Below are positions 1-64,000 of a stretch of DNA of 64,000 bases, piece by piece. The notes beneath the pieces were generated by a model. That model did no database searches, was not told the DNA's origin, and saw only the letters and a list, made by a program, of their open reading frames with translations. Position 1 is the first letter of the stretch. Each line of letters starts with the position of its first letter. The translations under genes were made by a program, and so were the position numbers. Source of the DNA: Microscillaceae bacterium (GTDB taxonomy: Bacteria; Bacteroidota; Bacteroidia; Cytophagales; Microscillaceae); the NCBI GenBank assembly GCA_011390205.1, contig JAABSX010000010.1:1-64000 (forward strand), written 5' to 3'.

Positions 1-143
1 TCTCTAATAGTACTTTCACTTACCCCATAGCCTTCGGCTACAAGCCTAGTTTCCATGAGCCATTCGTGGGTTTCGTGTGGTCTGATGGTGAGTGTGAGGT
101 CTTCAAATTGGGTTTCGATGAGGAGTTGTTGTTGATTTTCCAT
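1..143 (-). CDS. Antirepressor-like protein, 5' part only (runs off left edge)
   Basis: The reading frame starts at the ATG at 143 and is still open at the window edge, so only about 47 residues are visible. They match the start of the next gene closely: MENQQQLLIETQF versus METKLIVEARF, then HEWLMETRLVAEGYGVSEST versus HEWLLESYLVAKGYGVTAN. The two are therefore tandem paralogues. The neighbour resembles Bro-N type phage antirepressors, so the same tentative family is inferred here. No function can be assigned from this fragment alone. Confidence 0.5.
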   Translation of the reverse strand, partial: MENQQQLLIETQFEDLTLTIRPHETHEWLMETRLVAEGYGVSESTIR

Positions 144-180
144 TAGATTAAAGATTAAAGTTTAATAAAAATAATGAATA

Positions 181-543
181 TCAGGTATAAATACGAATTT
201 TGAATATGTTTTTTGACGCTTGTTTGGTGAAATATTCCGTCCAATCTCTGAATAGCCTCGCTCTTGCTGACTTGATGAAAAAGCCTAAGCGGATGACACC
301 TCGTTTTGTCCAAAATATAACATTACGTCTTTGACCTGACTTCACAATTTGTGAACCCAGCCAATGAATTCCCTCAATTAATTCTTCTTCATTTCTTTTT
401 TTATGGTTTGAGATGATATTTGCTGTAACTCCATAGCCTTTAGCTACTAAATAAGATTCAAGAAGCCACTCGTGTTCTTGGTCTTGATAAATATCTAAGT
501 ATAAATCATCAAAACGTGCTTCTACGATTAATTTTGTTTCCAT
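181..543 (-). CDS. Bro-N/antirepressor-like small protein
   Basis: A 120-residue protein. The frame opens at 570, but the ATG at 543 is preferred because it aligns with the start of the tandem paralogue at 143. The C-terminal half (FWTKRGVIRLGFFIKSARAR followed by LFRDWTEYF) has the pattern of Bro-N antirepressors, which end in a hydrophobic strand and an R-x-F-R-x-W helix. Such proteins sit in prophages and mobile islands, where they act on repressors or DNA. Together with its paralogue and the XRE regulator next to it, this suggests the end of an accessory island. Assignment is by pattern only. Confidence 0.5.
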   Translation of the reverse strand: METKLIVEARFDDLYLDIYQDQEHEWLLESYLVAKGYGVTANIISNHKKRNEEELIEGIHWLGSQIVKSGQRRNVIFWTKRGVIRLGFFIKSARARLFRDWTEYFTKQASKNIFKIRIYT

Positions 544-614
544 TCTATTTGATTTAAAGTAAAGGTGCAAATATAATAAAAATGTCTTTATAAAGACATT
601 TTAAATAAAAAAAA

Positions 615-815
615 TTAAAATTCTCCTCCCTTCTTTTCAAAAAAAAGTCTTAGAAGCATAGTTATCGATTTAGATATTTTAGCTCCGTTTTCATATTCGC
701 TTAGCTTTGTCCTTGTGATACCTGTTTCTTTACTTAATTCTACTTGTGTCAATCCATATTTTTTCCTCAGTTCTTTTAGTTTTTCTCCTGTGAATTGTTC
801 GGTTTCTTTGCTCAT
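615..815 (-). CDS. Small XRE-family HTH regulator
   Basis: A 66-residue protein made almost wholly of one Cro/C1-type helix-turn-helix: ELRKKYGLTQVELSKETGIT is the first two helices and RTKLSEYENG the recognition helix. It carries a short basic C-terminus (FFEKKGGEF). It is DNA-binding and likely autoregulatory. Single-domain XRE proteins of this size are common next to phage genes and toxin-antitoxin pairs. No toxin partner is visible; the neighbour upstream in the window is antirepressor-like. The downstream rfbA is divergently transcribed, so the two share a 130-bp promoter region. Confidence 0.75.
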   Translation of the reverse strand: MSKETEQFTGEKLKELRKKYGLTQVELSKETGITRTKLSEYENGAKISKSITMLLRLFFEKKGGEF

Positions 816-943
816 ATAATTAATGTGGTATTGATATTAAGTTTATCAAATGTATAAAAAAGCTTGTCAAAATCCTAAATTAATTGCCATACCCATAAAA
901 TCCTATTAATTTAGCAATCGAAATCAAATTAAATCAAGAACCT

Positions 944-1807
944 ATGAAAGGAATCATATTAGCAGGTGGCTCAGGTACTCGTTTACATCCACTTACAGTA
1001 TCTATCAGTAAGCAGCTGATGCCAGTATATGATAAGCCCATGATTTATTATCCACTTTCTATTTTGATGCAGGCTGGCATCAGAGAGGTTTTGATTATCA
1101 CCACACCGAGGGATATTTCTCTTTTCAAGCAGCTCCTTGGAGATGGGCATCATTTGGGCTGTGAGTTTTCGTATGCCATTCAAGAAGTACCTAATGGGCT
1201 TGCACAGGCTTTTGTGATAGGCAAAGACTTTATAGGTACTGACAAAGTAGCCTTGATTTTGGGCGATAATATTTTTTATGGCAGTGGGCTTGAAAGACTT
1301 CTTCAAGAGAACAATAACCCTGATGGTGGGGTAGTATTTGCCTACCATGTATCAGACCCTGAGCGTTATGGGGTGGTAGAGTTTGATAAGCATTTAAAGG
1401 CGATTTCTATCGAAGAAAAACCAAAGCTTCCTAAATCCAATTATGCAGTACCAGGGCTTTATTTTTATGACAATCAAGTAGTAGAAATCGCACAATCTTT
1501 GAAGCCCTCACAAAGAGGGGAGTATGAAATTACAGATGTAAATAAGATTTATCTACAAAACCAAGCCTTGCATGTTGGTATATTAGACAGGGGGACTGCT
1601 TGGCTAGATACAGGCACTTTTACTTCTCTGATGCAGGCAGGGCAGTATGTGCAGGTGATAGAAGAAAGACAAGGGCTTAAGATTGGATGTATAGAAGAGA
1701 TTGCTTATCAGATGGGGTATATTGGCAGTGCTCAGTTAGAAAAAATAGCGCAGCCATTGCTCAAAAGTGGCTATGGAGAGTACTTACTTCGTTTGATAGA
1801 AAAATAA
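944..1807 (+). CDS. rfbA: Glucose-1-phosphate thymidylyltransferase
   Basis: Makes dTDP-glucose from dTTP and glucose-1-phosphate, the first step of dTDP-L-rhamnose synthesis in the cytoplasm. The 287-residue length is typical. The nucleotide-binding signature [13 protein letters not shown] is at residues 6-18, followed by K23 in [11 protein letters not shown] and by ILGDNIFYG near residue 106. It is followed 63 bp later by rfbC in the same direction. rfbB and rfbD, needed for the other two steps, are not in the window, so the pathway genes are split. Confidence 0.95.
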
Positions 1808-1870
1808 ATTCTTTCAGCGTAAAACAAATAACTAAGACAAACTTTAACGAAAACAAATAACTATACTACT

Positions 1871-2422
1871 ATGCCATATCATCAAACGCCTCTTTCTGGT
1901 TTGTGGGTTTTTGAGCCAAAGGTCATAACAGATGAGCGAGGCTTTTTTTATGAAAGCTTTAATCACCGTAATTTCGTGGAGGCTACTGCTTTCACTGGGC
2001 ATTTTGTGCAAGATAACCACTCTTTGTCTTCTTATGGAGTGATGCGTGGCTTACACTGTCAGTTGCCACCCCATGACCAATCCAAGCTGGTGCGTGCAGT
2101 CAGGGGCGAAATATTAGATGTAGCAGTAGATGTACGTAAATGCTCACCTACTTACAAGCAACATTTTAGCATTTTGCTTTCTGCCGAAAATAAGAAACAA
2201 CTTTTTATCCCCAAAGGATTTCTTCACGGCTTCATCGTGTTGAGTGAGGAGGCGGAGCTACTCTATAAATGTGACCATTATTATGCTCCTAGCTCGGAGT
2301 CAGGGGTGATTTATAGTGATGAAGAACTAGCAATAGACTGGAATGTGCCTGCCTCTGAGATTATTGTATCACAAAAAGATTTAAATCTTAAGCCCATCTC
2401 AGAGACCGAACTTACTTTTTAA
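1871..2422 (+). CDS. rfbC: dTDP-4-dehydrorhamnose 3,5-epimerase
   Basis: A cupin-fold enzyme that epimerises C3 and C5 of dTDP-4-keto-6-deoxyglucose. The 183-residue length fits. The catalytic His lies in GVMRGLHCQ and the catalytic-region Tyr in ELLYKCDHYYAP; FIPKGFLHGF is the usual third motif. It lies downstream of rfbA in one probable operon. Its stop codon overlaps the stop of the convergent TetR gene, so transcription must end within or beyond the neighbour. It serves surface polysaccharide synthesis. Confidence 0.95.
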   Translation: MPYHQTPLSGLWVFEPKVITDERGFFYESFNHRNFVEATAFTGHFVQDNHSLSSYGVMRGLHCQLPPHDQSKLVRAVRGEILDVAVDVRKCSPTYKQHFSILLSAENKKQLFIPKGFLHGFIVLSEEAELLYKCDHYYAPSSESGVIYSDEELAIDWNVPASEIIVSQKDLNLKPISETELTF

Positions 2423-3036
2423 TTTTCTTTTTGCAAGACACCATACTTGATGATTCTCAATAAGTTTGCTGTCAGTTGTTCTTTCTCTTGTATATCCGAA
2501 GCACTGATTTGGCTAAAGTCTTGAACTCCATAGCTCCACTGACTTAGCAAAAAAGCCAACAAACTTGCTTGCACATCGCTTTTGATATTCCCTTTTGCCT
2601 GGGCTGCTTTGATGAGTTTCTCAAAATAATCTGTGCTTTGCTTAAGCACTACCAGGTGCAAATCTCCTAAGTCATCTGCGTGCCTTTCTTGGAAGGCATT
2701 GTATAGAAATCTGGAGATATGCGGAAAGACTGCTTCAAACTGTAGCCCAAGTTTGTGGATTGTTTCAAACCAATCAAAGAAATTTTCGGGAGAAGAGGCA
2801 AGCCTTTCTTGAATATATGCCTGTTTTTGTTTACTGGCATACGTTATCAGGTAGAGGTACACATCTTTTTTATTTTCAAAATATTGATAAACGCTGCCCT
2901 TGGCAATGCGCAAATTTTCTACTAAGCGACTTATAGAAGCTTTTTCATAAGGACAATCAGAAAATTCTTTCAGAGCTGCTTCTATAAATTTTTGTCTTTT
3001 GGCATCAGATAATCGTAAAAAGGTAGGCTTGGGCAT
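2419..3036 (-). CDS. TetR/AcrR family transcriptional regulator
   Basis: About 205 residues. The start MPKPTFLRLSDAKRQ at 3036 is preferred to the upstream ATG at 3063 because it begins right before the DNA-binding domain. The TetR helix-turn-helix is clear: ASISRLVENLRIAKGSVYQY followed by FENKKDVYLYLI. The ligand-binding C-terminal half is unlike anything I can name. No efflux or enzyme gene is divergent from it; the tRNA-Leu gene lies just upstream. It converges on rfbC with overlapping stop codons. Target and inducer are unknown. Confidence 0.85.
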   Translation of the reverse strand: MPKPTFLRLSDAKRQKFIEAALKEFSDCPYEKASISRLVENLRIAKGSVYQYFENKKDVYLYLITYASKQKQAYIQERLASSPENFFDWFETIHKLGLQFEAVFPHISRFLYNAFQERHADDLGDLHLVVLKQSTDYFEKLIKAAQAKGNIKSDVQASLLAFLLSQWSYGVQDFSQISASDIQEKEQLTANLLRIIKYGVLQKEN

Positions 3037-3090
3037 ACTTATTTTTTTTGAATGACGAAGCAATTTTAAAAAACCAAACTTAATCGCTTA

Positions 3091-3128
3091 AAAAACAAAA
3101 AACCCACTGAAATATACTTTCAATGGGT
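3091..3128 (-). terminator. Intrinsic terminator of the tRNA-Leu gene
   Basis: On the minus strand an 11-bp stem (ACCCATTGAAA with TTTCAGTGGGT, one G-U) is followed by a T-rich run. It starts 13 nt after the tRNA-Leu 3' end. Confidence 0.8.
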
Positions 3129-3140
3129 CTGAGAGATTGT

Positions 3141-3223
3141 GCTCGCGGGGGGATTCGAACCCCCACACCACTTAAGGCACCACCCCCTCAAGATGGCGTG
3201 TCTACCAATTTCACCACGTGAGC
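3141..3223 (-). tRNA. tRNA-Leu (anticodon GAG)
   Basis: An 83-nt class II tRNA with a long variable arm. The anticodon arm CCATC-TTGAGGG-GGTGG gives GAG, and the T arm is GGGGG-TTCGAAT-CCCCC. The D arm reads TGGTGAAATTGGTAGACACG. The acceptor stem pairs GCTCACG with CGCGAGC, leaving one A-C mismatch at the fifth pair. CCA is not encoded. A terminator lies just downstream. Confidence 0.95.
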
Positions 3224-3286
3224 TTCATGTAATAGTGTGCAAAAATACAGATAATCAGTATAATTGCCAAATTTTGATTGATTTTT

Positions 3287-3808
3287 TTAGGATGATTTTT
3301 CATCAAACCAAGCGGCATACATAGGGTATGCTCCTGCAATGCGTTCAATCTCTGATTGGGTAAACTCATTGGTGTTTTTGATGAATTTGGCTGGATTGCC
3401 TGCCCAGATTTGCCCCGATTCTATCACTGTGTTTTGTAACACTACTGCGCCTGCGCCTATAATTGCCCCTGTTTTGACCAATACGCCATCCATCACTATA
3501 GCACCCATACCTATGAGTACTTTGTCTTCAATAGTACAGCCATGCACAATGGCATTGTGTGCAATAGAAACTTGATTGCCAATGCGTGTTTCATTGCGTT
3601 GGTAAGTCGCATGGATGACAGCCCCATCTTGCACATTGACTTGATTGCCCATAATAATGGGGCTTACATCTCCACGTACTACTGCATTAAACCATATACT
3701 GCATTGCTTGCCCATTTTGATTTGACCAATCAGGGTAGCATTTTCTGCCAAAAAACAATCTTCGCCTATCTCTGGGCTAAAGCCTCTTATAGATTTGATA
3801 AGTGCCAT
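3287..3808 (-). CDS. Gamma-carbonic anhydrase family (left-handed beta-helix) protein
   Basis: A 173-residue trimeric left-handed beta-helix protein of the YrdA/PaaY type. Imperfect hexapeptide repeats run from about residue 12 to 145 (for example ENATLIGQIKMGKQCSIWFN and RGDVSPIIMGNQVNVQDGAV). The three zinc-ligand histidines are present: H in GAVIHATYQ, and two in IAHNAIVHGCTI. Many relatives have weak or no carbonic anhydrase activity, so the substrate is left open. It is divergent from the Gfo/Idh gene with an 85-bp gap. Confidence 0.85.
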   Translation of the reverse strand: MALIKSIRGFSPEIGEDCFLAENATLIGQIKMGKQCSIWFNAVVRGDVSPIIMGNQVNVQDGAVIHATYQRNETRIGNQVSIAHNAIVHGCTIEDKVLIGMGAIVMDGVLVKTGAIIGAGAVVLQNTVIESGQIWAGNPAKFIKNTNEFTQSEIERIAGAYPMYAAWFDEKSS

Positions 3809-3893
3809 ATCTAAAATTTTTTATTTGCATTCAATGAATCATTGCCAGAAAATTAGTAAATTCCATTGAATTTTACACTAACTCTCTAAGATT

Positions 3894-4880
3894 ATGCATC
3901 AAATTATTCGCTGGGGGATTATGGGGCTGGGCAAGATTGCCCATAAATTTGCAGAAGGATTGGCTTTTGTGCCTGACAGCAGGCTAGTGGCTGTAGCCTC
4001 TCGAAGCCCCGAAAAAGCAGCAGCTTTTGCCCAAAAATTTGCTGTGGAGTATTTTTATGCTACTTATGAAGCAATGCTAGAAAACTCAGAACTGGATGTG
4101 ATCTATATCGCTACACCTCATTCTCTGCATCATCAAAATACTTTACAGTGCCTAGAAAAGGGCATCGCCGTTTTGTGTGAAAAGCCCTTTGCTATGAATC
4201 TGGCACAGGTTAAAGCCATGACAGCCCTCGCAAAGCAGAAAAAAGTCTTTCTGATGGAAGCACTCTGGACCAGGTTTTTACCCTCTTTTGAGAAAGTACG
4301 GCAGATGATTCAATCTGATGAAATAGGCAATATTCGATTGATTCAAGCTGATTTTGGATTTAAAGCCCCTTTTGACCCTAATGCAAGGCTTTTTAATAAA
4401 TCTCTGGGTGGAGGTTCTTTGCTAGATGTAGGGATTTATCCTGTATTCTTAGCCTTGAGCCTGCTCGGGAAGCCTGCACAAATCCTTGCTACTGCTCAGA
4501 TAGGGAGCACAGGGGTAGATGAGAGCTGTGGTATTTTGTTTAAATATGAGACGGGTGCTTTGGCAGTGTTGTCATCTTCATTGGTAGCACAGCAATCTGT
4601 GGAAGCCCATATTTTTGGAGACAAAGCAAGTATCCATATGAGCAAGCCTTTTCATGCACCACAGACCAAGCTAAGCCGCATAGAGCAGCCTGCCTCTGAG
4701 CAATTCATCGAAATCACTCAAGAAGGAAACGGTTATAATTATGAAGCAGCAGAAGTAGGAAATTGTCTGAGGGCAGAGCAGCTTGAGAGCCATGCAATGC
4801 CACACAGTTTAAGTCTTGAGCTAATGGAAGTGCTCGATAAAATCCGTGCAGAAGCAGGGATTTTTTATGAGTTAGAATGA
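3894..4880 (+). CDS. Gfo/Idh/MocA family NAD(P)-dependent oxidoreductase
   Basis: 328 residues with an N-terminal Rossmann fold (GIMGLGKIAHKFAEGL, residues 8-23) and the family motif CEKPFAMN with its conserved Lys near residue 99. The sequence MEALWTRFLPSF near residue 122 is typical of the subgroup related to trans-1,2-dihydrobenzene-1,2-diol dehydrogenase. It should oxidise or reduce a sugar or cyclic diol in the cytoplasm; the substrate is not predictable. An SDR gene follows after 54 bp and may be co-transcribed, with the terminator after that. Confidence 0.85.
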   Translation: MHQIIRWGIMGLGKIAHKFAEGLAFVPDSRLVAVASRSPEKAAAFAQKFAVEYFYATYEAMLENSELDVIYIATPHSLHHQNTLQCLEKGIAVLCEKPFAMNLAQVKAMTALAKQKKVFLMEALWTRFLPSFEKVRQMIQSDEIGNIRLIQADFGFKAPFDPNARLFNKSLGGGSLLDVGIYPVFLALSLLGKPAQILATAQIGSTGVDESCGILFKYETGALAVLSSSLVAQQSVEAHIFGDKASIHMSKPFHAPQTKLSRIEQPASEQFIEITQEGNGYNYEAAEVGNCLRAEQLESHAMPHSLSLELMEVLDKIRAEAGIFYELE

Positions 4881-4934
4881 ATTGTACAAAAAACCAATAT
4901 TGAAATAAATTAATCATCCTATACATTCAAAATC

Positions 4935-5780
4935 ATGCAAAATAAAATTTGTGTTATCACAGGTGCCAACTCGGGCATCGGCTTTTATACAGCACTCGCC
5001 TTGGCTAAGAAAGGTGCAAAGATTGTAATGGTTTGTCGAAATGATCAAAAAGCTGAAGCTGCCAAAAAAGACATCATAGACCAAACCCAGAATGATAAGA
5101 TTGAAATCTTTTTGGCCGATTTTGCCTCTATCGCAGAAACCAAAAGCGTAGCAAAAGAAGTAGCTGCCAAGTATCCTGTCATAGATGTACTTATCAACAA
5201 CGCAGGCTTTATTGCCAAAAAATACAGAGAAATTACCATTGATGGGCTAGAAAAAACTTTCGCAGTCAATCATATGGGTTATTTTGTCTTTACACACGGA
5301 CTTTTGGATGCTGTCAAAGCAGCTCCGCAGGGCAGGATTATCAATGTATCTTCGGAGGCACACAAGTTTGTCAGAAAAGTAGATTTGACCAACTTGCAGC
5401 TCACAAGAGGCTACAGCAGCTTAAAGGCTTATGGCATTTCCAAACTTTGCAACATTTGGTTTACACAAGAATTGGCAAGGCGTTTAGAAGGCTCAGGCAT
5501 TACTGTCAATGCAGTACACCCTGGTGCAGTATCCACTAATTTTGGGCTAGACAGTGTGCCGATTTTTGAAACGCTGCTCAAACTGGGGAGGAGATTTTTA
5601 TTGACGGCAGAGCAAGGTGCGCAGACTTCTATCTTTTTGGCAACGAACCCAGAGGTAAGGCATATTACTGGGGAGTATTTCTCTAAATCTCAAATCAAGG
5701 CCGTAAGCCGTGATGCACGGGATGATGCCAAAGCTAAAAAACTCTGGCAGTTAAGCCTTGATATAGCAGGATTAATTTAG
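4935..5780 (+). CDS. Short-chain dehydrogenase/reductase (retinol dehydrogenase-like)
   Basis: 281 residues. The cofactor motif TGANSGIG is at residues 9-16, NNAG near residue 91, the catalytic Ser in INVSSEAH, and YGISK (YxxxK) near residue 161. The layout and the insert after NVSSEAHKF resemble the retinol dehydrogenase-like group of SDR enzymes, but bacterial members have varied substrates. It is downstream of the Gfo/Idh gene and followed by a strong terminator 29 bp past the stop. Confidence 0.88.
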   Translation: MQNKICVITGANSGIGFYTALALAKKGAKIVMVCRNDQKAEAAKKDIIDQTQNDKIEIFLADFASIAETKSVAKEVAAKYPVIDVLINNAGFIAKKYREITIDGLEKTFAVNHMGYFVFTHGLLDAVKAAPQGRIINVSSEAHKFVRKVDLTNLQLTRGYSSLKAYGISKLCNIWFTQELARRLEGSGITVNAVHPGAVSTNFGLDSVPIFETLLKLGRRFLLTAEQGAQTSIFLATNPEVRHITGEYFSKSQIKAVSRDARDDAKAKKLWQLSLDIAGLI

Positions 5781-5808
5781 ATTATGACTGGTAAGTCATT
5801 TTATTTTG

Positions 5809-5847
5809 AACCTAAAAATGACTGGTAAGTCATTTTTAGGTTTTTTC
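5809..5847 (+). terminator. Strong intrinsic terminator after the SDR gene
   Basis: A 15-bp perfect stem (AACCTAAAAATGACT with AGTCATTTTTAGGTT) with a GGTA loop runs into a T tract. The inner 18 nt (ATGACTGGTAAGTCATTT) also occurs once just upstream at 5784-5801, making a short tandem repeat. Confidence 0.85.
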
Positions 5848-6273
5848 ATTTTGTGTAAAGCAAATATAAAAACCTAATTATGTTATTGTTAATAAGTTAA
5901 TATAGAATAACTTTTTGGCAAGGGTTTTTTACTTAATTTTCGTCTAAAAATCAGTGTTTTGTAGTGTAGGATGTTTTCTAGACGGTCTTTTTATTTTGTA
6001 TAATAAATTTTTTAGACCTTAAAGCAAAATTTTATTTTGTTTAAAGTATTTGTATTACATAAAATTCTGATTTTGAAAATATCTAGGTGAAGAGGTTTTT
6101 TTGCTTTTAGGCAGCCTTATCATCAAACTATTCCATTAAAATATTGATTCTATGTCTAGAGTCTCACATCAAGCATTTGTTGTCTTGTGGCCTTGAATAC
6201 TTGAATGCAATTTTTTATAGTACTTCTACATAACACACTGATAATTAGCACATTTCTAAATATTGATTAATTT
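5848..6273. other. Non-coding spacer before pdxH
   Basis: About 430 bp of AT-rich DNA with no credible ORF, RNA gene or repeat. It presumably holds the pdxH promoter, which I could not place with confidence. Confidence 0.5.
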
Positions 6274-6927
6274 ATGAAAAATCACTCACAAGAAATAGCC
6301 CAAATCCGAAAAGAATATACACTTCATGGGCTAGATTTTACGGACATAGACAGCAATCCCTTCATACAATTTAAGCATTGGTTTGATGATGCCATGAAGG
6401 CAGAAGTGCCTGAGCCGAACGCGATGCACCTTGCTACAGCCTCTGCCTCGGGGCAGCCTTCTGGGCGGATTGTGTTATTGAAAGGATTAGATGAAACAGG
6501 CTTTGTATTTTATACCAATTATGAAAGTCAGAAAGGGAAGAATCTTGCTGAGAATCCTCTGGCTTCTCTGACATTTTTTTGGGCAGAATTAGAACGGCAG
6601 GTACGCATAGAAGGAAAGGTAGAAAAGGTAGCGGAAGAAGAGTCTATTGCTTACTTTCACTCTCGCCCACATAGCAGTCAGTTAGGAGCTTGGGCGTCTC
6701 CTCAAAGTCAGGCAATAGAAAATAGAGAAGTACTAGAAAATAATTTTAAATCACTAGAGGCAAAATATGAAGAGGGGAAAGTACCCAAACCATCGCACTG
6801 GGGAGGGTATCGTTTGCTTCCGCAGCAGATAGAGTTTTGGCAAGGTCGCCCTAGCCGCCTGCACGATAGGATTTTGTATCAAAATGAGAGAAGTAACCTC
6901 TGGAAAATAGAGCGTCTTGCTCCTTAA
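6274..6927 (+). CDS. pdxH: Pyridoxamine 5'-phosphate oxidase
   Basis: FMN-dependent enzyme that oxidises PNP or PMP to pyridoxal 5'-phosphate. The 217-residue length is normal. Motifs: SGRIVLLKGLDETGFVFYTN (FMN binding), SQKGKNLAENP, the substrate loop HSRPHSSQLGAWAS, and the C-terminal FWQGRPSRLHDRI ending in WKIERLAP, the usual PdxH end. It is monocistronic by context: long spacer upstream, terminator downstream. The PLP product serves enzymes such as the aminotransferase at 58.9 kb. Confidence 0.95.
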   Translation: MKNHSQEIAQIRKEYTLHGLDFTDIDSNPFIQFKHWFDDAMKAEVPEPNAMHLATASASGQPSGRIVLLKGLDETGFVFYTNYESQKGKNLAENPLASLTFFWAELERQVRIEGKVEKVAEEESIAYFHSRPHSSQLGAWASPQSQAIENREVLENNFKSLEAKYEEGKVPKPSHWGGYRLLPQQIEFWQGRPSRLHDRILYQNERSNLWKIERLAP

Positions 6928-6949
6928 AATCAAGAAGCCATTATTTTAC

Positions 6950-6999
6950 AAAGCATAAAAAATCCCATACACTTTAATCTATGGGATTTTTTATGCTTT
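6950..6999. terminator. Bidirectional terminator between pdxH and the DUF1028 gene
   Basis: A 20-bp perfect inverted repeat (AAAGCATAAAAAATCCCATA and its complement) with a 10-nt loop has A/T runs on both sides. It can therefore end both convergent genes. Confidence 0.85.
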
Positions 7000-7018
7000 A
7001 GGAGAGGTAAAATTTAAT

Positions 7019-8020
7019 TTACAAAGCCATTATTTTTTTCAGTTCAATCTCATCTACATTGAGAAGCCCTGCCTTTTGTATGCGTGGGGTGAGTGTTTTC
7101 CAATTTTTATTTTTGGCAAAAATCTCTTTAAAAATAGGAAGTGCCTCTTCCATTTTTTGAATATTGACAAGCGCCACGGCATGCCAAAACTTCATTTCTT
7201 CATTTTCAGGAAACATTTTTTCAGCTTTTCCATAAGCTTTGAGTGCACCTTCCACGTCATTTTTTTCCATGGCAAGGTCTCCTTCGTTCATATAAGTATA
7301 GGCACGCTGCACATCCCAAAGTCTTCGAAGCTCTTTGAGAGGCTCAGGGCTATCATCTACTCTCAAATCTACGAGGCGGTCTTCCCAGACTTTTCCTGTA
7401 CTTTTTGCTTTTACGATAAGGATGGCGGCAGATTGTTTTCCTCTGATGTCTCCTCCAGCTTTTTCGGCAGCCTCTAAGCTAATGAGCAATCTATCTGCAA
7501 ATGCCTTGTCTTTTGACTTCTCAAAAGCTTCTGCCATGGCTGGCCATACTTTGCTGTTGAGCATCATGTTGGCTTGCACTGAGAACCCTTCACCGCTCAG
7601 GTGTCCTGCAGCTTCTATACATTTGGCACCTGTATGTGTAGCTACATTTCCGCTGGCATCTAAGATGGCAAACTGCCTAACAGCCTCACCCGGGTCTGCT
7701 TGTACCAATCCTCTGAGTGCTTGTGTGGCAGTAAAGCCTGCTTTGAGAAGCTCTAGCCCAGTAGGGCCTAGGGCAGGATTGACGAAAGATTGTGTGGCTA
7801 CTACACCCACGCCCGCCTCTCCCCAGATGACGAGTGAGCCTACCGAAAACCAGTGAGATTGTACGGCTACGCCCATATCTCCAGTCTCAGGGTCAATGGC
7901 TACAATAGAATACGTATGGGCCAGCGGTTCACTTCCGTAAGGTCTTTGCGCTTCTGATGAAAGTGAAAGCCCTAGTGAGAGCATTGTCAAGATTAAATAA
8001 AAGAGTGTATTTTGTCGCAT
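7019..8020 (-). CDS. DUF1028 family secreted protein with C-terminal TPR-like region
   Basis: 333 residues. A Sec signal peptide covers residues 1-24 (hydrophobic core LFYLILTMLSLGLSLS, cut after SEA). The DUF1028 domain fills about residues 34-235; it starts HTYSIVAIDPETGDMGVAVQ and contains GVGVVATQSFVNPALG. DUF1028 is placed in the Ntn-hydrolase-like fold group but has no proven reaction. The last 80 residues form two TPR-like helical pairs (YTYMNEGDLAMEKNDVEGAL). Convergent with pdxH across a shared terminator. Confidence 0.8.
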   Translation of the reverse strand: MRQNTLFYLILTMLSLGLSLSSEAQRPYGSEPLAHTYSIVAIDPETGDMGVAVQSHWFSVGSLVIWGEAGVGVVATQSFVNPALGPTGLELLKAGFTATQALRGLVQADPGEAVRQFAILDASGNVATHTGAKCIEAAGHLSGEGFSVQANMMLNSKVWPAMAEAFEKSKDKAFADRLLISLEAAEKAGGDIRGKQSAAILIVKAKSTGKVWEDRLVDLRVDDSPEPLKELRRLWDVQRAYTYMNEGDLAMEKNDVEGALKAYGKAEKMFPENEEMKFWHAVALVNIQKMEEALPIFKEIFAKNKNWKTLTPRIQKAGLLNVDEIELKKIMAL

Positions 8021-8277
8021 AAAATTAGAAATACGTTATAGGTATGTAAAGAGTGAAACCAATTATAGTAATAAATTTAGTAAATAAATAGTTCAAAACA
8101 GTCTAAATGTAGCAGTGAATTTAAAAAAAACAAATTTACATCTCATATCCCTCAAATTCTATTATTTTTGTGATATAAGATGTACGCTAGGTAAAATTTT
8201 AGAAGGCTTTCATAAATAGCTTATCGGTTGGTCAAAAATTCATCATCAAATAAATTAAGTCATTATAACACAAAAAC

Positions 8278-9033
8278 ATGGGCGCAAAAATTATTTCTCT
8301 CATCAATCACAAAGGAGGGGTAGGCAAGACCACTTCTACACTGAATCTAGGGAAGGCACTTTCTTTAGAATCTAAAAGGGTTTTAATTGTGGACATAGAC
8401 CCACAGGCTAACCTATCACAGGCTACAGGCATAGAAGAGCCTGAAACCAATATTTACCAAGCCATCTGTGGTGAGGCGGAGCTGCCCGTGATTAAGCTAA
8501 GTGATTACCTTGATATAGTGCCTGCCGATTTAGATTTATCTGAGGCAGAGCTAAGGCTTCAGTCAGATGTGAATGGTTATTTTATATTGAGAAAAATACT
8601 CGATAAGGTAGCTGTTAATTATGATTTTATTCTGGTAGATTGCCCTCCTTCTTTGGGTGTACTGACGCTAAACTCCCTGATTGCATCGGATTATGTCATC
8701 GTGATAGTGCAGTCTGAGTACCTTGCTGTCAAAGGTTTACAGACCATTTTTAACTTAATAGAAAAGCTCAAAGAAAATTTGAATACAGATTTAGAGATAT
8801 TGGGTATGCTCATTACACAGACGAATCACACTGTATTCAGAAAAACCATTGCTGAGACGGTCAGGGGGTTGTATGAAGGAAGAGTATTTCAGACTACGAT
8901 TCGGCAGAACATCACCCTTGCAGAGGCTTCGGCAGCAGGTAAAGATGTATTTACTTTTGATGCAAAATGCAATGGTGCAGAGGATTATGCGGCACTTGCC
9001 AAAGAAATTCTTTCTGAGCGCCTGGCTGTCTAG
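8278..9033 (+). CDS. ParA family partition ATPase
   Basis: A 251-residue P-loop ATPase of the short ParA/Soj class. The deviant Walker A is HKGGVGKTTS at residues 11-20, Walker A' is VDIDPQANLS, and Walker B is ILVDCPPSLG. It lacks the N-terminal HTH of P1-type ParA. It binds DNA non-specifically as an ATP dimer and is switched by ParB; the ParB-like gene follows after 42 bp. A TAnnTTTG-like box (TATTTTTG at 8163-8170) lies 108 bp upstream. Whether this pair segregates the chromosome or came from a plasmid is open. Confidence 0.9.
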   Translation: MGAKIISLINHKGGVGKTTSTLNLGKALSLESKRVLIVDIDPQANLSQATGIEEPETNIYQAICGEAELPVIKLSDYLDIVPADLDLSEAELRLQSDVNGYFILRKILDKVAVNYDFILVDCPPSLGVLTLNSLIASDYVIVIVQSEYLAVKGLQTIFNLIEKLKENLNTDLEILGMLITQTNHTVFRKTIAETVRGLYEGRVFQTTIRQNITLAEASAAGKDVFTFDAKCNGAEDYAALAKEILSERLAV

Positions 9034-9075
9034 TGGTACAGTAAGATTGATTTATAAATAACAATAGAAAAAGAC

Positions 9076-9984
9076 ATGGCAAAAACTTTCAAATTTGATG
9101 GATTGATAAAAGCTGCTGAAAAACAAAAAGAAGCAGCAGAGCAAAAACAGAAAAGCAGTGATGAAGATATCCGTAAGAATATCGTCATTAGAGAAGAATT
9201 TAAGAATCTTATCCCCCCACTTGCTAGAGATGAATTTGAGAAACTCAAAGACAATATATTGGCGGAAGGTTGCCGAGATGCACTTATCGTCTGGAAAGAC
9301 AAAGAAGAGTATGTACTCATAGATGGGCATAACCGCTATCAAATATGTACTGAAAACAACCTCGAATTTAGAATTGAGGTAAAAGAATTTGAAGGTGCTG
9401 AAGCGGTCAATGACTGGATGGTCAATAACCAACTTGGCAAACGAAATGTAAGTGAGGAAACTAAATCATATCTGAGAGGCCTTCAGTATAACCGAGAAAA
9501 AGGAAAAGTAGGGGGTACGGGTGCAAATCAATACTCTGAGCAAAAAGGACAAAGTGTCCCAACTGCACAAAGACTTGCAGAACAACACAAGGTATCTGAA
9601 AAAACCATCAAAAGAGATGAAAAATTTGCCATTGCAATAGACAAAATTAGCAATGACAATAAGCAGATTAAATGGGATATTCTCAACAAAAAAATAAATA
9701 TCCCTAAAACTGCTACTATGAAATATGCCGAAGAAAATGAATGGAACAATGCCCAACAGATAGGATTATTTTTGGCAGAGGGGATGAATTTTAACCAAGC
9801 AGTCAAAGAGGTGAAACAAAGAAGCCAGAGAAATATGCCCGAAGACCCTCACAAAACATATCTCAGAAATCTAAAAGTAAGCATCATGAACTGTGTAACA
9901 GAAGCCATCAAAAGCAAAAACTTAGATGCCATAGAAGAGTTAAGAGAATATGTAGATGAGCTGGAAAATGCAATTAATGAATGA
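9076..9984 (+). CDS. ParB/Srx-fold nuclease-like protein (partner of ParA)
   Basis: 302 residues. The basic, Lys/Glu/Gln-rich first 40 residues (KAAEKQKEAAEQKQK) are the likely ParA-contact region. The ParB/Srx-like core is about residues 45-125, with YVLIDGHNRYQIC as the conserved DGHxR motif. A helix-turn-helix-like stretch follows (AQRLAEQHKVSEKTIKRDEK, near residues 165-184), and the C-terminus is acidic and coiled. It lacks the classic chromosomal ParB signature GERRxRA, so it looks like an accessory or plasmid-type partner. Co-directional with parA and the following TetR gene. Confidence 0.8.
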   Translation: MAKTFKFDGLIKAAEKQKEAAEQKQKSSDEDIRKNIVIREEFKNLIPPLARDEFEKLKDNILAEGCRDALIVWKDKEEYVLIDGHNRYQICTENNLEFRIEVKEFEGAEAVNDWMVNNQLGKRNVSEETKSYLRGLQYNREKGKVGGTGANQYSEQKGQSVPTAQRLAEQHKVSEKTIKRDEKFAIAIDKISNDNKQIKWDILNKKINIPKTATMKYAEENEWNNAQQIGLFLAEGMNFNQAVKEVKQRSQRNMPEDPHKTYLRNLKVSIMNCVTEAIKSKNLDAIEELREYVDELENAINE

Positions 9985-10004
9985 AAAAATAGAAACCAAG
10001 ATAA

Positions 10005-10607
10005 ATGGGAAGAAAAGCAATCAAAAGAGACCGAAAAAATGATGAACAAAAAACACAACCTTGGATTAAACATCTCTTCACCTACTTTCAAGAGAATGGT
10101 CTGAAAGGAATCACGATGGATATTATCGCAAAGGAGTTGGGCAAAAGCAAAACTACTGTATATGATTATTTTCAAACTAAAGAAGAAATTATAGCCGAAG
10201 CCGTAGCCTACAAACTCTCTCAGATTAGCGGGTTTAAAGAAATCATCCGCAATCAAGAGAAACCTTTCAAACAAAGATGCTATGAGGTGCTACGGTTTCA
10301 GACGGAACATATCTCAGATATATCAAATGTTTTCTTGGCAGATTTGAGAGATTTATATCCTACGCTTTGGAAATCTGTAGAAGATTTTTTGGAAGCACTG
10401 ACGAAGGAGATGTCTGCATTTTATGAAAAAGGAATAGAGAAAAAAGCCTTTAACCCCATTCATCCTAGTATTTTGGTGCTGACTGACCAGTTTTTCTTTA
10501 GGATATTGACCAATCCTGATTTTTTGGCAACACATCGAATCACACTGAAAGAAGCATTTGACCAATACTCACAGTTGAGATTTTTTGGAATACTTGGTAA
10601 CCAATAA
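10005..10607 (+). CDS. TetR family regulator, likely linked to the RND operon
   Basis: 200 residues. The HTH is GITMDIIAKELGKSKTTVYD followed by YFQTKEEII. The first 20 residues are very basic. It starts 20 bp after the ParB-like stop, so it is probably read with parAB. It converges on the efflux genes tolC-RND-MFP, separated only by a shared terminator. TetR proteins next to RND pumps commonly repress them, but here the pump promoter would be 5.8 kb away, so the regulatory link is only inference. Confidence 0.85.
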   Translation: MGRKAIKRDRKNDEQKTQPWIKHLFTYFQENGLKGITMDIIAKELGKSKTTVYDYFQTKEEIIAEAVAYKLSQISGFKEIIRNQEKPFKQRCYEVLRFQTEHISDISNVFLADLRDLYPTLWKSVEDFLEALTKEMSAFYEKGIEKKAFNPIHPSILVLTDQFFFRILTNPDFLATHRITLKEAFDQYSQLRFFGILGNQ

Positions 10608-10655
10608 GGCTTGCTTTCAGACGCATATTCTGAGAGCAAGCCCTTTTGTGTTTTT
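10608..10655. terminator. Terminator between the TetR gene and the efflux operon
   Basis: A 14-bp stem (GGCTTGCTTTCAGA with TCTGAGAGCAAGCC) with a 7-nt loop is followed by a T-rich tract on the plus strand. It sits directly after the TetR stop codon and 30 bp past the tolC-like stop on the other strand. Confidence 0.8.
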
Positions 10656-10672
10656 CTTACGTTGTCTGATTT

Positions 10673-12037
10673 TTACTCCTTTAATATCCTTCCAGTGAGT
10701 TGTAATAACTCTAACTCAGCCAACTTAGCAGCATACCTTGCATTGCTGAGCCTGTTTTTTGCCTGTGCTAGATTTAGCTGTGCTTCTCTGAACTGCGTAT
10801 TGCTTACTTGCCCATATTCAAATTGTTCTTGTGTTCTTGCAAAGTTGGCTTGGGCAGTTTTTATATTTTTCTCTTCCATCCTCAATATATATAATCTGTT
10901 TTGAAAGGTAGCCAAAGCATTTCCAGATTGCTGCTCTATCAGTAGCATAGCTTCTTTGAGTTCTTGTTTTCTTGAGTCTATGCTGATTCTGCTATTCTGA
11001 ATTTGCAGATTTTTTTTACCTCCATTGAAGATATCAAAAGTTACGTTTAGGCCTGTAGTAAAACCAATGTTTTGATTCACCAACAATAGGCCAGCTTCAT
11101 TATCTTGCCTGCTAAAAGCGTAAGCTGCACTCAGCCCTACACGTGGAGAACGGGCAGCTTCGGCTATTTTTAGGTCTAGCTCGGCAAGAGACTGGTTATA
11201 GGCAGCACTTTGGATGGCTGCATTTTGTTGTTTGGCATCGGTGATGATTTGTGTCAGATTCCAGTCTGTTTCATAGCTTACGGTTCTGCTTACCTTAAAA
11301 TCTGAGTTGCTGTCTCTTCCCAAAATTTGGTTAAAACTTCTTTTGGCATTCTCTATGTTGAGTTGGCTACTTACTAGATTGACACTGTCTGTGTTTAAAT
11401 CTACTTCGGCATTGAGTACAGCAAGCTGGTTATTTCCTCCAAACTCATTTCTTGCTTTGGCTCTTTGGTATCTTTCTTGAGAAACTGCCAGATTTTCTTG
11501 TTGTATAAGCTGATTTTCTGAAAGGGTAACCAAGTTAAAATATTGTGCAGCCACATTTAGAATCGTATTTTCTAGAAGCTGTTTTACTTGGGCATTGCTT
11601 GCTTCTGCACTGAGTTTTAGCTTATCATAGCTTCGGATATTGGCTTGGCCATTAAACAGGGTGTAGTTTAGATTTACGGCAGCACCTGAGCTCCAAGTAG
11701 CTGCTCCATTTTGATTTACTTCTGTGATGCCTTGTCCGTTGGCTATTTTAAGATTGACATTGTTGTTGGCATAGTTTAGATTTCCTGAGGCAGTTACCGT
11801 GGGCAGTAATCCTGCATTGCCTTTGGTGATGTTATTCTCTGCTATTTGTAAATTATTCTTTGCTATTTTTACGCCATAGTTAGATGAAAGGGCTATCTCT
11901 ACTGCCTGCTCCAGACTTAATGTATCTTGTGCTTGAATGCTCCAGCTCATCATCAGGCCGAGCCATCCGAGAAGGTAAGGAATAGGTTTTGATAAATAAA
12001 ACATGTTCTTGGGTTTATAATCAATAAAATATTTCAT
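10673..12037 (-). CDS. TolC family outer-membrane efflux protein
   Basis: 454 residues from the ATG at 12037; the ATG at 12004 (MFYLSKPIPYLLG) would give a tidier signal peptide ending at SIQAQ. The mature part has the duplicated TolC organisation of two outer-membrane factor halves: SLEQAVEIALSSNYGVKIAK begins the first, and the second contains LDLKIAEAARSPRVGLSAAY. Long Gln/Asn/Ala-rich helices form the periplasmic tunnel. It is the last gene of the operon MFP-RND-TolC, 14 bp after the RND stop. Confidence 0.92.
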   Translation of the reverse strand: MKYFIDYKPKNMFYLSKPIPYLLGWLGLMMSWSIQAQDTLSLEQAVEIALSSNYGVKIAKNNLQIAENNITKGNAGLLPTVTASGNLNYANNNVNLKIANGQGITEVNQNGAATWSSGAAVNLNYTLFNGQANIRSYDKLKLSAEASNAQVKQLLENTILNVAAQYFNLVTLSENQLIQQENLAVSQERYQRAKARNEFGGNNQLAVLNAEVDLNTDSVNLVSSQLNIENAKRSFNQILGRDSNSDFKVSRTVSYETDWNLTQIITDAKQQNAAIQSAAYNQSLAELDLKIAEAARSPRVGLSAAYAFSRQDNEAGLLLVNQNIGFTTGLNVTFDIFNGGKKNLQIQNSRISIDSRKQELKEAMLLIEQQSGNALATFQNRLYILRMEEKNIKTAQANFARTQEQFEYGQVSNTQFREAQLNLAQAKNRLSNARYAAKLAELELLQLTGRILKE

Positions 12038-12051
12038 AAATTCTAATGTGT

Positions 12052-15000
12052 TTAATGGGCTTCTTGTTCGGCTTGTAATTCTTTGATGGCAGTTTCCATA
12101 GATTCTGCGCTGGGTTTTTTACCCTCCCAAAGCCAAAAGAAATAAAGTTTGACACTATTGGCAATGATAAGCATCACGGGCAGACCTATCAATGTAACGA
12201 ATGTAGCAATGCCCAAGCCGTAGGCAAGAGAAATCGCCATAGGCACTAAGAATTGTGCTTGGAAACTTTTCTCCAAAATCAAGGGTGCAAGCCCTGCAAT
12301 CGTGGTGAGAGAAGTTAGTAAAATAGGTCTAAATCTAGAAAGCCCTGCCTCATAGACAGCATCCAAAAATTTATTACCCTCTTTGAGATTGCTATTGACG
12401 GCACTCACAAATACCAGAGAATCATTAATCATCACACCTATCAATGCCACCACACCCAGAAAAGAAAGTACACTGATAGACGCTCCATGAATCCAGTGCC
12501 CTGTGATTACGCCTATAAACCCAAAGGGGAGAAGTAAAAATACAGAAAGTGTCTGTTTTAAAGACCTAAAAGTAAAAACAACCAGTGAGAACATCAGAAT
12601 CAAAATAATGGGCATTACTTTGCCAGCCGAAGCTCCTGTTTTGCCTGATTCACGGCTTTGCCCCTCAAAAGAGACCCTTAGCCCTGGATATTTGTTGGCT
12701 ACAGGGCTGATGATATTGTCTTCTATCTCTGTGAGTAGGTCTGTCAGAGAGGCTTCGGGGTTGGCTATGTCTGCTTCTATTCTGATTTCTCTTTTGTTTT
12801 CTAAGTGATTAATTGCGACGATGCCCCTTTTGATTTCAATATCTGCCAGTTCCCTCAATGGGTAAGCACTGCCATCTGCCAGTCTGATACGCATATTTTC
12901 TAAATCTTCAATGCTTTGTCTGTCTTTTAATTGATACCTGACCCACACTTTGATTTCATCATCACCTCTTTGCAGTCTTTGGGCTTCACTCCCAAAGAAG
13001 CCCTGCCTTACCTGCCTGATGACATCTTGGACTTGCAGCCCTAGGGCATATGCCTTGTCTTTGAGTTGGAGGTTGATTTCTCTCAATCCTTCTTGGTCTG
13101 TATCCAGCACATCTTTGACATTCGGCATTTTTTGCATTTCAGATTTTACTTCTTCGGTAGCACTTCTGAGCTGCTGGATATTGTCTCCGATGAGTGCAAT
13201 AGAAATAGGTTTGCCAAAAGGACTTGCCGAGCCATAGGTGAGTTTTTCGGCATTGGGTATTTTTCCTGCCTTTTCACGAATAAGGTTGGCGATTTGAAAG
13301 TTTTTTAGCTGCCTAAACTCACCCGTAAGTAAGATAATCAGCATAGAAGCCTGCTGCGTCTGTGGGCCGATGGTTTTTTGAATATCCAAGATAATGTCTT
13401 CTCCACCGTTCTTTGCTTTCAGCTCTTGGTTTACTTCTAGCACTGATTTTTCTATATGGTCTATCCATTTTTTGGTGATATGTTCTCTAGTGCCTGCGGG
13501 CATTTCTAGTGTGATATTGATATTGTCTTGCTCTACATTCGGGAAGATAGTTGTCTTCACAAAGCCACCTTGTATCAGTGAAATACTGACGATGAGCAAA
13601 CCTATGAAAGTAGCTGCTATGATGCCTTTGTTACCGATGGCAAATCTTAATACAGGGGCATATAATTTATCACGCAGCGTAGTCAATATACTGTCTAAGA
13701 TTTTTTGGATACGGTTGGTTTTTTTATCTTTGTAATCACCTCGGAGCGCACGAGAGTGGGCTACGTGGGCAGGCAAGATAAATAAACCTTCTATGAGCGA
13801 CATGCCAAGTGTGGCCACTACTACAAAAGATAAATCTGAGAAGAAATCACCAATTCGCCCTTCAAAAAAGAAAAAAGCTGAGAAGGCTATAATCGTCGTA
13901 AATACGGCGGTCAGGATAGAAGGAATCACTTCAAGCGTACCATCTATGGCTGCCTGTGTGGCGTTTTTCCCCTTTTCATAATGCTGGTAGATATTCTCAC
14001 TAATCACGATTCCATCATCTACCAAAATCCCAATAACGATAATCATCCCAAAGAGAGAGATGACATTGATGGTCAGTCCACTGAAAACGCCAAGTATAAA
14101 CATCCCCATGAATGAAATCGGAATCCCGATGGCGACCCAGAATGAGAGATAAATATTGAGAAATAAAGACAAAAATATCAATACCAAAATACCTCCGATG
14201 ACACCATTTTCTAGCAAGAGGTCTATTCGCTCTTGCAGTGTCTTAGAAAAATCAAGAATCACATCAGCTTTCAGTACCTCATTTTTTTGGTTAAATTCTT
14301 TGATATAATTTTTTACGTAATCAGTGATAAACAAAATATCCTCTTCGGTGGTGTTGCTCACAGAGATAATCACGGCGGGCTGTTGGTTAAAATAGTTTCG
14401 GTTAGGGGCATCAGCCCATTGGTCACGCACCTCCGCCACATCTCTCAGACGGATTAGCCTACCATCTTCCCCTGCTTTCAAGATAATGTTTTCAAGCTCT
14501 TTGGCATAGTACTCTTTGTATTTAGCCCTTACGAGAAGCTCTTCTTCTTTTCCTTTGATGGTTCCGCCTGTAATTTCTACATTGCTTTTGCTGATTGCTA
14601 GAGTGGCTTGGTCAAAGGTAAGGTTATAAGCCCTGAGGTCATTTTCTCTAAAGCTGACTTCTATCTCTTCATCTGGGAAGCCTCCAAGCTGTATTTTGGA
14701 GATTCCATTGACTGCCCTGAGGTCATTCTCTACACGTTTGGCAGTGGTCTTGAGTGTTTTTAAATCTACATCTCCTCTGATAGAAAAATTAATGGATAGA
14801 TTGACGTTCTCTTGTTTGAAGATAATGAGCGGCTCCATCCCCACTGGAAAAGTATTGATTCTGTCCACAGCATTTTTTACATCTTGCAAAAACAAATCAA
14901 TGTCGTAACTGGTGAGCATTTCTACAGAGACCGTGCCTGCATTTTCTTTGGAAGTGGAGGTTACCCTGTCAAGCCCTGTGATACCTTGCAAGCTTTCTTC

Positions 15001-15204
15001 TATCTTATTTACCACGCCCTCTTCTATCTCTTGAGGAGAGGCGCCAGGATAAATAACCTGAATGGTTACGAGTTTTTCGGTTTCTTCTGGAAAAAAATTA
15101 GACCGTAGATTATACAAAGATGATAGCCCAAAGATGAGTATCAGAAGCATCAATGTATTGCCTGAGATAGGATATTTTATAAAAAAAGTAATGATACTAC
15201 GCAT
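12052..15204 (-). CDS. RND family (AcrB-like) efflux transporter
   Basis: 1050 residues, the full length of an inner-membrane RND pump. TM1 is residues 12-30, followed by a large periplasmic loop. TM2-6 are near 335-480 and TM7-12 lie in the last third. The proton-relay pair D-D is in TM4 (IGILVDDGIVISENIY). The opening NTLMLLILIFGLSSLYNLRS with FFPEET places it in the AcrB/MexF-like hydrophobe efflux branch, not the heavy-metal CzcA branch. It works with the adaptor upstream and the TolC homologue downstream to export drugs or other amphiphiles. Confidence 0.93.
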   Translation of the reverse strand: MRSIITFFIKYPISGNTLMLLILIFGLSSLYNLRSNFFPEETEKLVTIQVIYPGASPQEIEEGVVNKIEESLQGITGLDRVTSTSKENAGTVSVEMLTSYDIDLFLQDVKNAVDRINTFPVGMEPLIIFKQENVNLSINFSIRGDVDLKTLKTTAKRVENDLRAVNGISKIQLGGFPDEEIEVSFRENDLRAYNLTFDQATLAISKSNVEITGGTIKGKEEELLVRAKYKEYYAKELENIILKAGEDGRLIRLRDVAEVRDQWADAPNRNYFNQQPAVIISVSNTTEEDILFITDYVKNYIKEFNQKNEVLKADVILDFSKTLQERIDLLLENGVIGGILVLIFLSLFLNIYLSFWVAIGIPISFMGMFILGVFSGLTINVISLFGMIIVIGILVDDGIVISENIYQHYEKGKNATQAAIDGTLEVIPSILTAVFTTIIAFSAFFFFEGRIGDFFSDLSFVVVATLGMSLIEGLFILPAHVAHSRALRGDYKDKKTNRIQKILDSILTTLRDKLYAPVLRFAIGNKGIIAATFIGLLIVSISLIQGGFVKTTIFPNVEQDNINITLEMPAGTREHITKKWIDHIEKSVLEVNQELKAKNGGEDIILDIQKTIGPQTQQASMLIILLTGEFRQLKNFQIANLIREKAGKIPNAEKLTYGSASPFGKPISIALIGDNIQQLRSATEEVKSEMQKMPNVKDVLDTDQEGLREINLQLKDKAYALGLQVQDVIRQVRQGFFGSEAQRLQRGDDEIKVWVRYQLKDRQSIEDLENMRIRLADGSAYPLRELADIEIKRGIVAINHLENKREIRIEADIANPEASLTDLLTEIEDNIISPVANKYPGLRVSFEGQSRESGKTGASAGKVMPIILILMFSLVVFTFRSLKQTLSVFLLLPFGFIGVITGHWIHGASISVLSFLGVVALIGVMINDSLVFVSAVNSNLKEGNKFLDAVYEAGLSRFRPILLTSLTTIAGLAPLILEKSFQAQFLVPMAISLAYGLGIATFVTLIGLPVMLIIANSVKLYFFWLWEGKKPSAESMETAIKELQAEQEAH

Positions 15205-15248
15205 AAGTAATTTAAGTAAGTTGGGGTGATAAATGCCGTCAAATCAGA

Positions 15249-16358
15249 TTAATTGGTTTTGATTTCTAAGCCTTCATAAAATTCTTGCGAAGATTCACTG
15301 GCGATGCGAGTGCCTTCTTTGAGCCCTTTGATGATGACTTGGCTGCCTGCAAACCGCACAACTTGGACAGTCTGTTTTTTGAGTCTTTGTTGTTCTATCA
15401 CATATACTTGACTTTCTCCTAAGAGTAAATCTCGAGCTATGCCATAGGCATTTTCTATTTGGTTCGCCTTGATATTGGCATTCATAAACATTCCTTCTCT
15501 CAGCCGAGAGTCATTTACTTGAATATACAATTTTACACTCTGTGTCTGTGGGTCAATGCTTTTACTGATTCTTCTGACAGTGCCTTGCCATTGCCCTGCG
15601 ATATCTTCGGAAGATAACTCTACCAAATCTCCGACACTCAGGAAGTTTAAATCTTTTAGGCTCACGGCAGCTTCTAGTTCAAAACTACTATTGTTGATAA
15701 ATTCACCCAGTTTTTGCCCCACTCTCACCAGTGTGCCAGGGTTGATGCTAGATTGCGTAACCACGCCTTGAAAAGGGGCAGTGATGTTGTGCTTGCGCAG
15801 GCGAGTTTCTTGGCTTTTGATGCTGTAGTATTGGTTATAAATATTTTTACTTATCAAAAAATATTTTGCTTTTGCTGAGCTAGGCTCTGGAAAAGCTGCT
15901 AGAGATTTATTGACAGAAAAGACATCAAGGTAGTTTTGCCATAGCTGAAAATCTTCGGGATAGTCTAGCTTTAAGTCAGGCATCATTTGAGTGAGGATAT
16001 TTTGAAGATTGCTCTTTTGAGATTGCAGTGTAAGACGAGCTTCTTCACTATCTATTTGTATCAGCACAGCACCTTGCCCGAATACGTTCCCCTCTTTAAA
16101 TCTTGCGGAAGTATTTTGTAAAATTCCTGGAACTTCTGCAAAAATCTCTACTTTGTCAGGGGCTACAAGTTTGCCAGTGAGCGTGATGGGTGCTTGGATG
16201 GTTTTATTTTTGATGATTTCTGAGCGGACAGTTCGGATGATTTTTTGAGGAGGAGGAGGTGCTTTTATTTCTTTTTGGCTGCTAATAAACCGAGAAGCAA
16301 ATACTGCCCCTACCAAAATAATAATAGCAATGACGATAGAGATTTTTCGGAAATTCAT
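15249..16358 (-). CDS. RND efflux periplasmic adaptor (HlyD/AcrA family)
   Basis: 369 residues, first gene of the operon. The N-terminal membrane anchor is residues 5-22 (ISIVIAIIILVGAVFASRF). The lipoyl half-motifs are EIFAEVPGILQNTSARFKEG and ITAPFQGVVTQSSINPGTLV. The helical hairpin between them is longer than a minimal one, and the beta-barrel follows (LSVGDLVELSSED). It bridges the RND pump and TolC. The gap to the RND start is 44 bp. Confidence 0.92.
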   Translation of the reverse strand: MNFRKISIVIAIIILVGAVFASRFISSQKEIKAPPPPQKIIRTVRSEIIKNKTIQAPITLTGKLVAPDKVEIFAEVPGILQNTSARFKEGNVFGQGAVLIQIDSEEARLTLQSQKSNLQNILTQMMPDLKLDYPEDFQLWQNYLDVFSVNKSLAAFPEPSSAKAKYFLISKNIYNQYYSIKSQETRLRKHNITAPFQGVVTQSSINPGTLVRVGQKLGEFINNSSFELEAAVSLKDLNFLSVGDLVELSSEDIAGQWQGTVRRISKSIDPQTQSVKLYIQVNDSRLREGMFMNANIKANQIENAYGIARDLLLGESQVYVIEQQRLKKQTVQVVRFAGSQVIIKGLKEGTRIASESSQEFYEGLEIKTN

Positions 16359-16726
16359 GGAGTTAGAAAATTAAAACTAAGTTGTAACTTAAATAATTAC
16401 ATAATACCAAATCAATATAGATTGTTTGTGAGAAATATAAAATAACTTTAAGCCATATTAAGAAACAAAGAAGCACAAAACAGGCTCAGACACAGCATAT
16501 CTGTATAATAATTAGTAGAAATATAAATGATTGATTATGAAGTAGTTAAGCATAAAAATAAATGAATTTTTTACCAAGTACTGTTGAATATTTCAAAAAG
16601 AAGGAATTTATCCATAATATTGCGTCTGAGGTGATTTTTTGTGAATAAAATGCCAATACCAATAAAATTATCGTACAAGTTTTAGTGAATCAATCCGTAG
16701 AAACTATCTATATAAAGTTATAAATC
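16359..16726. other. Divergent promoter region of the efflux operon and the DUF4836 gene
   Basis: A 368-bp AT-rich spacer between divergent genes with no credible ORF. It must carry both promoters; I could not place either with confidence. Confidence 0.45.
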
Positions 16727-18298
16727 ATGAAGTCTTTTTTTTATAAGTCGCCTTACCATTTCGTGTATTTTTTTGCCTTGGCAGTGTTTTGTGCTGCCTG
16801 TGGCAGGCCTGTAGAGCACAGCAAATACATCCCTAAGGAGGCATCCTTTGTGCTGAGTCTGAACATCCCCAACATCAAAAAAAAATCTATAGACTGGAAT
16901 TACCTGTTCAGCAGAGATGTATTGCAGGTTGTTGGCGATTTTAAAGACACGGAGATACTCAGAAAAAACTTGATGAAGTCAGGGATAGATTTTGAAAGCC
17001 CTGTTTATTTATTCAGTGAGCAATCAGAGTTACCCGAAGATAGTTATTTTGCGGCATCATTTAAAATTAAAAATGAAAGTACTTTTGATGAATTTTTAAG
17101 AGGCTTTAATGAGCAAAAGAAAGAAAAAGGCATGGAGCTTCGCATTCGTTCCTTTTCGGGCATGCGTTATGTTTTGATAGATGAACAGACCATACTGGGC
17201 TGGATGAACAGTGCCGCCCTCTATATCAAATTAGATAAAAAAGCAGAAGAAGATGTACTAAAAAATAGAATGATTCGCCTGCGTGATTTACCCCCAAAAC
17301 GTGCCTTGCTACAGCAAAAAGACAAAAGATTTAAGTTTTTAAAACTCTCAGACCATGACCTTGCCATCTGGGTAAACCTCGAAGTATATGAACAAAGGAT
17401 TAAGAAAGTAGTCAATAACTTTCCGCTTCCGCTCAATCTTGATTTTAGAAACAATTACCTTACTGCCAAAATTAATTTTGAAGATGGTAAAGTAATCACA
17501 GACCTCCAGTTTCACAATGGCAATAACTCTTTTGCAAGCTATGGCAGATTGGTCAAAGACAGCCTTAACCAGCAGATTATGAGCAAGATACCACAAAAAA
17601 AACAACTTGCCATGCTGGGCTTAGGCTTAGATATGAAGGGCATCAAAGAACTTTTTAATAACCTCGGTGGGGCACTCTTTGAAGGGCAAGCACAAGCCCT
17701 GACAGGCTCTACACCCAATGAAATCATGGACATGCTCACAGGTGATTTTGTGGCAGTGGTAAAAGACATGCACCCCGAGCCGAAGCCCGAGCAAAGCCCC
17801 TATGAATATACCATCGCTATGGGGGTCAATGAACCAAGCACTCTCAAAAAAATGATTCAAAAATTACAAAAAGACGGAGAAGCCAGAGAAATAGACAGCA
17901 TGAGCTATGCCCTGCCCAATGCAGGGATGTATCTGACCTATCGCCACCCGATGCTTTATATGACACCCTCTGCAGAGATGAGTGCCGATCTGAGCAAAAA
18001 ACCAACAACAGCAGCCCAAAGGTCCTTGCGAAGCAGTAGAAAAAGCTTCTTGGTCTTTTTCTCTGATGTCAAAGAAGAAACTCGCCAAAAACTACCACAG
18101 TCTTTTTTTGGAGAAGACCGATTTTTAGAAGGAATGGTCAAATATACCCGCTCCCCTTTTGAGTCTGTTTCTCTCCATATGCAGGCACTCCGAAAGCAAA
18201 AAGCCAGTGCAAGGATTGTCATCTTTATGAAAGACAAAAAACAAAATGCACTCAAAACCCTTGCAGAAACATTTAAGCCGCGAAAACCCTCTTCTTAA
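16727..18298 (+). CDS. DUF4836-like lipoprotein
   Basis: 523 residues. The signal peptide ends in a lipobox, FALAVFCAAC, with Cys25 the likely lipidated residue. The mature start EHSKYIPKEASFVLSLNIPN matches the usual opening of DUF4836 proteins (IPKDASFVxxIN). These are Bacteroidota cell-envelope lipoproteins of unknown role, with a beta-rich repeated layout resembling a substrate-binding surface. It is alone in its transcription unit, and the tmRNA promoter begins about 20 bp after its stop. Confidence 0.7.
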   Translation: MKSFFYKSPYHFVYFFALAVFCAACGRPVEHSKYIPKEASFVLSLNIPNIKKKSIDWNYLFSRDVLQVVGDFKDTEILRKNLMKSGIDFESPVYLFSEQSELPEDSYFAASFKIKNESTFDEFLRGFNEQKKEKGMELRIRSFSGMRYVLIDEQTILGWMNSAALYIKLDKKAEEDVLKNRMIRLRDLPPKRALLQQKDKRFKFLKLSDHDLAIWVNLEVYEQRIKKVVNNFPLPLNLDFRNNYLTAKINFEDGKVITDLQFHNGNNSFASYGRLVKDSLNQQIMSKIPQKKQLAMLGLGLDMKGIKELFNNLGGALFEGQAQALTGSTPNEIMDMLTGDFVAVVKDMHPEPKPEQSPYEYTIAMGVNEPSTLKKMIQKLQKDGEAREIDSMSYALPNAGMYLTYRHPMLYMTPSAEMSADLSKKPTTAAQRSLRSSRKSFLVFFSDVKEETRQKLPQSFFGEDRFLEGMVKYTRSPFESVSLHMQALRKQKASARIVIFMKDKKQNALKTLAETFKPRKPSS

Positions 18299-18317
18299 TA
18301 CATTTATGACGACATTC

Positions 18318-18349
18318 TTTGACAATGAGAAACTTTTTAAGTACATTTG
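18318..18349 (+). promoter_or_regulatory. Bacteroidota-type promoter of ssrA
   Basis: TTTG at 18318-18321 and TACATTTG at 18342-18349 are 20 bp apart. This matches the TTTG / TAnnTTTG promoter of Bacteroidota primary sigma factor. It ends 46 bp before the mature tmRNA start, leaving a short leader to be trimmed by RNase P. Confidence 0.75.
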
Positions 18350-18395
18350 TAGTTCATACATTGCAATCTGATTGCACAATGTTCTTTGATTTATT

Positions 18396-18761
18396 GGGGT
18401 CGACTGGATTTGACGGCATGAGTAGATTCGTATAAGCACGTCAGGAGTTGAGAGCACTTCCTGTAAATAAGGCTTTCAAACAATACACGGCGAAAGAAAT
18501 TACGCCCTAGCTGCCTAATCGTAGATTAGAGCAATGCTAGTGTCTCGCAAGCCCTTTGTTTTGCCCGGCTTGCATCAGAGGCATCGAATGTGCAGAACTA
18601 GCAAGAGTAAGGCTACGAAACTTTTGCGAAAATTAAGTAGATAAGGCTAGGTTTAGGTCTGTTGTGCACCTTGCCCTGCTCGAAAAACCAATCATAACTA
18701 AACGTGTAGAAAGTACGCTGTTTTCCTTGACCGGACGAGGGTTCGAATCCCTCCGACTCCA
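18396..18761 (+). ncRNA. ssrA: Transfer-messenger RNA (tmRNA)
   Basis: Rescues stalled ribosomes with SmpB. The tRNA-like ends pair GGGGTCG with CGACTCC (one G-U), and the T arm is CGAGG-GTTCGAATC-CCTCC-like near 18736. The tag ORF is at 18489-18518, resumes at GGC and encodes GERNYALAA followed by TAA. It ends in the ALAA degron read by ClpXP-type proteases. Bacteroidota tags typically read G-E-x-N-Y-A-L-A-A, so this one is slightly variant. CCA is not encoded (CTA follows the discriminator A). Promoter and terminator are both clear. Confidence 0.96.
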
Positions 18762-18764
18762 CTA

Positions 18765-18799
18765 AACCGCCTTTTTAGCTTAAAAGGCGGTTTTTTTAT
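18765..18799 (+). terminator. Terminator of ssrA
   Basis: An 11-bp stem (AACCGCCTTTT with AAAAGGCGGTT) is followed by a run of T. It begins four bases after the tmRNA 3' end. Confidence 0.9.
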
Positions 18800-18925
18800 G
18801 TCTATTATTGACTTTTCTTGCAAAGTTATTTACTGGCGCCATCACACAAAAGGATCAACCAATCCTTTGTGTTGCCCTAAATCTCAAGAGTGAGTCAATA
18901 AAAAAATTAGATTCCTTCCCTTTCA

Positions 18926-20188
18926 CTAAGGCAAATACTTCAAAACCATATTGTATTTTTCCCAGAATCTGGGTTCGTTTAAATAACTCTGGTCATGTAG
19001 CTTACCGATATTGCTAAACAAGTAAAAAGTATCAGGTGCTGGTAAGTTTTCAGTGCGTATCTGATGGATGAATAGCTCCCTAAAATGCCTGTATCGCTCT
19101 CTCGTGAAATCTCTCTGGATGATGATAAAGTTAGAAAAAGAAATATAATGTAAATAAACATTGCCCTGATAAAGTCTAAAATCTAATTTCAGTTCATTGA
19201 ATACCTCTATTTGCTGGGCTTTTTGGTGAATGACGGCATAGTCCATCTTAAGAATGGCAGCATCTCGCTCACGGATATACATTTTGCCCTTCATGTGATA
19301 GCTTTCATTGGGGGGGCAGCTCGTCAAAAACTTTCTAAGATAAGGGTTTCGGTCATTGGCTGTGATTGTGATGCCATAGACTGTCTCACCCTGCTCCTCA
19401 CCGATGTCTTCAATCTCAAAGTGATGGTGGTCCAGAAAATACGCATTGAGCTCATAGCCCACTTTCAAGTCAGAGATTCGGGCATAATTTCGGACAGGGT
19501 TATTGTACATCAGTACCGAAAGTTCGTTTCCTCCCATAATGCTAATATTGCCGCTTCTTCCCCCCAGATTGTTTTCGTAGTAGTCTGCATAATTAAGAGG
19601 ATAGCCATTGCTGTGCCTTGATTGATAGACCTTGATGCGAGACGATTCGTCGGGCACTTCATAGCCAGGGTCATATATCCCGACGGCAGCCTCGAGCAAG
19701 CGTAAAAACTTTTGCTCTGTGGAGTCTTGTAGATAATCACGGTAGTAGCCCTCCATGAGATAGGGCGAGAGAGGATAATTTTTGACAATTCTTTTGATGG
19801 CCTTGCCTACCAGCCCCTTTGCATCCGGGAGTTTGCGGCTACGAACCTGTATAGTGGCAAGCTCTTGAATATTTGCCTGCAATGCTATATTCCGAGGGTT
19901 TTTTTGGAGAAAATCATTAATGGCTATTTTTTGGGTCTTATAGCCAATGTAAGAGATACAAAGAGAATCCTCTTGCTTTGCAGAAGGCAGTATTAGCCTA
20001 AAATCACCTTGCTCGTTGCTGGTAGTGCCCAGGGCTTGGCTACAAAGGCTGATATGCACAAAGCTGAGTGCCTCTTGGCTGTCTTGGTCTATAATTTTGC
20101 CCGATAAGACAATCTCTTGAGCCTGCAGATAGTTTAGATTTCCTAAAATCAACACAGCCAGTAAGGTATATTTTATAAATTGAATCAT
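18926..20188 (-). CDS. Secreted carboxypeptidase-regulatory-like domain protein
   Basis: 420 residues with a Sec signal peptide (residues 1-23, ending LQAQ). The carboxypeptidase-regulatory-like (CarboxypepD_reg) beta-sandwich spans about residues 25-105: LSGKIIDQDSQEALSFVHIS through FRLILP and SYIGYKTQKI. The remaining 310 residues are shared with many Bacteroidota surface proteins; they have no catalytic motif I can name. A protein of the same overall design is at 51115-52341. Divergent from trpA with an 81-bp gap. Confidence 0.8.
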   Translation of the reverse strand: MIQFIKYTLLAVLILGNLNYLQAQEIVLSGKIIDQDSQEALSFVHISLCSQALGTTSNEQGDFRLILPSAKQEDSLCISYIGYKTQKIAINDFLQKNPRNIALQANIQELATIQVRSRKLPDAKGLVGKAIKRIVKNYPLSPYLMEGYYRDYLQDSTEQKFLRLLEAAVGIYDPGYEVPDESSRIKVYQSRHSNGYPLNYADYYENNLGGRSGNISIMGGNELSVLMYNNPVRNYARISDLKVGYELNAYFLDHHHFEIEDIGEEQGETVYGITITANDRNPYLRKFLTSCPPNESYHMKGKMYIRERDAAILKMDYAVIHQKAQQIEVFNELKLDFRLYQGNVYLHYISFSNFIIIQRDFTRERYRHFRELFIHQIRTENLPAPDTFYLFSNIGKLHDQSYLNEPRFWEKYNMVLKYLP

Positions 20189-20269
20189 TTTTGATAAGAA
20201 TCTTGTAAGCCCAGTCCCTTCTCCTTAGATTTGCACCTGCAAACTAACACGTACTAAACCTTAAAACCG

Positions 20270-21061
20270 ATGCCTGTAAAAAATCGTTTGACTGAATTGC
20301 TAAAATCTCGCCCTAAAAACTTACTTACTATTTATTTTACGGCGGGTTACCCTAGTTTAGAAGACACCACACTCGTGCTTGAGAGTCTGAGCAAAGCAGG
20401 GGCAGACATCGTGGAAATAGGAATGCCTTTTTCTGACCCTATTGCAGATGGGCCCACGATTCAGGAAAGTAACCAAGCCGCTCTGGAGCAAGGCATGACC
20501 ATAGAAAAGCTTTTTACTCAATTAGAAGGCTTCCGTGAGCAGACACAACTGCCCGTATTGCTCATGGGCTACCTAAACCCCGTGATGCAGTATGGCATAG
20601 AGAGGTTCTGTCAGAAGGCAGCAGAGATAGGTGTAGATGGGCTTATTCTGCCTGATTTGCCTATGTTTGAGTACCAAAATCAATACAAGGCTTTATTTCA
20701 GAAGCATGGCTTATCTCATATCTTTTTGATTACTCCTGAGACTTCTGAGCAGAGAATCCGCACTATAGATGCAGAGACAGAGGGCTTTATCTATGCCGTA
20801 TCTAGCTCAAGCACCACAGGCAAAACAGGGGCTTTCAGTGCCACACAAGAGGCTTATTTTGAAAGCCTTCAGGGCTTGGGTTTGAAGAATCCTATCTTGA
20901 TTGGCTTCGGGATTTCAGACAGGCAGACCTATTTGCAAGCCTGCGAATTTGGCAGCGGAGCAATTATAGGAAGTGCTTTCATCCGCACACTGGCACAGGG
21001 AAAAGATTTGCCAAATGACATAGTATCTTTTATCCACAATATCAAGGAAATAGGAAAATAA
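20270..21061 (+). CDS. trpA: Tryptophan synthase alpha subunit
   Basis: Cleaves indole-3-glycerol phosphate to indole and glyceraldehyde-3-phosphate and passes indole to TrpB. 263 residues. The catalytic Glu and Asp are in DIVEIGMPFSDPIADGPTIQ (Glu47 and Asp58 by count, approximate). The phosphate-binding GFGISDRQ and GSAFIRTL are present. No other trp gene is adjacent, so the operon is dispersed in this genome. Its last 32 bp carry one of three clustered DnaA boxes. Confidence 0.95.
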   Translation: MPVKNRLTELLKSRPKNLLTIYFTAGYPSLEDTTLVLESLSKAGADIVEIGMPFSDPIADGPTIQESNQAALEQGMTIEKLFTQLEGFREQTQLPVLLMGYLNPVMQYGIERFCQKAAEIGVDGLILPDLPMFEYQNQYKALFQKHGLSHIFLITPETSEQRIRTIDAETEGFIYAVSSSSTTGKTGAFSATQEAYFESLQGLGLKNPILIGFGISDRQTYLQACEFGSGAIIGSAFIRTLAQGKDLPNDIVSFIHNIKEIGK

Positions 21062-21084
21062 AATGTGGATAACTCTGTGGATAA
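21030..21084. promoter_or_regulatory. Cluster of three perfect DnaA boxes (candidate origin element)
   Basis: TTATCCACA occurs at 21030-21038 (inside the end of trpA), and its complement TGTGGATAA occurs at 21064-21072 and 21076-21084. The last two are spaced 12 bp start to start. The 330-bp spacer that follows (to 21412) has no ORF and includes near-matches such as TGTTGATAA near 21195. The boxes are seen directly; DnaA binding and any origin function are inference. Confidence 0.55.
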
Positions 21085-21412
21085 CTTATTTACAAGCTTG
21101 AGACGAGACTTGATAAGATACTCAAAATGATGCTTTGCAAGCTATTTTAGGATAAAACCCAACTATCTGAAGAAGAATTGCTATTTTTGTAGATGTTGAT
21201 AATCAGTAACTTAGAGAATAAGTTATATTCTGGATTAAAAGCAAAAAGGACTAGATAAAGTAAGAAATCAGGGCATCATAATAGCTAAAATACTGATTGA
21301 TAAAGCTTTACATATGCCTGACATAAACACAAACACACTACACAGAATAAATGTATCGTGTATCGATAATATGCAGTACTAAAAAAATAAAACTGAACCT
21401 AAAAATAAACAA
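21085..21412. other. Non-coding spacer after the DnaA box cluster
   Basis: About 330 bp between trpA and hisIE without a credible ORF. It is AT-rich and contains a partly palindromic ATCGTGTATCGATA stretch near 21356. It may contain the hisIE promoter and, if the DnaA boxes are functional, an unwinding region. Confidence 0.4.
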
Positions 21413-22024
21413 ATGAAGATAGATTTTGAAAAAAATCAGGGACTTGTGCCAGTCATCATTCAAGATAACATCACTCAAAGAGTGCTGATGCTTGGCTACA
21501 TGAACGAGGAGGCGTATCAAAAAACGACACGTGAAAAAAAAGTAACTTTCTATAGCCGCAGCAAGCAGAGACTCTGGACAAAAGGCGAAACCTCTGGAAA
21601 TTTTTTAGAATGGACTGAAATCATGGCGGATTGTGATGAAGATACACTTCTCATCAAAGTAAAACCAACAGGCCCTGTATGCCACAAAGGCAGTGATACC
21701 TGTTTCGAAGAAGTAAACCAAGGCAGATTCTTGGAAGAGTTGCAAGGCATTATTCGTGGTTATAAAACCAATCCTAAAGAAGATTCATACACCAGCTCAC
21801 TCTTCAAAAAAGGCATCAATAAAATAGCCCAAAAAGTAGGCGAAGAAGCCATTGAGGTCGTCATAGAAGCAAAAGATGACAATCCAGATTTATTTAAAAA
21901 CGAATGTGCTGATTTGCTTTACCACTGGCTTATTCTGCTCGAAGAAAAAAACACCTCTCTTGCCGAGATAGAAGGCATCCTTAGGGAAAGAAACCAAAAA
22001 ATAAGCCCAAAAACTGATAGATAG
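21413..22024 (+). CDS. hisIE: Bifunctional phosphoribosyl-AMP cyclohydrolase / phosphoribosyl-ATP pyrophosphatase
   Basis: Catalyses steps 2 and 3 of histidine synthesis. 203 residues, the normal fused length. HisI domain, residues 1-105: FYSRSKQRLWTKGETSGNF and the metal-binding DCDEDTLL with GPVCHKGSDTCF. HisE domain, from about residue 115: QKVGEEAIEVVIEAKD and ECADLLYHWLILL. No other his gene is adjacent. The EnvC-like gene follows after 12 bp and may be co-transcribed. Confidence 0.95.
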   Translation: MKIDFEKNQGLVPVIIQDNITQRVLMLGYMNEEAYQKTTREKKVTFYSRSKQRLWTKGETSGNFLEWTEIMADCDEDTLLIKVKPTGPVCHKGSDTCFEEVNQGRFLEELQGIIRGYKTNPKEDSYTSSLFKKGINKIAQKVGEEAIEVVIEAKDDNPDLFKNECADLLYHWLILLEEKNTSLAEIEGILRERNQKISPKTDR

Positions 22025-22036
22025 CCCCTAATACCT

Positions 22037-23284
22037 ATGATTGCGTGCTGCTTTTTCTTAAGTAAATATATCTCACTCCAAAGAATCTTCTTGCTCTGTT
22101 TGCTGATGGGGCTCGGCAGCATCGCTTATGTGTCTGTAGCACAGTATCAGACTAAAAAAATAGAAAAAGAACGTAAAACAAGACTACAAGAAATCAAAGA
22201 GAAAAGAAACCTACTCTCCCAAATCCATACTCGCCGTGAGGTAAGTATGAATGAGTTGAGTTTTATCAAAATGAAAATTCAAGTACAGACACAGCTCGTG
22301 CAGGTGCTTGAGCAAGAGTTAGATAGCCTACAAGATAATTTGGAGAAAATGCAAACAAGCATACAAAAACTGACAGACCAACTCCAGCAGCTCAAAGAAG
22401 AATATGCAAAAATGGTCTATGTAGCTGCCCGTTCACATCAAGATTTACAAAAACTAAGCTTTGTGTTTGCTTCCGAAAATTTTCATCAGCTATACCGCCG
22501 CAGCAAATATCTACAACAATACACCCAAGCCAGGCATAATCAAGTAGCATATATCAAGCAAATACACCAGCAACTCAGTCAAAAACAAGCCCTCGCCCAA
22601 AAAATGGCTCAAGAAAAACAAACATTGCTAGAAGAAAAAAAACCAGAAATAGACATACTCAAAGCCCTCCAACAGGAAAAAGACCAACTCATTAAATCGC
22701 TTTCCAAACAAGAAAAAACCATCATCAAAGAGCTTAAGAAAAGCCAAGTAAAGCTCGAGAATTTAGACAATCTTGTGGATAACTTTGTAAAAGAACAGAA
22801 AGAAAATAAGCCGACTTATGTGGCTGTGCCACGCAAAAAAACGGGCAAACCTGATACCAAACAGCTCACCAAAGATTTTGTGCGTAGCAAAGGAAAACTA
22901 CCTTCACCCATCGTTAGGGGCTTTTTGGCAAGCTATTTTGGCAAGCAAAAGCACCCTGTGCTCAAAAATGTGTTCATAGACAATGCTGGAATAGAGATTC
23001 AAAGCCCAGCAGGCCAAGCCGTCAGGGCTGTGTTTCAAGGAGAGGTTTCTACCATTGCCACCATACCAGGCATGGGAGGGCAAGTATTGATGCTACAGCA
23101 CGGAGAGTACTTTACGGTCTATGCCAAAATAGAAAAACTCACGGTCAAAGTAGGTGATTGGCTTGACAAAGGAGATGAATTTGCAAAAGTACACAAAGAC
23201 AGCAAAGGGCTGAGCAGACTACAGTTTCAAGTCTGGAAAGGTAGCCAAAAACTAAACCCTATTCACTGGATTAAAAAACCTTAA
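22037..23284 (+). CDS. EnvC-like murein hydrolase activator (degenerate LytM domain)
   Basis: 415 residues. An N-terminal hydrophobic segment (residues 15-36) is followed by about 220 residues of coiled coil rich in Gln, Lys and Glu. The C-terminal LytM/M23 domain is from about residue 300 to 412. The domain keeps the fold motifs (NAGIEIQSPAGQAVRAVFQG, MLQHGEYFTVYA) but lacks metal ligands: YAHL is YAKI and the HxH strand is LQFQVW. Like E. coli EnvC it should activate amidases during cell separation rather than cut peptidoglycan itself. It starts 12 bp after hisIE. Confidence 0.85.
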   Translation: MIACCFFLSKYISLQRIFLLCLLMGLGSIAYVSVAQYQTKKIEKERKTRLQEIKEKRNLLSQIHTRREVSMNELSFIKMKIQVQTQLVQVLEQELDSLQDNLEKMQTSIQKLTDQLQQLKEEYAKMVYVAARSHQDLQKLSFVFASENFHQLYRRSKYLQQYTQARHNQVAYIKQIHQQLSQKQALAQKMAQEKQTLLEEKKPEIDILKALQQEKDQLIKSLSKQEKTIIKELKKSQVKLENLDNLVDNFVKEQKENKPTYVAVPRKKTGKPDTKQLTKDFVRSKGKLPSPIVRGFLASYFGKQKHPVLKNVFIDNAGIEIQSPAGQAVRAVFQGEVSTIATIPGMGGQVLMLQHGEYFTVYAKIEKLTVKVGDWLDKGDEFAKVHKDSKGLSRLQFQVWKGSQKLNPIHWIKKP

Positions 23285-23428
23285 GCCCACAGGCTGCGAC
23301 CTATGGACTATGGAGTGAAATAATTTTCAAAGTACCACACTTCAATCAATGATTACCAGACTATTTTTAGTATAAATTGTCGGAAATCAGGGTAGTAGAT
23401 GATTTTTGAGGTGCTTAAATGCTTGTGA

Positions 23429-23686
23429 TTACTCGTCTTTTAGTTGCTTATGTGAGCCATCACAAAAAGGGGCGTTTTTAGAAGCCTTGCAGCCACACCA
23501 ATAGACCGTTTTTTTCTCAGAAATAGTCTCTTTGACGGGGCTAAACGAAGTCCCTTTGTGTGAGCCATCACAGAAAGGCTGCTTTTGGCTTAGGCCACAG
23601 CTGCACCAAAAGTAATTGCCAGCCTCTACTTCAAGAACATAAGCTGATTTTTGAGCAATTTTAGGAAGATTAGATGATTCAGACAT
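23429..23686 (-). CDS. Dual CDGSH iron-sulfur domain protein
   Basis: 85 residues with two CDGSH-type 2Fe-2S sites: WCSCGLSQKQPFCDGSH (residues 28-44) and WCGCKASKNAPFCDGSH (63-79). Each supplies three Cys and one His. Two-domain proteins of this size are the bacterial mitoNEET relatives, thought to work in redox or Fe-S handling. Monocistronic by context: convergent with envC, divergent from the acylase gene. Confidence 0.9.
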   Translation of the reverse strand: MSESSNLPKIAQKSAYVLEVEAGNYFWCSCGLSQKQPFCDGSHKGTSFSPVKETISEKKTVYWCGCKASKNAPFCDGSHKQLKDE

Positions 23687-23828
23687 AGAATTGTATTTGT
23701 TTAAGATTAAAAAATTAGTAATTAATGGTAATTTTATTTTAAACTCTTATTTTTGTAATTAGTTTACTTAGTTTGGCATCAAGAAAGAATTATCCAAATT
23801 ATCTAGGGTAGTATAAAAAACAAGTCTT

Positions 23829-26321
23829 ATGAAATTTATTCGTTTATTATTGGCAGTAGGCATCACTGCATTTTTATTCATCATACTTGATAACAGACCC
23901 GCACAGCTTTATTTTTTGAAAGATATTCAATCTCTACAAAATGCCCCCAGTTTTGCCCAGTTTTTAAATCCCTTTGGTGGGTTTTGGATGAATGGAGAAG
24001 CCCGAAAGCCCAGCGAAACCACTACAATACAGACAGATAAACTGCAAGACAAGGTAGAAATATTGCTAGATGATAGGCTTGTACCTCATATTTTTGCCCA
24101 AAATGACCATGACCTCTATTTCGCACAAGGCTATATCACTGCCCAATACAGACTCTGGCAGATGGAGTTTCAGACTTATGCCTCCGCAGGCAGGCTTTCA
24201 GAAATACTGGGAGAGCGTGCACTAGACCATGACCGCTTTCAGAGAAGAATCGGGATGCTCAGGGCTGCCGAAAACTCTCTAGAGGAAATGCTCAAAGACC
24301 CCATCACCAAGCTGGCTGTAGAAGCATACAGCGAAGGAGTCAATGCTTATATTCAACAACTTAACCCACAGAATTATCCTATTGAGTACAAACTCTTAGG
24401 CTATACCCCCGAGCGTTGGTCTCCTCTCAAAAGTGCCTTGTTGCTCAAATATATGGCTCAAGATTTGTCTTTTGACAATACAGACCTTGCTATGACGAGG
24501 GTCTTAGAAAAATATGGGCTCGAGGAAACAAGCAATATGTTTCCGAACTACACCGCCAAGCAAAGCCCCATTATCCCGAAAGATACGCCTTTTAAGTTCA
24601 AAACAAAAGATATCCCCAAAAAGCCCAAAGCCTACACCGCACCGCTGCCACTAGACAGCACTGCGGGAAAACCAGAAGACCGAAGCGGCATCGGGAGTAA
24701 TAACTGGGCCGTTTCCGCCGAAAAATCTGCCACAGGCTATCCTATTCTGAGCAATGACCCTCATTTGGGTTTGAACCTCCCCTCTATTTGGTTTGAGATA
24801 CAGCTTGTAAGCCCCCAATCTAATGTCTATGGTGCTTCCTTGCCTGGTAGCCCTTGTGTGATTATTGGCTTTAACAATGAGGTGGCCTGGGGGGTAACCA
24901 ATGTAGCCTCTGATGTAACTGACTGGTACAAAATCACTTTTAAAGATGCACAAAAGACGCAATATAAATTTGGGGAGGAATGGAGAGATGCCAAAACATA
25001 CATAGATACCATAAAAATCAAAGGAGGAGGCTATGTATTAGACACACTTGTTTACACTCATCACGGCCCTTTGGTAGCCCCAGAAGAAGCAAAAGGAGCA
25101 ACTTGGCTGCAAGGAAAATCTGTGCCACTAGGCGCAGCACTACGCTGGGTAGCCCATGAGGCATCCAATGATTTCTTGACCTTCTACAAACTAAACCGAG
25201 CTAAAAATTACAAAGATTACAGAGAAGCACTCACTTACTATGTCTGCCCTGCCCAAAACTTTATCTTTGCCGATGTCAATAAAGACATAGCCATTACTTC
25301 TAATGGTAAAATCCCGCTAAAATGGGAAGAGCAAGGCAAGTATGTACTGGATGGAAGTAACCCCACCCACGACTGGCAAGGCTGGATTCCTGCTTCGCAA
25401 AATCCACACGTCAAAAATCCCGAAAGAGGGTTCGTCAGCTCTGCCAATCAATTTCCTGTCTCAGATTCTCTCTATCCTTATTATCTGCACTGGAAGTTTG
25501 CAACCTACGAACGAGGGGCTCGCATCAATCAAAGATTGGCACAAATGGAGAAAATCACCCCAGACAGCATGCGAATGCTTCAATATGATGCTTATGGCTT
25601 ATTTGCACAAGATGTGCTGCCTAAGCTGCTCAATACCCTTCCCTTAGAAAAACTAGGAAAAGAAGAAAAACAAGCCTACGACCTGCTCAAAACATGGGAT
25701 TATTACTATCATACAGAGAAAATCGCACCTACTATTTTTAAAAGATGGTGGGATAACTTTACAAGGGCTACTTGGGAAGACGAACTCAATGGCTCAGACG
25801 TAATTTATCCTTCAAGAGAATATACTGCCATCCTGACCAATCAAAGTGATAGCCTAAATCCCGTAAAATGGTTTGACAATGTCCGTACAGAAAAAGTGGA
25901 GACGCTCCAAGACATCGCATTAGAGTCTTTCAAACAGACCATCAGAGACCTTTCTGAAAAACACAAAGGCTTTAACAATGAGCAGTGGCAATGGAGCAAT
26001 GACAGAGATTTAAGTATTCTGCACCTTGCGCGCATCCCGCAGTTTAGTCAGTTTGCAGTAAAAAGCCCTGGAGATAAGACCACCGTCAATGCCACAGGCG
26101 ACCGTACTGGCCCCTCATGGCGCATGATAGTGGCTCTTGGGCGGACACCCACAGCTTACGGGATTTACCCTGGAGGGCAATCAGGAAACCCTGGCAGCTT
26201 CTACTACGATAACTTTATCCCTAGCTGGAAAAAAGGAGAACTGGCAAGTTTGCACTACCTTAAATCTACACGTGTATCGGAAAAAGTAAATATTATCAGC
26301 AAAATTAAGATGGGGAAATAG
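23829..26321 (+). CDS. Penicillin acylase family (Ntn-hydrolase) protein
   Basis: 830 residues with an N-terminal membrane anchor or signal (residues 4-22). The alpha region comes first and the linker peptide precedes Ser290. In GSNNWAVSAEKS, Ser290 becomes the nucleophile after self-cleavage. SNDPHLGLNLPSIWFE and the later SANQFPVSD and NATGDRTGPSWRM are family motifs. Members hydrolyse penicillins, acyl-homoserine lactones or other amides in the periplasm; the substrate cannot be read from sequence. The last 11 codons and the 3' flank are repeated at 29.5 kb, marking an insertion just downstream. Confidence 0.9.
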   Translation: MKFIRLLLAVGITAFLFIILDNRPAQLYFLKDIQSLQNAPSFAQFLNPFGGFWMNGEARKPSETTTIQTDKLQDKVEILLDDRLVPHIFAQNDHDLYFAQGYITAQYRLWQMEFQTYASAGRLSEILGERALDHDRFQRRIGMLRAAENSLEEMLKDPITKLAVEAYSEGVNAYIQQLNPQNYPIEYKLLGYTPERWSPLKSALLLKYMAQDLSFDNTDLAMTRVLEKYGLEETSNMFPNYTAKQSPIIPKDTPFKFKTKDIPKKPKAYTAPLPLDSTAGKPEDRSGIGSNNWAVSAEKSATGYPILSNDPHLGLNLPSIWFEIQLVSPQSNVYGASLPGSPCVIIGFNNEVAWGVTNVASDVTDWYKITFKDAQKTQYKFGEEWRDAKTYIDTIKIKGGGYVLDTLVYTHHGPLVAPEEAKGATWLQGKSVPLGAALRWVAHEASNDFLTFYKLNRAKNYKDYREALTYYVCPAQNFIFADVNKDIAITSNGKIPLKWEEQGKYVLDGSNPTHDWQGWIPASQNPHVKNPERGFVSSANQFPVSDSLYPYYLHWKFATYERGARINQRLAQMEKITPDSMRMLQYDAYGLFAQDVLPKLLNTLPLEKLGKEEKQAYDLLKTWDYYYHTEKIAPTIFKRWWDNFTRATWEDELNGSDVIYPSREYTAILTNQSDSLNPVKWFDNVRTEKVETLQDIALESFKQTIRDLSEKHKGFNNEQWQWSNDRDLSILHLARIPQFSQFAVKSPGDKTTVNATGDRTGPSWRMIVALGRTPTAYGIYPGGQSGNPGSFYYDNFIPSWKKGELASLHYLKSTRVSEKVNIISKIKMGK

Positions 26322-26355
26322 GCAGGCATCTGTATAAAATAAGGAAGCCTTCACT
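26286..26355 (+). repeat. Upstream copy of a 70-bp direct repeat flanking the sugar island
   Basis: Contains the last 11 codons of the acylase gene (VNIISKIKMGK and stop) and 34 bp of its 3' flank, ending in CCTTCACT. It matches 29502-29571 with three differences. Only the left arm of the hairpin found at the second copy is present here. Confidence 0.85.
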
Positions 26356-26409
26356 TTGCCGTCTCAGAGAGAGAGAAAACGAAAAGTTATTGAAACCTAT
26401 ACCATATCA

Positions 26410-27594
26410 ATGCTACGGGAATATATAAGGGCATATTGTCAATATGTAATTCATTACATAGAAGAGTCAGTAAATACCAAGCTTTGGGTGCTAAAGTTTA
26501 CACTTATTTTGTCGCTCATAGCCGTTACCACTTCCTTCCCTGACTATTATGGGTATGTGATGGATAACAGTAGTGGTGATAATATCATTACTGAGGCCAT
26601 CAACTGGCAGATAGCCCATCCTTTGCAGCAGCTCCCAGAAGAATATACTTTTCTCCCCGAAGAAAAATTAACGGGTGCACCCTCTCACTTAGATAAGCGG
26701 TGGAGCAGGATTACTGTACCTTTGCTGGCTTATATATTTCACCTAGATGTTTTTTTACTCATCATTCTTCAGCACATCACGAGTGTATTGTTTTTTTATC
26801 TACTTCTGAATATTTCTTTTGATATCACAGCAGATAGAGTCATAAGCCTCTTGATAGGTTTTATCTTCGCAACTACCTTTGTAGGTAAGTGGGGTTTTCA
26901 GGATTTTCATTACTATGATGGCATTGCTTATTTTCTTTTGCTTTTGGCTATGTGGAAAAAGAATGTTTTCATTGTGTTTTTTGGAATATTGTTGGCTGGT
27001 TTTACCGATGAGCGTGCCTTGATAGCTTCTGCTATGATATACCTTTGGTGGCATCTGAGAGAGAATCACTTTCAGGAGATTGATTTTAAGAGTTTTCTCA
27101 GGTTTGATGCCTTAAAAATAGCCATTATCAGTGCTTGGGTAGCTTATTTTCTGATAAGATATTTTGTATTAATACAGTATTTTCAGCTCAAACCAGGGGT
27201 AACAGGGCTTGGCTTAGAGCCGCTGAGATACAATTTTAAATACATCCCTATGGGCTTTTTTACATTTTTAGAGTTTGCTTGGTTGTTGATTTTTGCTGCG
27301 TATGTGCTGCTTTTGTCCAATAAGAGATACCTATTTTCTATACTTTTATTTTTAGCATCAGGGCTTTCATATACTACAGCATTTTTAGTGTTTGATGTCT
27401 CTAGGAGCATGGGCTATGCCTACCCTATTTTATTAATCAGTTTGCTGGTATTGTATCAATCTAAGGAGAAAGATTTAAAAAAATATTTATTAATCGTGGG
27501 CACATTGTGTTTTTTATTGCCTACCCACGCTGTTTTTTTAGACGAAATCAAGTGGTTCTCTCCTATTATTCCTAAAATATTTAAGTTCTTCTAG
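26410..27594 (+). CDS. Polytopic membrane protein, function unknown
   Basis: 394 residues from the ATG at 26410; the longer frame starting with TTG at 26356 lies inside the duplicated acylase flank and is not preferred. About nine hydrophobic segments are visible (for example LKFTLILSLIAVTTSF, VFLLIILQHITSVLFFYLLL, FFGILLAGF, LIFAAYVLLLS). Short charged loops such as HLDKRW and DERAL near membrane faces recall polyprenyl-sugar transferases or wzy-like proteins, but no family motif is seen. It is 4 bp ahead of the GT2 gene, so a role in glycan assembly or export is inferred. Confidence 0.6.
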   Translation: MLREYIRAYCQYVIHYIEESVNTKLWVLKFTLILSLIAVTTSFPDYYGYVMDNSSGDNIITEAINWQIAHPLQQLPEEYTFLPEEKLTGAPSHLDKRWSRITVPLLAYIFHLDVFLLIILQHITSVLFFYLLLNISFDITADRVISLLIGFIFATTFVGKWGFQDFHYYDGIAYFLLLLAMWKKNVFIVFFGILLAGFTDERALIASAMIYLWWHLRENHFQEIDFKSFLRFDALKIAIISAWVAYFLIRYFVLIQYFQLKPGVTGLGLEPLRYNFKYIPMGFFTFLEFAWLLIFAAYVLLLSNKRYLFSILLFLASGLSYTTAFLVFDVSRSMGYAYPILLISLLVLYQSKEKDLKKYLLIVGTLCFLLPTHAVFLDEIKWFSPIIPKIFKFF

Positions 27595-27598
27595 TATT

Positions 27599-28375
27599 AT
27601 GAAACTCAGCATTGTCATTCCAGCTCTCAATGAAGAAGACTTCATTACAGAAACAGTGAGGGCATTGTATGTAGTGCTAGACCAAGAGGGCATCAGCCAT
27701 GAGATAGTAGTCATCAATGACAACTCCAAAGACAATACACTAGAAGTGCTTAAAGCATTGGCTTTACAGATACCTAGCTTGGTATTCTACACCAATCAAG
27801 GGCCTAATGGCTTTGGCTATGCTATCCGCTATGGTTTAGAGAGATTTACAGGAGATTGTGTGGCAGTGTTTATGGCTGACCTTTCGGATGATCCTAAAGA
27901 CTTGATAAAGTTTTATAAAAAGATGCTAGAGGGAGGCTATGATTGCGTATTCGGAAGTAGATTTATGAAGGGAGGAAAAGTAATAGACTACCCCCGCATC
28001 AAAAAAATGATTAACAGAGTAGCGAATTTCATTGTCAAGATTTCTATGGGAATGCACTACAATGACACCACCAATGCCTTTAAACTTTACAAAAAAGAAA
28101 CGATAGAAGGACTTAAGCCTTTCTTATCACCTCATTTTAACCTGACCTTAGAGCTTCCTCTGAAAGCAATCGTGCGGGGTTATACATACACAGTTTTGCC
28201 CAACTCTTGGCGAAATAGAAAAGGCAGGGTATCTAAACTCAAAATCAAAGAAATGGGAAGCCGTTATTTCTTCATCCTTTTATATTGCTTGATTGAGAAG
28301 TTCTTTTCGAGGGGAGATTTTAAGAAAAAAATACAATTGAAAGAAATAAAGAAATCAGAAAATTCTGATACATAA
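27599..28375 (+). CDS. Family 2 glycosyltransferase (dolichol-phosphate mannosyltransferase-like)
   Basis: 258 residues, GT-A fold. It opens with [20 protein letters not shown]. The sugar-nucleotide site is [11 protein letters not shown], the metal site is [11 protein letters not shown], and FGSRF follows. The length and the C-terminal stretch without long membrane spans fit the soluble DPM1-like class that loads a sugar on a polyprenyl phosphate. It lies between the membrane protein (4-bp gap) and the epimerase (5-bp gap), so the three form one operon. Confidence 0.88.
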
Positions 28376-28380
28376 ATACA

Positions 28381-29448
28381 ATGAGCATCGCATTAATTAC
28401 AGGTTCGGCAGGGCTGATAGGCAGCGAAGCCGTGAGTTTCTTTGCCGAGAAGTTCGATAAAATCATCGGAATAGACAACAATACCCGCCAAATACTCTTT
28501 GGGGCAGATGCCTCCGTGCAGTGGAACATAGACCGCCTCAAAAGCGAAATGAAGCAATACGAACACTATTCGGCAGATATTCGGAACTATACTGATATAG
28601 AAAAAATATTTCAAAGATATGGCACAGACATCAAGCTCATCGTGCATACTGCTGCACAACCCAGCCATGATTGGGCAGCCAAAGAACCCTTGACCAATTT
28701 TACCATCAATGCCAATGGCACACTCAATCTCTTAGAACTTACCCGTCAGTACTGCGAAAAAGCCGTCTTTATCTTCACCTCTACCAACAAAGTCTATGGC
28801 GATACGCCCAACCGCTTGCCGCTCATAGAGCAGGCAACTCGCTGGGAAATAGACGCAACACACCCCTATTTTGAGAAAGGCATAGACGAGCTGATGAGCA
28901 TAGATCAGACCAAACACGCTCTTTTTGGGGCTTCTAAAGTGGCTGCAGATGTAGTAGCTCAAGAGTATGGGCAGTATTTTGGGATGAATGTAGGCATTTT
29001 CAGAGGGGGCTGTCTCACAGGGCCCAAGCACTCGGGCACGCAGTTGCACGGCTTTCTTTCTTACCTCATGAAATGCGCCATCACAGGCGAGCATTACACC
29101 GTATTTGGCTACAAAGGCAAGCAAGTCCGTGACAACATTCACTCTTGGGACTTGGTCAATATGTTTTGGCACTTTTATCAAAACCCTCGCCAAGGCGAAG
29201 TTTATAATGCAGGCGGAAGCCGCTTCTCTAACTGCTCTATGCAAGAAGGCATAGCGATTTGCGAAGAAATCACAGGCAAAAAAATGGACTATGCCTACAC
29301 AGACGATAACCGCATAGGCGACCATATTTGGTGGATTTCTGATGTGTCTAAGTTTCAAGCCCATTACCCTGAATGGCAATACAAATACAACCTACACGAT
29401 ATTCTGAGCCAAATCTTCGCTGAGATGAAAGACCGAGTAAGGATATAA
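28381..29448 (+). CDS. NAD-dependent epimerase, CDP-paratose 2-epimerase-like
   Basis: 355 residues, extended SDR fold. The Rossmann motif is [10 protein letters not shown] (residues 8-17), with TSTNKVYGD near residue 136 as in CDP-tyvelose/paratose 2-epimerases, and [10 protein letters not shown]. The usual YxxxK is FGASK here, with Phe replacing the catalytic Tyr, so the mechanism may depend on other residues or the family may differ. It probably supplies the nucleotide sugar for the adjacent GT2. Confidence 0.8.
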
Positions 29449-29501
29449 GATATAAACGCAAAGTATAGCTCTACCTCAAATCAGCCTGCGTACCCGAGAA
29501 G

Positions 29502-29571
29502 GTAAATATTATCAGCAAAATTAAGATGGGAAAATAGGCAGGCATTTGTATAAAATAAGAAAGCCTTCACT
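29502..29571 (+). repeat. Downstream copy of the 70-bp direct repeat (acylase 3' remnant)
   Basis: Matches 26286-26355 at 67 of 70 positions, including codons VNIISKIKMGK and the stop. Weaker similarity to the acylase end continues upstream to about 29460 with small indels, as expected for a decaying duplicate. It runs into a complete hairpin terminator that the first copy has lost. Confidence 0.85.
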
Positions 29572-29605
29572 CGAGAGTATATACTTTCAAGTGAAGGCTT
29601 TTCAC
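29560..29605. terminator. Bidirectional terminator between the sugar island and rnr
   Basis: The stem AAGCCTTCACT pairs with AGTGAAGGCTT, and the inner GAGAGT/ACTTTC pairs extend it. A and T runs on both sides let it serve both convergent units. Its left arm lies inside the direct repeat, so it was probably the original acylase terminator. Confidence 0.8.
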
Positions 29606-29606
29606 A

Positions 29607-31787
29607 CTAATCAGAAATCAGCACCAAGTCCATGGTTCTTTTCTCGAGGTTGGTGTCTTTTACCCTTACTTTTACAGTATCTCCAAAGCCCAGAATCCGT
29701 TTGCTGCGTCTGCCTATCAGGCGGTAATTGTCTGAATCTAGCTCATAAAAATCATCTAACAAATCACTGACACGCACCATGCCCTCGCATTTGGTTTCTA
29801 CGATTTCTACATAAATGCCCCATTCCGTTACACCCGTGATGATACCCTCGAATGCCTTGTCTTCTTGGTATTGCATATACTCTACCTGTTTGTATTTAAT
29901 CGAAGCCCGCTCTGCATCGGCAGCACGTTTTTCCATATCAGTAGAGTGCTTGCATTTTGCTTCATAATCTTCTTTGTCCACACTGTCTTTTTTATCTAAA
30001 TAATACTGTAAAAGACGGTGCGACATCATGTCAGGGTAGCGGCGAATGGGAGATGTAAAATGGGTATAGTGTTGAAAAGCCAAGCCAAAATGTCCAATGG
30101 CTTCGGTGCTGTAGCGTGCCTTTGCCATGGTGCGGATGGCAAGGTACTGTAGCACATCTTGCTGAGCTGTGCCATGGGTCTTGTCTATCATTTGGTTAAG
30201 AGATTGAGAGATGGCTTTGCCTTTGGTAGCTACATCATAGCCAAATTTTTTGGCAAATACAGCGAAGTTTTGGAGTTTTTCGGCATCGGGGCTTTCGTGG
30301 ACTCTATAGATCATCGTCTTGTGGTTTTTGGCGTCTTTGCCTTCTTTCATAAAATAGACAAACTCAGCCACATACTTATTGGCAAGGAGCATAAACTCTT
30401 CTATGAGTCTGTGGGCATCTTTGCGTTCTTTGATGTAGATGCCTACGGGTTTAAATTTTTCATCTAGTTGAAACTTCACTTCAGGCGTTTCGAAGTTCAT
30501 AGCACCAGATTTGAATCTTTTTTGGGTAAATTTCTTGGCAAGACGGTTCAGTGTCTGTAATTCTTCTACAAAATCTCCTTTCCCTGTTTCCATGACTTCT
30601 TGGGCTTCTTCATAGCTGAACCTTCTATCAGAGTGAATCACAGTGCGTCCAAACCATTTTGTGAGCACTTCGGCATTGTCATTGATTTCAAAGATTGCCG
30701 AGAAGGTCAGTTTGTCTTCATGTGGGCGTAGTGAGCAAAGCTCATTGGAAAGCCTTTCGGGGAGCATAGGCACTACCCTATCCACAAGATAGACAGAAGT
30801 AGCACGGTTGTAGGCCTCTTTTTCTAGGAGGGTGTTGGGTTTTACGTAGTGGGTTACGTCTGCAATGTGTACACCTATCTCCCAGTTTCCGTTTTCTAGC
30901 TTTCTGATGGAGAGTGCATCATCAAAATCTTTGGCATCTGCGGGGTCTATGGTGCATGTCGGGATGCCTCTCATATCACGTCTTTTGGTGATTTCTGTCT
31001 TGTGGATTTCGGTGGGGATGTGCTTTGCCTCCTCGATGACTTCCTCTGGAAAATCAGTGGGCAGCCCAAACTCAGCCAAGATGGCGTGCATCTCTGTTTC
31101 GTGCATGCCTGCTTTGCCCAGCACTTGTTTTACAGAGCCTACGGGGCTGCTTTTGGCATCGTGCCATTCGTGCACTTTCACGATTACTTTATCTCCGTGC
31201 CTTGCACCATTGATTTGGTTATGAGGTACAAAAATATCTAAGTGCATTTTTCGGTTGTCAGCTATGACAAATGCGTATCGGTCGGAGAGTTCTATTTTTC
31301 CTACAAATTCATCTTTTGTTCTGGAGATAATCTCTGTTACCTCCCCCTCTATTTTTTTGCCTGAGCGCATAGGCAATATACGTACTTTGACACGGTCTCC
31401 GTCTAGAGCAAATTTGAGGTCATCGGCATTGACCCAGATGTCATCTTCTTGTCCTTCACAGACGACAAATGCAAACTTAGGATTCACAAAATCTACTACG
31501 CCCTCTATGGCTTCTTGTGCTTCGCTGCCACGGTAATAGCCTTCGTTGTCCATGCTTACTTCACCCATTTGGGCAAGTTTTTCGAGGTCTTCGGCAAGTT
31601 TACTTTTGAGTATTCGGCTTCTTACATCAAGTTTTCTAAAAAGCTGTTTGATAGAAATGCCTTGATGCGGGTTTTCTTTGAAGTATTGGCGGATTGTTTC
31701 TAAGAAGCTAGGTGTATTAGTGGGTTTTTTCTTCTTTTTATTTTGTGTTTTTGTGTTGGTTCTTTTCTTTTTTTCTTCGTTATTCAT
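29607..31787 (-). CDS. rnr: Ribonuclease R
   Basis: A 726-residue 3'-5' exoribonuclease for structured RNA. It starts with a very basic tail (KKKRTNTKTQNKKKKKPTN), then an HTH-like region, cold-shock domains and the RNB domain. RNB contains TCTIDPADAKDFDDALSIR, whose Asp residues bind Mg2+, and HYTHFTSPIRRYPDMMSHRL. A C-terminal S1 domain follows (FEGIITGVTEWGIYVEIVET). It helps tmRNA-mediated mRNA decay, which fits with ssrA although they are not linked. Alone in its transcription unit. Confidence 0.95.
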   Translation of the reverse strand: MNNEEKKKRTNTKTQNKKKKKPTNTPSFLETIRQYFKENPHQGISIKQLFRKLDVRSRILKSKLAEDLEKLAQMGEVSMDNEGYYRGSEAQEAIEGVVDFVNPKFAFVVCEGQEDDIWVNADDLKFALDGDRVKVRILPMRSGKKIEGEVTEIISRTKDEFVGKIELSDRYAFVIADNRKMHLDIFVPHNQINGARHGDKVIVKVHEWHDAKSSPVGSVKQVLGKAGMHETEMHAILAEFGLPTDFPEEVIEEAKHIPTEIHKTEITKRRDMRGIPTCTIDPADAKDFDDALSIRKLENGNWEIGVHIADVTHYVKPNTLLEKEAYNRATSVYLVDRVVPMLPERLSNELCSLRPHEDKLTFSAIFEINDNAEVLTKWFGRTVIHSDRRFSYEEAQEVMETGKGDFVEELQTLNRLAKKFTQKRFKSGAMNFETPEVKFQLDEKFKPVGIYIKERKDAHRLIEEFMLLANKYVAEFVYFMKEGKDAKNHKTMIYRVHESPDAEKLQNFAVFAKKFGYDVATKGKAISQSLNQMIDKTHGTAQQDVLQYLAIRTMAKARYSTEAIGHFGLAFQHYTHFTSPIRRYPDMMSHRLLQYYLDKKDSVDKEDYEAKCKHSTDMEKRAADAERASIKYKQVEYMQYQEDKAFEGIITGVTEWGIYVEIVETKCEGMVRVSDLLDDFYELDSDNYRLIGRRSKRILGFGDTVKVRVKDTNLEKRTMDLVLISD

Positions 31788-32187
31788 CTTTTTTAAATTT
31801 TTAAGGCCTTGTTTTTCAGCCTATTTTGATTTGTGGTATTTGGAGAGGAGGCAAGTGAGCAGTAGCATCTGGGTATCCTTCTTACAAAATTAGAAAATTT
31901 AGGCAAATAATTCTTTTTTCTATGCGTAAATTCTTGTTTTGTTTGAGTAAGGAAGGTTATATTTTTTTGCGAAACACGGCTTTTGGATAGTATGAGGTGT
32001 GAGTATTGCCGTAAGTTTGATGCAAGCATTACTTGACTTTGGTAGAAATGCTCAAAAGTTGAATTTTTGATGTATTCTGAGCTTAAAACCACTTAAGTTT
32101 TAGAATAGTTCGATGCCCACCACGATTTCACAAAAAATAAATGTGCTGATGTACCTGGTTATCTCCTTGTCGTTGTATAAAAAGAGC
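31788..32187. other. Non-coding spacer upstream of rnr
   Basis: About 400 bp with no credible ORF. It should carry the rnr promoter. Only the terminator of the neighbouring gene (next entry) is recognisable. Confidence 0.45.
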
Positions 32188-32224
32188 AAAACCTTTAGAT
32201 AAACATAGCTTATCTAAAGGTTTT
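32188..32224. terminator. Terminator of the TonB/T9SS mosaic gene
   Basis: A perfect 15-bp inverted repeat (AAAACCTTTAGATAA and its complement) with a 7-nt loop lies 33 bp past the stop of the minus-strand gene at 32258. Confidence 0.85.
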
Positions 32225-32257
32225 GACATTGCCAGAAACAAAAATCCTTGTTTTTAT

Positions 32258-33547
32258 TTATTTTTCTATGACTACTCGGCGGTAAGTTAGCGTATCTCCC
32301 ATCATAATTTGTAAGATATAAGTACCCACTTCTAGGTGGCTTACCTCCCAAGCAAAAGTCTGAGTACCTGCTTTGTAGTTTTGCTCCAAGATAATTTGCT
32401 TTTTGCCTGTGCGTTGGTTATGTGCAGTGATTTGTACCTTTTCATTTTGAGGGATTTCCAAATCAATATTTACTATTTTTTTACTTGGATTGGGATAGAG
32501 ATTGATTTTGTAGGCATCAGTATTGGGTATTTCTATGGTAGCCGCTTGCACTCCTTTTTTAGTATAAATCAAAATGACTCCGTATTTTCCTTTGTTTCCG
32601 TATTTTTCAAGGGCGGTTTCACCTTTGAGCACATCAATAGATTCAATACTTTTGGGGTCAAGGCTTTTGAGGGCTTCATTGCTAGAGATTATTCCGTCTA
32701 AAACTATCAGAGGAGAGGCATTTACGGCTACTTCCTCTATCTCAACCTCTATTTCTTCTTCGTTGGCTACTTCTTTTACATCTCCTAATTTAAACACAAT
32801 GGGCAATGACATCCGTACATTTACTACTTTGCCACGCTGTGCACCTGGTTTCCATTTTTCGGCATTTTGCAATACTTTGATTGCCTCTTCATCACAGCCA
32901 TGCCCGATTCCTTTGAGTACTTTGATGTCTGTAAGTGAGCCGTCTTTTGTTACCGTAAACTGTACGAATACTTTTCCTTCTATGCCTGCTTTTCGTGCTT
33001 CTTCTGGGTATTTTAGGTTTTTGCCGATGTACTCATAGAAGGTCTGCATGCCTTCTTTGGGTTCGGGCATGTTCTCAACTATCACGAAGATTTCTTCTTT
33101 TGGAATCTCCATGATGTCAGTTTCATTTAACTTGAATAATACAGGAATCGTTATATTACTATGCACAGGTCTGCCACGCTGTGTACCTGGATTCCATTTT
33201 TCGGCATTTTGCAATACCCTGATTGCCTCTTCATCACAGCCATATCCGATTCCTCTAAGCACTTTGATGTCTGTAAGTGAGCCGTCTTTTGTGATTGTAA
33301 ACTGTACGAATACTTTTCCTTCTATGCCTGCTTTTCGTGCTTCTTCTGGATATTTCATGTTTTCTGTCACGTATTTGTAAAAGGCTGGCATGCCTCCTTT
33401 GGGTTCGGGGTGGGTTTCCATTATATATATGCAACCATCTTCTTCTTGTTCTACTTGCTGTGGTGGAATAGGTGTCTGTGCCAAACAAAATCCTGTGGAA
33501 AGTGCAAAGCAAATGAGCCAAATTGTGTAAAGCGTTAAATTTTTCAT
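32258..33547 (-). CDS. Mosaic secreted protein: two TonB C-terminal domains, receptor-plug-like segment, T9SS sorting domain
   Basis: 429 residues from the ATG at 33547, which gives a clean signal peptide (ending FCLAQ). Two near-identical TonB C-terminal domains follow, near residues 45-125 and 150-235; each has GMPAFYKYV/GMQTFYEYI, YPEEARKAGIEGKVFVQF and GCDEEAI. Next is a segment like the plug of SusC-type receptors: PLIVLDGIISSNEALKSLDP and IESIDVLKGE. The last 80 residues are a type IX secretion sorting domain (NLYPNPSKKIVNIDLEIP to the C-terminus). It has no membrane anchor, so it is not an ordinary energy transducer; it is more likely on the cell surface. Upstream starts at 33586 are disfavoured. 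Confidence 0.85.
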   Translation of the reverse strand: MKNLTLYTIWLICFALSTGFCLAQTPIPPQQVEQEEDGCIYIMETHPEPKGGMPAFYKYVTENMKYPEEARKAGIEGKVFVQFTITKDGSLTDIKVLRGIGYGCDEEAIRVLQNAEKWNPGTQRGRPVHSNITIPVLFKLNETDIMEIPKEEIFVIVENMPEPKEGMQTFYEYIGKNLKYPEEARKAGIEGKVFVQFTVTKDGSLTDIKVLKGIGHGCDEEAIKVLQNAEKWKPGAQRGKVVNVRMSLPIVFKLGDVKEVANEEEIEVEIEEVAVNASPLIVLDGIISSNEALKSLDPKSIESIDVLKGETALEKYGNKGKYGVILIYTKKGVQAATIEIPNTDAYKINLYPNPSKKIVNIDLEIPQNEKVQITAHNQRTGKKQIILEQNYKAGTQTFAWEVSHLEVGTYILQIMMGDTLTYRRVVIEK

Positions 33548-33677
33548 TTTGTTGAATTTTAGTAAATAAATAATTCCAATGCCCAAATGTAAACTATTTT
33601 TTTAGTTAAAACTAATTTAATAGTTGTATTTTTAGAATTAATTTATTTTTTTCAGAGAAAAAGCCTATTTTTAGGAA

Positions 33678-34508
33678 ATGAAGAGCATTCAGACTTATAC
33701 AGACCAAATGGGAAGGCGTGTAGAGATTCCTTCCTCACCAAAGCGAATTATTTCGCTTGTACCTTCTCAGACAGAGCTACTCTTTGAGCTTGGTTTAGAG
33801 TATAAAGTGCAGGGCATCACAAAGTTTTGTGTGCATCCTGAACAGTATTTCAAAGAAAAAACCAAGATAGGAGGCACTAAAAATTTTAATTTTGAAAGAA
33901 TAGAAGCCCTTGAGCCTGACCTCATCATTGGCAACAAAGAAGAAAATTACCAAGAAGGCATCGAACAGCTTGCCCAAAAATACCCCGTCTGGATGAGTGA
34001 TATTACAGAAATAGAAGATGCTTGGGAGATGATGACCAGCATAGGTAACATCACACAGCGAAGCCAAGAGGCTGATAGACTGGTCGGGGAGTTAAAAGAA
34101 ACCTTCTCAGCCTATTCAGATTGGCTGCATGGCTTTTTACCGCAGCCTATCAAAGTAGCGTATTTTATCTGGCGAAAACCTTGGATGGTGGCAGGTGGAG
34201 ATACATTTATAGACAAAATGCTCCAAAAGGCAGGTTTTGAGAATGTTTTTGGGCATCTGAGCCGTTATCCTGAGATAGATTTGGGAGATTTGCAAGTCCA
34301 AGAACCTGAATGGATTTTGCTTTCCTCAGAGCCTTACCCTTTCAAAGAAGAAAAGCATTTTGCCGAAATCAAAGAAATCTATCCAAAGGCTAAAATTAAA
34401 CTGGTAGATGGTGAGTTATTTTCTTGGTATGGGAGCCGCCTGAAATACAGCATTCCTTACTTTAAAAAACTACTCCGAGAGATGTGGGGAGACGAACGCA
34501 TTGCCTAA
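33678..34508 (+). CDS. Helical-backbone metal-receptor (BtuF/FhuD-like) protein without signal peptide
   Basis: 276 residues with the two-lobed fold of class III binding proteins. Lobe 1 has RRVEIPSSPKRIISLVPSQT and EALEPDLIIGNKEE; a connecting helix and lobe 2 (PEWILLSSEPYPFKEE) follow. Relatives bind vitamin B12, haem or Fe-siderophores for ABC import. No signal peptide or lipobox is visible and no BtuCD genes are nearby, so either the start is misplaced or it acts in the cytoplasm. The kptA gene follows after 40 bp. Confidence 0.8.
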   Translation: MKSIQTYTDQMGRRVEIPSSPKRIISLVPSQTELLFELGLEYKVQGITKFCVHPEQYFKEKTKIGGTKNFNFERIEALEPDLIIGNKEENYQEGIEQLAQKYPVWMSDITEIEDAWEMMTSIGNITQRSQEADRLVGELKETFSAYSDWLHGFLPQPIKVAYFIWRKPWMVAGGDTFIDKMLQKAGFENVFGHLSRYPEIDLGDLQVQEPEWILLSSEPYPFKEEKHFAEIKEIYPKAKIKLVDGELFSWYGSRLKYSIPYFKKLLREMWGDERIA

Positions 34509-34548
34509 CTTTACATAAACATACTCTAAAATTAAAACCTTAATATTT

Positions 34549-35094
34549 GTGCAAACCGACAAAACCCTTAGTAAATTTCTCAGCCTTGTACTCAGGCATC
34601 AGCCACAGCTCATTGAACTAGAGCTAGACGAAAATGGCTGGGTAAGTGTGGACGAACTCCTAGATAAAGCCAACAAAAACGGCAAAGGCATTCAAGTTGA
34701 TTTTGAAAAGCTCAAAGAAATAGTAGCCAATAACGACAAACAAAGGTTTGCTTTTAATGAAACTTTTGACAGAATCCGAGCCAATCAAGGACACTCATTA
34801 GAGGTGGATTTGGCACTTGAGCCACAAGTGCCACCCGATGTTCTCTACCATGGCACCGCCCAACAAAACATAGAAGCCATCAAAAAGGAAGGACTCAAAA
34901 GACAAAATAGACAGCACGTACACTTGTCTAGTAACACAGAAACTGCACTAAAAGTAGGGGCACGCCATGGCAGACCCATCGTACTGCACATAAAAGCAGG
35001 TGAAATGCAGCAAAAAGGCGAAATCTTTTATCTTTCTAAAAATGGGGTTTGGCTGGTAGATAAAGTTCTACCTCAATACATAGATATTGATTAA
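34549..35094 (+). CDS. kptA: RNA 2'-phosphotransferase (Tpt1/KptA family)
   Basis: 181 residues. The family removes a 2'-phosphate from RNA onto NAD+, making ADP-ribose 1'',2''-cyclic phosphate. N-terminal winged-helix part: LSKFLSLVLRHQPQ and ELDENGWVSVDELL. The NAD+-binding ART-like part has LYHGTAQQNIEAIKKEGL, QHVHLS and ARHGRPIVLHI. In bacteria there is no tRNA splicing of the yeast kind, so the physiological substrate is unclear. The start is GTG; no upstream ATG fits. Confidence 0.92.
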   Translation: MQTDKTLSKFLSLVLRHQPQLIELELDENGWVSVDELLDKANKNGKGIQVDFEKLKEIVANNDKQRFAFNETFDRIRANQGHSLEVDLALEPQVPPDVLYHGTAQQNIEAIKKEGLKRQNRQHVHLSSNTETALKVGARHGRPIVLHIKAGEMQQKGEIFYLSKNGVWLVDKVLPQYIDID

Positions 35095-35190
35095 ACTGCC
35101 TGTAGCTGCAAGGCATTTATGCTCATTTAATGACACCAAGACGTTTTTGGTATCTTCACAAAATAAAACACGTGCGGAACTTATGAAGCA

Positions 35191-35221
35191 GAAAAAGCCC
35201 ATGACTTAAGCAATCATGGGC
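35191..35221 (-). terminator. Terminator of rplS
   Basis: On the minus strand the stem GCCCATGA / TCATGGGC, with a 9-nt loop, is followed by five T. It starts 40 bp after the rplS stop. Confidence 0.8.
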
Positions 35222-35260
35222 GATGTGTATATCGGCTATTCAGTGGGCAGTATTTGCTGC

Positions 35261-35623
35261 CTACTTTTGAGCTATTTTTTCTTTGATACGGGCAGCTTTA
35301 CCGCTTTTACCTCTGAGGTAGAAAAGGCGTGCACGGCGTACAGCACCTTTGCGTACTACTTCTATTTTCTCGATGTTGGGAGAAAGCAAGGGAAATACAC
35401 GCTCTACACCGATGCCACTAGATACTTTACGTACTGTAAAAGTTTCTCCGTTGGTGTTAGGGTTTCGGCGCTGAATGACAGTTCCTTTGAATACTTGGAT
35501 ACGTTCTTTATTTCCTTCTCGGATTCTTACAGATACATTTAGCGTATCTCCAGCTTTAAAGTCAGGAAAGGAGGCACGAATTTCTTGTGAGTCGGCTTCC
35601 ACTAATTTTATTAAATCGTTCAT
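35261..35623 (-). CDS. rplS: 50S ribosomal protein L19
   Basis: 120 residues from the ATG at 35623; the frame extends to 35662, but [19 protein letters not shown] is the family's usual start. Motifs [20 protein letters not shown] and the core [20 protein letters not shown] are diagnostic. L19 lies at the 30S-50S interface. The usual partners rpsP-rimM-trmD are not adjacent, so it is a lone gene here. A terminator follows. Confidence 0.95.
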
Positions 35624-35745
35624 ATTAATTCCAAAATGAAGGTTCGTAAAAAAGAGTTGCAAATATAGGTACTTTGCATCAATTTTCCGAACAATGCGGC
35701 TACTTAGGTTTAAAGTTTTATAAATTTAGGTTTTGAAGCACCAAT

Positions 35746-36882
35746 TTACTGCATAATTTCGGCCAATGGGCCACTAGGGTTAAACAAGACTGCCAAATCT
35801 TGATAGCTAATTTTCACATATCCACAGCCTCTAAGTTTGTAGGGCAGTCTTTCGGTAAGGTGAAAAGTGATTTTATCTTTGCTCAAAGAGAAGGAGGTAT
35901 TTTCTTCGGGTTTTACTCGGCAGGCTTCGAGTTGTTCTGGGGTAAGTGCCCCTCCACAAGATTTGCTGATACGTGCCTGAATTACCGCATTGAGTTGCTC
36001 AAAAGCATTGGCATTAAACAGGTCTCTGAGTTCGTATTGTTTTCCTCTCTTAAAGTTAATATTAATTCCGTGTGAGTCATCAAATAGTTGTGTATCGTTA
36101 TTTTTGGAGAGGTGGTGGTGCTTGCAGATGCTGATAAATTCATTGGCAAGGAAGGTAATCTCAAATTTTACGTCTTCACTAAAGGGGTAGGTTACTTTGT
36201 CAATGCTATCAACAAGGGTCTTAGACTCAAAATATTTTTCTATCACTTGGTTCACTTTATTAGAGATATATTCATTAGGAATGCCCAGTAAGACGGGATA
36301 GGTGATTTTCAAGCTCTGTTTGTTGTCAGAAGATTTGCGGTTGAGCTCTAGCTCATCTATTTTAATTTTGTAGTTTTCTTTGCTTTCATCTACTTGCAGC
36401 ACCACAGGGATACCCGTATTGTTTTCGGCAGCGTTCCAGTTGGCTTTTATTTGCCCTTCATCTATTTTTCCGCTCATATTCCCCAGTACATCTCCTTGGG
36501 CATTGTAAAGTATGAGGTGGATTGTTTGGTTGTCAGCTTCTATTTTGCCCTTGATATCCTGATTTTCGAGCTTGCTCATTGTCCACCATTTGCCTGAGAG
36601 CTCGCTTCCGTAGCGTCTGAGGTTTATCTGCAAACTTCCTACACTAGGGATTGTCCCCCTGAAAGATTTATCAAAATTATCTAATTGGGGTGGGATAGTA
36701 GAAATACCTGCCAGTTGAGTATTTTCTTTTTTTGCATTGCTGAGGCTATCCTGTTGTGTTTCTTGGCTACTTGTGTTGCTGCTGCTACAAGACCATACGC
36801 CCCAGATGATGCCAAGAGTTATGACCAGACTCACTCCTGAGTAAGCGATGATTTTTTTGATTTTTCGGGATAAAAAGTCCAT
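35746..36882 (-). CDS. DUF3298/RsiV-like lipoprotein
   Basis: 378 residues. The hydrophobic segment IAYSGVSLVITLGIIWGVWS leads to a lipobox-like SC (Cys32). A Ser/Gln/Asn-rich linker follows, then a beta-rich region near residues 70-165. The DUF3298-like C-terminal domain covers about 190-378, ending KISYQDLAVLFNPSGPLAEI. RsiV relatives bind lysozyme or act as anti-sigma factors, but no sigma factor gene is adjacent. The function is open; the envelope location is well supported. Confidence 0.7.
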   Translation of the reverse strand: MDFLSRKIKKIIAYSGVSLVITLGIIWGVWSCSSSNTSSQETQQDSLSNAKKENTQLAGISTIPPQLDNFDKSFRGTIPSVGSLQINLRRYGSELSGKWWTMSKLENQDIKGKIEADNQTIHLILYNAQGDVLGNMSGKIDEGQIKANWNAAENNTGIPVVLQVDESKENYKIKIDELELNRKSSDNKQSLKITYPVLLGIPNEYISNKVNQVIEKYFESKTLVDSIDKVTYPFSEDVKFEITFLANEFISICKHHHLSKNNDTQLFDDSHGININFKRGKQYELRDLFNANAFEQLNAVIQARISKSCGGALTPEQLEACRVKPEENTSFSLSKDKITFHLTERLPYKLRGCGYVKISYQDLAVLFNPSGPLAEIMQ

Positions 36883-37556
36883 TCTTATGTATAGATTTTA
36901 GTTTTTAAAAGCTTGAGTTATGATAAATATCAGTATGATTTAACCAATTTTTTATTTGTGCAAACGTAGCACTTTTCTGAAAAATGCTGTGTCTAAATCA
37001 TAGATGATAAGTAAGATATTTATGCGAAATACTTCCTATTTCTGTTTTATGTAGTTTGAAGCCTTTGTATTAAGCTTTCATCTCGGTTTTGTGAGCATAT
37101 CTTCTGTGTAAATCAAGAGTATAGACAAGCCCTTTTTTTGCGTATTTTTAGTCAAAGTATTTTTGCGCTTATATCTTATAAATAATTGATTATCAGTGGT
37201 TTAATACACAAAAACCATTGTGTGCTACTTATCAATCATTGCCTAAAACAGCAGGATTCAATCTTGTGTGTCTGCTGCCCCTGTCATTTGGGAGATAACT
37301 TACAATGATTATTCCAAAATTATTTGTTTTTTGTAGAAGAATCATTGTGTTGCTTCGTGTTATTTATTTTGCTTGTGCCGAATCTTATGTATGAAGGCTA
37401 CAAAATCATTCTTCTTTGCTTAATTCATGATTTATCACATACTTTGCTTGGCATTGCTCAAAGGCTGTATATCTTTGCAATCAAAGAACATTTTATAAAA
37501 AGTAAATTTTTGATTTTAAATATTTATTTTTAAGATAACACTAAGCCTTACGCATT
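36883..37556. other. Non-coding spacer before murE
   Basis: 674 bp between divergent genes. A 69-codon frame at 37324 has no family resemblance and hydrophobic but erratic composition, so I do not call it. I see no RNA gene or terminator. Confidence 0.5.
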
Positions 37557-39008
37557 ATGCACCTTCTTTCGGATATTTTGATAGGTACTAAACTCACACT
37601 TGTGAGAGGAGATGTATCACAGTCTGTTAAATCCATACATTTTGACTCCCGTGAGGTTCAGCTTGACTCTCTCTTCGTGGCAGTTGTGGGGCTACAGAGT
37701 GATGGGCATGATTATATACTGACTGCCATCAAAGCAGGTGCAAAAGTAATCATTTGTGAGACACTCCCCCCCAACTTGGTCAGTGGGGTTACTTACTTGC
37801 TGAGCCTAGACAGTGCACAGACCCTGGGCATCATAGCTGCTAACTTTTACGGAAGACCTACCGAGCAGCTCAAAGTGCTGGGTGTTACGGGTACGAATGG
37901 CAAAACGACTACTGCCACACTTCTCTTTGCTCTTTTTAGAAAACTAGGCTATAGCAGTGGGTTGATTTCTACAGTCCAGAATCAAATCAATGAAGAGGTG
38001 CTTTCTACACAATACACTACCCCTGATGCGCTTCGGATGCAGGCATTGTTTGCCAAAATGCTTAAGCAAGGCTGCACACATTGTTTTATGGAAGTAAGCT
38101 CTCATGCACTTGCCCAAGAGCGTACTGCGGGGATTCACTTTACAGGAGCTATTTTTACCAATCTCACCCATGACCATCTTGATTTTCATGAGACTTTTGA
38201 CAATTACCTTAAAGCCAAAAAAAAACTTTTTGATATGCTGCCCTCTACTGCCTTTGCACTCGTCAATATAGATGATAAAAGAGGAAATGTAATGCTTCAA
38301 AACTGTAAGGCCAAAGTACAAAAGACCTTCTCTCTCCGCAGTCCAGCAGATTTTAAAGCAAAACTATTAGAAAATACCTTGCAGGGGCTACTCTTAGAGA
38401 TTCACCAAAAAGAGGTCTGGTTTAGGCTCATCGGTGATTTTAATGCATACAATCTATTAGGAGTATGGGGTGCTGCTGCCCTTTTAGGAGAAAACGAAGA
38501 GGATGTACTCACAGAACTATCAGGGCTTCAGACTGCACCAGGTAGATTTGAGCAACTTACTTCGCCCAAGGGGTTTACTGCGATTGTAGATTATGCCCAT
38601 ACACCTGATGCACTTGAGAATGTACTTAAAACTATCTGGGATTTAAAATCAACAGGGCAGCGCATTATCACTGTGGTAGGCTGCGGAGGAGACAGAGATA
38701 AAACCAAACGCCCGCTCATGGCCAAAATAGCTTGTCAGCTCAGTGATGTGGTATTGCTTACCTCTGATAACCCACGCAGTGAAGACCCCACAGAGATTCT
38801 GAATGATATGCAGAAAGGCGTGCCTACCCTAGATAAAGACAAAGTGCAGACTGTAGTGCTCAGAGAAGATGCCATCAGGCAGGCGTGTATGCTTGCCCAG
38901 CCCAAAGACATTATACTGGTGGCAGGCAAAGGGCATGAGACTTACCAAGAAATCAAGGGGCAGCGGTTTGATTTTGATGATAAAAAAATGCTCAAAAAAT
39001 ATTTATAA
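37557..39008 (+). CDS. murE: UDP-MurNAc-tripeptide synthetase (meso-DAP adding)
   Basis: 483 residues. Adds the third amino acid of the peptidoglycan stem. The ATP-binding GVTGTNGKTTTATLL is at residues 107-121. The motif DNPRSEDP near residue 407 is the signature for meso-diaminopimelate rather than lysine. The SSHAL and AGRFEQL-type stretches are family positions. It is followed by mraY in the same direction after 54 bp. Both normally belong to the dcw cluster, but ftsI, murF and murD are absent on either side. Confidence 0.95.
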   Translation: MHLLSDILIGTKLTLVRGDVSQSVKSIHFDSREVQLDSLFVAVVGLQSDGHDYILTAIKAGAKVIICETLPPNLVSGVTYLLSLDSAQTLGIIAANFYGRPTEQLKVLGVTGTNGKTTTATLLFALFRKLGYSSGLISTVQNQINEEVLSTQYTTPDALRMQALFAKMLKQGCTHCFMEVSSHALAQERTAGIHFTGAIFTNLTHDHLDFHETFDNYLKAKKKLFDMLPSTAFALVNIDDKRGNVMLQNCKAKVQKTFSLRSPADFKAKLLENTLQGLLLEIHQKEVWFRLIGDFNAYNLLGVWGAAALLGENEEDVLTELSGLQTAPGRFEQLTSPKGFTAIVDYAHTPDALENVLKTIWDLKSTGQRIITVVGCGGDRDKTKRPLMAKIACQLSDVVLLTSDNPRSEDPTEILNDMQKGVPTLDKDKVQTVVLREDAIRQACMLAQPKDIILVAGKGHETYQEIKGQRFDFDDKKMLKKYL

Positions 39009-39062
39009 GCCATTTACTAAAACTTAAATTAAAAAAAATTACTCCATCACTCATTTTTCATT

Positions 39063-40301
39063 ATGTTATATTACTTTTTTGAATATTTAGACCGTGAGCT
39101 CAACATCACTGGTGCGGGTGTATTTCATTACATTTCTTTTAGGGCGGGTATGGCCACGCTTTTTTCGCTTTTGATAGGGGCTATTTATGGGCGGAGGCTT
39201 ATCAATATACTCAAAGATTTTCAAATCAAAGAAAAAAGCCGTGAACTAGGGCTTCCAGGTGAAGAGCTCAAACAAGGCACACCTACCATGGGCGGGCTTA
39301 TCATTATTGCGTCTATTGTCATCCCTACGTTGCTTTTTGCTCGCCTAGACAATGTTTATATCATCTTATTGTTGCTTTCTACGGTCTGGCTTGGGCTGAT
39401 TGGTTTCTTGGATGATTATACCAAATTATTGAAGAAAAAAGAAAATTGGCTGGTAGGTGATAGAGGGATTCGGGGAAGGTATAAGATTTTTGGGCAGATT
39501 ATTTTGGGGCTTATCGTGGGGCTTACACTGTATTTTAATGAAAATGTGGTGGTTCGCCAATACCAAAATGCTCAGACAGGTATTTATGAAAGTGTGGCGA
39601 GTACAGATGCTGTTAGCTACAGAGATGTGAAGGCAAGCACCTCTACAGTGCCCTTTCTAAAAAATAATGAGCTAGACTACAGTTATTTCGCTGATTTTGG
39701 GGCTATAGACCTCACATGGCTTTTGTATGTATTGATAGTGATTTTTATAGTAACGGCAGTCTCCAATGGTGTCAATATCACCGACGGGCTAGATGGGCTG
39801 GCAGGCGGTACAAGTGCGATTGTGAGCATTACCTTGGCTATTTTGGCCTATGTTTCTGGTAATTTGGTGTTTTCTAATTACCTCAATATTATGTACATCC
39901 CCAATTCTGGCGAGATGGTTATCTTTTGCACAGCACTGACAGGGGCTTGCATCGGTTTTTTGTGGTATAACTCCTATCCTGCACAGATTTTTATGGGAGA
40001 CACGGGCAGCCTTACTTTGGGGGGGGTCATTGCCGTTTTGGCATTTTCTATCCGCAAAGAGATGCTCATTCCTATTCTGTGTGGCGTATTTTTGGTAGAG
40101 AATCTTTCTGTGATTATTCAGGTAAGCTATTTTAAATATACCAAGCGAAAATACGGAGAAGGCAGGCGTATCTTCAAGATGTCGCCTTTGCACCATCACT
40201 ATCAGAAACTGGGCTACCATGAGGCGAAGATAGTCAGTAGATTCTGGATTGTGGGCATTATGCTGGCCATTCTGACTTTAGCAACACTCAAGCTACGGTA
40301 A
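39063..40301 (+). CDS. mraY: Phospho-MurNAc-pentapeptide transferase
   Basis: A 412-residue integral membrane enzyme with about ten TM segments. It makes lipid I on undecaprenyl phosphate. Motifs: [13 protein letters not shown], the catalytic pair in [36 protein letters not shown] and the HHHYQKLG loop. The extra 45-residue loop around residues 160-205 ([16 protein letters not shown]) is typical of Bacteroidota MraY. It pairs with murE; a convergent TPR gene follows 6 bp after the stop. Confidence 0.96.
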
Positions 40302-40307
40302 GTTTGT

Positions 40308-41510
40308 TTATTGATTTTGCTGCTGCCGTTGCTGCTCGAGTTCTTTTTGCCTTTGTCTTTGCTGCTCTCTGAGTAGCTCTCTTTGTTCTTCTAGCTGCTT
40401 GTAGTAGGCCCTTCTGAGAGAGTCTTCACGTGCGAGCATTTTTGCTTGGGCTATTTCGTTTTTAATACCCCAGTAGAGGTCACTGGCAGGGAAGTAATTT
40501 GGCTCTTGTTTAAGTGAAATGGCAAGCCATAGAAGTGCTTTTTCTTTGTCTCCGCTCCTCCTGTAGCACACCCCTAGATAGTAATTTGCTTTGTCTAAGT
40601 TATCTTGGTATTTGAGTGCGTGCTCTAGGTAGTATTTGGCTTGCTCACACTGCCCTTTCTCGTAGGCGTATTTTCCGAGCTGATAAGCAGCCCTGTATTG
40701 GTTCTTATCTAGCTCAAAAGCCTTTTTATAAGCCACCTTTGCACTGTCATCAAAATAGATTCTTCTTCTGAATGCTTCTCCTTTATGAAAATACAGTTCT
40801 GCATAGTCAGGCTTTATTTTTAGTCCAGTATTGGCGGCATTGTTGGCAGAGGAAAAGAGCTCGTATTTGGTATAAAGCTCCGTGAAGCTATTATAGACTT
40901 CTGCAAACTTTGGTTTTAGAGAAAGTGCTTTTTTAAGATTGAGGAATGCACTTGCACTGTCACGGCGTGCCACAGCTACTTTGCCTTTCCAGAGATAAAA
41001 CTCAGGGTTTTTGTCATCTATTTTTAATGCACGGTTCAGGAGTCTGGTGGCATTGTCATAGTCTTTGAGGTCATAATAAAGGCGTGCCGCCAAAAAAAGT
41101 TTATCTAAATGTGGTGCATTTGGGTTGAGTGTTCTGCTTACTTGGGCTAGGGCATCTTCTTTTTTATCTTGCTGATAAAGCACTTGGGCATACAAGAACC
41201 TGTATTTGTCTTGGGTGCTGTCTAGCTTCATGGCCTCCTTGATTCGTAGGGTAGCCAAGCTATCATTTTGGTTTAAGAAGTACAATCTTGCAAGTTTGTA
41301 ATAGTTTTCGGGGGCATCTGGATATTCTTTGATGGCATCTTCTAGTGCTCGAAAACTGGCAGAGGAGAGAAAATTCTTGGATTCTGGGGGAGGATTGATG
41401 CGGTCATTGACGGGGTTATAGCGGTCACAGCTGATAAGCAACGGCACAAAAGCGAGGCAAAACAGCAGCAAATAAAAGTTTGAGAAGGGCGAGAAGGCTT
41501 GGGGCTTCAT
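40308..41510 (-). CDS. TPR lipoprotein
   Basis: 400 residues from the ATG at 41510, where the signal peptide leads to the lipobox LLISC. The frame opens at 41573, which would overlap the GGGP synthase gene. About eight TPR units follow (for example PENYYKLARLYFLNQNDSLA and FYLWKGKVAVARRDSASAF). The C-terminal tail is Gln/Arg/Glu-rich (QRELLREQQRQRQKELEQQ). It likely acts as a periplasm-facing scaffold in the envelope. Last gene of a run with the holin-like pair and GGGP synthase. Confidence 0.8.
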   Translation of the reverse strand: MKPQAFSPFSNFYLLLFCLAFVPLLISCDRYNPVNDRINPPPESKNFLSSASFRALEDAIKEYPDAPENYYKLARLYFLNQNDSLATLRIKEAMKLDSTQDKYRFLYAQVLYQQDKKEDALAQVSRTLNPNAPHLDKLFLAARLYYDLKDYDNATRLLNRALKIDDKNPEFYLWKGKVAVARRDSASAFLNLKKALSLKPKFAEVYNSFTELYTKYELFSSANNAANTGLKIKPDYAELYFHKGEAFRRRIYFDDSAKVAYKKAFELDKNQYRAAYQLGKYAYEKGQCEQAKYYLEHALKYQDNLDKANYYLGVCYRRSGDKEKALLWLAISLKQEPNYFPASDLYWGIKNEIAQAKMLAREDSLRRAYYKQLEEQRELLREQQRQRQKELEQQRQQQNQ

Positions 41511-41532
41511 GTGTTGGTTTTTAAATCCAAGG

Positions 41533-42288
41533 TTATGATTGATTGAGTCTTTGTTTGGTTTCATAGATTTCATCTATTAGGGCAGGGTTTTCTTCTATGG
41601 CATTTCCGATGACCACAAGGTCAGCGCCTGCTTTCCAGATAGTTTCGGCGGCTGCACCTGAGCGAATCCCCCCTCCTATGATGATGGGTGTATCAGTGGC
41701 TTTTCGGATGCTTTGTATCATTTTTGGGCTGATAGATTTTTCTGCGCCACTTCCTGCATCTGCATAGATGAGTTTCATTCCGAGCATCTCACCAGCCATG
41801 GCGGTGCAGGCAGCCACTTCGGGCTTGTCATAGGGGATGGGGCTGGTGTGGCTGATATAAGAGACAGTAGTAGCCTTTCCGCCTTCTATGAGCATATACC
41901 CTGTGGAGAGAACTTCTAGGCTGCTTCTTTTGAGGAAGGGAGCCGCCACGATGTGTTGCCCTATCAAAAATTCGGGGTTTCTGCCTGAGATAAGAGATAA
42001 AAACAGGATGGCATCTGCTTGGTGGTCTATGTGCATATTGCTTCCTGGAAAGATAATAATAGGCAGAGAGGTATATTTTTTGAGTGTTTGAATGGTATCT
42101 CCCATACTTGCTCCATTGATGAGGCTTCCGCCTACAAAGAGGAAATCTATTTTTTCGAAGCTGGCTTTCTGGGCAAGTTTTTCTGCCTGAGATTCTTCAA
42201 ACTTATCGGGGTCTATGAGCATTACAAAAGATTTGGTGCCATTTTTCTTTCGCTCATAAAATTCTTGCATGAGTTTATTTATCGTCAT
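41533..42288 (-). CDS. Geranylgeranylglyceryl/heptaprenylglyceryl phosphate synthase family
   Basis: About 251 residues from the ATG at 42288; a later ATG at 42270 is also possible. TIM-barrel prenyltransferase: FVMLIDPDKF, LFVGGSLINGASM, IIFPGSNMHI, IYADAGSGAEK, and PIIIGGGIRSGAAAE with IVGNAIEE-type end. It joins a polyprenyl chain to glycerol-1-phosphate in ether-type lipids. Archaea use this for membranes; Bacteroidota also carry it, with less certain products. It overlaps the preceding gene by 14 bp, implying coupling. Confidence 0.88.
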   Translation of the reverse strand: MTINKLMQEFYERKKNGTKSFVMLIDPDKFEESQAEKLAQKASFEKIDFLFVGGSLINGASMGDTIQTLKKYTSLPIIIFPGSNMHIDHQADAILFLSLISGRNPEFLIGQHIVAAPFLKRSSLEVLSTGYMLIEGGKATTVSYISHTSPIPYDKPEVAACTAMAGEMLGMKLIYADAGSGAEKSISPKMIQSIRKATDTPIIIGGGIRSGAAAETIWKAGADLVVIGNAIEENPALIDEIYETKQRLNQS

Positions 42289-42670
42289 CTTTGCCAACAT
42301 TTGATATTTTTTCTTTGAGTTTATCCTCAAGGATGTCTAAGGCTATCTCCGTAAACTTGCGTATGACTGTATCTAAAATAGTAGAGCGAGTATCGGTGTT
42401 ATTTTTGTAAATGATAGTGGGCGGTTGGGCAGCCTGCTGGATATATTTATGTTTTTTGCGTGAACCTCCGAACAAATACCTAGTAACTCTAAAAGTAACA
42501 TACGCAGCCCCCAAAGCAATTCCTACTGTACCCAAATCTTTTTTCAACTTTTGGAGTCCGTCTAGCACAGCCTGTTTTTCTTTTTCGGCAATCTTGAGCA
42601 GTTCTTTTTTAGAAACTTCCGTGAGTTCTTTTTCAATTCTTTTTTTGAGTGAAGTCGGTTTATCAGCCAT
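42275..42670 (-). CDS. Hypothetical protein with one hydrophobic helix (YqjD-like context)
   Basis: 131 residues. A charged helical N-terminus (LKKRIEKELTEVSKKELLKI) is followed by a single hydrophobic helix near residues 48-68 (GTVGIALGAAYVTFRVTRYL), a basic stretch (GGSRKKHKY) and an amphipathic C-terminus. No family is recognised. It lies between a holin-like YqjE-type gene and GGGP synthase, an arrangement that recalls the yqjD-yqjE membrane pair of enterics, but I see no sequence proof. Confidence 0.65.
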   Translation of the reverse strand: MADKPTSLKKRIEKELTEVSKKELLKIAEKEKQAVLDGLQKLKKDLGTVGIALGAAYVTFRVTRYLFGGSRKKHKYIQQAAQPPTIIYKNNTDTRSTILDTVIRKFTEIALDILEDKLKEKISNVGKDDDK

Positions 42671-42704
42671 AATAAATGAGTCGGTTTAGTGAATGGGAGA
42701 TGAT

Positions 42705-43055
42705 TTATTGGTCGGGGCGAGTATCTGCTGCTTTTTGGATGCTTTGTTTTTTATCCTGATACTTGGTGATGAGCAGCAGCAGCAACAGCACAAGTATGAA
42801 AAGCCCACTGACACTCAAAAAGCCCAAGCCAATACTGACCAAAACCTCAAAGCCTAAGTATCTAAACAAACCTCCCAAGAGAAAAGAAAGCGATACAAAA
42901 AAGAAAAGGACAAACAGCAGCCCCACAAAGGCAGCCACCACCAAAGGAGCAATTTGCTTTTTGCGTACTTCTACCTCTAGCGCTATCAGCTGGCGGCTTG
43001 TGTTGGCATACGCCGAAATGTCCTTGATTAATTTACTAATTTCTAAAAATCCCAA
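42705..43055 (-). CDS. Phage-holin-3-superfamily (YqjE-like) membrane protein
   Basis: 116 residues. Amphipathic N-terminus (ISKLIKDISAYANTSRQLIA), two long hydrophobic segments (VVAAFVGLLFVLFFFVSLSF and LFILVLLLLLLITKY) and a charged tail. This is the layout of the putative Actinobacteria holin-X / YqjE family, which is chromosomal and not lytic. It is the first gene of the run that ends with the TPR lipoprotein. A small envelope role is likely. Confidence 0.75.
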   Translation of the reverse strand: MGFLEISKLIKDISAYANTSRQLIALEVEVRKKQIAPLVVAAFVGLLFVLFFFVSLSFLLGGLFRYLGFEVLVSIGLGFLSVSGLFILVLLLLLLITKYQDKKQSIQKAADTRPDQ

Positions 43056-43220
43056 AATTCAGATTTTTTTGATGAAACAAACAAAACTCTAAGTGTAGAT
43101 ATTTCTCAAAGATGCCTTTATTTTTGAGCAATACTCTACAAAGCCACGGGGCTTCTCTGCAAATATCTAAATTAATCTTTAAGAAAATAAATAGATAGGC
43201 ATATCCTTATTGATTTTATA

Positions 43221-43258
43221 TAAAAAAAGGGTTTGGCAAAATCGATTACCAAACCCTT
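43221..43258 (-). terminator. Terminator of rho
   Basis: The stem AAGGGTTTGG / CCAAACCCTT with a 12-nt loop is followed on the minus strand by seven T. It starts about 65 bp after the rho stop. Confidence 0.85.
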
Positions 43259-43323
43259 CGTTTTGTGAGGTCTGTGTTTTTAGTAAGGCACAAACCGATG
43301 ATTAAAGACAATGGGAGGCTGAA

Positions 43324-44907
43324 TTAGCCATTCATAGAGATTAAAAACTCAGAATTATCCATTGTGCCTTTCATTTTTTCTTGTAAGAAATCCATGGCCT
43401 CTTGTGAGTTCATGTCACTCATATATTTTCTTAGAATCCAGACACGTGCCAGTTCTTCTTTGCTCATCAGCAAATCTTCACGGCGTGTGCCAGAGGCAGG
43501 CACATCAATGGCAGGATATACACGCTTGTTGGCAAGTTTGCGGTCAAGCTGTAATTCCATATTGCCTGTACCCTTAAATTCTTCAAAGATTACCTCATCC
43601 ATTTTAGAGCCTGTTTCTATGAGGGCAGTAGCGATGATGGTAAGTGAGCCGCCATTTTCTACATTTCGGGCTGCACCAAAGAATCTTTTAGGCTTGTGCA
43701 GTGCATTGGCATCTACGCCACCACTGAGTATTTTGCCTGATGAAGGCACTACAGTATTGTAAGCACGGGCAAGGCGGGTGATAGAGTCTAGCAAAATCAC
43801 GACATCATGCCCAGATTCCACCATTCTTTTGGCTTTTTCGAGCACAATATTGGATACTTTTACATGCCGCTCTGCTTGCTCATCAAAGGTAGAAGATACT
43901 ACCTCTGCCCTTACGCTGCGTGCCATGTCGGTTACCTCCTCGGGGCGTTCGTCTATGAGTAAGATAATCAAATACACTTCGGGGTGATTTTGAGCGATGG
44001 CATTGGCTATTTTTTTCAGCAATACCGTCTTACCTGTCTTGGGCTGTGCCACGATCATCCCTCTCTGCCCTTTGCCGATGGGTGCAAATAAATCCAGAAT
44101 ACGGGTGGACATTTCGTCTTGCTTGGTACTCAGGATTAATTTCTCCTCAGGGAAAAGAGGCGTAAGGTATTCAAACGGGATACGGTCACGGATTTCTTCG
44201 GTGGTTTTGCCATTGATGGTTTCTACACGCAGGAGTGCAAAGTATTTTTCACCTTCTTTGGGAGGGCGGATTTGCCCACGGATGGTATCCCCTGTTTTTA
44301 GGCCAAAGAGTTTAATCTGAGAAGGAGACACATAAATATCATCAGGGCTTGCCAAGTAATTATAATCAGAAGACCTCAGGAAGCCATAGCCATCTTGCAT
44401 GATTTCAAGCACGCCTTCGTTCTCTATCAGCCCATCAAATTCACGGATGTTAGGCTTGTCAGTTCTTTTGCTTTTAGCCGTGTTTTCTGTTTCTTTGGGT
44501 TCGGTGTCGGTGTTTTTAATTGGTTTTTTTTCCACGGTTTTTGGCAAGTCTGTCTGTTCAGCTTTTCCGTTAGATGCGCTTACTGGTTCAGGGGTGTTTT
44601 GATTTTTGGGTGTATTGTCCACTTTTTTGTCTCTATCCTCCTGTTCGTTTACATTCTGACGGCGAATTCGGGTTTTTCGAACAAGAGGTTCTTTTTTAGG
44701 GGTGTTTTCGCTTGGTGAGTTGTTAGCTGCCTGTTCTTTTTCTTTAAGAGGCAGTATTTCGGAGTCTGGAAGGATAGCTTGTTGGTCAAGAATCTTGTAA
44801 ATAAGCTCTTTTTTAGAGAGTTTCTTGTGGTTTTTCACCTGTAGGCTTTCTGCGATGTCCTTCAGCTCAGAAAGCAGTTTCATGTTTAATTCATCAATAT
44901 TGTACAT
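43324..44907 (-). CDS. rho: Transcription termination factor Rho
   Basis: 527 residues, longer than the 420 of E. coli. Rho_N helices are residues 1-45 ([20 protein letters not shown]). A polar, highly charged low-complexity region is about 50-160 ([31 protein letters not shown]). The RNA-binding cold-shock domain has [20 protein letters not shown], and the hexameric ATPase has the P-loop [16 protein letters not shown], with [13 protein letters not shown]. Long disordered inserts of this kind are known in Bacteroidota Rho. It is monocistronic with its own terminator. Confidence 0.95.
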
Positions 44908-45394
44908 AATACGAGTAAAACGTTGTTTTGGAAATGATCAAATGATTTTGATATATAATTAGATATGATTAAAAAAAAGTAGTGCGTATTTTTTGAGTAT
45001 TTTGATTCTGAAGACAGACAGGTTTTTTCTAAATTTTTGGAAGCCTACCTACTTTCTTTTTTATGAATGAATCACAAAATATATGATAAATGAATTTAAG
45101 ATTGTTTTAAACCCTCGTAACCTTGTCTATAAGCCTTAAAAATCTTCTTTGATGGTTTGCTGATGATTTAAAGAGATTGTTAAGATTGATATCAAAGGGA
45201 AAAAATCAGGCGTTGCTCCCAATTCTGTGGCAATTTAAAGATAGATTTTTTAATTGCCAAAACTAATGCAAAAAAACTTAGTTTTTTGACCCTTAAATCA
45301 AAAATTAATTACAATTCCTTAGATTTGCGATTCATTTTCTATGCAAACATAAATCAAAAGATTCAAATAACAAAAATATATCTACAAAGAAATC
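44908..45394. other. Divergent promoter region of rho and serS
   Basis: 487 bp, AT-rich, with no credible ORF. Rho genes are often autoregulated through long leaders, but I see no specific structure here. Confidence 0.45.
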
Positions 45395-46678
45395 ATGTTA
45401 GAAATCCATAAAGTCAGAGAAAATAAAGAGGAAATCATCCAAGCACTCCAAAAAAGGCATTTCCCTAAGGCTGCCCAAGTCATTGAGGAGCTTATCAGCA
45501 GTGATGAAAACCGCCGACAACAGCAAGTAAGGCTTGATGAAGCCAAGGCCTCTCTTAATGTACAGTCTAAAAACATAGGTATTTTTAAAGCTCAAAAAAA
45601 AGAAGCCGAAGCGCAAAGTGCCATAGAAGCCACCGCTGATTTAAAAGTAAAAATCAAAACCCTAGAGCAGCAGATGCGTGAAGCCGAAGATGCCATGCAA
45701 AATTTGCTCTACTTCATCCCGAATACGCCCCACGCCCAAGTGCCTCAGGGCAGAACCTCCGAAGACAACGAAATAGCCTATACACACGGTGCTTTACCCC
45801 AGCTAAATGACCATGCACTCCCTCACTGGGAGCTGATTCAGAAGCTAGACATTATTGATTTTGAGATGGGCAACAAAGTAACAGGGGCAGGTTTTCCTTT
45901 TTATAAAGGCAAAGGTGCTAGATTACAAAGGGCTTTGATTGCTTTTTTTTTAGACCAAGCCCAAGAAGCAGGCTATTTGGAGGTGATTCCGCCTTTGCTT
46001 ATCAACACTGACTCGGGCATAGGCACAGGGCAGCTACCCGACAAAGAAGGGCAGATGTATCACATGACTGTGGATAACTACTACTTGATACCTACTGCCG
46101 AAGTCCCGATTACAAACATGTTTAGAGATGTCATCCTGAATGAAGATGATTTTCCTATCAAAAGAGTAGGTTATACCCCTTGTTTTAGGCGTGAGGCGGG
46201 CTCTTGGGGGGCAGATGTAAGGGGGCTGAACCGATTGCACCAGTTTGACAAAGTAGAAATCGTGCAAATAGCCCACCCTGACAAATCTTATGAAGCCCTA
46301 GAAGGGATGAAAGCACACGTGCAAAGCCTTTTGGAGAAATTAGAGCTGCCATACAGAATCTTGAAACTGTGTGGGGGGGATATGGGCTTTACCTCAGCTT
46401 TTACCTATGATTTAGAGGTGTTCTCGGCAGCCCAGAAGCGCTGGCTAGAAGTCAGTTCGGTCAGTAATTTTGAAACTTACCAGGCCAACCGCCTCAAACT
46501 CCGCTACAAGGTGAAAGACCAAAAACAAAAACCCTTAGCCCATACACTCAATGGAAGTGCTTTGGCACTGCCCCGAATCGTGGCGGCACTGCTTGAGAAT
46601 AACCAACAAGACAACGGAACTTGGATTAAAATACCCGAAGTGTTGCAGCCTTATACACGATTTGATAAGATTGATTAA
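45395..46678 (+). CDS. serS: Seryl-tRNA synthetase
   Basis: 427 residues, class II synthetase. The N-terminal tRNA-binding coiled coil is about residues 27-110. Motif 2 is CFRREAGSWGADVRGLNRLH followed by QFDKVEI. Motif 3 carries NGSALALPRIVAALLEN. The Ser-binding TAEVPI is present near residue 230. It aminoacylates tRNA-Ser and selenocysteine tRNA if present. Single gene; no T-box or other leader recognised. Confidence 0.96.
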   Translation: MLEIHKVRENKEEIIQALQKRHFPKAAQVIEELISSDENRRQQQVRLDEAKASLNVQSKNIGIFKAQKKEAEAQSAIEATADLKVKIKTLEQQMREAEDAMQNLLYFIPNTPHAQVPQGRTSEDNEIAYTHGALPQLNDHALPHWELIQKLDIIDFEMGNKVTGAGFPFYKGKGARLQRALIAFFLDQAQEAGYLEVIPPLLINTDSGIGTGQLPDKEGQMYHMTVDNYYLIPTAEVPITNMFRDVILNEDDFPIKRVGYTPCFRREAGSWGADVRGLNRLHQFDKVEIVQIAHPDKSYEALEGMKAHVQSLLEKLELPYRILKLCGGDMGFTSAFTYDLEVFSAAQKRWLEVSSVSNFETYQANRLKLRYKVKDQKQKPLAHTLNGSALALPRIVAALLENNQQDNGTWIKIPEVLQPYTRFDKID

Positions 46679-46916
46679 ATCTTTATTTTTGAAAATATTG
46701 GTATCTAGTAAGAGAGCATTGAGTATTCAACTGACACTCCATTTTTTTGTGGCTTGGTCTGTGCCTGAGCATTGGCACATTGGTAAATTACATAAAAATA
46801 AGCTCAAAGTATGCTAATAAATCTCAAATTTTAATCTAATTTTAAGAAAAAATAGGATTTTTTACCAATGAGTATCTTCAAAAATCAAAAAATGAAGGTG
46901 TTTTAATAAAAAATAA

Positions 46917-48260
46917 ATGGAAAATAAAAGCGAAGAAGAAGTCTATCCAAATCCCGCCTATGCTTGGTTTGTGGTAGGTGTATTGATGCTGGCATACATC
47001 TCCTCTTTTGTAGATAGACAGATATTGAGTTTTTTGGTAGATGATATCAAGCGAGATTTGGGTGTTACGGATGTGCAAGTAAGTCTTTTGATGGGCTTGA
47101 GTTTTGCGATATTTTATACAGTATTGGGCCTGCCTATCGGGCGGATGGCTGATAACCGAAGCCGCCGCAATATCATTATGGTCGGTGTGCTTATCTGGAG
47201 TCTGATGACGGCAGTGTGTGGCATAGCCAAAAATTATGCACAGCTTTTTTTGGCAAGGGTAGGCGTAGGCGTAGGTGAGGCAGCCCTTTCACCTGCTGCT
47301 TACTCGATGATTACGGATTATTTTCCGCCCAAAAGATTGGCTTTTGCCTTGAGTGTCTATTCTATGGGGATTTATATTGGCTCAGGAATGGCTTTTTTGC
47401 TGGGGGGCACTGTCTCAGAGTGGGCATCTAAGCAAGAAAACTGGGAGCTTCCACTTTTGGGCACGATTTACCCTTGGCAAGTCGTGTTTATCATCATTGG
47501 GCTGCCTGGCCTGCTGATTACGCTGCTAATGTTTTTTGTGAAAGAGCCCGTCCGAAAGGGTATCTCTATCACTAAAGCCCAGCAAGACCTGCCCATTAGA
47601 GAAGCTAAAGTATATTTTATCCATAACTGGAAGATGGTTTTGTTTCATAACTTTGGTTTTGGCTTGCAGACCATTGCTACCTATGGCAGTGCCTATTGGA
47701 TTCCCGCCTTTCTTATCCGCACTGTGGGCTGGGGCAGAGGGGAGGCAGGCTTTATCTATGGCTGGATTGTGATTATTTTTGCGACGAGCGGCATCTTAAT
47801 CGGTGGGCGAGTGGCTGATTACCTAGTAAATAAAGGCAATCTATTCGGCAGACAAACTGTGATGATTTGGGGGATGTTTGGTTTGATGCTTTCTTCTGTT
47901 TTGATTCCTTTTTTGGCAGAGAGTGCTTTTCTGATTCCTGTATTGATAATTGCTGCTTTTTCGGGTAGTTTCGGAGTGGGTACAGCTACAGCCATTGTGC
48001 AGGCGAGCTATCCTGCCAAATTGCGTTCTTTGGCTTCTGCTGTTTTTTTGCTGATGGTCAATCTCTTAGGGATGGCTACTGGCCCTACACTCGTGGCTGT
48101 GTGTACTCAGTATATTTTCAAAGATGCCAAGATGGTAGGTTTTTCACTGGGCATTGTCTCAGCAATGGTATTATTACTGGGCATGTTGTTCATATATCTG
48201 AGCCGAAAACCTTATGGTAGATGTCTGATACAGGTAAAAGAGATGAGTAGTACCTCCTAA
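46917..48260 (+). CDS. MFS transporter (spinster-like)
   Basis: 447 residues with twelve TM segments. The opening YAWFVVGVLMLAYISSFVDR (residues 11-30) and the loop 2-3 motif GRMADNRSRRNIIM are typical of the spinster/CynX-like MFS branch. The conserved ARVGVGVGEAALSPAAYSM follows in TM4-5. A long cytoplasmic loop lies mid-protein. Relatives move sphingolipid-type or aromatic compounds, so no substrate is assigned. A REP-like repeat begins 20 bp after the stop. Confidence 0.85.
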   Translation: MENKSEEEVYPNPAYAWFVVGVLMLAYISSFVDRQILSFLVDDIKRDLGVTDVQVSLLMGLSFAIFYTVLGLPIGRMADNRSRRNIIMVGVLIWSLMTAVCGIAKNYAQLFLARVGVGVGEAALSPAAYSMITDYFPPKRLAFALSVYSMGIYIGSGMAFLLGGTVSEWASKQENWELPLLGTIYPWQVVFIIIGLPGLLITLLMFFVKEPVRKGISITKAQQDLPIREAKVYFIHNWKMVLFHNFGFGLQTIATYGSAYWIPAFLIRTVGWGRGEAGFIYGWIVIIFATSGILIGGRVADYLVNKGNLFGRQTVMIWGMFGLMLSSVLIPFLAESAFLIPVLIIAAFSGSFGVGTATAIVQASYPAKLRSLASAVFLLMVNLLGMATGPTLVAVCTQYIFKDAKMVGFSLGIVSAMVLLLGMLFIYLSRKPYGRCLIQVKEMSSTS

Positions 48261-48279
48261 AAAGAGGAAACTCTTGTAC

Positions 48280-48359
48280 ACTGTCATGCCGTAGGCATCT
48301 GCTATACTGCGTAGCCCGCCCGCATTTGATACACCTTCAGATACTTTCAGTATGACAGT
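48280..48359. repeat. REP-like element, copy 1 (ACTGTCAT / ATGACAGT ends)
   Basis: An 80-bp element with perfect 8-bp inverted ends. It carries ATCTGCTATACTGCGTAGCC in its left half and TACACCTTCAGATACTTTCA in its right half. Related copies or parts are at 50632-50680, 55959-55988 and 56716-56787. It lies at the left edge of the peptide locus. Confidence 0.7.
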
Positions 48360-48373
48360 AAGCAACACAAGCA

Positions 48374-49654
48374 TTACTCTCCCAACAACTCTTCTAACTT
48401 CTTGAGGAGGGCTTCGCCTCGGAGATTCATCTCGATTATTTTTCCTTTGGGGCTGATGAGGAAGTTGGCAGGGATAGATTGGATGGAGTATTCTTCTAAA
48501 ATTTTAGATTTCCAGCCTGTAGTATCTATGAGGTGTTTCCATTCACCTATTTCATCCTCTTTGATGGCTTTTTGCCATTTGCTTTCATTGGTGTCTATGG
48601 AGACACTTAGGATTTCAAAGCCTTTATCTTTAAATTGCTGATATGCCTGAATCAGTGTAGGATTTTCTTCTCTGCAAGGTGCACACCAGCTTGCCCAGAA
48701 ATCTAAGAGTGTGTATTTCCCTTTGAAATCTTGATAATCAAGGATACTGATATATGATTCACTTGGTATTTGTATATCTTCTGTGAGAGATTCATAGAGG
48801 AAAGTAGCCTTTAACTTGCTAGAGTAAATTTTCTTCAAATCATTTATGTTGGTAGCTCCATCTTCAGTTAGTTTCACACTATCTATTAAAACTATAAAAT
48901 CTTTATAAGTAATCAATACATTGAGGTAATCTGGATTAGATTCACTTATCAAGACTTTGGTCGTGTTTAAACTTTTTCTCAATTCTTCTTTAATTTGCTG
49001 ATTTTCTTCTACAAGTTCCAGTAATCTATCTTGTGCCTCAGAGGCAGTAATACTTCCCTTGGTGATATAAGGTAACATGATAACCACAGCACTATCAGGC
49101 TGTTGAAGACCTACATAACATTTGAATATGAAACTATCTTGATAATAATCATTATAGTAATTATCCACATTCATCGATATTTGTGAGGGATATTCATTTT
49201 TACTCAGATAGGCATAAGTAAGTGCTTCTCTGTAATCATCCAGTTTCATATTTATTATTGCCAATACCTCACAAGTATTATGAAGTATCTGTAAATAAGA
49301 CACAGTTGTAAATTTTGATAACTCTTTTCTATTTACTTTTTCACTCAAAAAAGTACGCATTTTATATATTTCTTCGTGGTAAGCCTTTGCTCTCGGATAG
49401 TCTATTTTATATTTAGATTCTTCTCTATAATAATCTCTAAGAATGACCTCTGCTAAATAATATTGAGCCAGTAACTTAACTACTGAATTATCTTTATTTT
49501 GCTCTATAATCATTTCATACGTCTCTTCAGACTTTTCTTTATTCCCACTAAGGTTATATTCTTTTGCTTGAGCAAATTGTTCTGTAATATTTTCTTGAGC
49601 ATAAGAATAACACATAGGTAGAACTAAAAAAAACAGTATGATTTTTATTTTCAT
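48374..49654 (-). CDS. TlpA/ResA-like thioredoxin-domain protein
   Basis: 426 residues from the ATG at 49654, with signal peptide ending SYAQ. The N-terminal 280 residues are TPR-like helical (EYNLSGNKEKSEETYEMIIE). The C-terminal thioredoxin fold is residues 300-426, with the CxxC active site in LLDFWASWCAPCREENPTLI and cis-Pro in SIPANFLISPKG. It would reduce or shuffle disulphides in the periplasm. It is the last gene of the putative modified-peptide locus, whose two precursors contain Cys residues; such a pairing is known in other peptide clusters. Confidence 0.88.
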   Translation of the reverse strand: MKIKIILFFLVLPMCYSYAQENITEQFAQAKEYNLSGNKEKSEETYEMIIEQNKDNSVVKLLAQYYLAEVILRDYYREESKYKIDYPRAKAYHEEIYKMRTFLSEKVNRKELSKFTTVSYLQILHNTCEVLAIINMKLDDYREALTYAYLSKNEYPSQISMNVDNYYNDYYQDSFIFKCYVGLQQPDSAVVIMLPYITKGSITASEAQDRLLELVEENQQIKEELRKSLNTTKVLISESNPDYLNVLITYKDFIVLIDSVKLTEDGATNINDLKKIYSSKLKATFLYESLTEDIQIPSESYISILDYQDFKGKYTLLDFWASWCAPCREENPTLIQAYQQFKDKGFEILSVSIDTNESKWQKAIKEDEIGEWKHLIDTTGWKSKILEEYSIQSIPANFLISPKGKIIEMNLRGEALLKKLEELLGE

Positions 49655-49799
49655 ATATTTATTACTTGTCAAATTGTGATCTTTAATGAGGCATTAAAAT
49701 CCTAACAAGTACTAAACAGCACTTGCTAGAACAATTTAGGATAGAAGTAGGGCTATGAATAATGAGGTATTCAACTTTGTGAGAACTTCCCTAAACTCA

Positions 49800-50013
49800 C
49801 TATTCTATTCTATCTGCTGTAACAGCATTCTTACAAGCTAACATGAGAAGATGATAAGCCTCATGTGTTTTCATACCAGGATTTAAACCAGCAAGATAGT
49901 TTACATCTTCATCAGAGATTGTTGCTTCACATACTTTGTCCCCCCCCTCTCACCTGAGAAGTCTGCTCTTGAGTAAGAGCGAAATCTTTAAATTTTTCAA
50001 ATACGTTGTTCAT
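49800..50013 (-). pseudogene. Double-glycine leader precursor peptide, frameshifted at a G8 tract
   Basis: From the ATG at 50013 the frame reads MNNVFEKFKDFALTQEQTSQ then VRGG, a typical Bacteroidota peptide leader. It runs into eight G (49940-49947) and stops at residue 28. If one G is removed, it continues for 46 more residues (DKVCEATISDEDVNYLAG and onwards) to a stop at 49800, giving 70 residues. The 214-bp length is one more than a multiple of three. It may be a true pseudogene, a phase-variable ON/OFF switch, or a sequencing artefact. Located between the leader-HTH gene and the TlpA gene. Confidence 0.6.
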
Positions 50014-50205
50014 AATAATTTGGGTTTAAGTTATAAAATAATTTGAACTCTTCAAAGTTAATTTACTCAATCTTGAAATCCCGTTAAAGCTTGAAAAAAT
50101 ATTAGCTTGTAAAACTCTGATAATCAGGTACTTGCAAAATATTTTAGGCGAACTTTTTAACGAATTATTTAAAAGAAAAAATAAGATTATTAGTAGATTA
50201 TTTGG

Positions 50206-50595
50206 TTACTCTTTCAAGCCTTCTTTTAAAGCATACAGAAGTGCTTCTTTCTCCAATTCTTCCCACTTCTCGTAACTCAAGAAGTCTAAAATCTTCTTGC
50301 GAGTTGCATCTTGAAAATAACGGCTGTCTTTCATAAAATACCTTATCGTAGAAAGAGGGATATCCAATAAGCAAGAAAAACTACGGTAATGACGGTGTTT
50401 CCAGTCTTCTAGAGGGTCTAGTAGATTCTCAAAGCTCTCATGGCTGTAGTGAGGTTTATCTAGTTCATTTCGTGCTTTGCTAATCAATAAACGAATGACT
50501 GCATTTTTGAGCAAATCATTGCCTCCTCTGATTTGCAGAGTTTCTTCCTTACTCAGGGCGTATTGTGTAAATTGATTGAAGAGATTTGTGTTCAT
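50206..50595 (-). CDS. Chimeric protein: double-glycine leader plus HTH-like domain
   Basis: 129 residues from the ATG at 50595; the upstream ATG at 50634 is disfavoured. Residues 1-25 (MNTNLFNQFTQYALSKEETL then QIRGG) match the leader of the neighbouring precursors. The rest is not a small core peptide: it is charged, helical and has LLDIPLSTIRYFMKDSR followed by ATRKKILDFLSYEKWEEL. That pattern is like a Lambda-repressor type HTH (STI-recognition helix, then TRKKI-FLxY). It is either a regulator carrying a leader for export or processing, or a precursor with a very large follower. Same strand as its neighbours. Confidence 0.6.
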   Translation of the reverse strand: MNTNLFNQFTQYALSKEETLQIRGGNDLLKNAVIRLLISKARNELDKPHYSHESFENLLDPLEDWKHRHYRSFSCLLDIPLSTIRYFMKDSRYFQDATRKKILDFLSYEKWEELEKEALLYALKEGLKE

Positions 50596-50631
50596 ACGAG
50601 AGTTGTTAAGATATATAGTTTTAAAATTGGT

Positions 50632-50680
50632 CATTGGTCATTGAGGCTACGCTATACAGCAGATTTTTACAGAATGACAA
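50632..50680. repeat. REP-like element, copy 2 (partial, inverted)
   Basis: The reverse complement contains TGTCATTCTG and AATCTGCTGTATAGCGTAGC, matching the left half of copies at 48280 and 56716. The opposite end is degenerate (AATGACC repeated). It lies just upstream of the leader-HTH gene. Confidence 0.55.
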
Positions 50681-50872
50681 TACACGTATATTCCTGTCAT
50701 TTTGGAAAAATCCCCATTTGGTCAGAGCGTCTTGACCCACAATAGCAAACTGCTTTTAGCGTTTCGCTCATATCTTTGTTCCATAGTTCAAAAGTACAAT
50801 TTTTAGTATATTTGAACAAACTTTTATGAATCATTTAAACTCAAAATATAAAATAAAATTCTGAAATAAACC

Positions 50873-51067
50873 CTAACCAATACCCAAACTACGACTTAAT
50901 GATGCAAAAACCTTTGGTATGAGCGAGATGCCCATACCAGTTTGCGCTGGATATTCAGGGTGACTTAGTAATTCAGTTTGAAGGATTTCAGTGGTATGTT
51001 TTATTTCTAAGCTTTTCAGTATGTAAGATACTAGCTCAGTATTACTAGATAGTTGAGTAGATAGCAT
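50873..51067 (-). pseudogene. Fragment resembling the N-terminus of peptidase C39/VKOR-like proteins
   Basis: A 64-codon frame starting MLSTQLSSNTELVSYILKSL, with LLSHPEYP at residues 33-40. In Bacteroidota modified-peptide clusters that motif is typical of the C39-like head of VKOR or processing proteins (LLxHPxYPSLxSLS). After HPEYP the frame passes a short palindrome (TGGTATG / CATACCA at 50915-50939), resumes with ASLSRSLGIG and then stops. No remainder of the gene follows. I read it as a relic; it could also be a short functional protein. Confidence 0.4.
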
Positions 51068-51114
51068 AGAATGAATAGTTTTATATTGATATTGAATGAT
51101 GCAAAATGTAATTG

Positions 51115-52341
51115 TTATTTGAACTGTTGCTCAAGAGGAATCTTCTCTGATAATTGCTGATAAATCTCTTCAGGTAAAACTAACTCAGGATGCTCTGCAA
51201 AAAAAGATTGCCAAATTTCAGAATTCACTTTAAATCTATCTTCATCTATTTTACCAGTGGTTGGTAACACCTCTGTATTTTTTAGTCTTTCTTCACCAAA
51301 ATTAACTTTATACAAAAATAATTGAATAATACTGTTCTGAGAGACTCCTAAATTTTGATAAAAAATAGGTTCTTCCCATTCTATCAAATAGGGGTAATAG
51401 CTATTATCTGTTTCCTTTTTTAACTTTACTTTAATTTTATTGAGTAATTGCCCTTGATTGTATTGATTTCTTGAAAACTCCACAATGGCTTGATCTGATT
51501 GATTGATGATAATATAAGAATTATCTACCAGTGGCTTACCTTGAAACTCTATTTTATACAAAGTATCACCCTCTTGATTTGTATAAGTTTCCTCTAAATA
51601 AAAAGTTTTTCCCCAAATAAAACTATCTCCTGAGGCAAAAACTGTATAGGGGTCTGAAATAAGACGTAAGTAATTCTGTTTATAGGTTTTGTAGAAAATG
51701 TTTTCTTGTTGTGCTTTTTGTTTTTGTATGTACCTAAAAACCGTACTCAGGCTATCGATCTCTAAGAAATTTTGACTTTCTCTTAGGTGATGAAGATATA
51801 CTTTTGCAGTGCTGGGATTACTCCAGTAGCTTTCGTCTTCGATAGTCAGAGTTGCTTCTAGCAGATAAGCATATTTTTCATTTTCTCTATAGGTTTGCCT
51901 TAAAAATGCTTTATATTGATGCTTTCGTTGTGGCATTACTTGGCGAAATTTATCTACAGCATGTTTGACTAATTCTTGCAAAGCAAAATCTTGCGTAGCT
52001 AGGTCATTTATTTTAGTAAAGTCATTGTGAGTAAAAGAAGGTAGATTATTCAAATAAATAATATTGTCTTGTCCTGCAATTAACTGAGAAGGAGTGATTT
52101 TAATTTGTGGGTAATCAAAATGTAAGCAGTATATATTTTTTTGGAGATTTTCATTACTTATTACTATTTTAGTTTTCCCTTTTGAATTACTTACAAAAGA
52201 TTTAGTGCTATCATTAGTCTTGATAATTACATCTTTGATGGGTAATTTAGTTTGTCCATCTAATATTATTACTGTAAAAGTATTTTGTGCATAGAGAACT
52301 TGAAAAACTGAAAATAATAGTGTAATTAGTATTAATTTCAT
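51115..52341 (-). CDS. Secreted carboxypeptidase-regulatory-like domain protein in the peptide locus
   Basis: 408 residues with signal peptide (residues 1-18, ending VLYAQ). A beta-sandwich like the carboxypeptidase regulatory domain is about residues 20-95 (FTVIILDGQTKLPIKDVIIK). The rest resembles the protein at 18926-20188 in layout (for example KFRQVMPQRKHQYKAFLRQT versus PLSPYLMEGYYRDY), with LLEATLTIEDESYWS. No catalytic motif is seen. It lies between precursor B and the peptidase-like fragment on the same strand, so a surface role for the locus is possible. Confidence 0.75.
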   Translation of the reverse strand: MKLILITLLFSVFQVLYAQNTFTVIILDGQTKLPIKDVIIKTNDSTKSFVSNSKGKTKIVISNENLQKNIYCLHFDYPQIKITPSQLIAGQDNIIYLNNLPSFTHNDFTKINDLATQDFALQELVKHAVDKFRQVMPQRKHQYKAFLRQTYRENEKYAYLLEATLTIEDESYWSNPSTAKVYLHHLRESQNFLEIDSLSTVFRYIQKQKAQQENIFYKTYKQNYLRLISDPYTVFASGDSFIWGKTFYLEETYTNQEGDTLYKIEFQGKPLVDNSYIIINQSDQAIVEFSRNQYNQGQLLNKIKVKLKKETDNSYYPYLIEWEEPIFYQNLGVSQNSIIQLFLYKVNFGEERLKNTEVLPTTGKIDEDRFKVNSEIWQSFFAEHPELVLPEEIYQQLSEKIPLEQQFK

Positions 52342-52376
52342 AATTGTAGTTTTAGTTGAATTTTATTAAAAGTTGT

Positions 52377-52401
52377 ATAGAGTGTGCTTATGACACTCTG
52401 T
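52377..52401 (-). terminator. Hairpin after precursor B (weak terminator or attenuator)
   Basis: A 10-bp stem with one G-U (TATAGAGTGT / ACACTCTGTA) and a 7-nt loop lies 30 bp after the precursor stop, without a strong T run. Such hairpins often let the precursor be made in excess over downstream genes. Confidence 0.4.
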
Positions 52402-52431
52402 ACAAAAGATATTAATTTTTATGATGTTTTT

Positions 52432-52722
52432 TTAATAACTATACCAACTTGTATCACAATCAACCTGACTCATCTGACTTGGAGCATTATTCCATAAATC
52501 AGCACCTGAGTATCTACTACATCCATTGCTTCCCCAACCTAGATGAAAACCTGTCATTGCTCCTGAACTGAGCGTATTACAAGAGCGTATCATATACAGC
52601 GAGGAACAATACTCTCTTAAATCGTTTCCCCCTCTTACAAGCGAAGCCTGCTCGGTAGAAATTTCAAACTCTTGGAATTTGGCAAATAAATCATCATTGA
52701 TTTTTTCTAGATTCTTGTTCAT
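52432..52722 (-). CDS. Modified-peptide precursor B (double-glycine leader, Cys-containing core)
   Basis: 96 residues. Leader MNKNLEKINDDLFAKFQEFE then ISTEQASLVRGG ends at residue 32, a double-glycine type cleavage site. The core, NDLREYCSSLYMIRSCNTLS and onward to residue 96, has four Cys and many Ser, Gly, Trp and Tyr (FHLGWGSNGC, DCDTSWYSY). Leader and upstream DNA are nearly identical to precursor A at 55501-55761, but the cores are unrelated. It probably is the substrate of the ATP-grasp maturase or of another enzyme outside the window. Confidence 0.72.
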   Translation of the reverse strand: MNKNLEKINDDLFAKFQEFEISTEQASLVRGGNDLREYCSSLYMIRSCNTLSSGAMTGFHLGWGSNGCSRYSGADLWNNAPSQMSQVDCDTSWYSY

Positions 52723-52860
52723 AGTTTTAAGAATTAAATTTGTAAATAAATTAAAAGTAGTAAATCAACGAAATGCCTGTGCAGGTAGAAGGATATTTCC
52801 CATTTAGCTCATCTACTTGTTAAAAATTTACTAAAAAAAAATAGAATCCAAAGCTTTTTT
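52658..52860 (-). repeat. Promoter-plus-leader cassette, copy B
   Basis: About 200 bp nearly identical to 55696-55896, covering the first 20 leader codons and the upstream region. The match breaks down within the leader-core boundary. The -7-like box here is TAAATTTT on the minus strand, one base off the TAnnTTTG consensus; copy A has TAAATTTG. The 10-bp palindrome is CCTGTGCAGG here and CCTGCGCAGG in copy A. Confidence 0.75.
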
Positions 52861-52926
52861 GATTTTTTTTGAAAAAAAAGTTAATTTTAGATTTTTAAAA
52901 ATAACAATATATTTACATGAAATGAT

Positions 52927-53034
52927 ATGAAAACAAGCTCCTCTATCTCACCCGAAGAATTACACCTTATCCGAAGCGAAGAAGTACAAGAGATTTTGAG
53001 CCTTTTACGGGAATACAAGGAGCATATAGTCTAA
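52927..53034 (+). CDS. Possible 35-residue ORF
   Basis: Reads MKTSSSISPEELHLIRSEEV followed by QEILSLLREYKEHIV and TAA. It is the only plus-strand frame in the locus and is not on the sense strand of its neighbours. Helical and charged in makeup with no family recognised. It may be chance; the composition is nonetheless typical of real protein. Confidence 0.25.
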   Translation: MKTSSSISPEELHLIRSEEVQEILSLLREYKEHIV

Positions 53035-53048
53035 AATAATCTGCAGTT

Positions 53049-53258
53049 TTATACATCTTTATTAAGTTTTTTCCAGTCTATCGTTTTGCTGAGGGGTTTG
53101 TAGTGTGTTTCTGGAATAACTTTGTCGGTTTGGTAAAACTCAACCTTGATAAATTTATCATTAGTGTGTGGTACTTCACTGATTAGAGTTTTATGTAGAA
53201 AATAAAAAGGCAAAGGTAACCCTTCTATATCTTCAATATTTTCTTTTTCCTGATTCAT
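53049..53258 (-). CDS. Small protein coupled to the ATP-grasp maturase
   Basis: 69 residues: MNQEKENIEDIEGLPLPFYF, then LHKTLISEVPHTNDKFIKVE and a C-terminus KTIDWKKLNKDV. No Cys, no double Gly, no signal. Its start overlaps the 3' end of the ATP-grasp gene by 26 bp, so translation is coupled. In grasp-with-spasm type clusters a small protein of this size is sometimes the modified peptide. Here a partner or recognition protein is as likely. It is the nearest downstream gene of the maturase. Confidence 0.6.
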   Translation of the reverse strand: MNQEKENIEDIEGLPLPFYFLHKTLISEVPHTNDKFIKVEFYQTDKVIPETHYKPLSKTIDWKKLNKDV

Positions 53259-54195
53259 CGCTCAAAAATGTTGCTATTTTCTTCTCTAAATAATAATTAC
53301 AAGGGTAAGATACCATGCCAAACTGCCCGACAGGATTGACCTCAAGAAATACATAACGATTATCTTTAGTAACCACCATATCAATAGAGCCTGTATTAAG
53401 CCCTAATTTTTGCATCAGTTTCTTGAGTTTCTTCTCAATCTCTTTGGGTAAAATATAAGGAACTGCTCTATTAGGTTTGGTATCATTATAATGTCTGAAA
53501 TCTACATTGGTTTGAGGATCATTCTGTGAGAAAATTGCCATAGGGAAATACTTACTGTACATAAAGAAAATGCGTAATTCATATTTTTTGTTTAACTTCT
53601 CTTGAATCAGAGAAGGAAAAAAGGATGCGATTTTCTCAATTCTTTCTTGGGATATTTCGCTAGTGTAAGCACTATACAAGTAATCATCTTTCACAAAAGA
53701 AGACAAGAATTTGATAGATTTTGTAATAGCTTCATTGTTTTTCAAAAAATCTATAATAACTTGTTTTTGAGCTGTAACTGTGGTCTTAGGTATATCTATT
53801 TCACATTCTTTAGCTTCGAGAAGTACCCAAAGTTTATTTAGGGTTTCATTATTGTAATTTCCTAAATACCTAACATTATCTTCCAAAAAAGTAAAGAGGA
53901 AAGATTTGAGTTCAGTATCTAGTGTAGACAAATGTCTATCCGCTTTTGCTATGCTATATTGTCTTTTTTCAAAGGAAATGTCTGTTTTATAAGACCAAAA
54001 AGAACTAACTGAATTTACATTAATTGCTTGTTTATCAATACTTAATACACATTGTGTAGTTTGAGTATTCAAATCCAAGTGAATGTCTAGTACACTGTTT
54101 TCGGTTACTCGCAGAAAGTTAATATCTTTACTCAAAAGGTATGCAATCACTACATTACTATCAAGATGATATTTACTATTGAATAATAAAATCAT
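53233..54195 (-). CDS. ATP-grasp peptide maturase (grasp-with-spasm / graspetide type)
   Basis: 320 residues. The N-terminal part (LSKDINFLRVTENSVLDIHL) is followed by an R/K-containing SFWSYKTDISFEKRQ near residue 65, then the central ATP-grasp fold. The C-terminal signature is GLNTGSIDMVVTKDNRYVFL followed by EVNPVGQFGMVSYPCNYYLE: the metal-binding E-V-N-P, and the F-G-M-V-S-Y-P-C-N-Y ending known from GRASP-with-SPASM maturases. Such enzymes form ester or amide links between side chains in a precursor. The start is 2 bp after the secreted-protein stop. Confidence 0.85.
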   Translation of the reverse strand: MILLFNSKYHLDSNVVIAYLLSKDINFLRVTENSVLDIHLDLNTQTTQCVLSIDKQAINVNSVSSFWSYKTDISFEKRQYSIAKADRHLSTLDTELKSFLFTFLEDNVRYLGNYNNETLNKLWVLLEAKECEIDIPKTTVTAQKQVIIDFLKNNEAITKSIKFLSSFVKDDYLYSAYTSEISQERIEKIASFFPSLIQEKLNKKYELRIFFMYSKYFPMAIFSQNDPQTNVDFRHYNDTKPNRAVPYILPKEIEKKLKKLMQKLGLNTGSIDMVVTKDNRYVFLEVNPVGQFGMVSYPCNYYLEKKIATFLSDESGKRKY

Positions 54196-54197
54196 TT

Positions 54198-55193
54198 CTA
54201 ATCTATGTCTATTTCTACAGAGTTCTTAAAATCTTTCTCAATTAGTTTTTGTGGTAATCCTAACAGGATGGATTTAGAATTAAAATAGGCAAATGCAAAA
54301 GGCTGTTTTTTGAGTGAGAAAATAACTTTCCTGCTATACTCTTCCCACGTTTCCATTCCTATTTTTGCACGATTTTCATTTCTTCTTCTAAGTTCTTCTT
54401 CTGGCAATATCCTCATCCTCCACTTTTCTCCTCTACTGTGTTTGATTAAGACTTCAGAGCCATAGTCCGTACTGATTTCTGACATATCTTCTAGCCCTAC
54501 ATAAGCATAGATATGAAAATCTAAATTTTCATAAGCCTCTTTGAGTATAGGTAATATTTCTAGGTATCCTAGTTGAATAGAGTGAATAGCAATTAAAGAG
54601 AAATCTCTAGAAGGATAAAGTGTATGAGGACGGTCTATTCCCACCTTTTCAGAAGTAGGAAAGCCCTTTTTGTTTATCAATTTTATAAGATAGTGAGCAT
54701 TTACGGAATCAATCTTTCTTACAGTATCTCCATATATCTCATTGTAATTCCACGATACTCTGAATAGTTGATCTACCTTGGCTAGACTATCCAATGTATG
54801 TATATATACACTATCTTTGATAGGTCTCTGATAATTGGCCTTTATTTTTTTCCACATTTTACTTTGACAGAATTTGAGAAAAACATCTTGTTGAGATATG
54901 TAGCTTGTATCAATTCCTTTTTTTAGCAAAACGTTGATATATTCCTTAGTCTTGCTCTTGTCTTTAACATACAAAGCACAAATGGAAGCATTGTAATAAT
55001 CCTTGGCAAAACCTTTATTGGCTACTGCAAAAGCACTTTCATAGTTTGATAGCGCTTTGCTATAAGCTGAGTCTATGATAGCTAGCTCTGCCTGATTGGT
55101 AAAATGATAATATTTTTTGGCTAATTCTTGGGCTTTTATCCTGAAAGAGGTAAAACACATAATGACACTTAGCAATATGAGTATTTTTTTCAT
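54198..55193 (-). CDS. Secreted protein of the peptide locus, function unknown
   Basis: 331 residues with a signal peptide (residues 1-22, ending IKAQ). TPR-like helices follow (IDSAYSKALSNYESAFAVAN, residues about 38-80). The middle has VYIHTLDSLAKVDQLFRVSW, and an E/R-rich stretch near 265 (PEEELRRRNENRAKIGMETW). No catalytic motif is recognised. It ends 2 bp before the ATP-grasp start, so the pair is surely co-transcribed. A secretion or recognition partner of the maturase product is the best guess. Confidence 0.6.
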   Translation of the reverse strand: MKKILILLSVIMCFTSFRIKAQELAKKYYHFTNQAELAIIDSAYSKALSNYESAFAVANKGFAKDYYNASICALYVKDKSKTKEYINVLLKKGIDTSYISQQDVFLKFCQSKMWKKIKANYQRPIKDSVYIHTLDSLAKVDQLFRVSWNYNEIYGDTVRKIDSVNAHYLIKLINKKGFPTSEKVGIDRPHTLYPSRDFSLIAIHSIQLGYLEILPILKEAYENLDFHIYAYVGLEDMSEISTDYGSEVLIKHSRGEKWRMRILPEEELRRRNENRAKIGMETWEEYSRKVIFSLKKQPFAFAYFNSKSILLGLPQKLIEKDFKNSVEIDID

Positions 55194-55427
55194 AGTAGAT
55201 ACTTTTTGAATAATTGATAGCTAAATAACTTGGTAAAATAAAAGCTATTCTATTTTTTATAAAACAAACTATAAAAGTAAAACTTGTAAGGGGAGAGGTA
55301 GGAGCAAACAAGAAATAACCCACCACAAACAAATTTACTTTTTACTAAAAGGAACAAGGTCACTCAGAGCAACCCTATACCTAGTAAAAATCGGGTAAAT
55401 TATTAATTGAACCTACATTCTACATAT

Positions 55428-55473
55428 GAAAGTACTCGATAGTCAAATATTATTTTTGTTTTTGAGTACTTTC
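55428..55473. other. Inverted repeat between precursor A and the secreted-protein gene
   Basis: 10-bp arms GAAAGTACTC / GAGTACTTTC with a 26-nt loop lie 28 bp after the precursor A stop. There is no T run, so it may be an mRNA-stabilising or attenuating structure. The 307-bp stretch 55194-55500 holds nothing else that I can support. Confidence 0.4.
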
Positions 55474-55500
55474 AAAGTTACAAGATTTGTTTAGAGTTAG

Positions 55501-55761
55501 TTAATTACCTAAAATAGTAGTCTCTGTACCCATATCTGCAGCAGCATCATCGCTACATCCTTCCCAACACCACATCATAATTTGATTTGTCGTATCATCT
55601 CTTTCATCAAGTTTAGCTGGACCATTTTGTGGTTTTTCTGGGTGGATTGCTCCAGTTGTACGGCTAACACCAATAACTTTTGCCATTTGAATTTTAGAGA
55701 TTTCAAACCCCTCAAACTTAGCAAATAAATCATCATTGATTTTTTCTAGATTCTTGTTCAT
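55501..55761 (-). CDS. Modified-peptide precursor A
   Basis: 86 residues. Leader MNKNLEKINDDLFAKFEGFE is almost that of precursor B but continues ISKIQMAKVIGVSR, where the expected double Gly is I-G. The core is acidic and Thr-rich (KLDERDDTTNQ, CSDDAAADMGTETT) with two Cys in MMWCWEGC. Thr/Ser and Asp/Glu pairs are the side chains joined by graspetide ATP-grasp enzymes, and this is the first gene of the run that contains that maturase, so it is the best substrate candidate. Confidence 0.7.
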   Translation of the reverse strand: MNKNLEKINDDLFAKFEGFEISKIQMAKVIGVSRTTGAIHPEKPQNGPAKLDERDDTTNQIMMWCWEGCSDDAAADMGTETTILGN

Positions 55762-55896
55762 TGTTTTAAGAATTAAATTTGTAAATAAATTAAAAGTAGT
55801 AAATCAACGAAATGCCTGCGCAGGTAGAAGGATATTCCCATTTAGCTCATCTACTTGTTACAAATTTACTAAAAAAATAGAATCCAAAGCTTTTTT
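55696..55896 (-). repeat. Promoter-plus-leader cassette, copy A
   Basis: Nearly identical to 52658-52860. On the minus strand it holds a perfect TAnnTTTG box (TAAATTTG, 55861-55868), the palindrome CCTGCGCAGG, and the start of the leader frame at 55761. Identity runs through about 20 leader codons and then stops. Confidence 0.75.
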
Positions 55897-55958
55897 CATA
55901 GCCCTGACAAGGTTCGAAATTTTGTCAGAGTTCAAAAATAATAACCAATGCCTAATAC

Positions 55959-55988
55959 TACACCTTCAGATACTTTCAGTATGACAGT
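55959..55988. repeat. REP-like element, right-half fragment
   Basis: Thirty bases (TACACCTTCAGATACTTTCA plus GTATGACAGT) are identical to the right half of the copy at 48330-48359. It lies just outside the leader cassette, at the right edge of the peptide locus. Confidence 0.65.
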
Positions 55989-56076
55989 GAAGATGTGAGA
56001 TAGTTTTACTTGTTTTTCGTATATTTGCTAAGAATCAATGACTGATTCCCCTCTTAGGAGGCTTAAAACAAAAGTT

Positions 56077-56679
56077 ATGAAATACATCATCGACATCTCA
56101 GATTTAGACCTCAATGGCACTTATACATACTCCGATTACCTCACTTGGCGTTTTGAGCAAAGTGTAGAGTTGATTAAAGGAAAAATATTCAAAATGTCGC
56201 CTGCTCCGAGTGTGAGACATCAGAGAATATCAGGAAAATTATATGGAAATCTGTTTCAGTCTTTTAGAAATAAACCTTGTGATTTGTTCTCTGCCCCTTT
56301 TGATGTGCGCTTGCTAGACGTAAAGAAATCTAGCAAAGCCAACAAAGATGTCTATACTGTAGTGCAGCCCGATATTTCTGTGATTTGTGATAAGACGAAA
56401 CTAGACGAGCAGGGCTGCATAGGTGCACCCGATTTGATTATCGAAATCCTCTCCCCTGGCAATTCCAAAAAAGAAATGAAAACCAAATATGCCCTTTACG
56501 AAGAAAGCGGTGTATTGGAGTATTGGGTGGTCTATCCCTCAGAGCAGACTTTATTACAGTTTGTCTTGAATGAAGATGAAAAGTATGTCCTCAAAAGTGC
56601 TTTTGCTGAAGATGAAGTTTTTTATGCGCATATTTTCCCTGAACTAAGCATAGATTTGGCGGAGATTTTTGCGGAGTAA
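56077..56679 (+). CDS. Uma2 (DUF820) family endonuclease-like protein
   Basis: 200 residues from the ATG at 56077. Restriction-endonuclease-like fold of the Uma2 family: YTYSDYLTWRFEQSVELIKG and KIFKMSPAPSVRHQRISGKL, then PDISVICDKTK, APDLIIEILSPGNSKKEM and YWVVYPSEQTLLQF. The D...E-x-L motif (PDLIIEIL) is the conserved acidic site. The biological role of the family is uncertain, often in mobile or repeat-rich regions. It sits between REP-like elements. Confidence 0.82.
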   Translation: MKYIIDISDLDLNGTYTYSDYLTWRFEQSVELIKGKIFKMSPAPSVRHQRISGKLYGNLFQSFRNKPCDLFSAPFDVRLLDVKKSSKANKDVYTVVQPDISVICDKTKLDEQGCIGAPDLIIEILSPGNSKKEMKTKYALYEESGVLEYWVVYPSEQTLLQFVLNEDEKYVLKSAFAEDEVFYAHIFPELSIDLAEIFAE

Positions 56680-56715
56680 GAAGCCCACTAGCCCCCGAAG
56701 GGCGAACTCTTTTGT

Positions 56716-56787
56716 ACTGTCATTCCATAGAAATCTGCTGTACTGCGTAGCCATCAACTCATCTTCGGACTCTTCACAGAATGACAG
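56716..56787. repeat. REP-like element, copy 3 (CTGTCATTC / GAATGACAG ends)
   Basis: A 72-bp element with 9-bp inverted ends. The left half (AATCTGCTGTACTGCGTAGCC) matches copies 1 and 2, while the middle differs. It lies just after the Uma2-family gene. Confidence 0.7.
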
Positions 56788-56941
56788 GAAGCAATACAAA
56801 CATAGGCTTGGGTAGGAATAAATAATCACCTGAATTGAACAAAATCACAAAAAAAAATGTATTATAATTGCAAATCTGGATTTAATACTCCATTTTCGCA
56901 CACTTTTTTCAAAAACTAACATTTTAAATTTAAAATTGCCA

Positions 56942-57343
56942 ATGAAAGCTTTAGGTAACCACATTTTAGTTGAGTTTTATAGCTGCGATGCCGATATCTT
57001 AAACAACGTTAAATTCATCGAGGATTCGATGGTAGAAGCGACTATTTTGAGTGGAGCAACGGTAGTAGGTAGTCATTTTCATACCTTTAACCCTCATGGG
57101 GTAAGTGGCGTGGTGATTATTGCTGAATCTCATCTATCTATCCATACTTGGCCCGAATACGGCTATGCTGCGGTAGATATTTTTACTTGTGGTGAAACTA
57201 TTGATGCAGGCAAAGCCTTCCAACATCTCAAAGATAGCTTTAAGGCAGGACATACTGCTACTATCGAAATGAAACGTGGGCAACTGCACGACATTCAGGG
57301 AGATTTACACCACAAACCAATGCCTACGGCTGCCAAAGCCTAA
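56942..57343 (+). CDS. speD: S-adenosylmethionine decarboxylase proenzyme
   Basis: 133 residues, prokaryotic short class. It provides decarboxylated SAM for spermidine synthesis. The proenzyme self-cleaves in [12 protein letters not shown] between Glu62 and Ser63, and Ser63 becomes the pyruvoyl group. H68 and C83 (DIFTCG) are the other active-site residues. The ATG at 56942 is used; the frame's TTG at 56936 is not. speE follows 8 bp later, so the two form an operon. Confidence 0.95.
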
Positions 57344-57351
57344 CCTGAGTC

Positions 57352-58206
57352 ATGGAAAAGTGGTTTAACGAAATCATCGACGAAAACGTTTTTGATATTG
57401 GTGCACGCACTTCTATCAAAATCGGGAAGACCTTATTTGAAGGTCAGAGTGAGTATCAAAAGTTAGAGATTGTCGAGACCCCCAAGTTTGGGCGAATGAT
57501 GATTCTTGATGACTGTGTGATGCTCACAGACGCACACGAATATGCCTATCACGAGATGATGGCTCACGTACCCATGTTTGCACACCCTAAGCCTGAGCAA
57601 GTGCTCATTATTGGGGGGGGTGATGGAGGCACTTCCAGAGAAGTACTGAGACACGAAAGCGTCAAACGCTGTGTGATGGTAGAGATAGACGGACTGGTAG
57701 TAGAGAAATCTCGAGAGTTTTTCCCTGCACTTACTACAGGGCTAGATGACCCACGCATGGAGCTACGCATAGAAGATGGCGTAAAATACATGGAAGATAA
57801 AGTAGATACTTTTGACATCATCATGGTAGATTCTACTGACCCCGTGGGCCCTGCCGAAGGCTTATTTTCAAAAGATTTTTACAAGAAAGTATATGCGGCT
57901 CTGAAGCCTGGCGGCATCGTAGTAGCACAAGCAGAAAGCCCGTATTATTTCCAAAAAACCCAAAGAGAACTTTTTGAGGTATTGCGTGAAGTATATCCTT
58001 ATACGGCTTTGTATCTATCAGCGATTCCATTTTACCCTAGCGGTACTTGGTCATTTGCTTTTGCTTCTAAGCAACATCGTGAAGACTCTCAGCCCCGCTG
58101 GGAAGATATGAAAGCCATGGCTCTGGAGTTGGAATACTTTAACCCTGAGATTTATAAGGCTTGTTTTGCCTTGCCTAATTTTGTAAAAAGAAACTTACAA
58201 TTTTAA
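57352..58206 (+). CDS. speE: Spermidine synthase
   Basis: 284 residues. Transfers aminopropyl from decarboxylated SAM to putrescine. SAM-type Rossmann motif LIIGGGDGGTSREVLRH near residue 86, and DIIMVDSTDPVGPAEGLFSK with the catalytic Asp near residue 163, followed by the PYYF-Q loop. N-terminal part has QSEYQKLEIVETPKFGRMMI then LDDCVML. The G-rich codons at 57613 are in frame. It pairs with speD; spermidine or a related polyamine is thus made from putrescine imported or formed elsewhere. Confidence 0.95.
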   Translation: MEKWFNEIIDENVFDIGARTSIKIGKTLFEGQSEYQKLEIVETPKFGRMMILDDCVMLTDAHEYAYHEMMAHVPMFAHPKPEQVLIIGGGDGGTSREVLRHESVKRCVMVEIDGLVVEKSREFFPALTTGLDDPRMELRIEDGVKYMEDKVDTFDIIMVDSTDPVGPAEGLFSKDFYKKVYAALKPGGIVVAQAESPYYFQKTQRELFEVLREVYPYTALYLSAIPFYPSGTWSFAFASKQHREDSQPRWEDMKAMALELEYFNPEIYKACFALPNFVKRNLQF

Positions 58207-58221
58207 GCAAAGATAGTTTAC

Positions 58222-58265
58222 AATAAAAAAGAGGACTTTGCTTAGAGTGAAGTTCTCTTTTTTCT
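58222..58265 (+). terminator. Terminator of the speDE operon
   Basis: A stem (AAAAAAGAGGACTT with AAGTTCTCTTTTTT, small bulge) lies 20 bp after the speE stop and ends in T. Confidence 0.7.
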
Positions 58266-58395
58266 AAAAATTAATCCCTAATTAGCTAGTTTGGATTTGT
58301 AATCCTGACTCCAGATCCTTAGATTTTTAGTGCAGTCAATTGATATTTTATAATTCAGCAAAGGGAGATTTTCAAAAAATATATAAGTTGTAAAA

Positions 58396-58428
58396 AGACG
58401 TGCCACTTTTTTAAAAAGTGGCACGTCT
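58396..58428. repeat. Perfect 33-bp palindrome
   Basis: Two 16-bp arms (AGACGTGCCACTTTTT and its complement) meet at a single central base. It is unlinked to any called gene and precedes the transposase relic by about 50 bp, so it may be a REP-type or mobile-element hairpin rather than a terminator. Confidence 0.7.
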
Positions 58429-58479
58429 ATATGATGCTACTCATTATTAAAAATTAACTGATTGCACTATTAATCTAAA

Positions 58480-58800
58480 TAAAGCACCTCTAAGGCCTAA
58501 TTTCATTGATTTTCTGAATTGTTTTGACTACTTTTTTGAGGTGAATTTCTTGAAATCTTACATAATGTCTGCAAGGTGAAAGCCTTCTTTTGCTGAAGAA
58601 ATCAAATGCAAATGGCTGGGCATCAGGCACCAAGCATAGATATTTAGTCCTTTGGCTTTTTAGCAATAGGGGTTAATGAAGTGACAATTTCATCCGCTAA
58701 TTCTGCCCTAGTAAAGACATCTATCCAATTTACGACTGTGGTAGTCAGGAAATAGGTATCCTGTTGGTCTGTAATTTTGTATTTAAAAGCTATTTTATTT
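58480..58800 (-). pseudogene. Decayed REP-associated/IS200-type tyrosine transposase
   Basis: Minus-strand frames read TYFLTTTVVNWIDVFTRAEL and then, after a shift, LNIYAWCLMPSHLHLI, followed by KEGFHLADIM, stop, DFKKFTSKK. This is the pattern of the Y1/HUH transposase fold (usual NHxHLI site, here SHLHLI). Frame changes and at least two in-frame stops show it is dead. It occupies the right part of the 684-bp gap 58207-58890; the rest of that gap holds the terminator and the palindrome. Confidence 0.75.
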
Positions 58801-58890
58801 TTTATTAGATTATAAATCTTTTGCTCTAGAGTCGGGATTGCAAATCCCCGACTAGCGGTATAACTCTGTCATGTACTCATATCTACATCA

Positions 58891-60201
58891 CTAAGCCGAA
58901 GCAACATAAGCCTCTATCCCTGTCTTGATTCTACTAAAAGTATCTCTCAGCATTTCTTCATTCTCTTCTAAAAGAGTAACTCTAAACCCCTGTAAATCAG
59001 AGCAAAAGGAAGAAATAGGTACTACACAAACCCCATAAGCTGCCAAAAGATAATACACAAAACGCTTATCTAAGGCTATATTTTCTTCCATGAGCCACTG
59101 AGTCTCTAGTATGTGCTGCACCTGTGGATTAGGGATGTGTAAATACTGTCCTGGGCGAAGCATACCCTCCTTAAACACAATGGTATTGTAAAAAGCCCCA
59201 TAAGTTTCATTGAATTTAATGGCAGCTACAGGGCTAAGGATTTGCCTGATAATCTCACTTCTCCGCCCTATTTTTTGATTCTCTGCCTCACGATAGGGGA
59301 GGAAGCGAGGGTCTTGCTTGATGAGGGGCAGGGCAAGTTGAGGAAGTTTGGTAGCACAGACCTCTATCATCTTGGCATTGTCTAGGGTCTCGCAGAGTTT
59401 GTTAAATTCTGCGTCTTGATTTCTGTTATAAAACTCTACCCAGCCACACCTAGCCCCAGGCCAAGGCAATTCTTTTGACATTCCTCTCATGGCGATGCCA
59501 GGCACATCTTCTATGACTTCGGCAAGGGCAAGCGGCCGGACACCATTGTAAGTAACATTGATATAAATCTCATCACAAATCAAGAAAAGATTAAACTCTC
59601 GGGCAAGATTAACGATTCGGCGCAGAATCTCAGGCGGATAGACCATGCCCGTGGGGTTATCAGGGTTGATAATCAGGATACCTACAATATTGGGGTTATA
59701 GCGGACTTTATTGTACAAATCTTCCATATCAGGATACCAGCGATTGTCAGGGTCAAGGCGGTAAGTAAGGGGCTGATGATTGGCGTGGGCTGCCTCAGCC
59801 GAAGAGTGTGTAGAGTAAGCAGGTGAAGGGCCTATGATGCGAGAAGTAGGTCTGATATACTGATAGACCTTAGCGATGGCATCTCCCAAACCATTAAAAA
59901 ACAAAATATCTTCTTCACTGATTTGTACTCCCCCTAGTGCGTTGGTCTGTGCTGCCAGAAACTGTCTGGTTTCTAATACTCCCTTAGAATGACAATACCC
60001 ATAAGTATCATTCTCTTGTACGAGTTGGGTGATAATTTCTTTCATCCAATCAGGCACATAGTTGTTTTTTTGGATGGGGTCGCCTATATTTTCCCAAAAA
60101 ACGGGCAAGCCCAGTGCTTGGATTTGATGGGCTTTTTTGACGATGCCCCTGATTTCGTAGCTTAATTCGCTGGCACCTGCTTGTAAAAGAGCTTGTCGCA
60201 T
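58891..60201 (-). CDS. PLP-dependent aminotransferase (class I/II)
   Basis: 436 residues, fold type I. Motifs: GDPIQKN near the start, GILIINPDNPTGMVYPPEIL (residues about 172-191), NLFLICDEIYINVTYNG (cofactor Asp), and the PLP-Lys in GMSKELPWPGARCGWVEFYN. It lacks marks of a specific subfamily such as aspartate or histidinol-phosphate transaminase. It is monocistronic; product and amino donor are not predictable. Needs PLP made by PdxH. Confidence 0.87.
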   Translation of the reverse strand: MRQALLQAGASELSYEIRGIVKKAHQIQALGLPVFWENIGDPIQKNNYVPDWMKEIITQLVQENDTYGYCHSKGVLETRQFLAAQTNALGGVQISEEDILFFNGLGDAIAKVYQYIRPTSRIIGPSPAYSTHSSAEAAHANHQPLTYRLDPDNRWYPDMEDLYNKVRYNPNIVGILIINPDNPTGMVYPPEILRRIVNLAREFNLFLICDEIYINVTYNGVRPLALAEVIEDVPGIAMRGMSKELPWPGARCGWVEFYNRNQDAEFNKLCETLDNAKMIEVCATKLPQLALPLIKQDPRFLPYREAENQKIGRRSEIIRQILSPVAAIKFNETYGAFYNTIVFKEGMLRPGQYLHIPNPQVQHILETQWLMEENIALDKRFVYYLLAAYGVCVVPISSFCSDLQGFRVTLLEENEEMLRDTFSRIKTGIEAYVASA

Positions 60202-60632
60202 GGAGTATCTGATTATTTTTTGACCTTATTTAAGACTTCAAAACTACAGCTTATTCTCAAAGAAATAAAAAAATAGACAAGATTATGTGTATCACGCCCT
60301 GTTTCGGGCAGTCTGTATTTTGTTGCTTTTGAAAAGACCTTTTAGCACATTCAGTAATGTAGAGATAAATTTGTGATTATACAAGAAAACAAGCACTCAC
60401 TAGCTTGGGGGCTTATTCTTGGTTTTTTAGTATAAAGATACTGTTTTTTGGGTGTAGAATCTACACTGACTTAGAAAATTCATAGGATATGCCCTCTAAA
60501 TATACTTAGATAATTAGATGATAAAAAGAAGTTTTTAGAATAATCTAAGAAAACAGAAAAAAATAAATTGTCGAGGCAACGATTTATCTGTTTTTTATGT
60601 CATGGATTTTATTAATCCTCAAAATAATGACT
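60202..60632. other. Non-coding spacer
   Basis: About 430 bp between divergent genes, AT-rich, with no feature I can support apart from presumed promoters on either side. Confidence 0.45.
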
Positions 60633-60803
60633 ATGAAAAATTCACTTTTTAATTCTCAACTTCTAAACAGCCCTCAACAAAATTATCTGGCTGGATGGCA
60701 GTTGGCACTGCAAAATTACCAAACAGCACTTCAAGAGTTTCAGCAGATAACGCCAAAACCCAAGTCCAAATACAAAATCTTAAAATTCAAGAAAAGCAAA
60801 TGA
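60633..60803 (+). CDS. Small 56-residue ORF, hypothetical
   Basis: Starts at MKNSLFNSQLLNSPQQNYLA (ATG at 60633; a longer frame starts at 60597). It has an amphipathic, Gln/Leu-rich middle (GWQLALQNYQTALQEFQQIT) and a basic tail (PKPKSKYKILKFKKSK). No family is recognised. A clear terminator lies 15 bp after the stop, which supports it being a transcribed unit rather than chance. Confidence 0.45.
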   Translation: MKNSLFNSQLLNSPQQNYLAGWQLALQNYQTALQEFQQITPKPKSKYKILKFKKSK

Positions 60804-60817
60804 TTACTTAACAAAGG

Positions 60818-60844
60818 CAAATCCCAACACGATTTGCTTTTTTG
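60818..60844 (+). terminator. Terminator after the small ORF
   Basis: The stem GCAAATC / GATTTGC with a 7-nt loop is followed by six T. Confidence 0.75.
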
Positions 60845-60933
60845 TATTTCTACAAAGCCTGAGTTATTCCCAGCAAATCTCGATTTTACCCATCTCTACA
60901 AGTTCACCTTTTTCTTGATTCGTGTTTATTCTT

Positions 60934-61638
60934 TTATCTGTCAGGTTTCTTTTGATGAGGAGATGCATAAATCTGATAAGGCAAATCCTCAAACTCAAAT
61001 GCTGCTTTCTCTTGACCTTCTATCCAAATTTTAGTGAGGTAAATTCCATTCATAATATCTGTCGGAAACCAAGCTCGCTCCAAAGGCACTAAGATAAATA
61101 GCCCTTGGGCATCGCCTGCTGCACAGAAGCTTTTTAGGTTGCTAATTTGGCTATAAATTGGAATTTTTAGGGAAACACTCAGCCTCTCATAAAAATCTTT
61201 GATACTTGGTACGGGCAGTCCTATCTCGCTAATTTCTATGATTTGGTGGATAGAAAAATCTTCCTCAGAAGCATTGCTCAAGTCATGCCTTGCAATAAAT
61301 TCTAGCACATTGCCCGCAGGATCTAAAAAATACAGTGCATGTGCATTCCAATTCGGGAAATCAATGACTTCCTCTCCTTCAAAATCACAGAGTTGAATAT
61401 CTTTACTCTTAAGCCAATCTTTGGCGGATTCTAGTTGATTATGCGCAATATTAAAAGCAAAGTGATATTTGGCTTGCGAGCCTTCTTTCTTTCTAAATTT
61501 AAGTATAGATGCACCTGCTTGGCAAGCAAAAAACGCATCTTCTTGGCGGTCTAGTATCGAAAAACCCAGTAATTGCGTGTAAAAAGTCTCTAATTCATAC
61601 ATAAGAGGACTTTCTAGTTCTATTTGTTTGATTTTCAT
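60934..61638 (-). CDS. VOC (glyoxalase/bleomycin-resistance) family protein
   Basis: 234 residues made of two VOC modules. The first (residues 1-120) starts KQIELESPLMYELETFYTQL, then LGFSILDRQED, and ends HALYFLDPAGNVLEFIARHD, which holds a metal-ligand Glu. The second is weaker (EISEIGLPVPSIKDFYERLS, then IYSQISNLKSFCAAGDAQGL). A dioxygenase- or lyase-like role is possible, but the second metal site is not obvious. Divergent from the next gene. Confidence 0.75.
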   Translation of the reverse strand: MKIKQIELESPLMYELETFYTQLLGFSILDRQEDAFFACQAGASILKFRKKEGSQAKYHFAFNIAHNQLESAKDWLKSKDIQLCDFEGEEVIDFPNWNAHALYFLDPAGNVLEFIARHDLSNASEEDFSIHQIIEISEIGLPVPSIKDFYERLSVSLKIPIYSQISNLKSFCAAGDAQGLFILVPLERAWFPTDIMNGIYLTKIWIEGQEKAAFEFEDLPYQIYASPHQKKPDR

Positions 61639-61714
61639 ACGCTTAATTTACAACTTAGCATACAAAATAAAAAATGAACGCTAATTTTATTCTAAAACCT
61701 AAAATTTCACCAAA

Positions 61715-62236
61715 ATGAAACAATTAAACCATATCACTTTATGTCTGTTTCTTTGTCTGCTTGGGGGGCTTCAGCTCACAACAGCACAAGTAACTTATGA
61801 TACCCAAAACACACCCACAGCCCAAGAAAAAGTGATGGATGAAAGTATCAGGGCTTGTACCGAAGGAGAGTTAGGAGCAAATTTTGAACTTTCAGAGTGG
61901 ACAGCCCAGCTCCATTACCACACTCGTAAGATGATTCAGCGGCTCAGTTCGGAATATGTCAGTGCCATAGCTGCTCAGAAACCAAAGGTAATATTCTTAC
62001 ACCAGATTCTAGCCGAATGCCCTGAACTTGCTGAGATAAAGGCTGAAATAGAGGGGATTCACAAGATTTTTGATAAAAAAATTATCTATCAAAAAGAAAG
62101 TACAAGTGCTGGATTATTTGATGATGAAGAGATACAAGCCAAAATGGACAAGGGAGATGCAGAAGATTTACTAAAAAAATTAGAGAAAATTCAGAAAAAA
62201 TTGAATATCACACGTTATATCATTCGTATCCAATAA
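61715..62236 (+). CDS. Secreted protein of unknown function
   Basis: 173 residues with a signal peptide (residues 1-24, LFLCLLGGLQL and ending TTAQ). The mature part is helical and charged, with one Cys pair (RACTEGELG, LAECPELAEIK) and a Lys-rich end. No family is recognised. The next gene, 25 bp on, has the same layout (signal peptide, Cys-bearing helical body, acidic patch), so the two may be diverged paralogues or interact. Confidence 0.6.
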   Translation: MKQLNHITLCLFLCLLGGLQLTTAQVTYDTQNTPTAQEKVMDESIRACTEGELGANFELSEWTAQLHYHTRKMIQRLSSEYVSAIAAQKPKVIFLHQILAECPELAEIKAEIEGIHKIFDKKIIYQKESTSAGLFDDEEIQAKMDKGDAEDLLKKLEKIQKKLNITRYIIRIQ

Positions 62237-62261
62237 TTTAAGCCTAAAAATACAAACAATC

Positions 62262-62777
62262 ATGAAAAAATACCTATTTACCACACTCCTAATGCTGAGT
62301 ATCTCTGGGCTGCACACACTGTCTGCACAGAGTAATCCCCAAATGGATAGACCCATTCAGCAGTGCATCACACAAAATGCCGATGAGCTCGAGAAACTCT
62401 CTACCAATTTTAGCATAGGTTATTGGCTAGGCAGATTCATAGAAACCTGTGAAAACCTCCAAGCCACCACTGGCAAAGGCGGCGGGCCTCAGGTCGTTTC
62501 GTTGCTGGCAATGGAGGCCGAGCTCGACGAACTCATCATTCTCTCAAACAAAGGATGTAAAAATTTAGCAGACCCCAAAGTAAAAGTGCTTCTGGAAGAA
62601 ATGAAAACCATTTATCAAGAAAAACAAGATGTAGAAACTTTTGAAAGAGGGCAAAATAAAAATGCAGACAATCTCTTTGAAGAAGATGACGAAATCACCA
62701 CCATGAGCATCTCTAGAGGGGCAGCAGGCAAGCTAAAATCTAAAGCCGCCAAACTGAAAAAAACTTTGGAAAAATAA
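62262..62777 (+). CDS. Secreted protein of unknown function
   Basis: 171 residues, signal peptide residues 1-22 (LFTTLLMLSISGLHTLS, ending AQ). The body contains IQQCITQNADELEKLSTNFS, WLGRFIETCENLQ, an acidic patch (NLFEEDDEITT) and a Lys-rich C-terminus (GKLKSKAAKLKKTLEK). No family is recognised. Second gene of a pair with 61715; a terminator follows. Confidence 0.6.
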   Translation: MKKYLFTTLLMLSISGLHTLSAQSNPQMDRPIQQCITQNADELEKLSTNFSIGYWLGRFIETCENLQATTGKGGGPQVVSLLAMEAELDELIILSNKGCKNLADPKVKVLLEEMKTIYQEKQDVETFERGQNKNADNLFEEDDEITTMSISRGAAGKLKSKAAKLKKTLEK

Positions 62778-62798
62778 CAAAATTATTGACTAATTTAG

Positions 62799-62845
62799 AC
62801 CACAAATAATGAGGCCATTTGCCTTGTCATTTGTGGTTTTTTTAT
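62799..62845 (+). terminator. Terminator after the secreted-protein pair
   Basis: ACCACAAAT pairs with ATTTGTGGT around an inner GAGGC/GCCTT stem, followed by a T run. It lies about 20 bp after the stop. Confidence 0.8.
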
Positions 62846-62864
62846 TGAATACTAATCTAGGCAC

Positions 62865-63575
62865 ATGCTACAAAAAACTCGTGGGGTAGTGGTGCATTAC
62901 CTCAAATTTAGAGAAAGCTCTATCATCACCAAAATTTACACAGAAGAGTTAGGCATACAGAGTTATATCATCAATGGAGTACGCTCCAGAAAGGCAAAAC
63001 ACAATAAAATTGCTTTTTTTCAGCCACTTACCTTGCTTGATTTGGTGGTGTATCATCGTGCAGAGCGAACACAAATTAACCGAATCTCTGAGGTAAAATG
63101 TGCTTATCCTTTTAAAAGTATTCCTTTTGAGATAGGCAAATCAGGCATTGCCATGTTTTTGGCAGAGATTATGCAAAAAGCCCTCAAAGAAGAATCTGAA
63201 AACAAGGCTTTGTTTGATTTTATATGGGAGAATATCTTGTATTTAGACCAAAGCCAAGGAGGGTATATCAATTTACACCTACATTTTTTGATGAAGTTGA
63301 GTGCTTACTTAGGTTTTGCACCAGAGACAGGGCAAGAGGTGTTTGCACAGATAAAAGAGCATAAAAATCTACTATTAGATGAAGCGCTTTACCAGCGTTT
63401 TGAGCAAGGAATGGATATGCTGATTGGTCTGCCTCGTGAAGATTTAGGGCAGATTCCTGCGGCTTTGCGTTCGGGTTTGATAGATTATTTATTGGATTTT
63501 TACAGGCTACATGTCGCCAATTTTGAGCATATCAAATCATTGGGGATATTAAGAGAAATCAGCCGAAGTGCCTAA
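62865..63575 (+). CDS. recO: DNA repair protein RecO
   Basis: 236 residues. The N-terminal OB fold starts MLQKTRGVVVHYLKFRESSI with TYTEELG-like IYTEELGIQSYIINGVRSRK, the usual RecO opening. The helical C-terminal part follows (FAPETG, LPREDLGQIPAALRSGLIDY and DFYRLHVANFEHIKSL). It works with RecR and RecF to load RecA on gapped DNA. Bacteroidota RecO often lacks the zinc-finger Cys set, as here. A terminator follows. Confidence 0.93.
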   Translation: MLQKTRGVVVHYLKFRESSIITKIYTEELGIQSYIINGVRSRKAKHNKIAFFQPLTLLDLVVYHRAERTQINRISEVKCAYPFKSIPFEIGKSGIAMFLAEIMQKALKEESENKALFDFIWENILYLDQSQGGYINLHLHFLMKLSAYLGFAPETGQEVFAQIKEHKNLLLDEALYQRFEQGMDMLIGLPREDLGQIPAALRSGLIDYLLDFYRLHVANFEHIKSLGILREISRSA

Positions 63576-63577
63576 AA

Positions 63578-63610
63578 AAAGCCTTCTTTCTGTGCAGAAA
63601 GAAGGCTTTG
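63578..63610. terminator. Bidirectional terminator between recO and the TPR gene
   Basis: A 15-bp perfect inverted repeat (AAAGCCTTCTTTCTG and its complement) with a 2-nt centre lies directly after the recO stop. Confidence 0.8.
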
Positions 63611-63643
63611 TTGTCTATGTTTAGATTTTATAGGCGTGGAATC

Positions 63644-64000
63644 TTATTTTTCGGAGGCCAAGATTTCTTTGTGCTTGCCTATTTGGTTACGCACTAAGAA
63701 CTGCTTGTAAGCAATCTCGTAAGCCTCATTATCAGGCTCAATCTCCAAGAGACTTTGATAGGCTTTTAGGGCATCTAGCAAGAAGCCCTGCTGCTCATAA
63801 AAAATAGCTGCATCTAGTATTTGGGCACTTTCAGAGATTTCTGTGCTTGCTTGAGTTTCTTTGAAGGTTTTGTAAGCCTCTTCAAAGGCTGATTTTTTCT
63901 GCCCTTCTAAGAAGTTAAGCCCATAAGAGAAGGCGTAGTTATTGTCTTCTGAGTAAGGTGTAATGTCTGTTCTTTCTTTGGAAAGAATCACAACTTTGAG
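63644..64000 (-). CDS. TPR-like protein, C-terminal part (runs off right edge)
   Basis: At least 118 residues; the frame is open to 64000 with no convincing start inside the window (only a GTG at 63991). A TPR pair is clear: YAFSYGLNFLEGQKKSAFEE followed by AYKTFKE, and then IFYEQQGFLLDALKAYQSLL followed by EIEPDNEAYEIAYKQF. The C-terminus is short and Lys-rich. It converges on recO across a shared terminator. Upstream domains are unknown. Confidence 0.65.
   Translation of the reverse strand, partial: LKVVILSKERTDITPYSEDNNYAFSYGLNFLEGQKKSAFEEAYKTFKETQASTEISESAQILDAAIFYEQQGFLLDALKAYQSLLEIEPDNEAYEIAYKQFLVRNQIGKHKEILASEK

Follow-up and report, generated by a model that had tools for sequence, protein, structure and literature searches.

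A probable degenerating grasp-with-spasm graspetide island in a Microscillaceae bacterium

Graspetide pathways use ATP-dependent carboxylate activation to close rings on leader-bearing precursor peptides through ester or amide bonds of their side chains. A run of genes in a 64,000-nucleotide stretch of a Microscillaceae draft genome (all of that stretch is referred to here as the window) includes a putative ATP-grasp maturase of this kind with no SPASM-domain gene at its side, and a preliminary description of the DNA proposed a new type of graspetide locus that does without a SPASM partner. Is this locus a SPASM-independent system, or a known system that has lost one of its parts? We favor the second answer, and put at about 0.82 the probability that the locus is a horizontally acquired, degenerating grasp-with-spasm graspetide island, which would make it a cluster of a known kind and not a new system. 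The direct observations behind this reading are truncated gene stubs, operon order, a boundary repeat and base composition.

All of the open reading frames named in the preliminary description were recovered on the minus strand between 48374 and 55896. The genes and gene fragments are as follows.

48374-49672, minus strand: secreted TlpA/ResA-like thioredoxin protein, 432 aa
49800-50013, minus strand: third precursor, with a frame break at eight consecutive G
50206-50634, minus strand: leader of the precursor type (LQIRGGND) joined to a regulator-like domain, the latter free-standing in relatives
50873-51067, minus strand: candidate N-terminal fragment of a VKOR-C39 exporter-associated protein
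51115-52341, minus strand: secreted 408-aa protein, following precursor B
52432-52722, minus strand: precursor peptide B, 96 aa, with an RGG leader and a Cys-containing core
53049-53258, minus strand: 69-aa LPL-type helper protein (GLPLPFYF motif)
53233-54195, minus strand: grasp-with-spasm ATP-grasp ligase (the maturase), 320 aa, with Tyr69 in place of an otherwise invariant Arg
54198-55193, minus strand: secreted 331-aa protein, found just upstream of the maturase in relatives also
55501-55761, minus strand: precursor-like peptide A, 86 aa, with a leader in common with B and no GG at the expected site

The labels first given to the outlying genes fared unequally. The TlpA-like thioredoxin was confirmed (Thioredoxin_8, 2.6e-24; ResA model, 2.9e-22), and the 408-aa protein, which had been called carboxypeptidase-regulatory-like, gave no meaningful Pfam or NCBIfam match. 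The open reading frame described as a peptidase-like fragment is present, but its identity is weak. A clean N-terminal VKOR HMM matches it at 12.3 bits, and shuffled controls reached 12.4; because the score is no better than that of the best control, its designation as a VKOR-C39 stub is only tentative. A full-length VKOR HMM, which iteration had pulled toward C39-ABC proteins, did not match this fragment, and a comparison with PHROGs gave no useful match.

The identity of the maturase is the first point on which the question turns. It scores 298.9 bits against the grasp-with-spasm ATP-grasp model TIGR04192 (E = 4.5e-89; curated cut-off 230 bits). The next-best family, MvdC, scores 134.4 bits against a cut-off of 425, and every other graspetide-ligase model in NCBIfam, MvdD included, likewise falls far below its own cut-off. 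On these profile scores the maturase is a true member of TIGR04192, as had been proposed from its motifs, and no better match to another ATP-grasp family was seen. A profile built from 24 relatives retrieves the solved ligases AMdnB (5e-49), MdnC (1e-48) and CdnC (1e-42). The AlphaFold model of the maturase (pLDDT 89.6) superimposes on MdnC with Z = 27.2 and an rmsd of 3.2 over 295 aligned residues, and the Z-scores against MdnC, AMdnB and CdnC span 26.5-27.2. With the wider set of the microviridin ligases MdnB, MdnC and AMdnB and the Chryseobacterium ligase CdnC (5ig8, 5ig9, 7m4s, 7mgv), it has in common the fold (Z 25.4-27.2) and the catalytic core residues, but it is only 19-24% identical to them and has replaced the Arg of their WxR motif.

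That replacement stands out against an otherwise preserved active site. The ATP-grasp core columns are all kept, among them K121, K159, Q198, K203, E206, R208, D272, E285 and N287. Position 69 is Tyr in the maturase and Arg in 80 of 80 homologues, and the equivalent WxR Arg is present in MdnB, MdnC, CdnC and AMdnB. Measured by deviation from conserved columns, the maturase ranks third-highest of 81 proteins; since two others deviate more, its sequence is divergent overall, not wrecked.

Membership in this family brings with it an expected gene neighborhood. A contig scan gave 80 named ATP-grasp loci, nearly all of them from Bacteroidota, to which five relatives from the same taxonomic family were added. 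In these five genomes (G003, G004, G012, G013 and G014) TIGR04192 scores above its cut-off, and in all five a TIGR04193 SPASM gene adjoins the TIGR04192 gene. The order in G013 and G014 is precursor(s), secreted protein, ATP-grasp, small protein, SPASM, C39-ABC exporter and HlyD; in G004 a C39-VKOR protein (PF03412 plus PF07884) follows SPASM. The minus strand of the window carries precursor A, the secreted 331-aa protein, the ATP-grasp and the 69-aa protein, which is the left part of the relatives' operon. The 331-aa protein and the 69-aa protein match their counterparts in G013 by tblastn at 2e-21 and 1e-6, respectively, and the latter has its GLPL motif and YKPLSK end in common with the counterparts in G013 and G004. 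Makarova et al. (2022; PMC8939145) described an "LPL family" encoded directly upstream of SPASM, and the 69-aa protein fits that helper, an assignment made here by motif and position rather than from their alignment. Judged by homology and position, the 331-aa protein, the maturase and the 69-aa protein stand in the standard operon order of the grasp-with-spasm family. Conservation of the gene run in relatives, which the preliminary description had left as a check, thus extends to most of the core (secreted protein, maturase and LPL-like protein). Its impression of an unusual set of secreted helpers holds only in part, as the set is partly typical of the family; relatives of the 331-aa protein were detected in 25 of 63 long loci.

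The window therefore resembles published grasp-with-spasm clusters (TIGR04192/TIGR04193; "Branch 5" of Makarova et al. 2022, PMC8939145) in having an ATP-grasp above the cut-off, precursors upstream, the secreted protein, ATP-grasp and LPL in the same order, and several unrelated precursors per locus. It differs in that SPASM is a stub of about 22 codons, the exporter is a stub, and one invariant Arg of the ligase is replaced. The group 14 graspetides of Carter et al. are probably the counterpart of these clusters, judged by SPASM co-occurrence only; group 14 graspetides are reported always to co-occur with a SPASM-domain protein (PMC13097080), unlike the window, which has no SPASM-domain gene.

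How exceptional such an absence is can be gauged from the survey. For ATP-grasp open reading frames followed by at least 1.2 kb of downstream sequence (n = 86), a SPASM gene lies within 1.5 kb in 85. The only exception is a locus (L096) in which the ATP-grasp frame is itself disrupted. Exporters are less constant: one was detected near 36 of 63 long loci, and the other 27 have none within reach. The lack of a neighboring exporter, which had been counted among the unusual features of the window, is not unusual by this measure; because a nearby exporter is often absent across the family, the anomaly is the loss of SPASM and not that of the exporter. In the 84 SPASM partners checked (L024, L030-L113), residues 60-220 contain no CX3CX2C radical-SAM motif, which makes these proteins resemble partner proteins more than radical-SAM catalysts. 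The SPASM partners of grasp-with-spasm ligases may thus act without radical chemistry. The 85 of 86 linkage and the missing motif together support a view of SPASM as an obligatory partner protein and not an optional tailoring enzyme.

In the exceptional locus, at 7596-8787 of L096 (Chitinophaga eiseniae Ak56), the grasp-with-spasm ATP-grasp is disrupted, and it is accompanied by an LPL gene but by no SPASM. It is a second, independent decaying locus.

Just downstream of the 69-aa gene, two short remnants face each other.

52927-53001, plus strand: start of an HlyD-type exporter subunit gene (IRSEEVQEILS), preserved as a 5' stub that points toward the SPASM stub
52985-53056, minus strand: 5' stub of the SPASM partner gene, with an 8-bp overlap between its ATG and the LPL stop

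The SPASM stub follows the 69-aa gene directly and in the right frame. The stub, of roughly 22 codons, reads MYKTADYFRLYAPCIPVKGSKS, which corresponds to the conserved start of SPASM partners (YFxLFAxCxxVKGxxRS), and the frame ends within a few codons after this start. The same 8-bp overlap between LPL and SPASM is found in G013 and G004. The stub was detected by tblastn (E between 0.002 and 0.02 for the 64-kb window) and by HMM, at 13.2 bits against a best score of 6.4 among 14,325 shuffled segments. The HlyD stub, of about 25 codons, encodes MKTSSSISPEELHLIRSEEVQEILS, where relatives read LRSEEVQEILT, and scores 21.5 bits with an N-terminal HMM (E = 3.9e-6; best shuffled control, 7.3). The two stubs are joined tail-to-tail on opposite strands within 52927-53056, and exporter genes convergent to SPASM occur downstream in two of the surveyed loci (L053 and L067). 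A single internal deletion between convergent SPASM and HlyD genes, with end points that we infer from the short stubs, would account for both.

These remnants bear directly on the proposal of a graspetide type that never had a SPASM partner. The genome does lack a SPASM gene, as that proposal would have it, but a truncated SPASM start at the conserved position, facing an HlyD stub, contradicts it, and the maturase belongs to a SPASM-linked family; we consider the proposal extremely improbable. In the whole assembly (4.5 Mb, 96.9% complete) we found no intact TIGR04193 SPASM gene, no C39 peptidase gene, and no intact VKOR-C39 gene. No intact RiPP-type HlyD gene was found there either, though this search is weaker than those for TIGR04193 and C39 because it had no positive control. 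The earlier statement that the SPASM partner and exporter are missing is accurate for intact genes, and overlooks the 5' stubs of both. An artifact could be imagined in which the SPASM and exporter genes exist and a false join was made in the contig near 53.0 kb. The genome is a draft of 124 contigs, and an assembler might be misled by the cassette that is present twice, at 52.66-52.86 and 55.70-55.90 kb. However, the junction lies outside the duplicated cassette, and searches of the other contigs recovered no SPASM, HlyD, C39 or VKOR-C39 gene; in our estimate, mis-assembly is very unlikely. An apparently SPASM-less graspetide locus that a deletion explains is a warning that the absence of a gene is not enough to define a SPASM-independent type.

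The gene run is bounded by a direct repeat associated with a REP-like element.

48266-48362, unstranded: REP-like element in complete form, one half of which is the 30-bp repeat; its diverged relatives across the genome number about 30
48330-48359, unstranded: 30-bp direct repeat, left copy, island boundary
55959-55988, unstranded: 30-bp direct repeat, right copy, island boundary, a perfect match to the left copy

The left copy is part of the complete element, which has the terminal inverted repeat ACTGTCAT/ATGACAGT, and the right copy consists of the 30-bp half only. We rejected the idea that the repeat is just another of many ordinary REP copies, since a search allowing up to 2 mismatches finds it only twice in the genome. 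Folded as DNA, the element has a z-score of only -0.87, and for this reason we do not claim a stem from energy. The 7.6-kb segment between the repeats has a GC content of 31.8%, compared with 40.0% in the rest of the window; the lowest value among other 7.6-kb windows to the left is 0.387. The island lies between an MFS gene and a Uma2-like gene, and no integrase or transposase was noticed among the open reading frames of 48-56 kb. The simplest reading would be that the segment was inserted into the REP-like element with a 30-bp duplication. Neither the boundary repeat nor the SPASM and HlyD stubs had appeared in the preliminary description.

The order of events and the loss of function are inferred from these data. 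In the ancestral state, as relatives suggest, leader-GG precursors would have been bound by the ATP-grasp ligase, the LPL helper and the SPASM-domain partner, ester or amide rings would have been formed on precursor side chains, and cleavage and export of the product would have fallen to a C39/VKOR and HlyD-type exporter. The AT-rich island (48.33-55.99 kb) would have been inserted at a REP-like intergenic element, leaving the 30-bp direct duplication at its ends. A deletion would have taken most of SPASM and of the convergently oriented HlyD gene, producing the two facing 5' stubs. In the locus as it now stands the maturase, LPL and secreted proteins are open frames, but the maturase lacks its otherwise invariant Arg, the frame of one precursor is broken, and a regulator-like domain is attached to one of the leaders. 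Because SPASM is gone, the invariant Arg is lost, a precursor is broken and a leader is fused, the pathway is most likely non-functional or reduced.

Not all of the data point to decay. The maturase, LPL and secreted open reading frames remain open over long AT-rich stretches, suggesting recent or ongoing selection, and the retention of every ATP-grasp catalytic column is also on that side. The ATP-grasp and LPL might then form a functional reduced system that modifies precursor A, B or both without SPASM, with a product that is released through a general route or has an intracellular role. Open leaders are consistent with such a system, as are the many family loci without a nearby exporter and the precedent of ligases for which a partner protein is the sole requirement; experiments have shown that other graspetide ligases depend on partner proteins (PMC13097080). 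Against it stand the near-universal SPASM linkage of homologous loci (85 of 86), the loss of Arg69, the absence of GG from precursor A, the broken third precursor and the lack of a C39 peptidase anywhere in the assembly, and we regard it as unlikely. On the degenerating-island reading, the locus is a natural truncation in which the partner role of SPASM can be tested.

The precursors share their leaders through a duplicated cassette, which confirms that A and B are a leader-sharing pair.

52656-52863, minus strand: duplicated upstream-plus-leader cassette, copy 2
55695-55899, minus strand: duplicated upstream-plus-leader cassette, copy 1

The cassettes of A and B, of about 205 bp, are 93-98% identical, and no further copies were found elsewhere in the genome. 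RGG is present in B, in the broken third precursor and in the chimera, and A has no GG. The third precursor is indeed broken, as first described, and the run of eight G that interrupts it falls directly at the RGG cleavage site; the break could reflect a sequencing error, decay or a tract that is prone to slippage. The supposed leader-HTH chimera is likewise real, in that a leader is joined to a regulator-like domain, and this domain is free-standing, without a leader, in G003 and G012 (38% identity; L118 1471-1815 and L119 1471-1815). The arrangement suggests, on sequence comparison, leader capture by recombination. A more speculative scenario, quite unlikely in our judgment, is that the truncated cluster still works, with a SPASM-independent ligase, adapted for example through Tyr69, modifying A, B or both with LPL alone; in addition, the island might act as a mobile unit whose leader cassette is joined by recombination to new coding sequences, the leader-regulator fusion being an example. 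If true, a still-working truncated cluster would show what the SPASM partner contributes.

An NCBIfam scan of the window precursors gave no match even at E = 10, TIGR04149 included; the G014 precursor matches TIGR04149, and those of G013 fall just below its cut-off. In G013 (L031, 10873-11247 and 11985-12236) two precursors with near-identical leaders and unrelated cores lie on either side of a secreted 214-aa protein, repeating the leader-cassette pattern of precursors A and B in the window.
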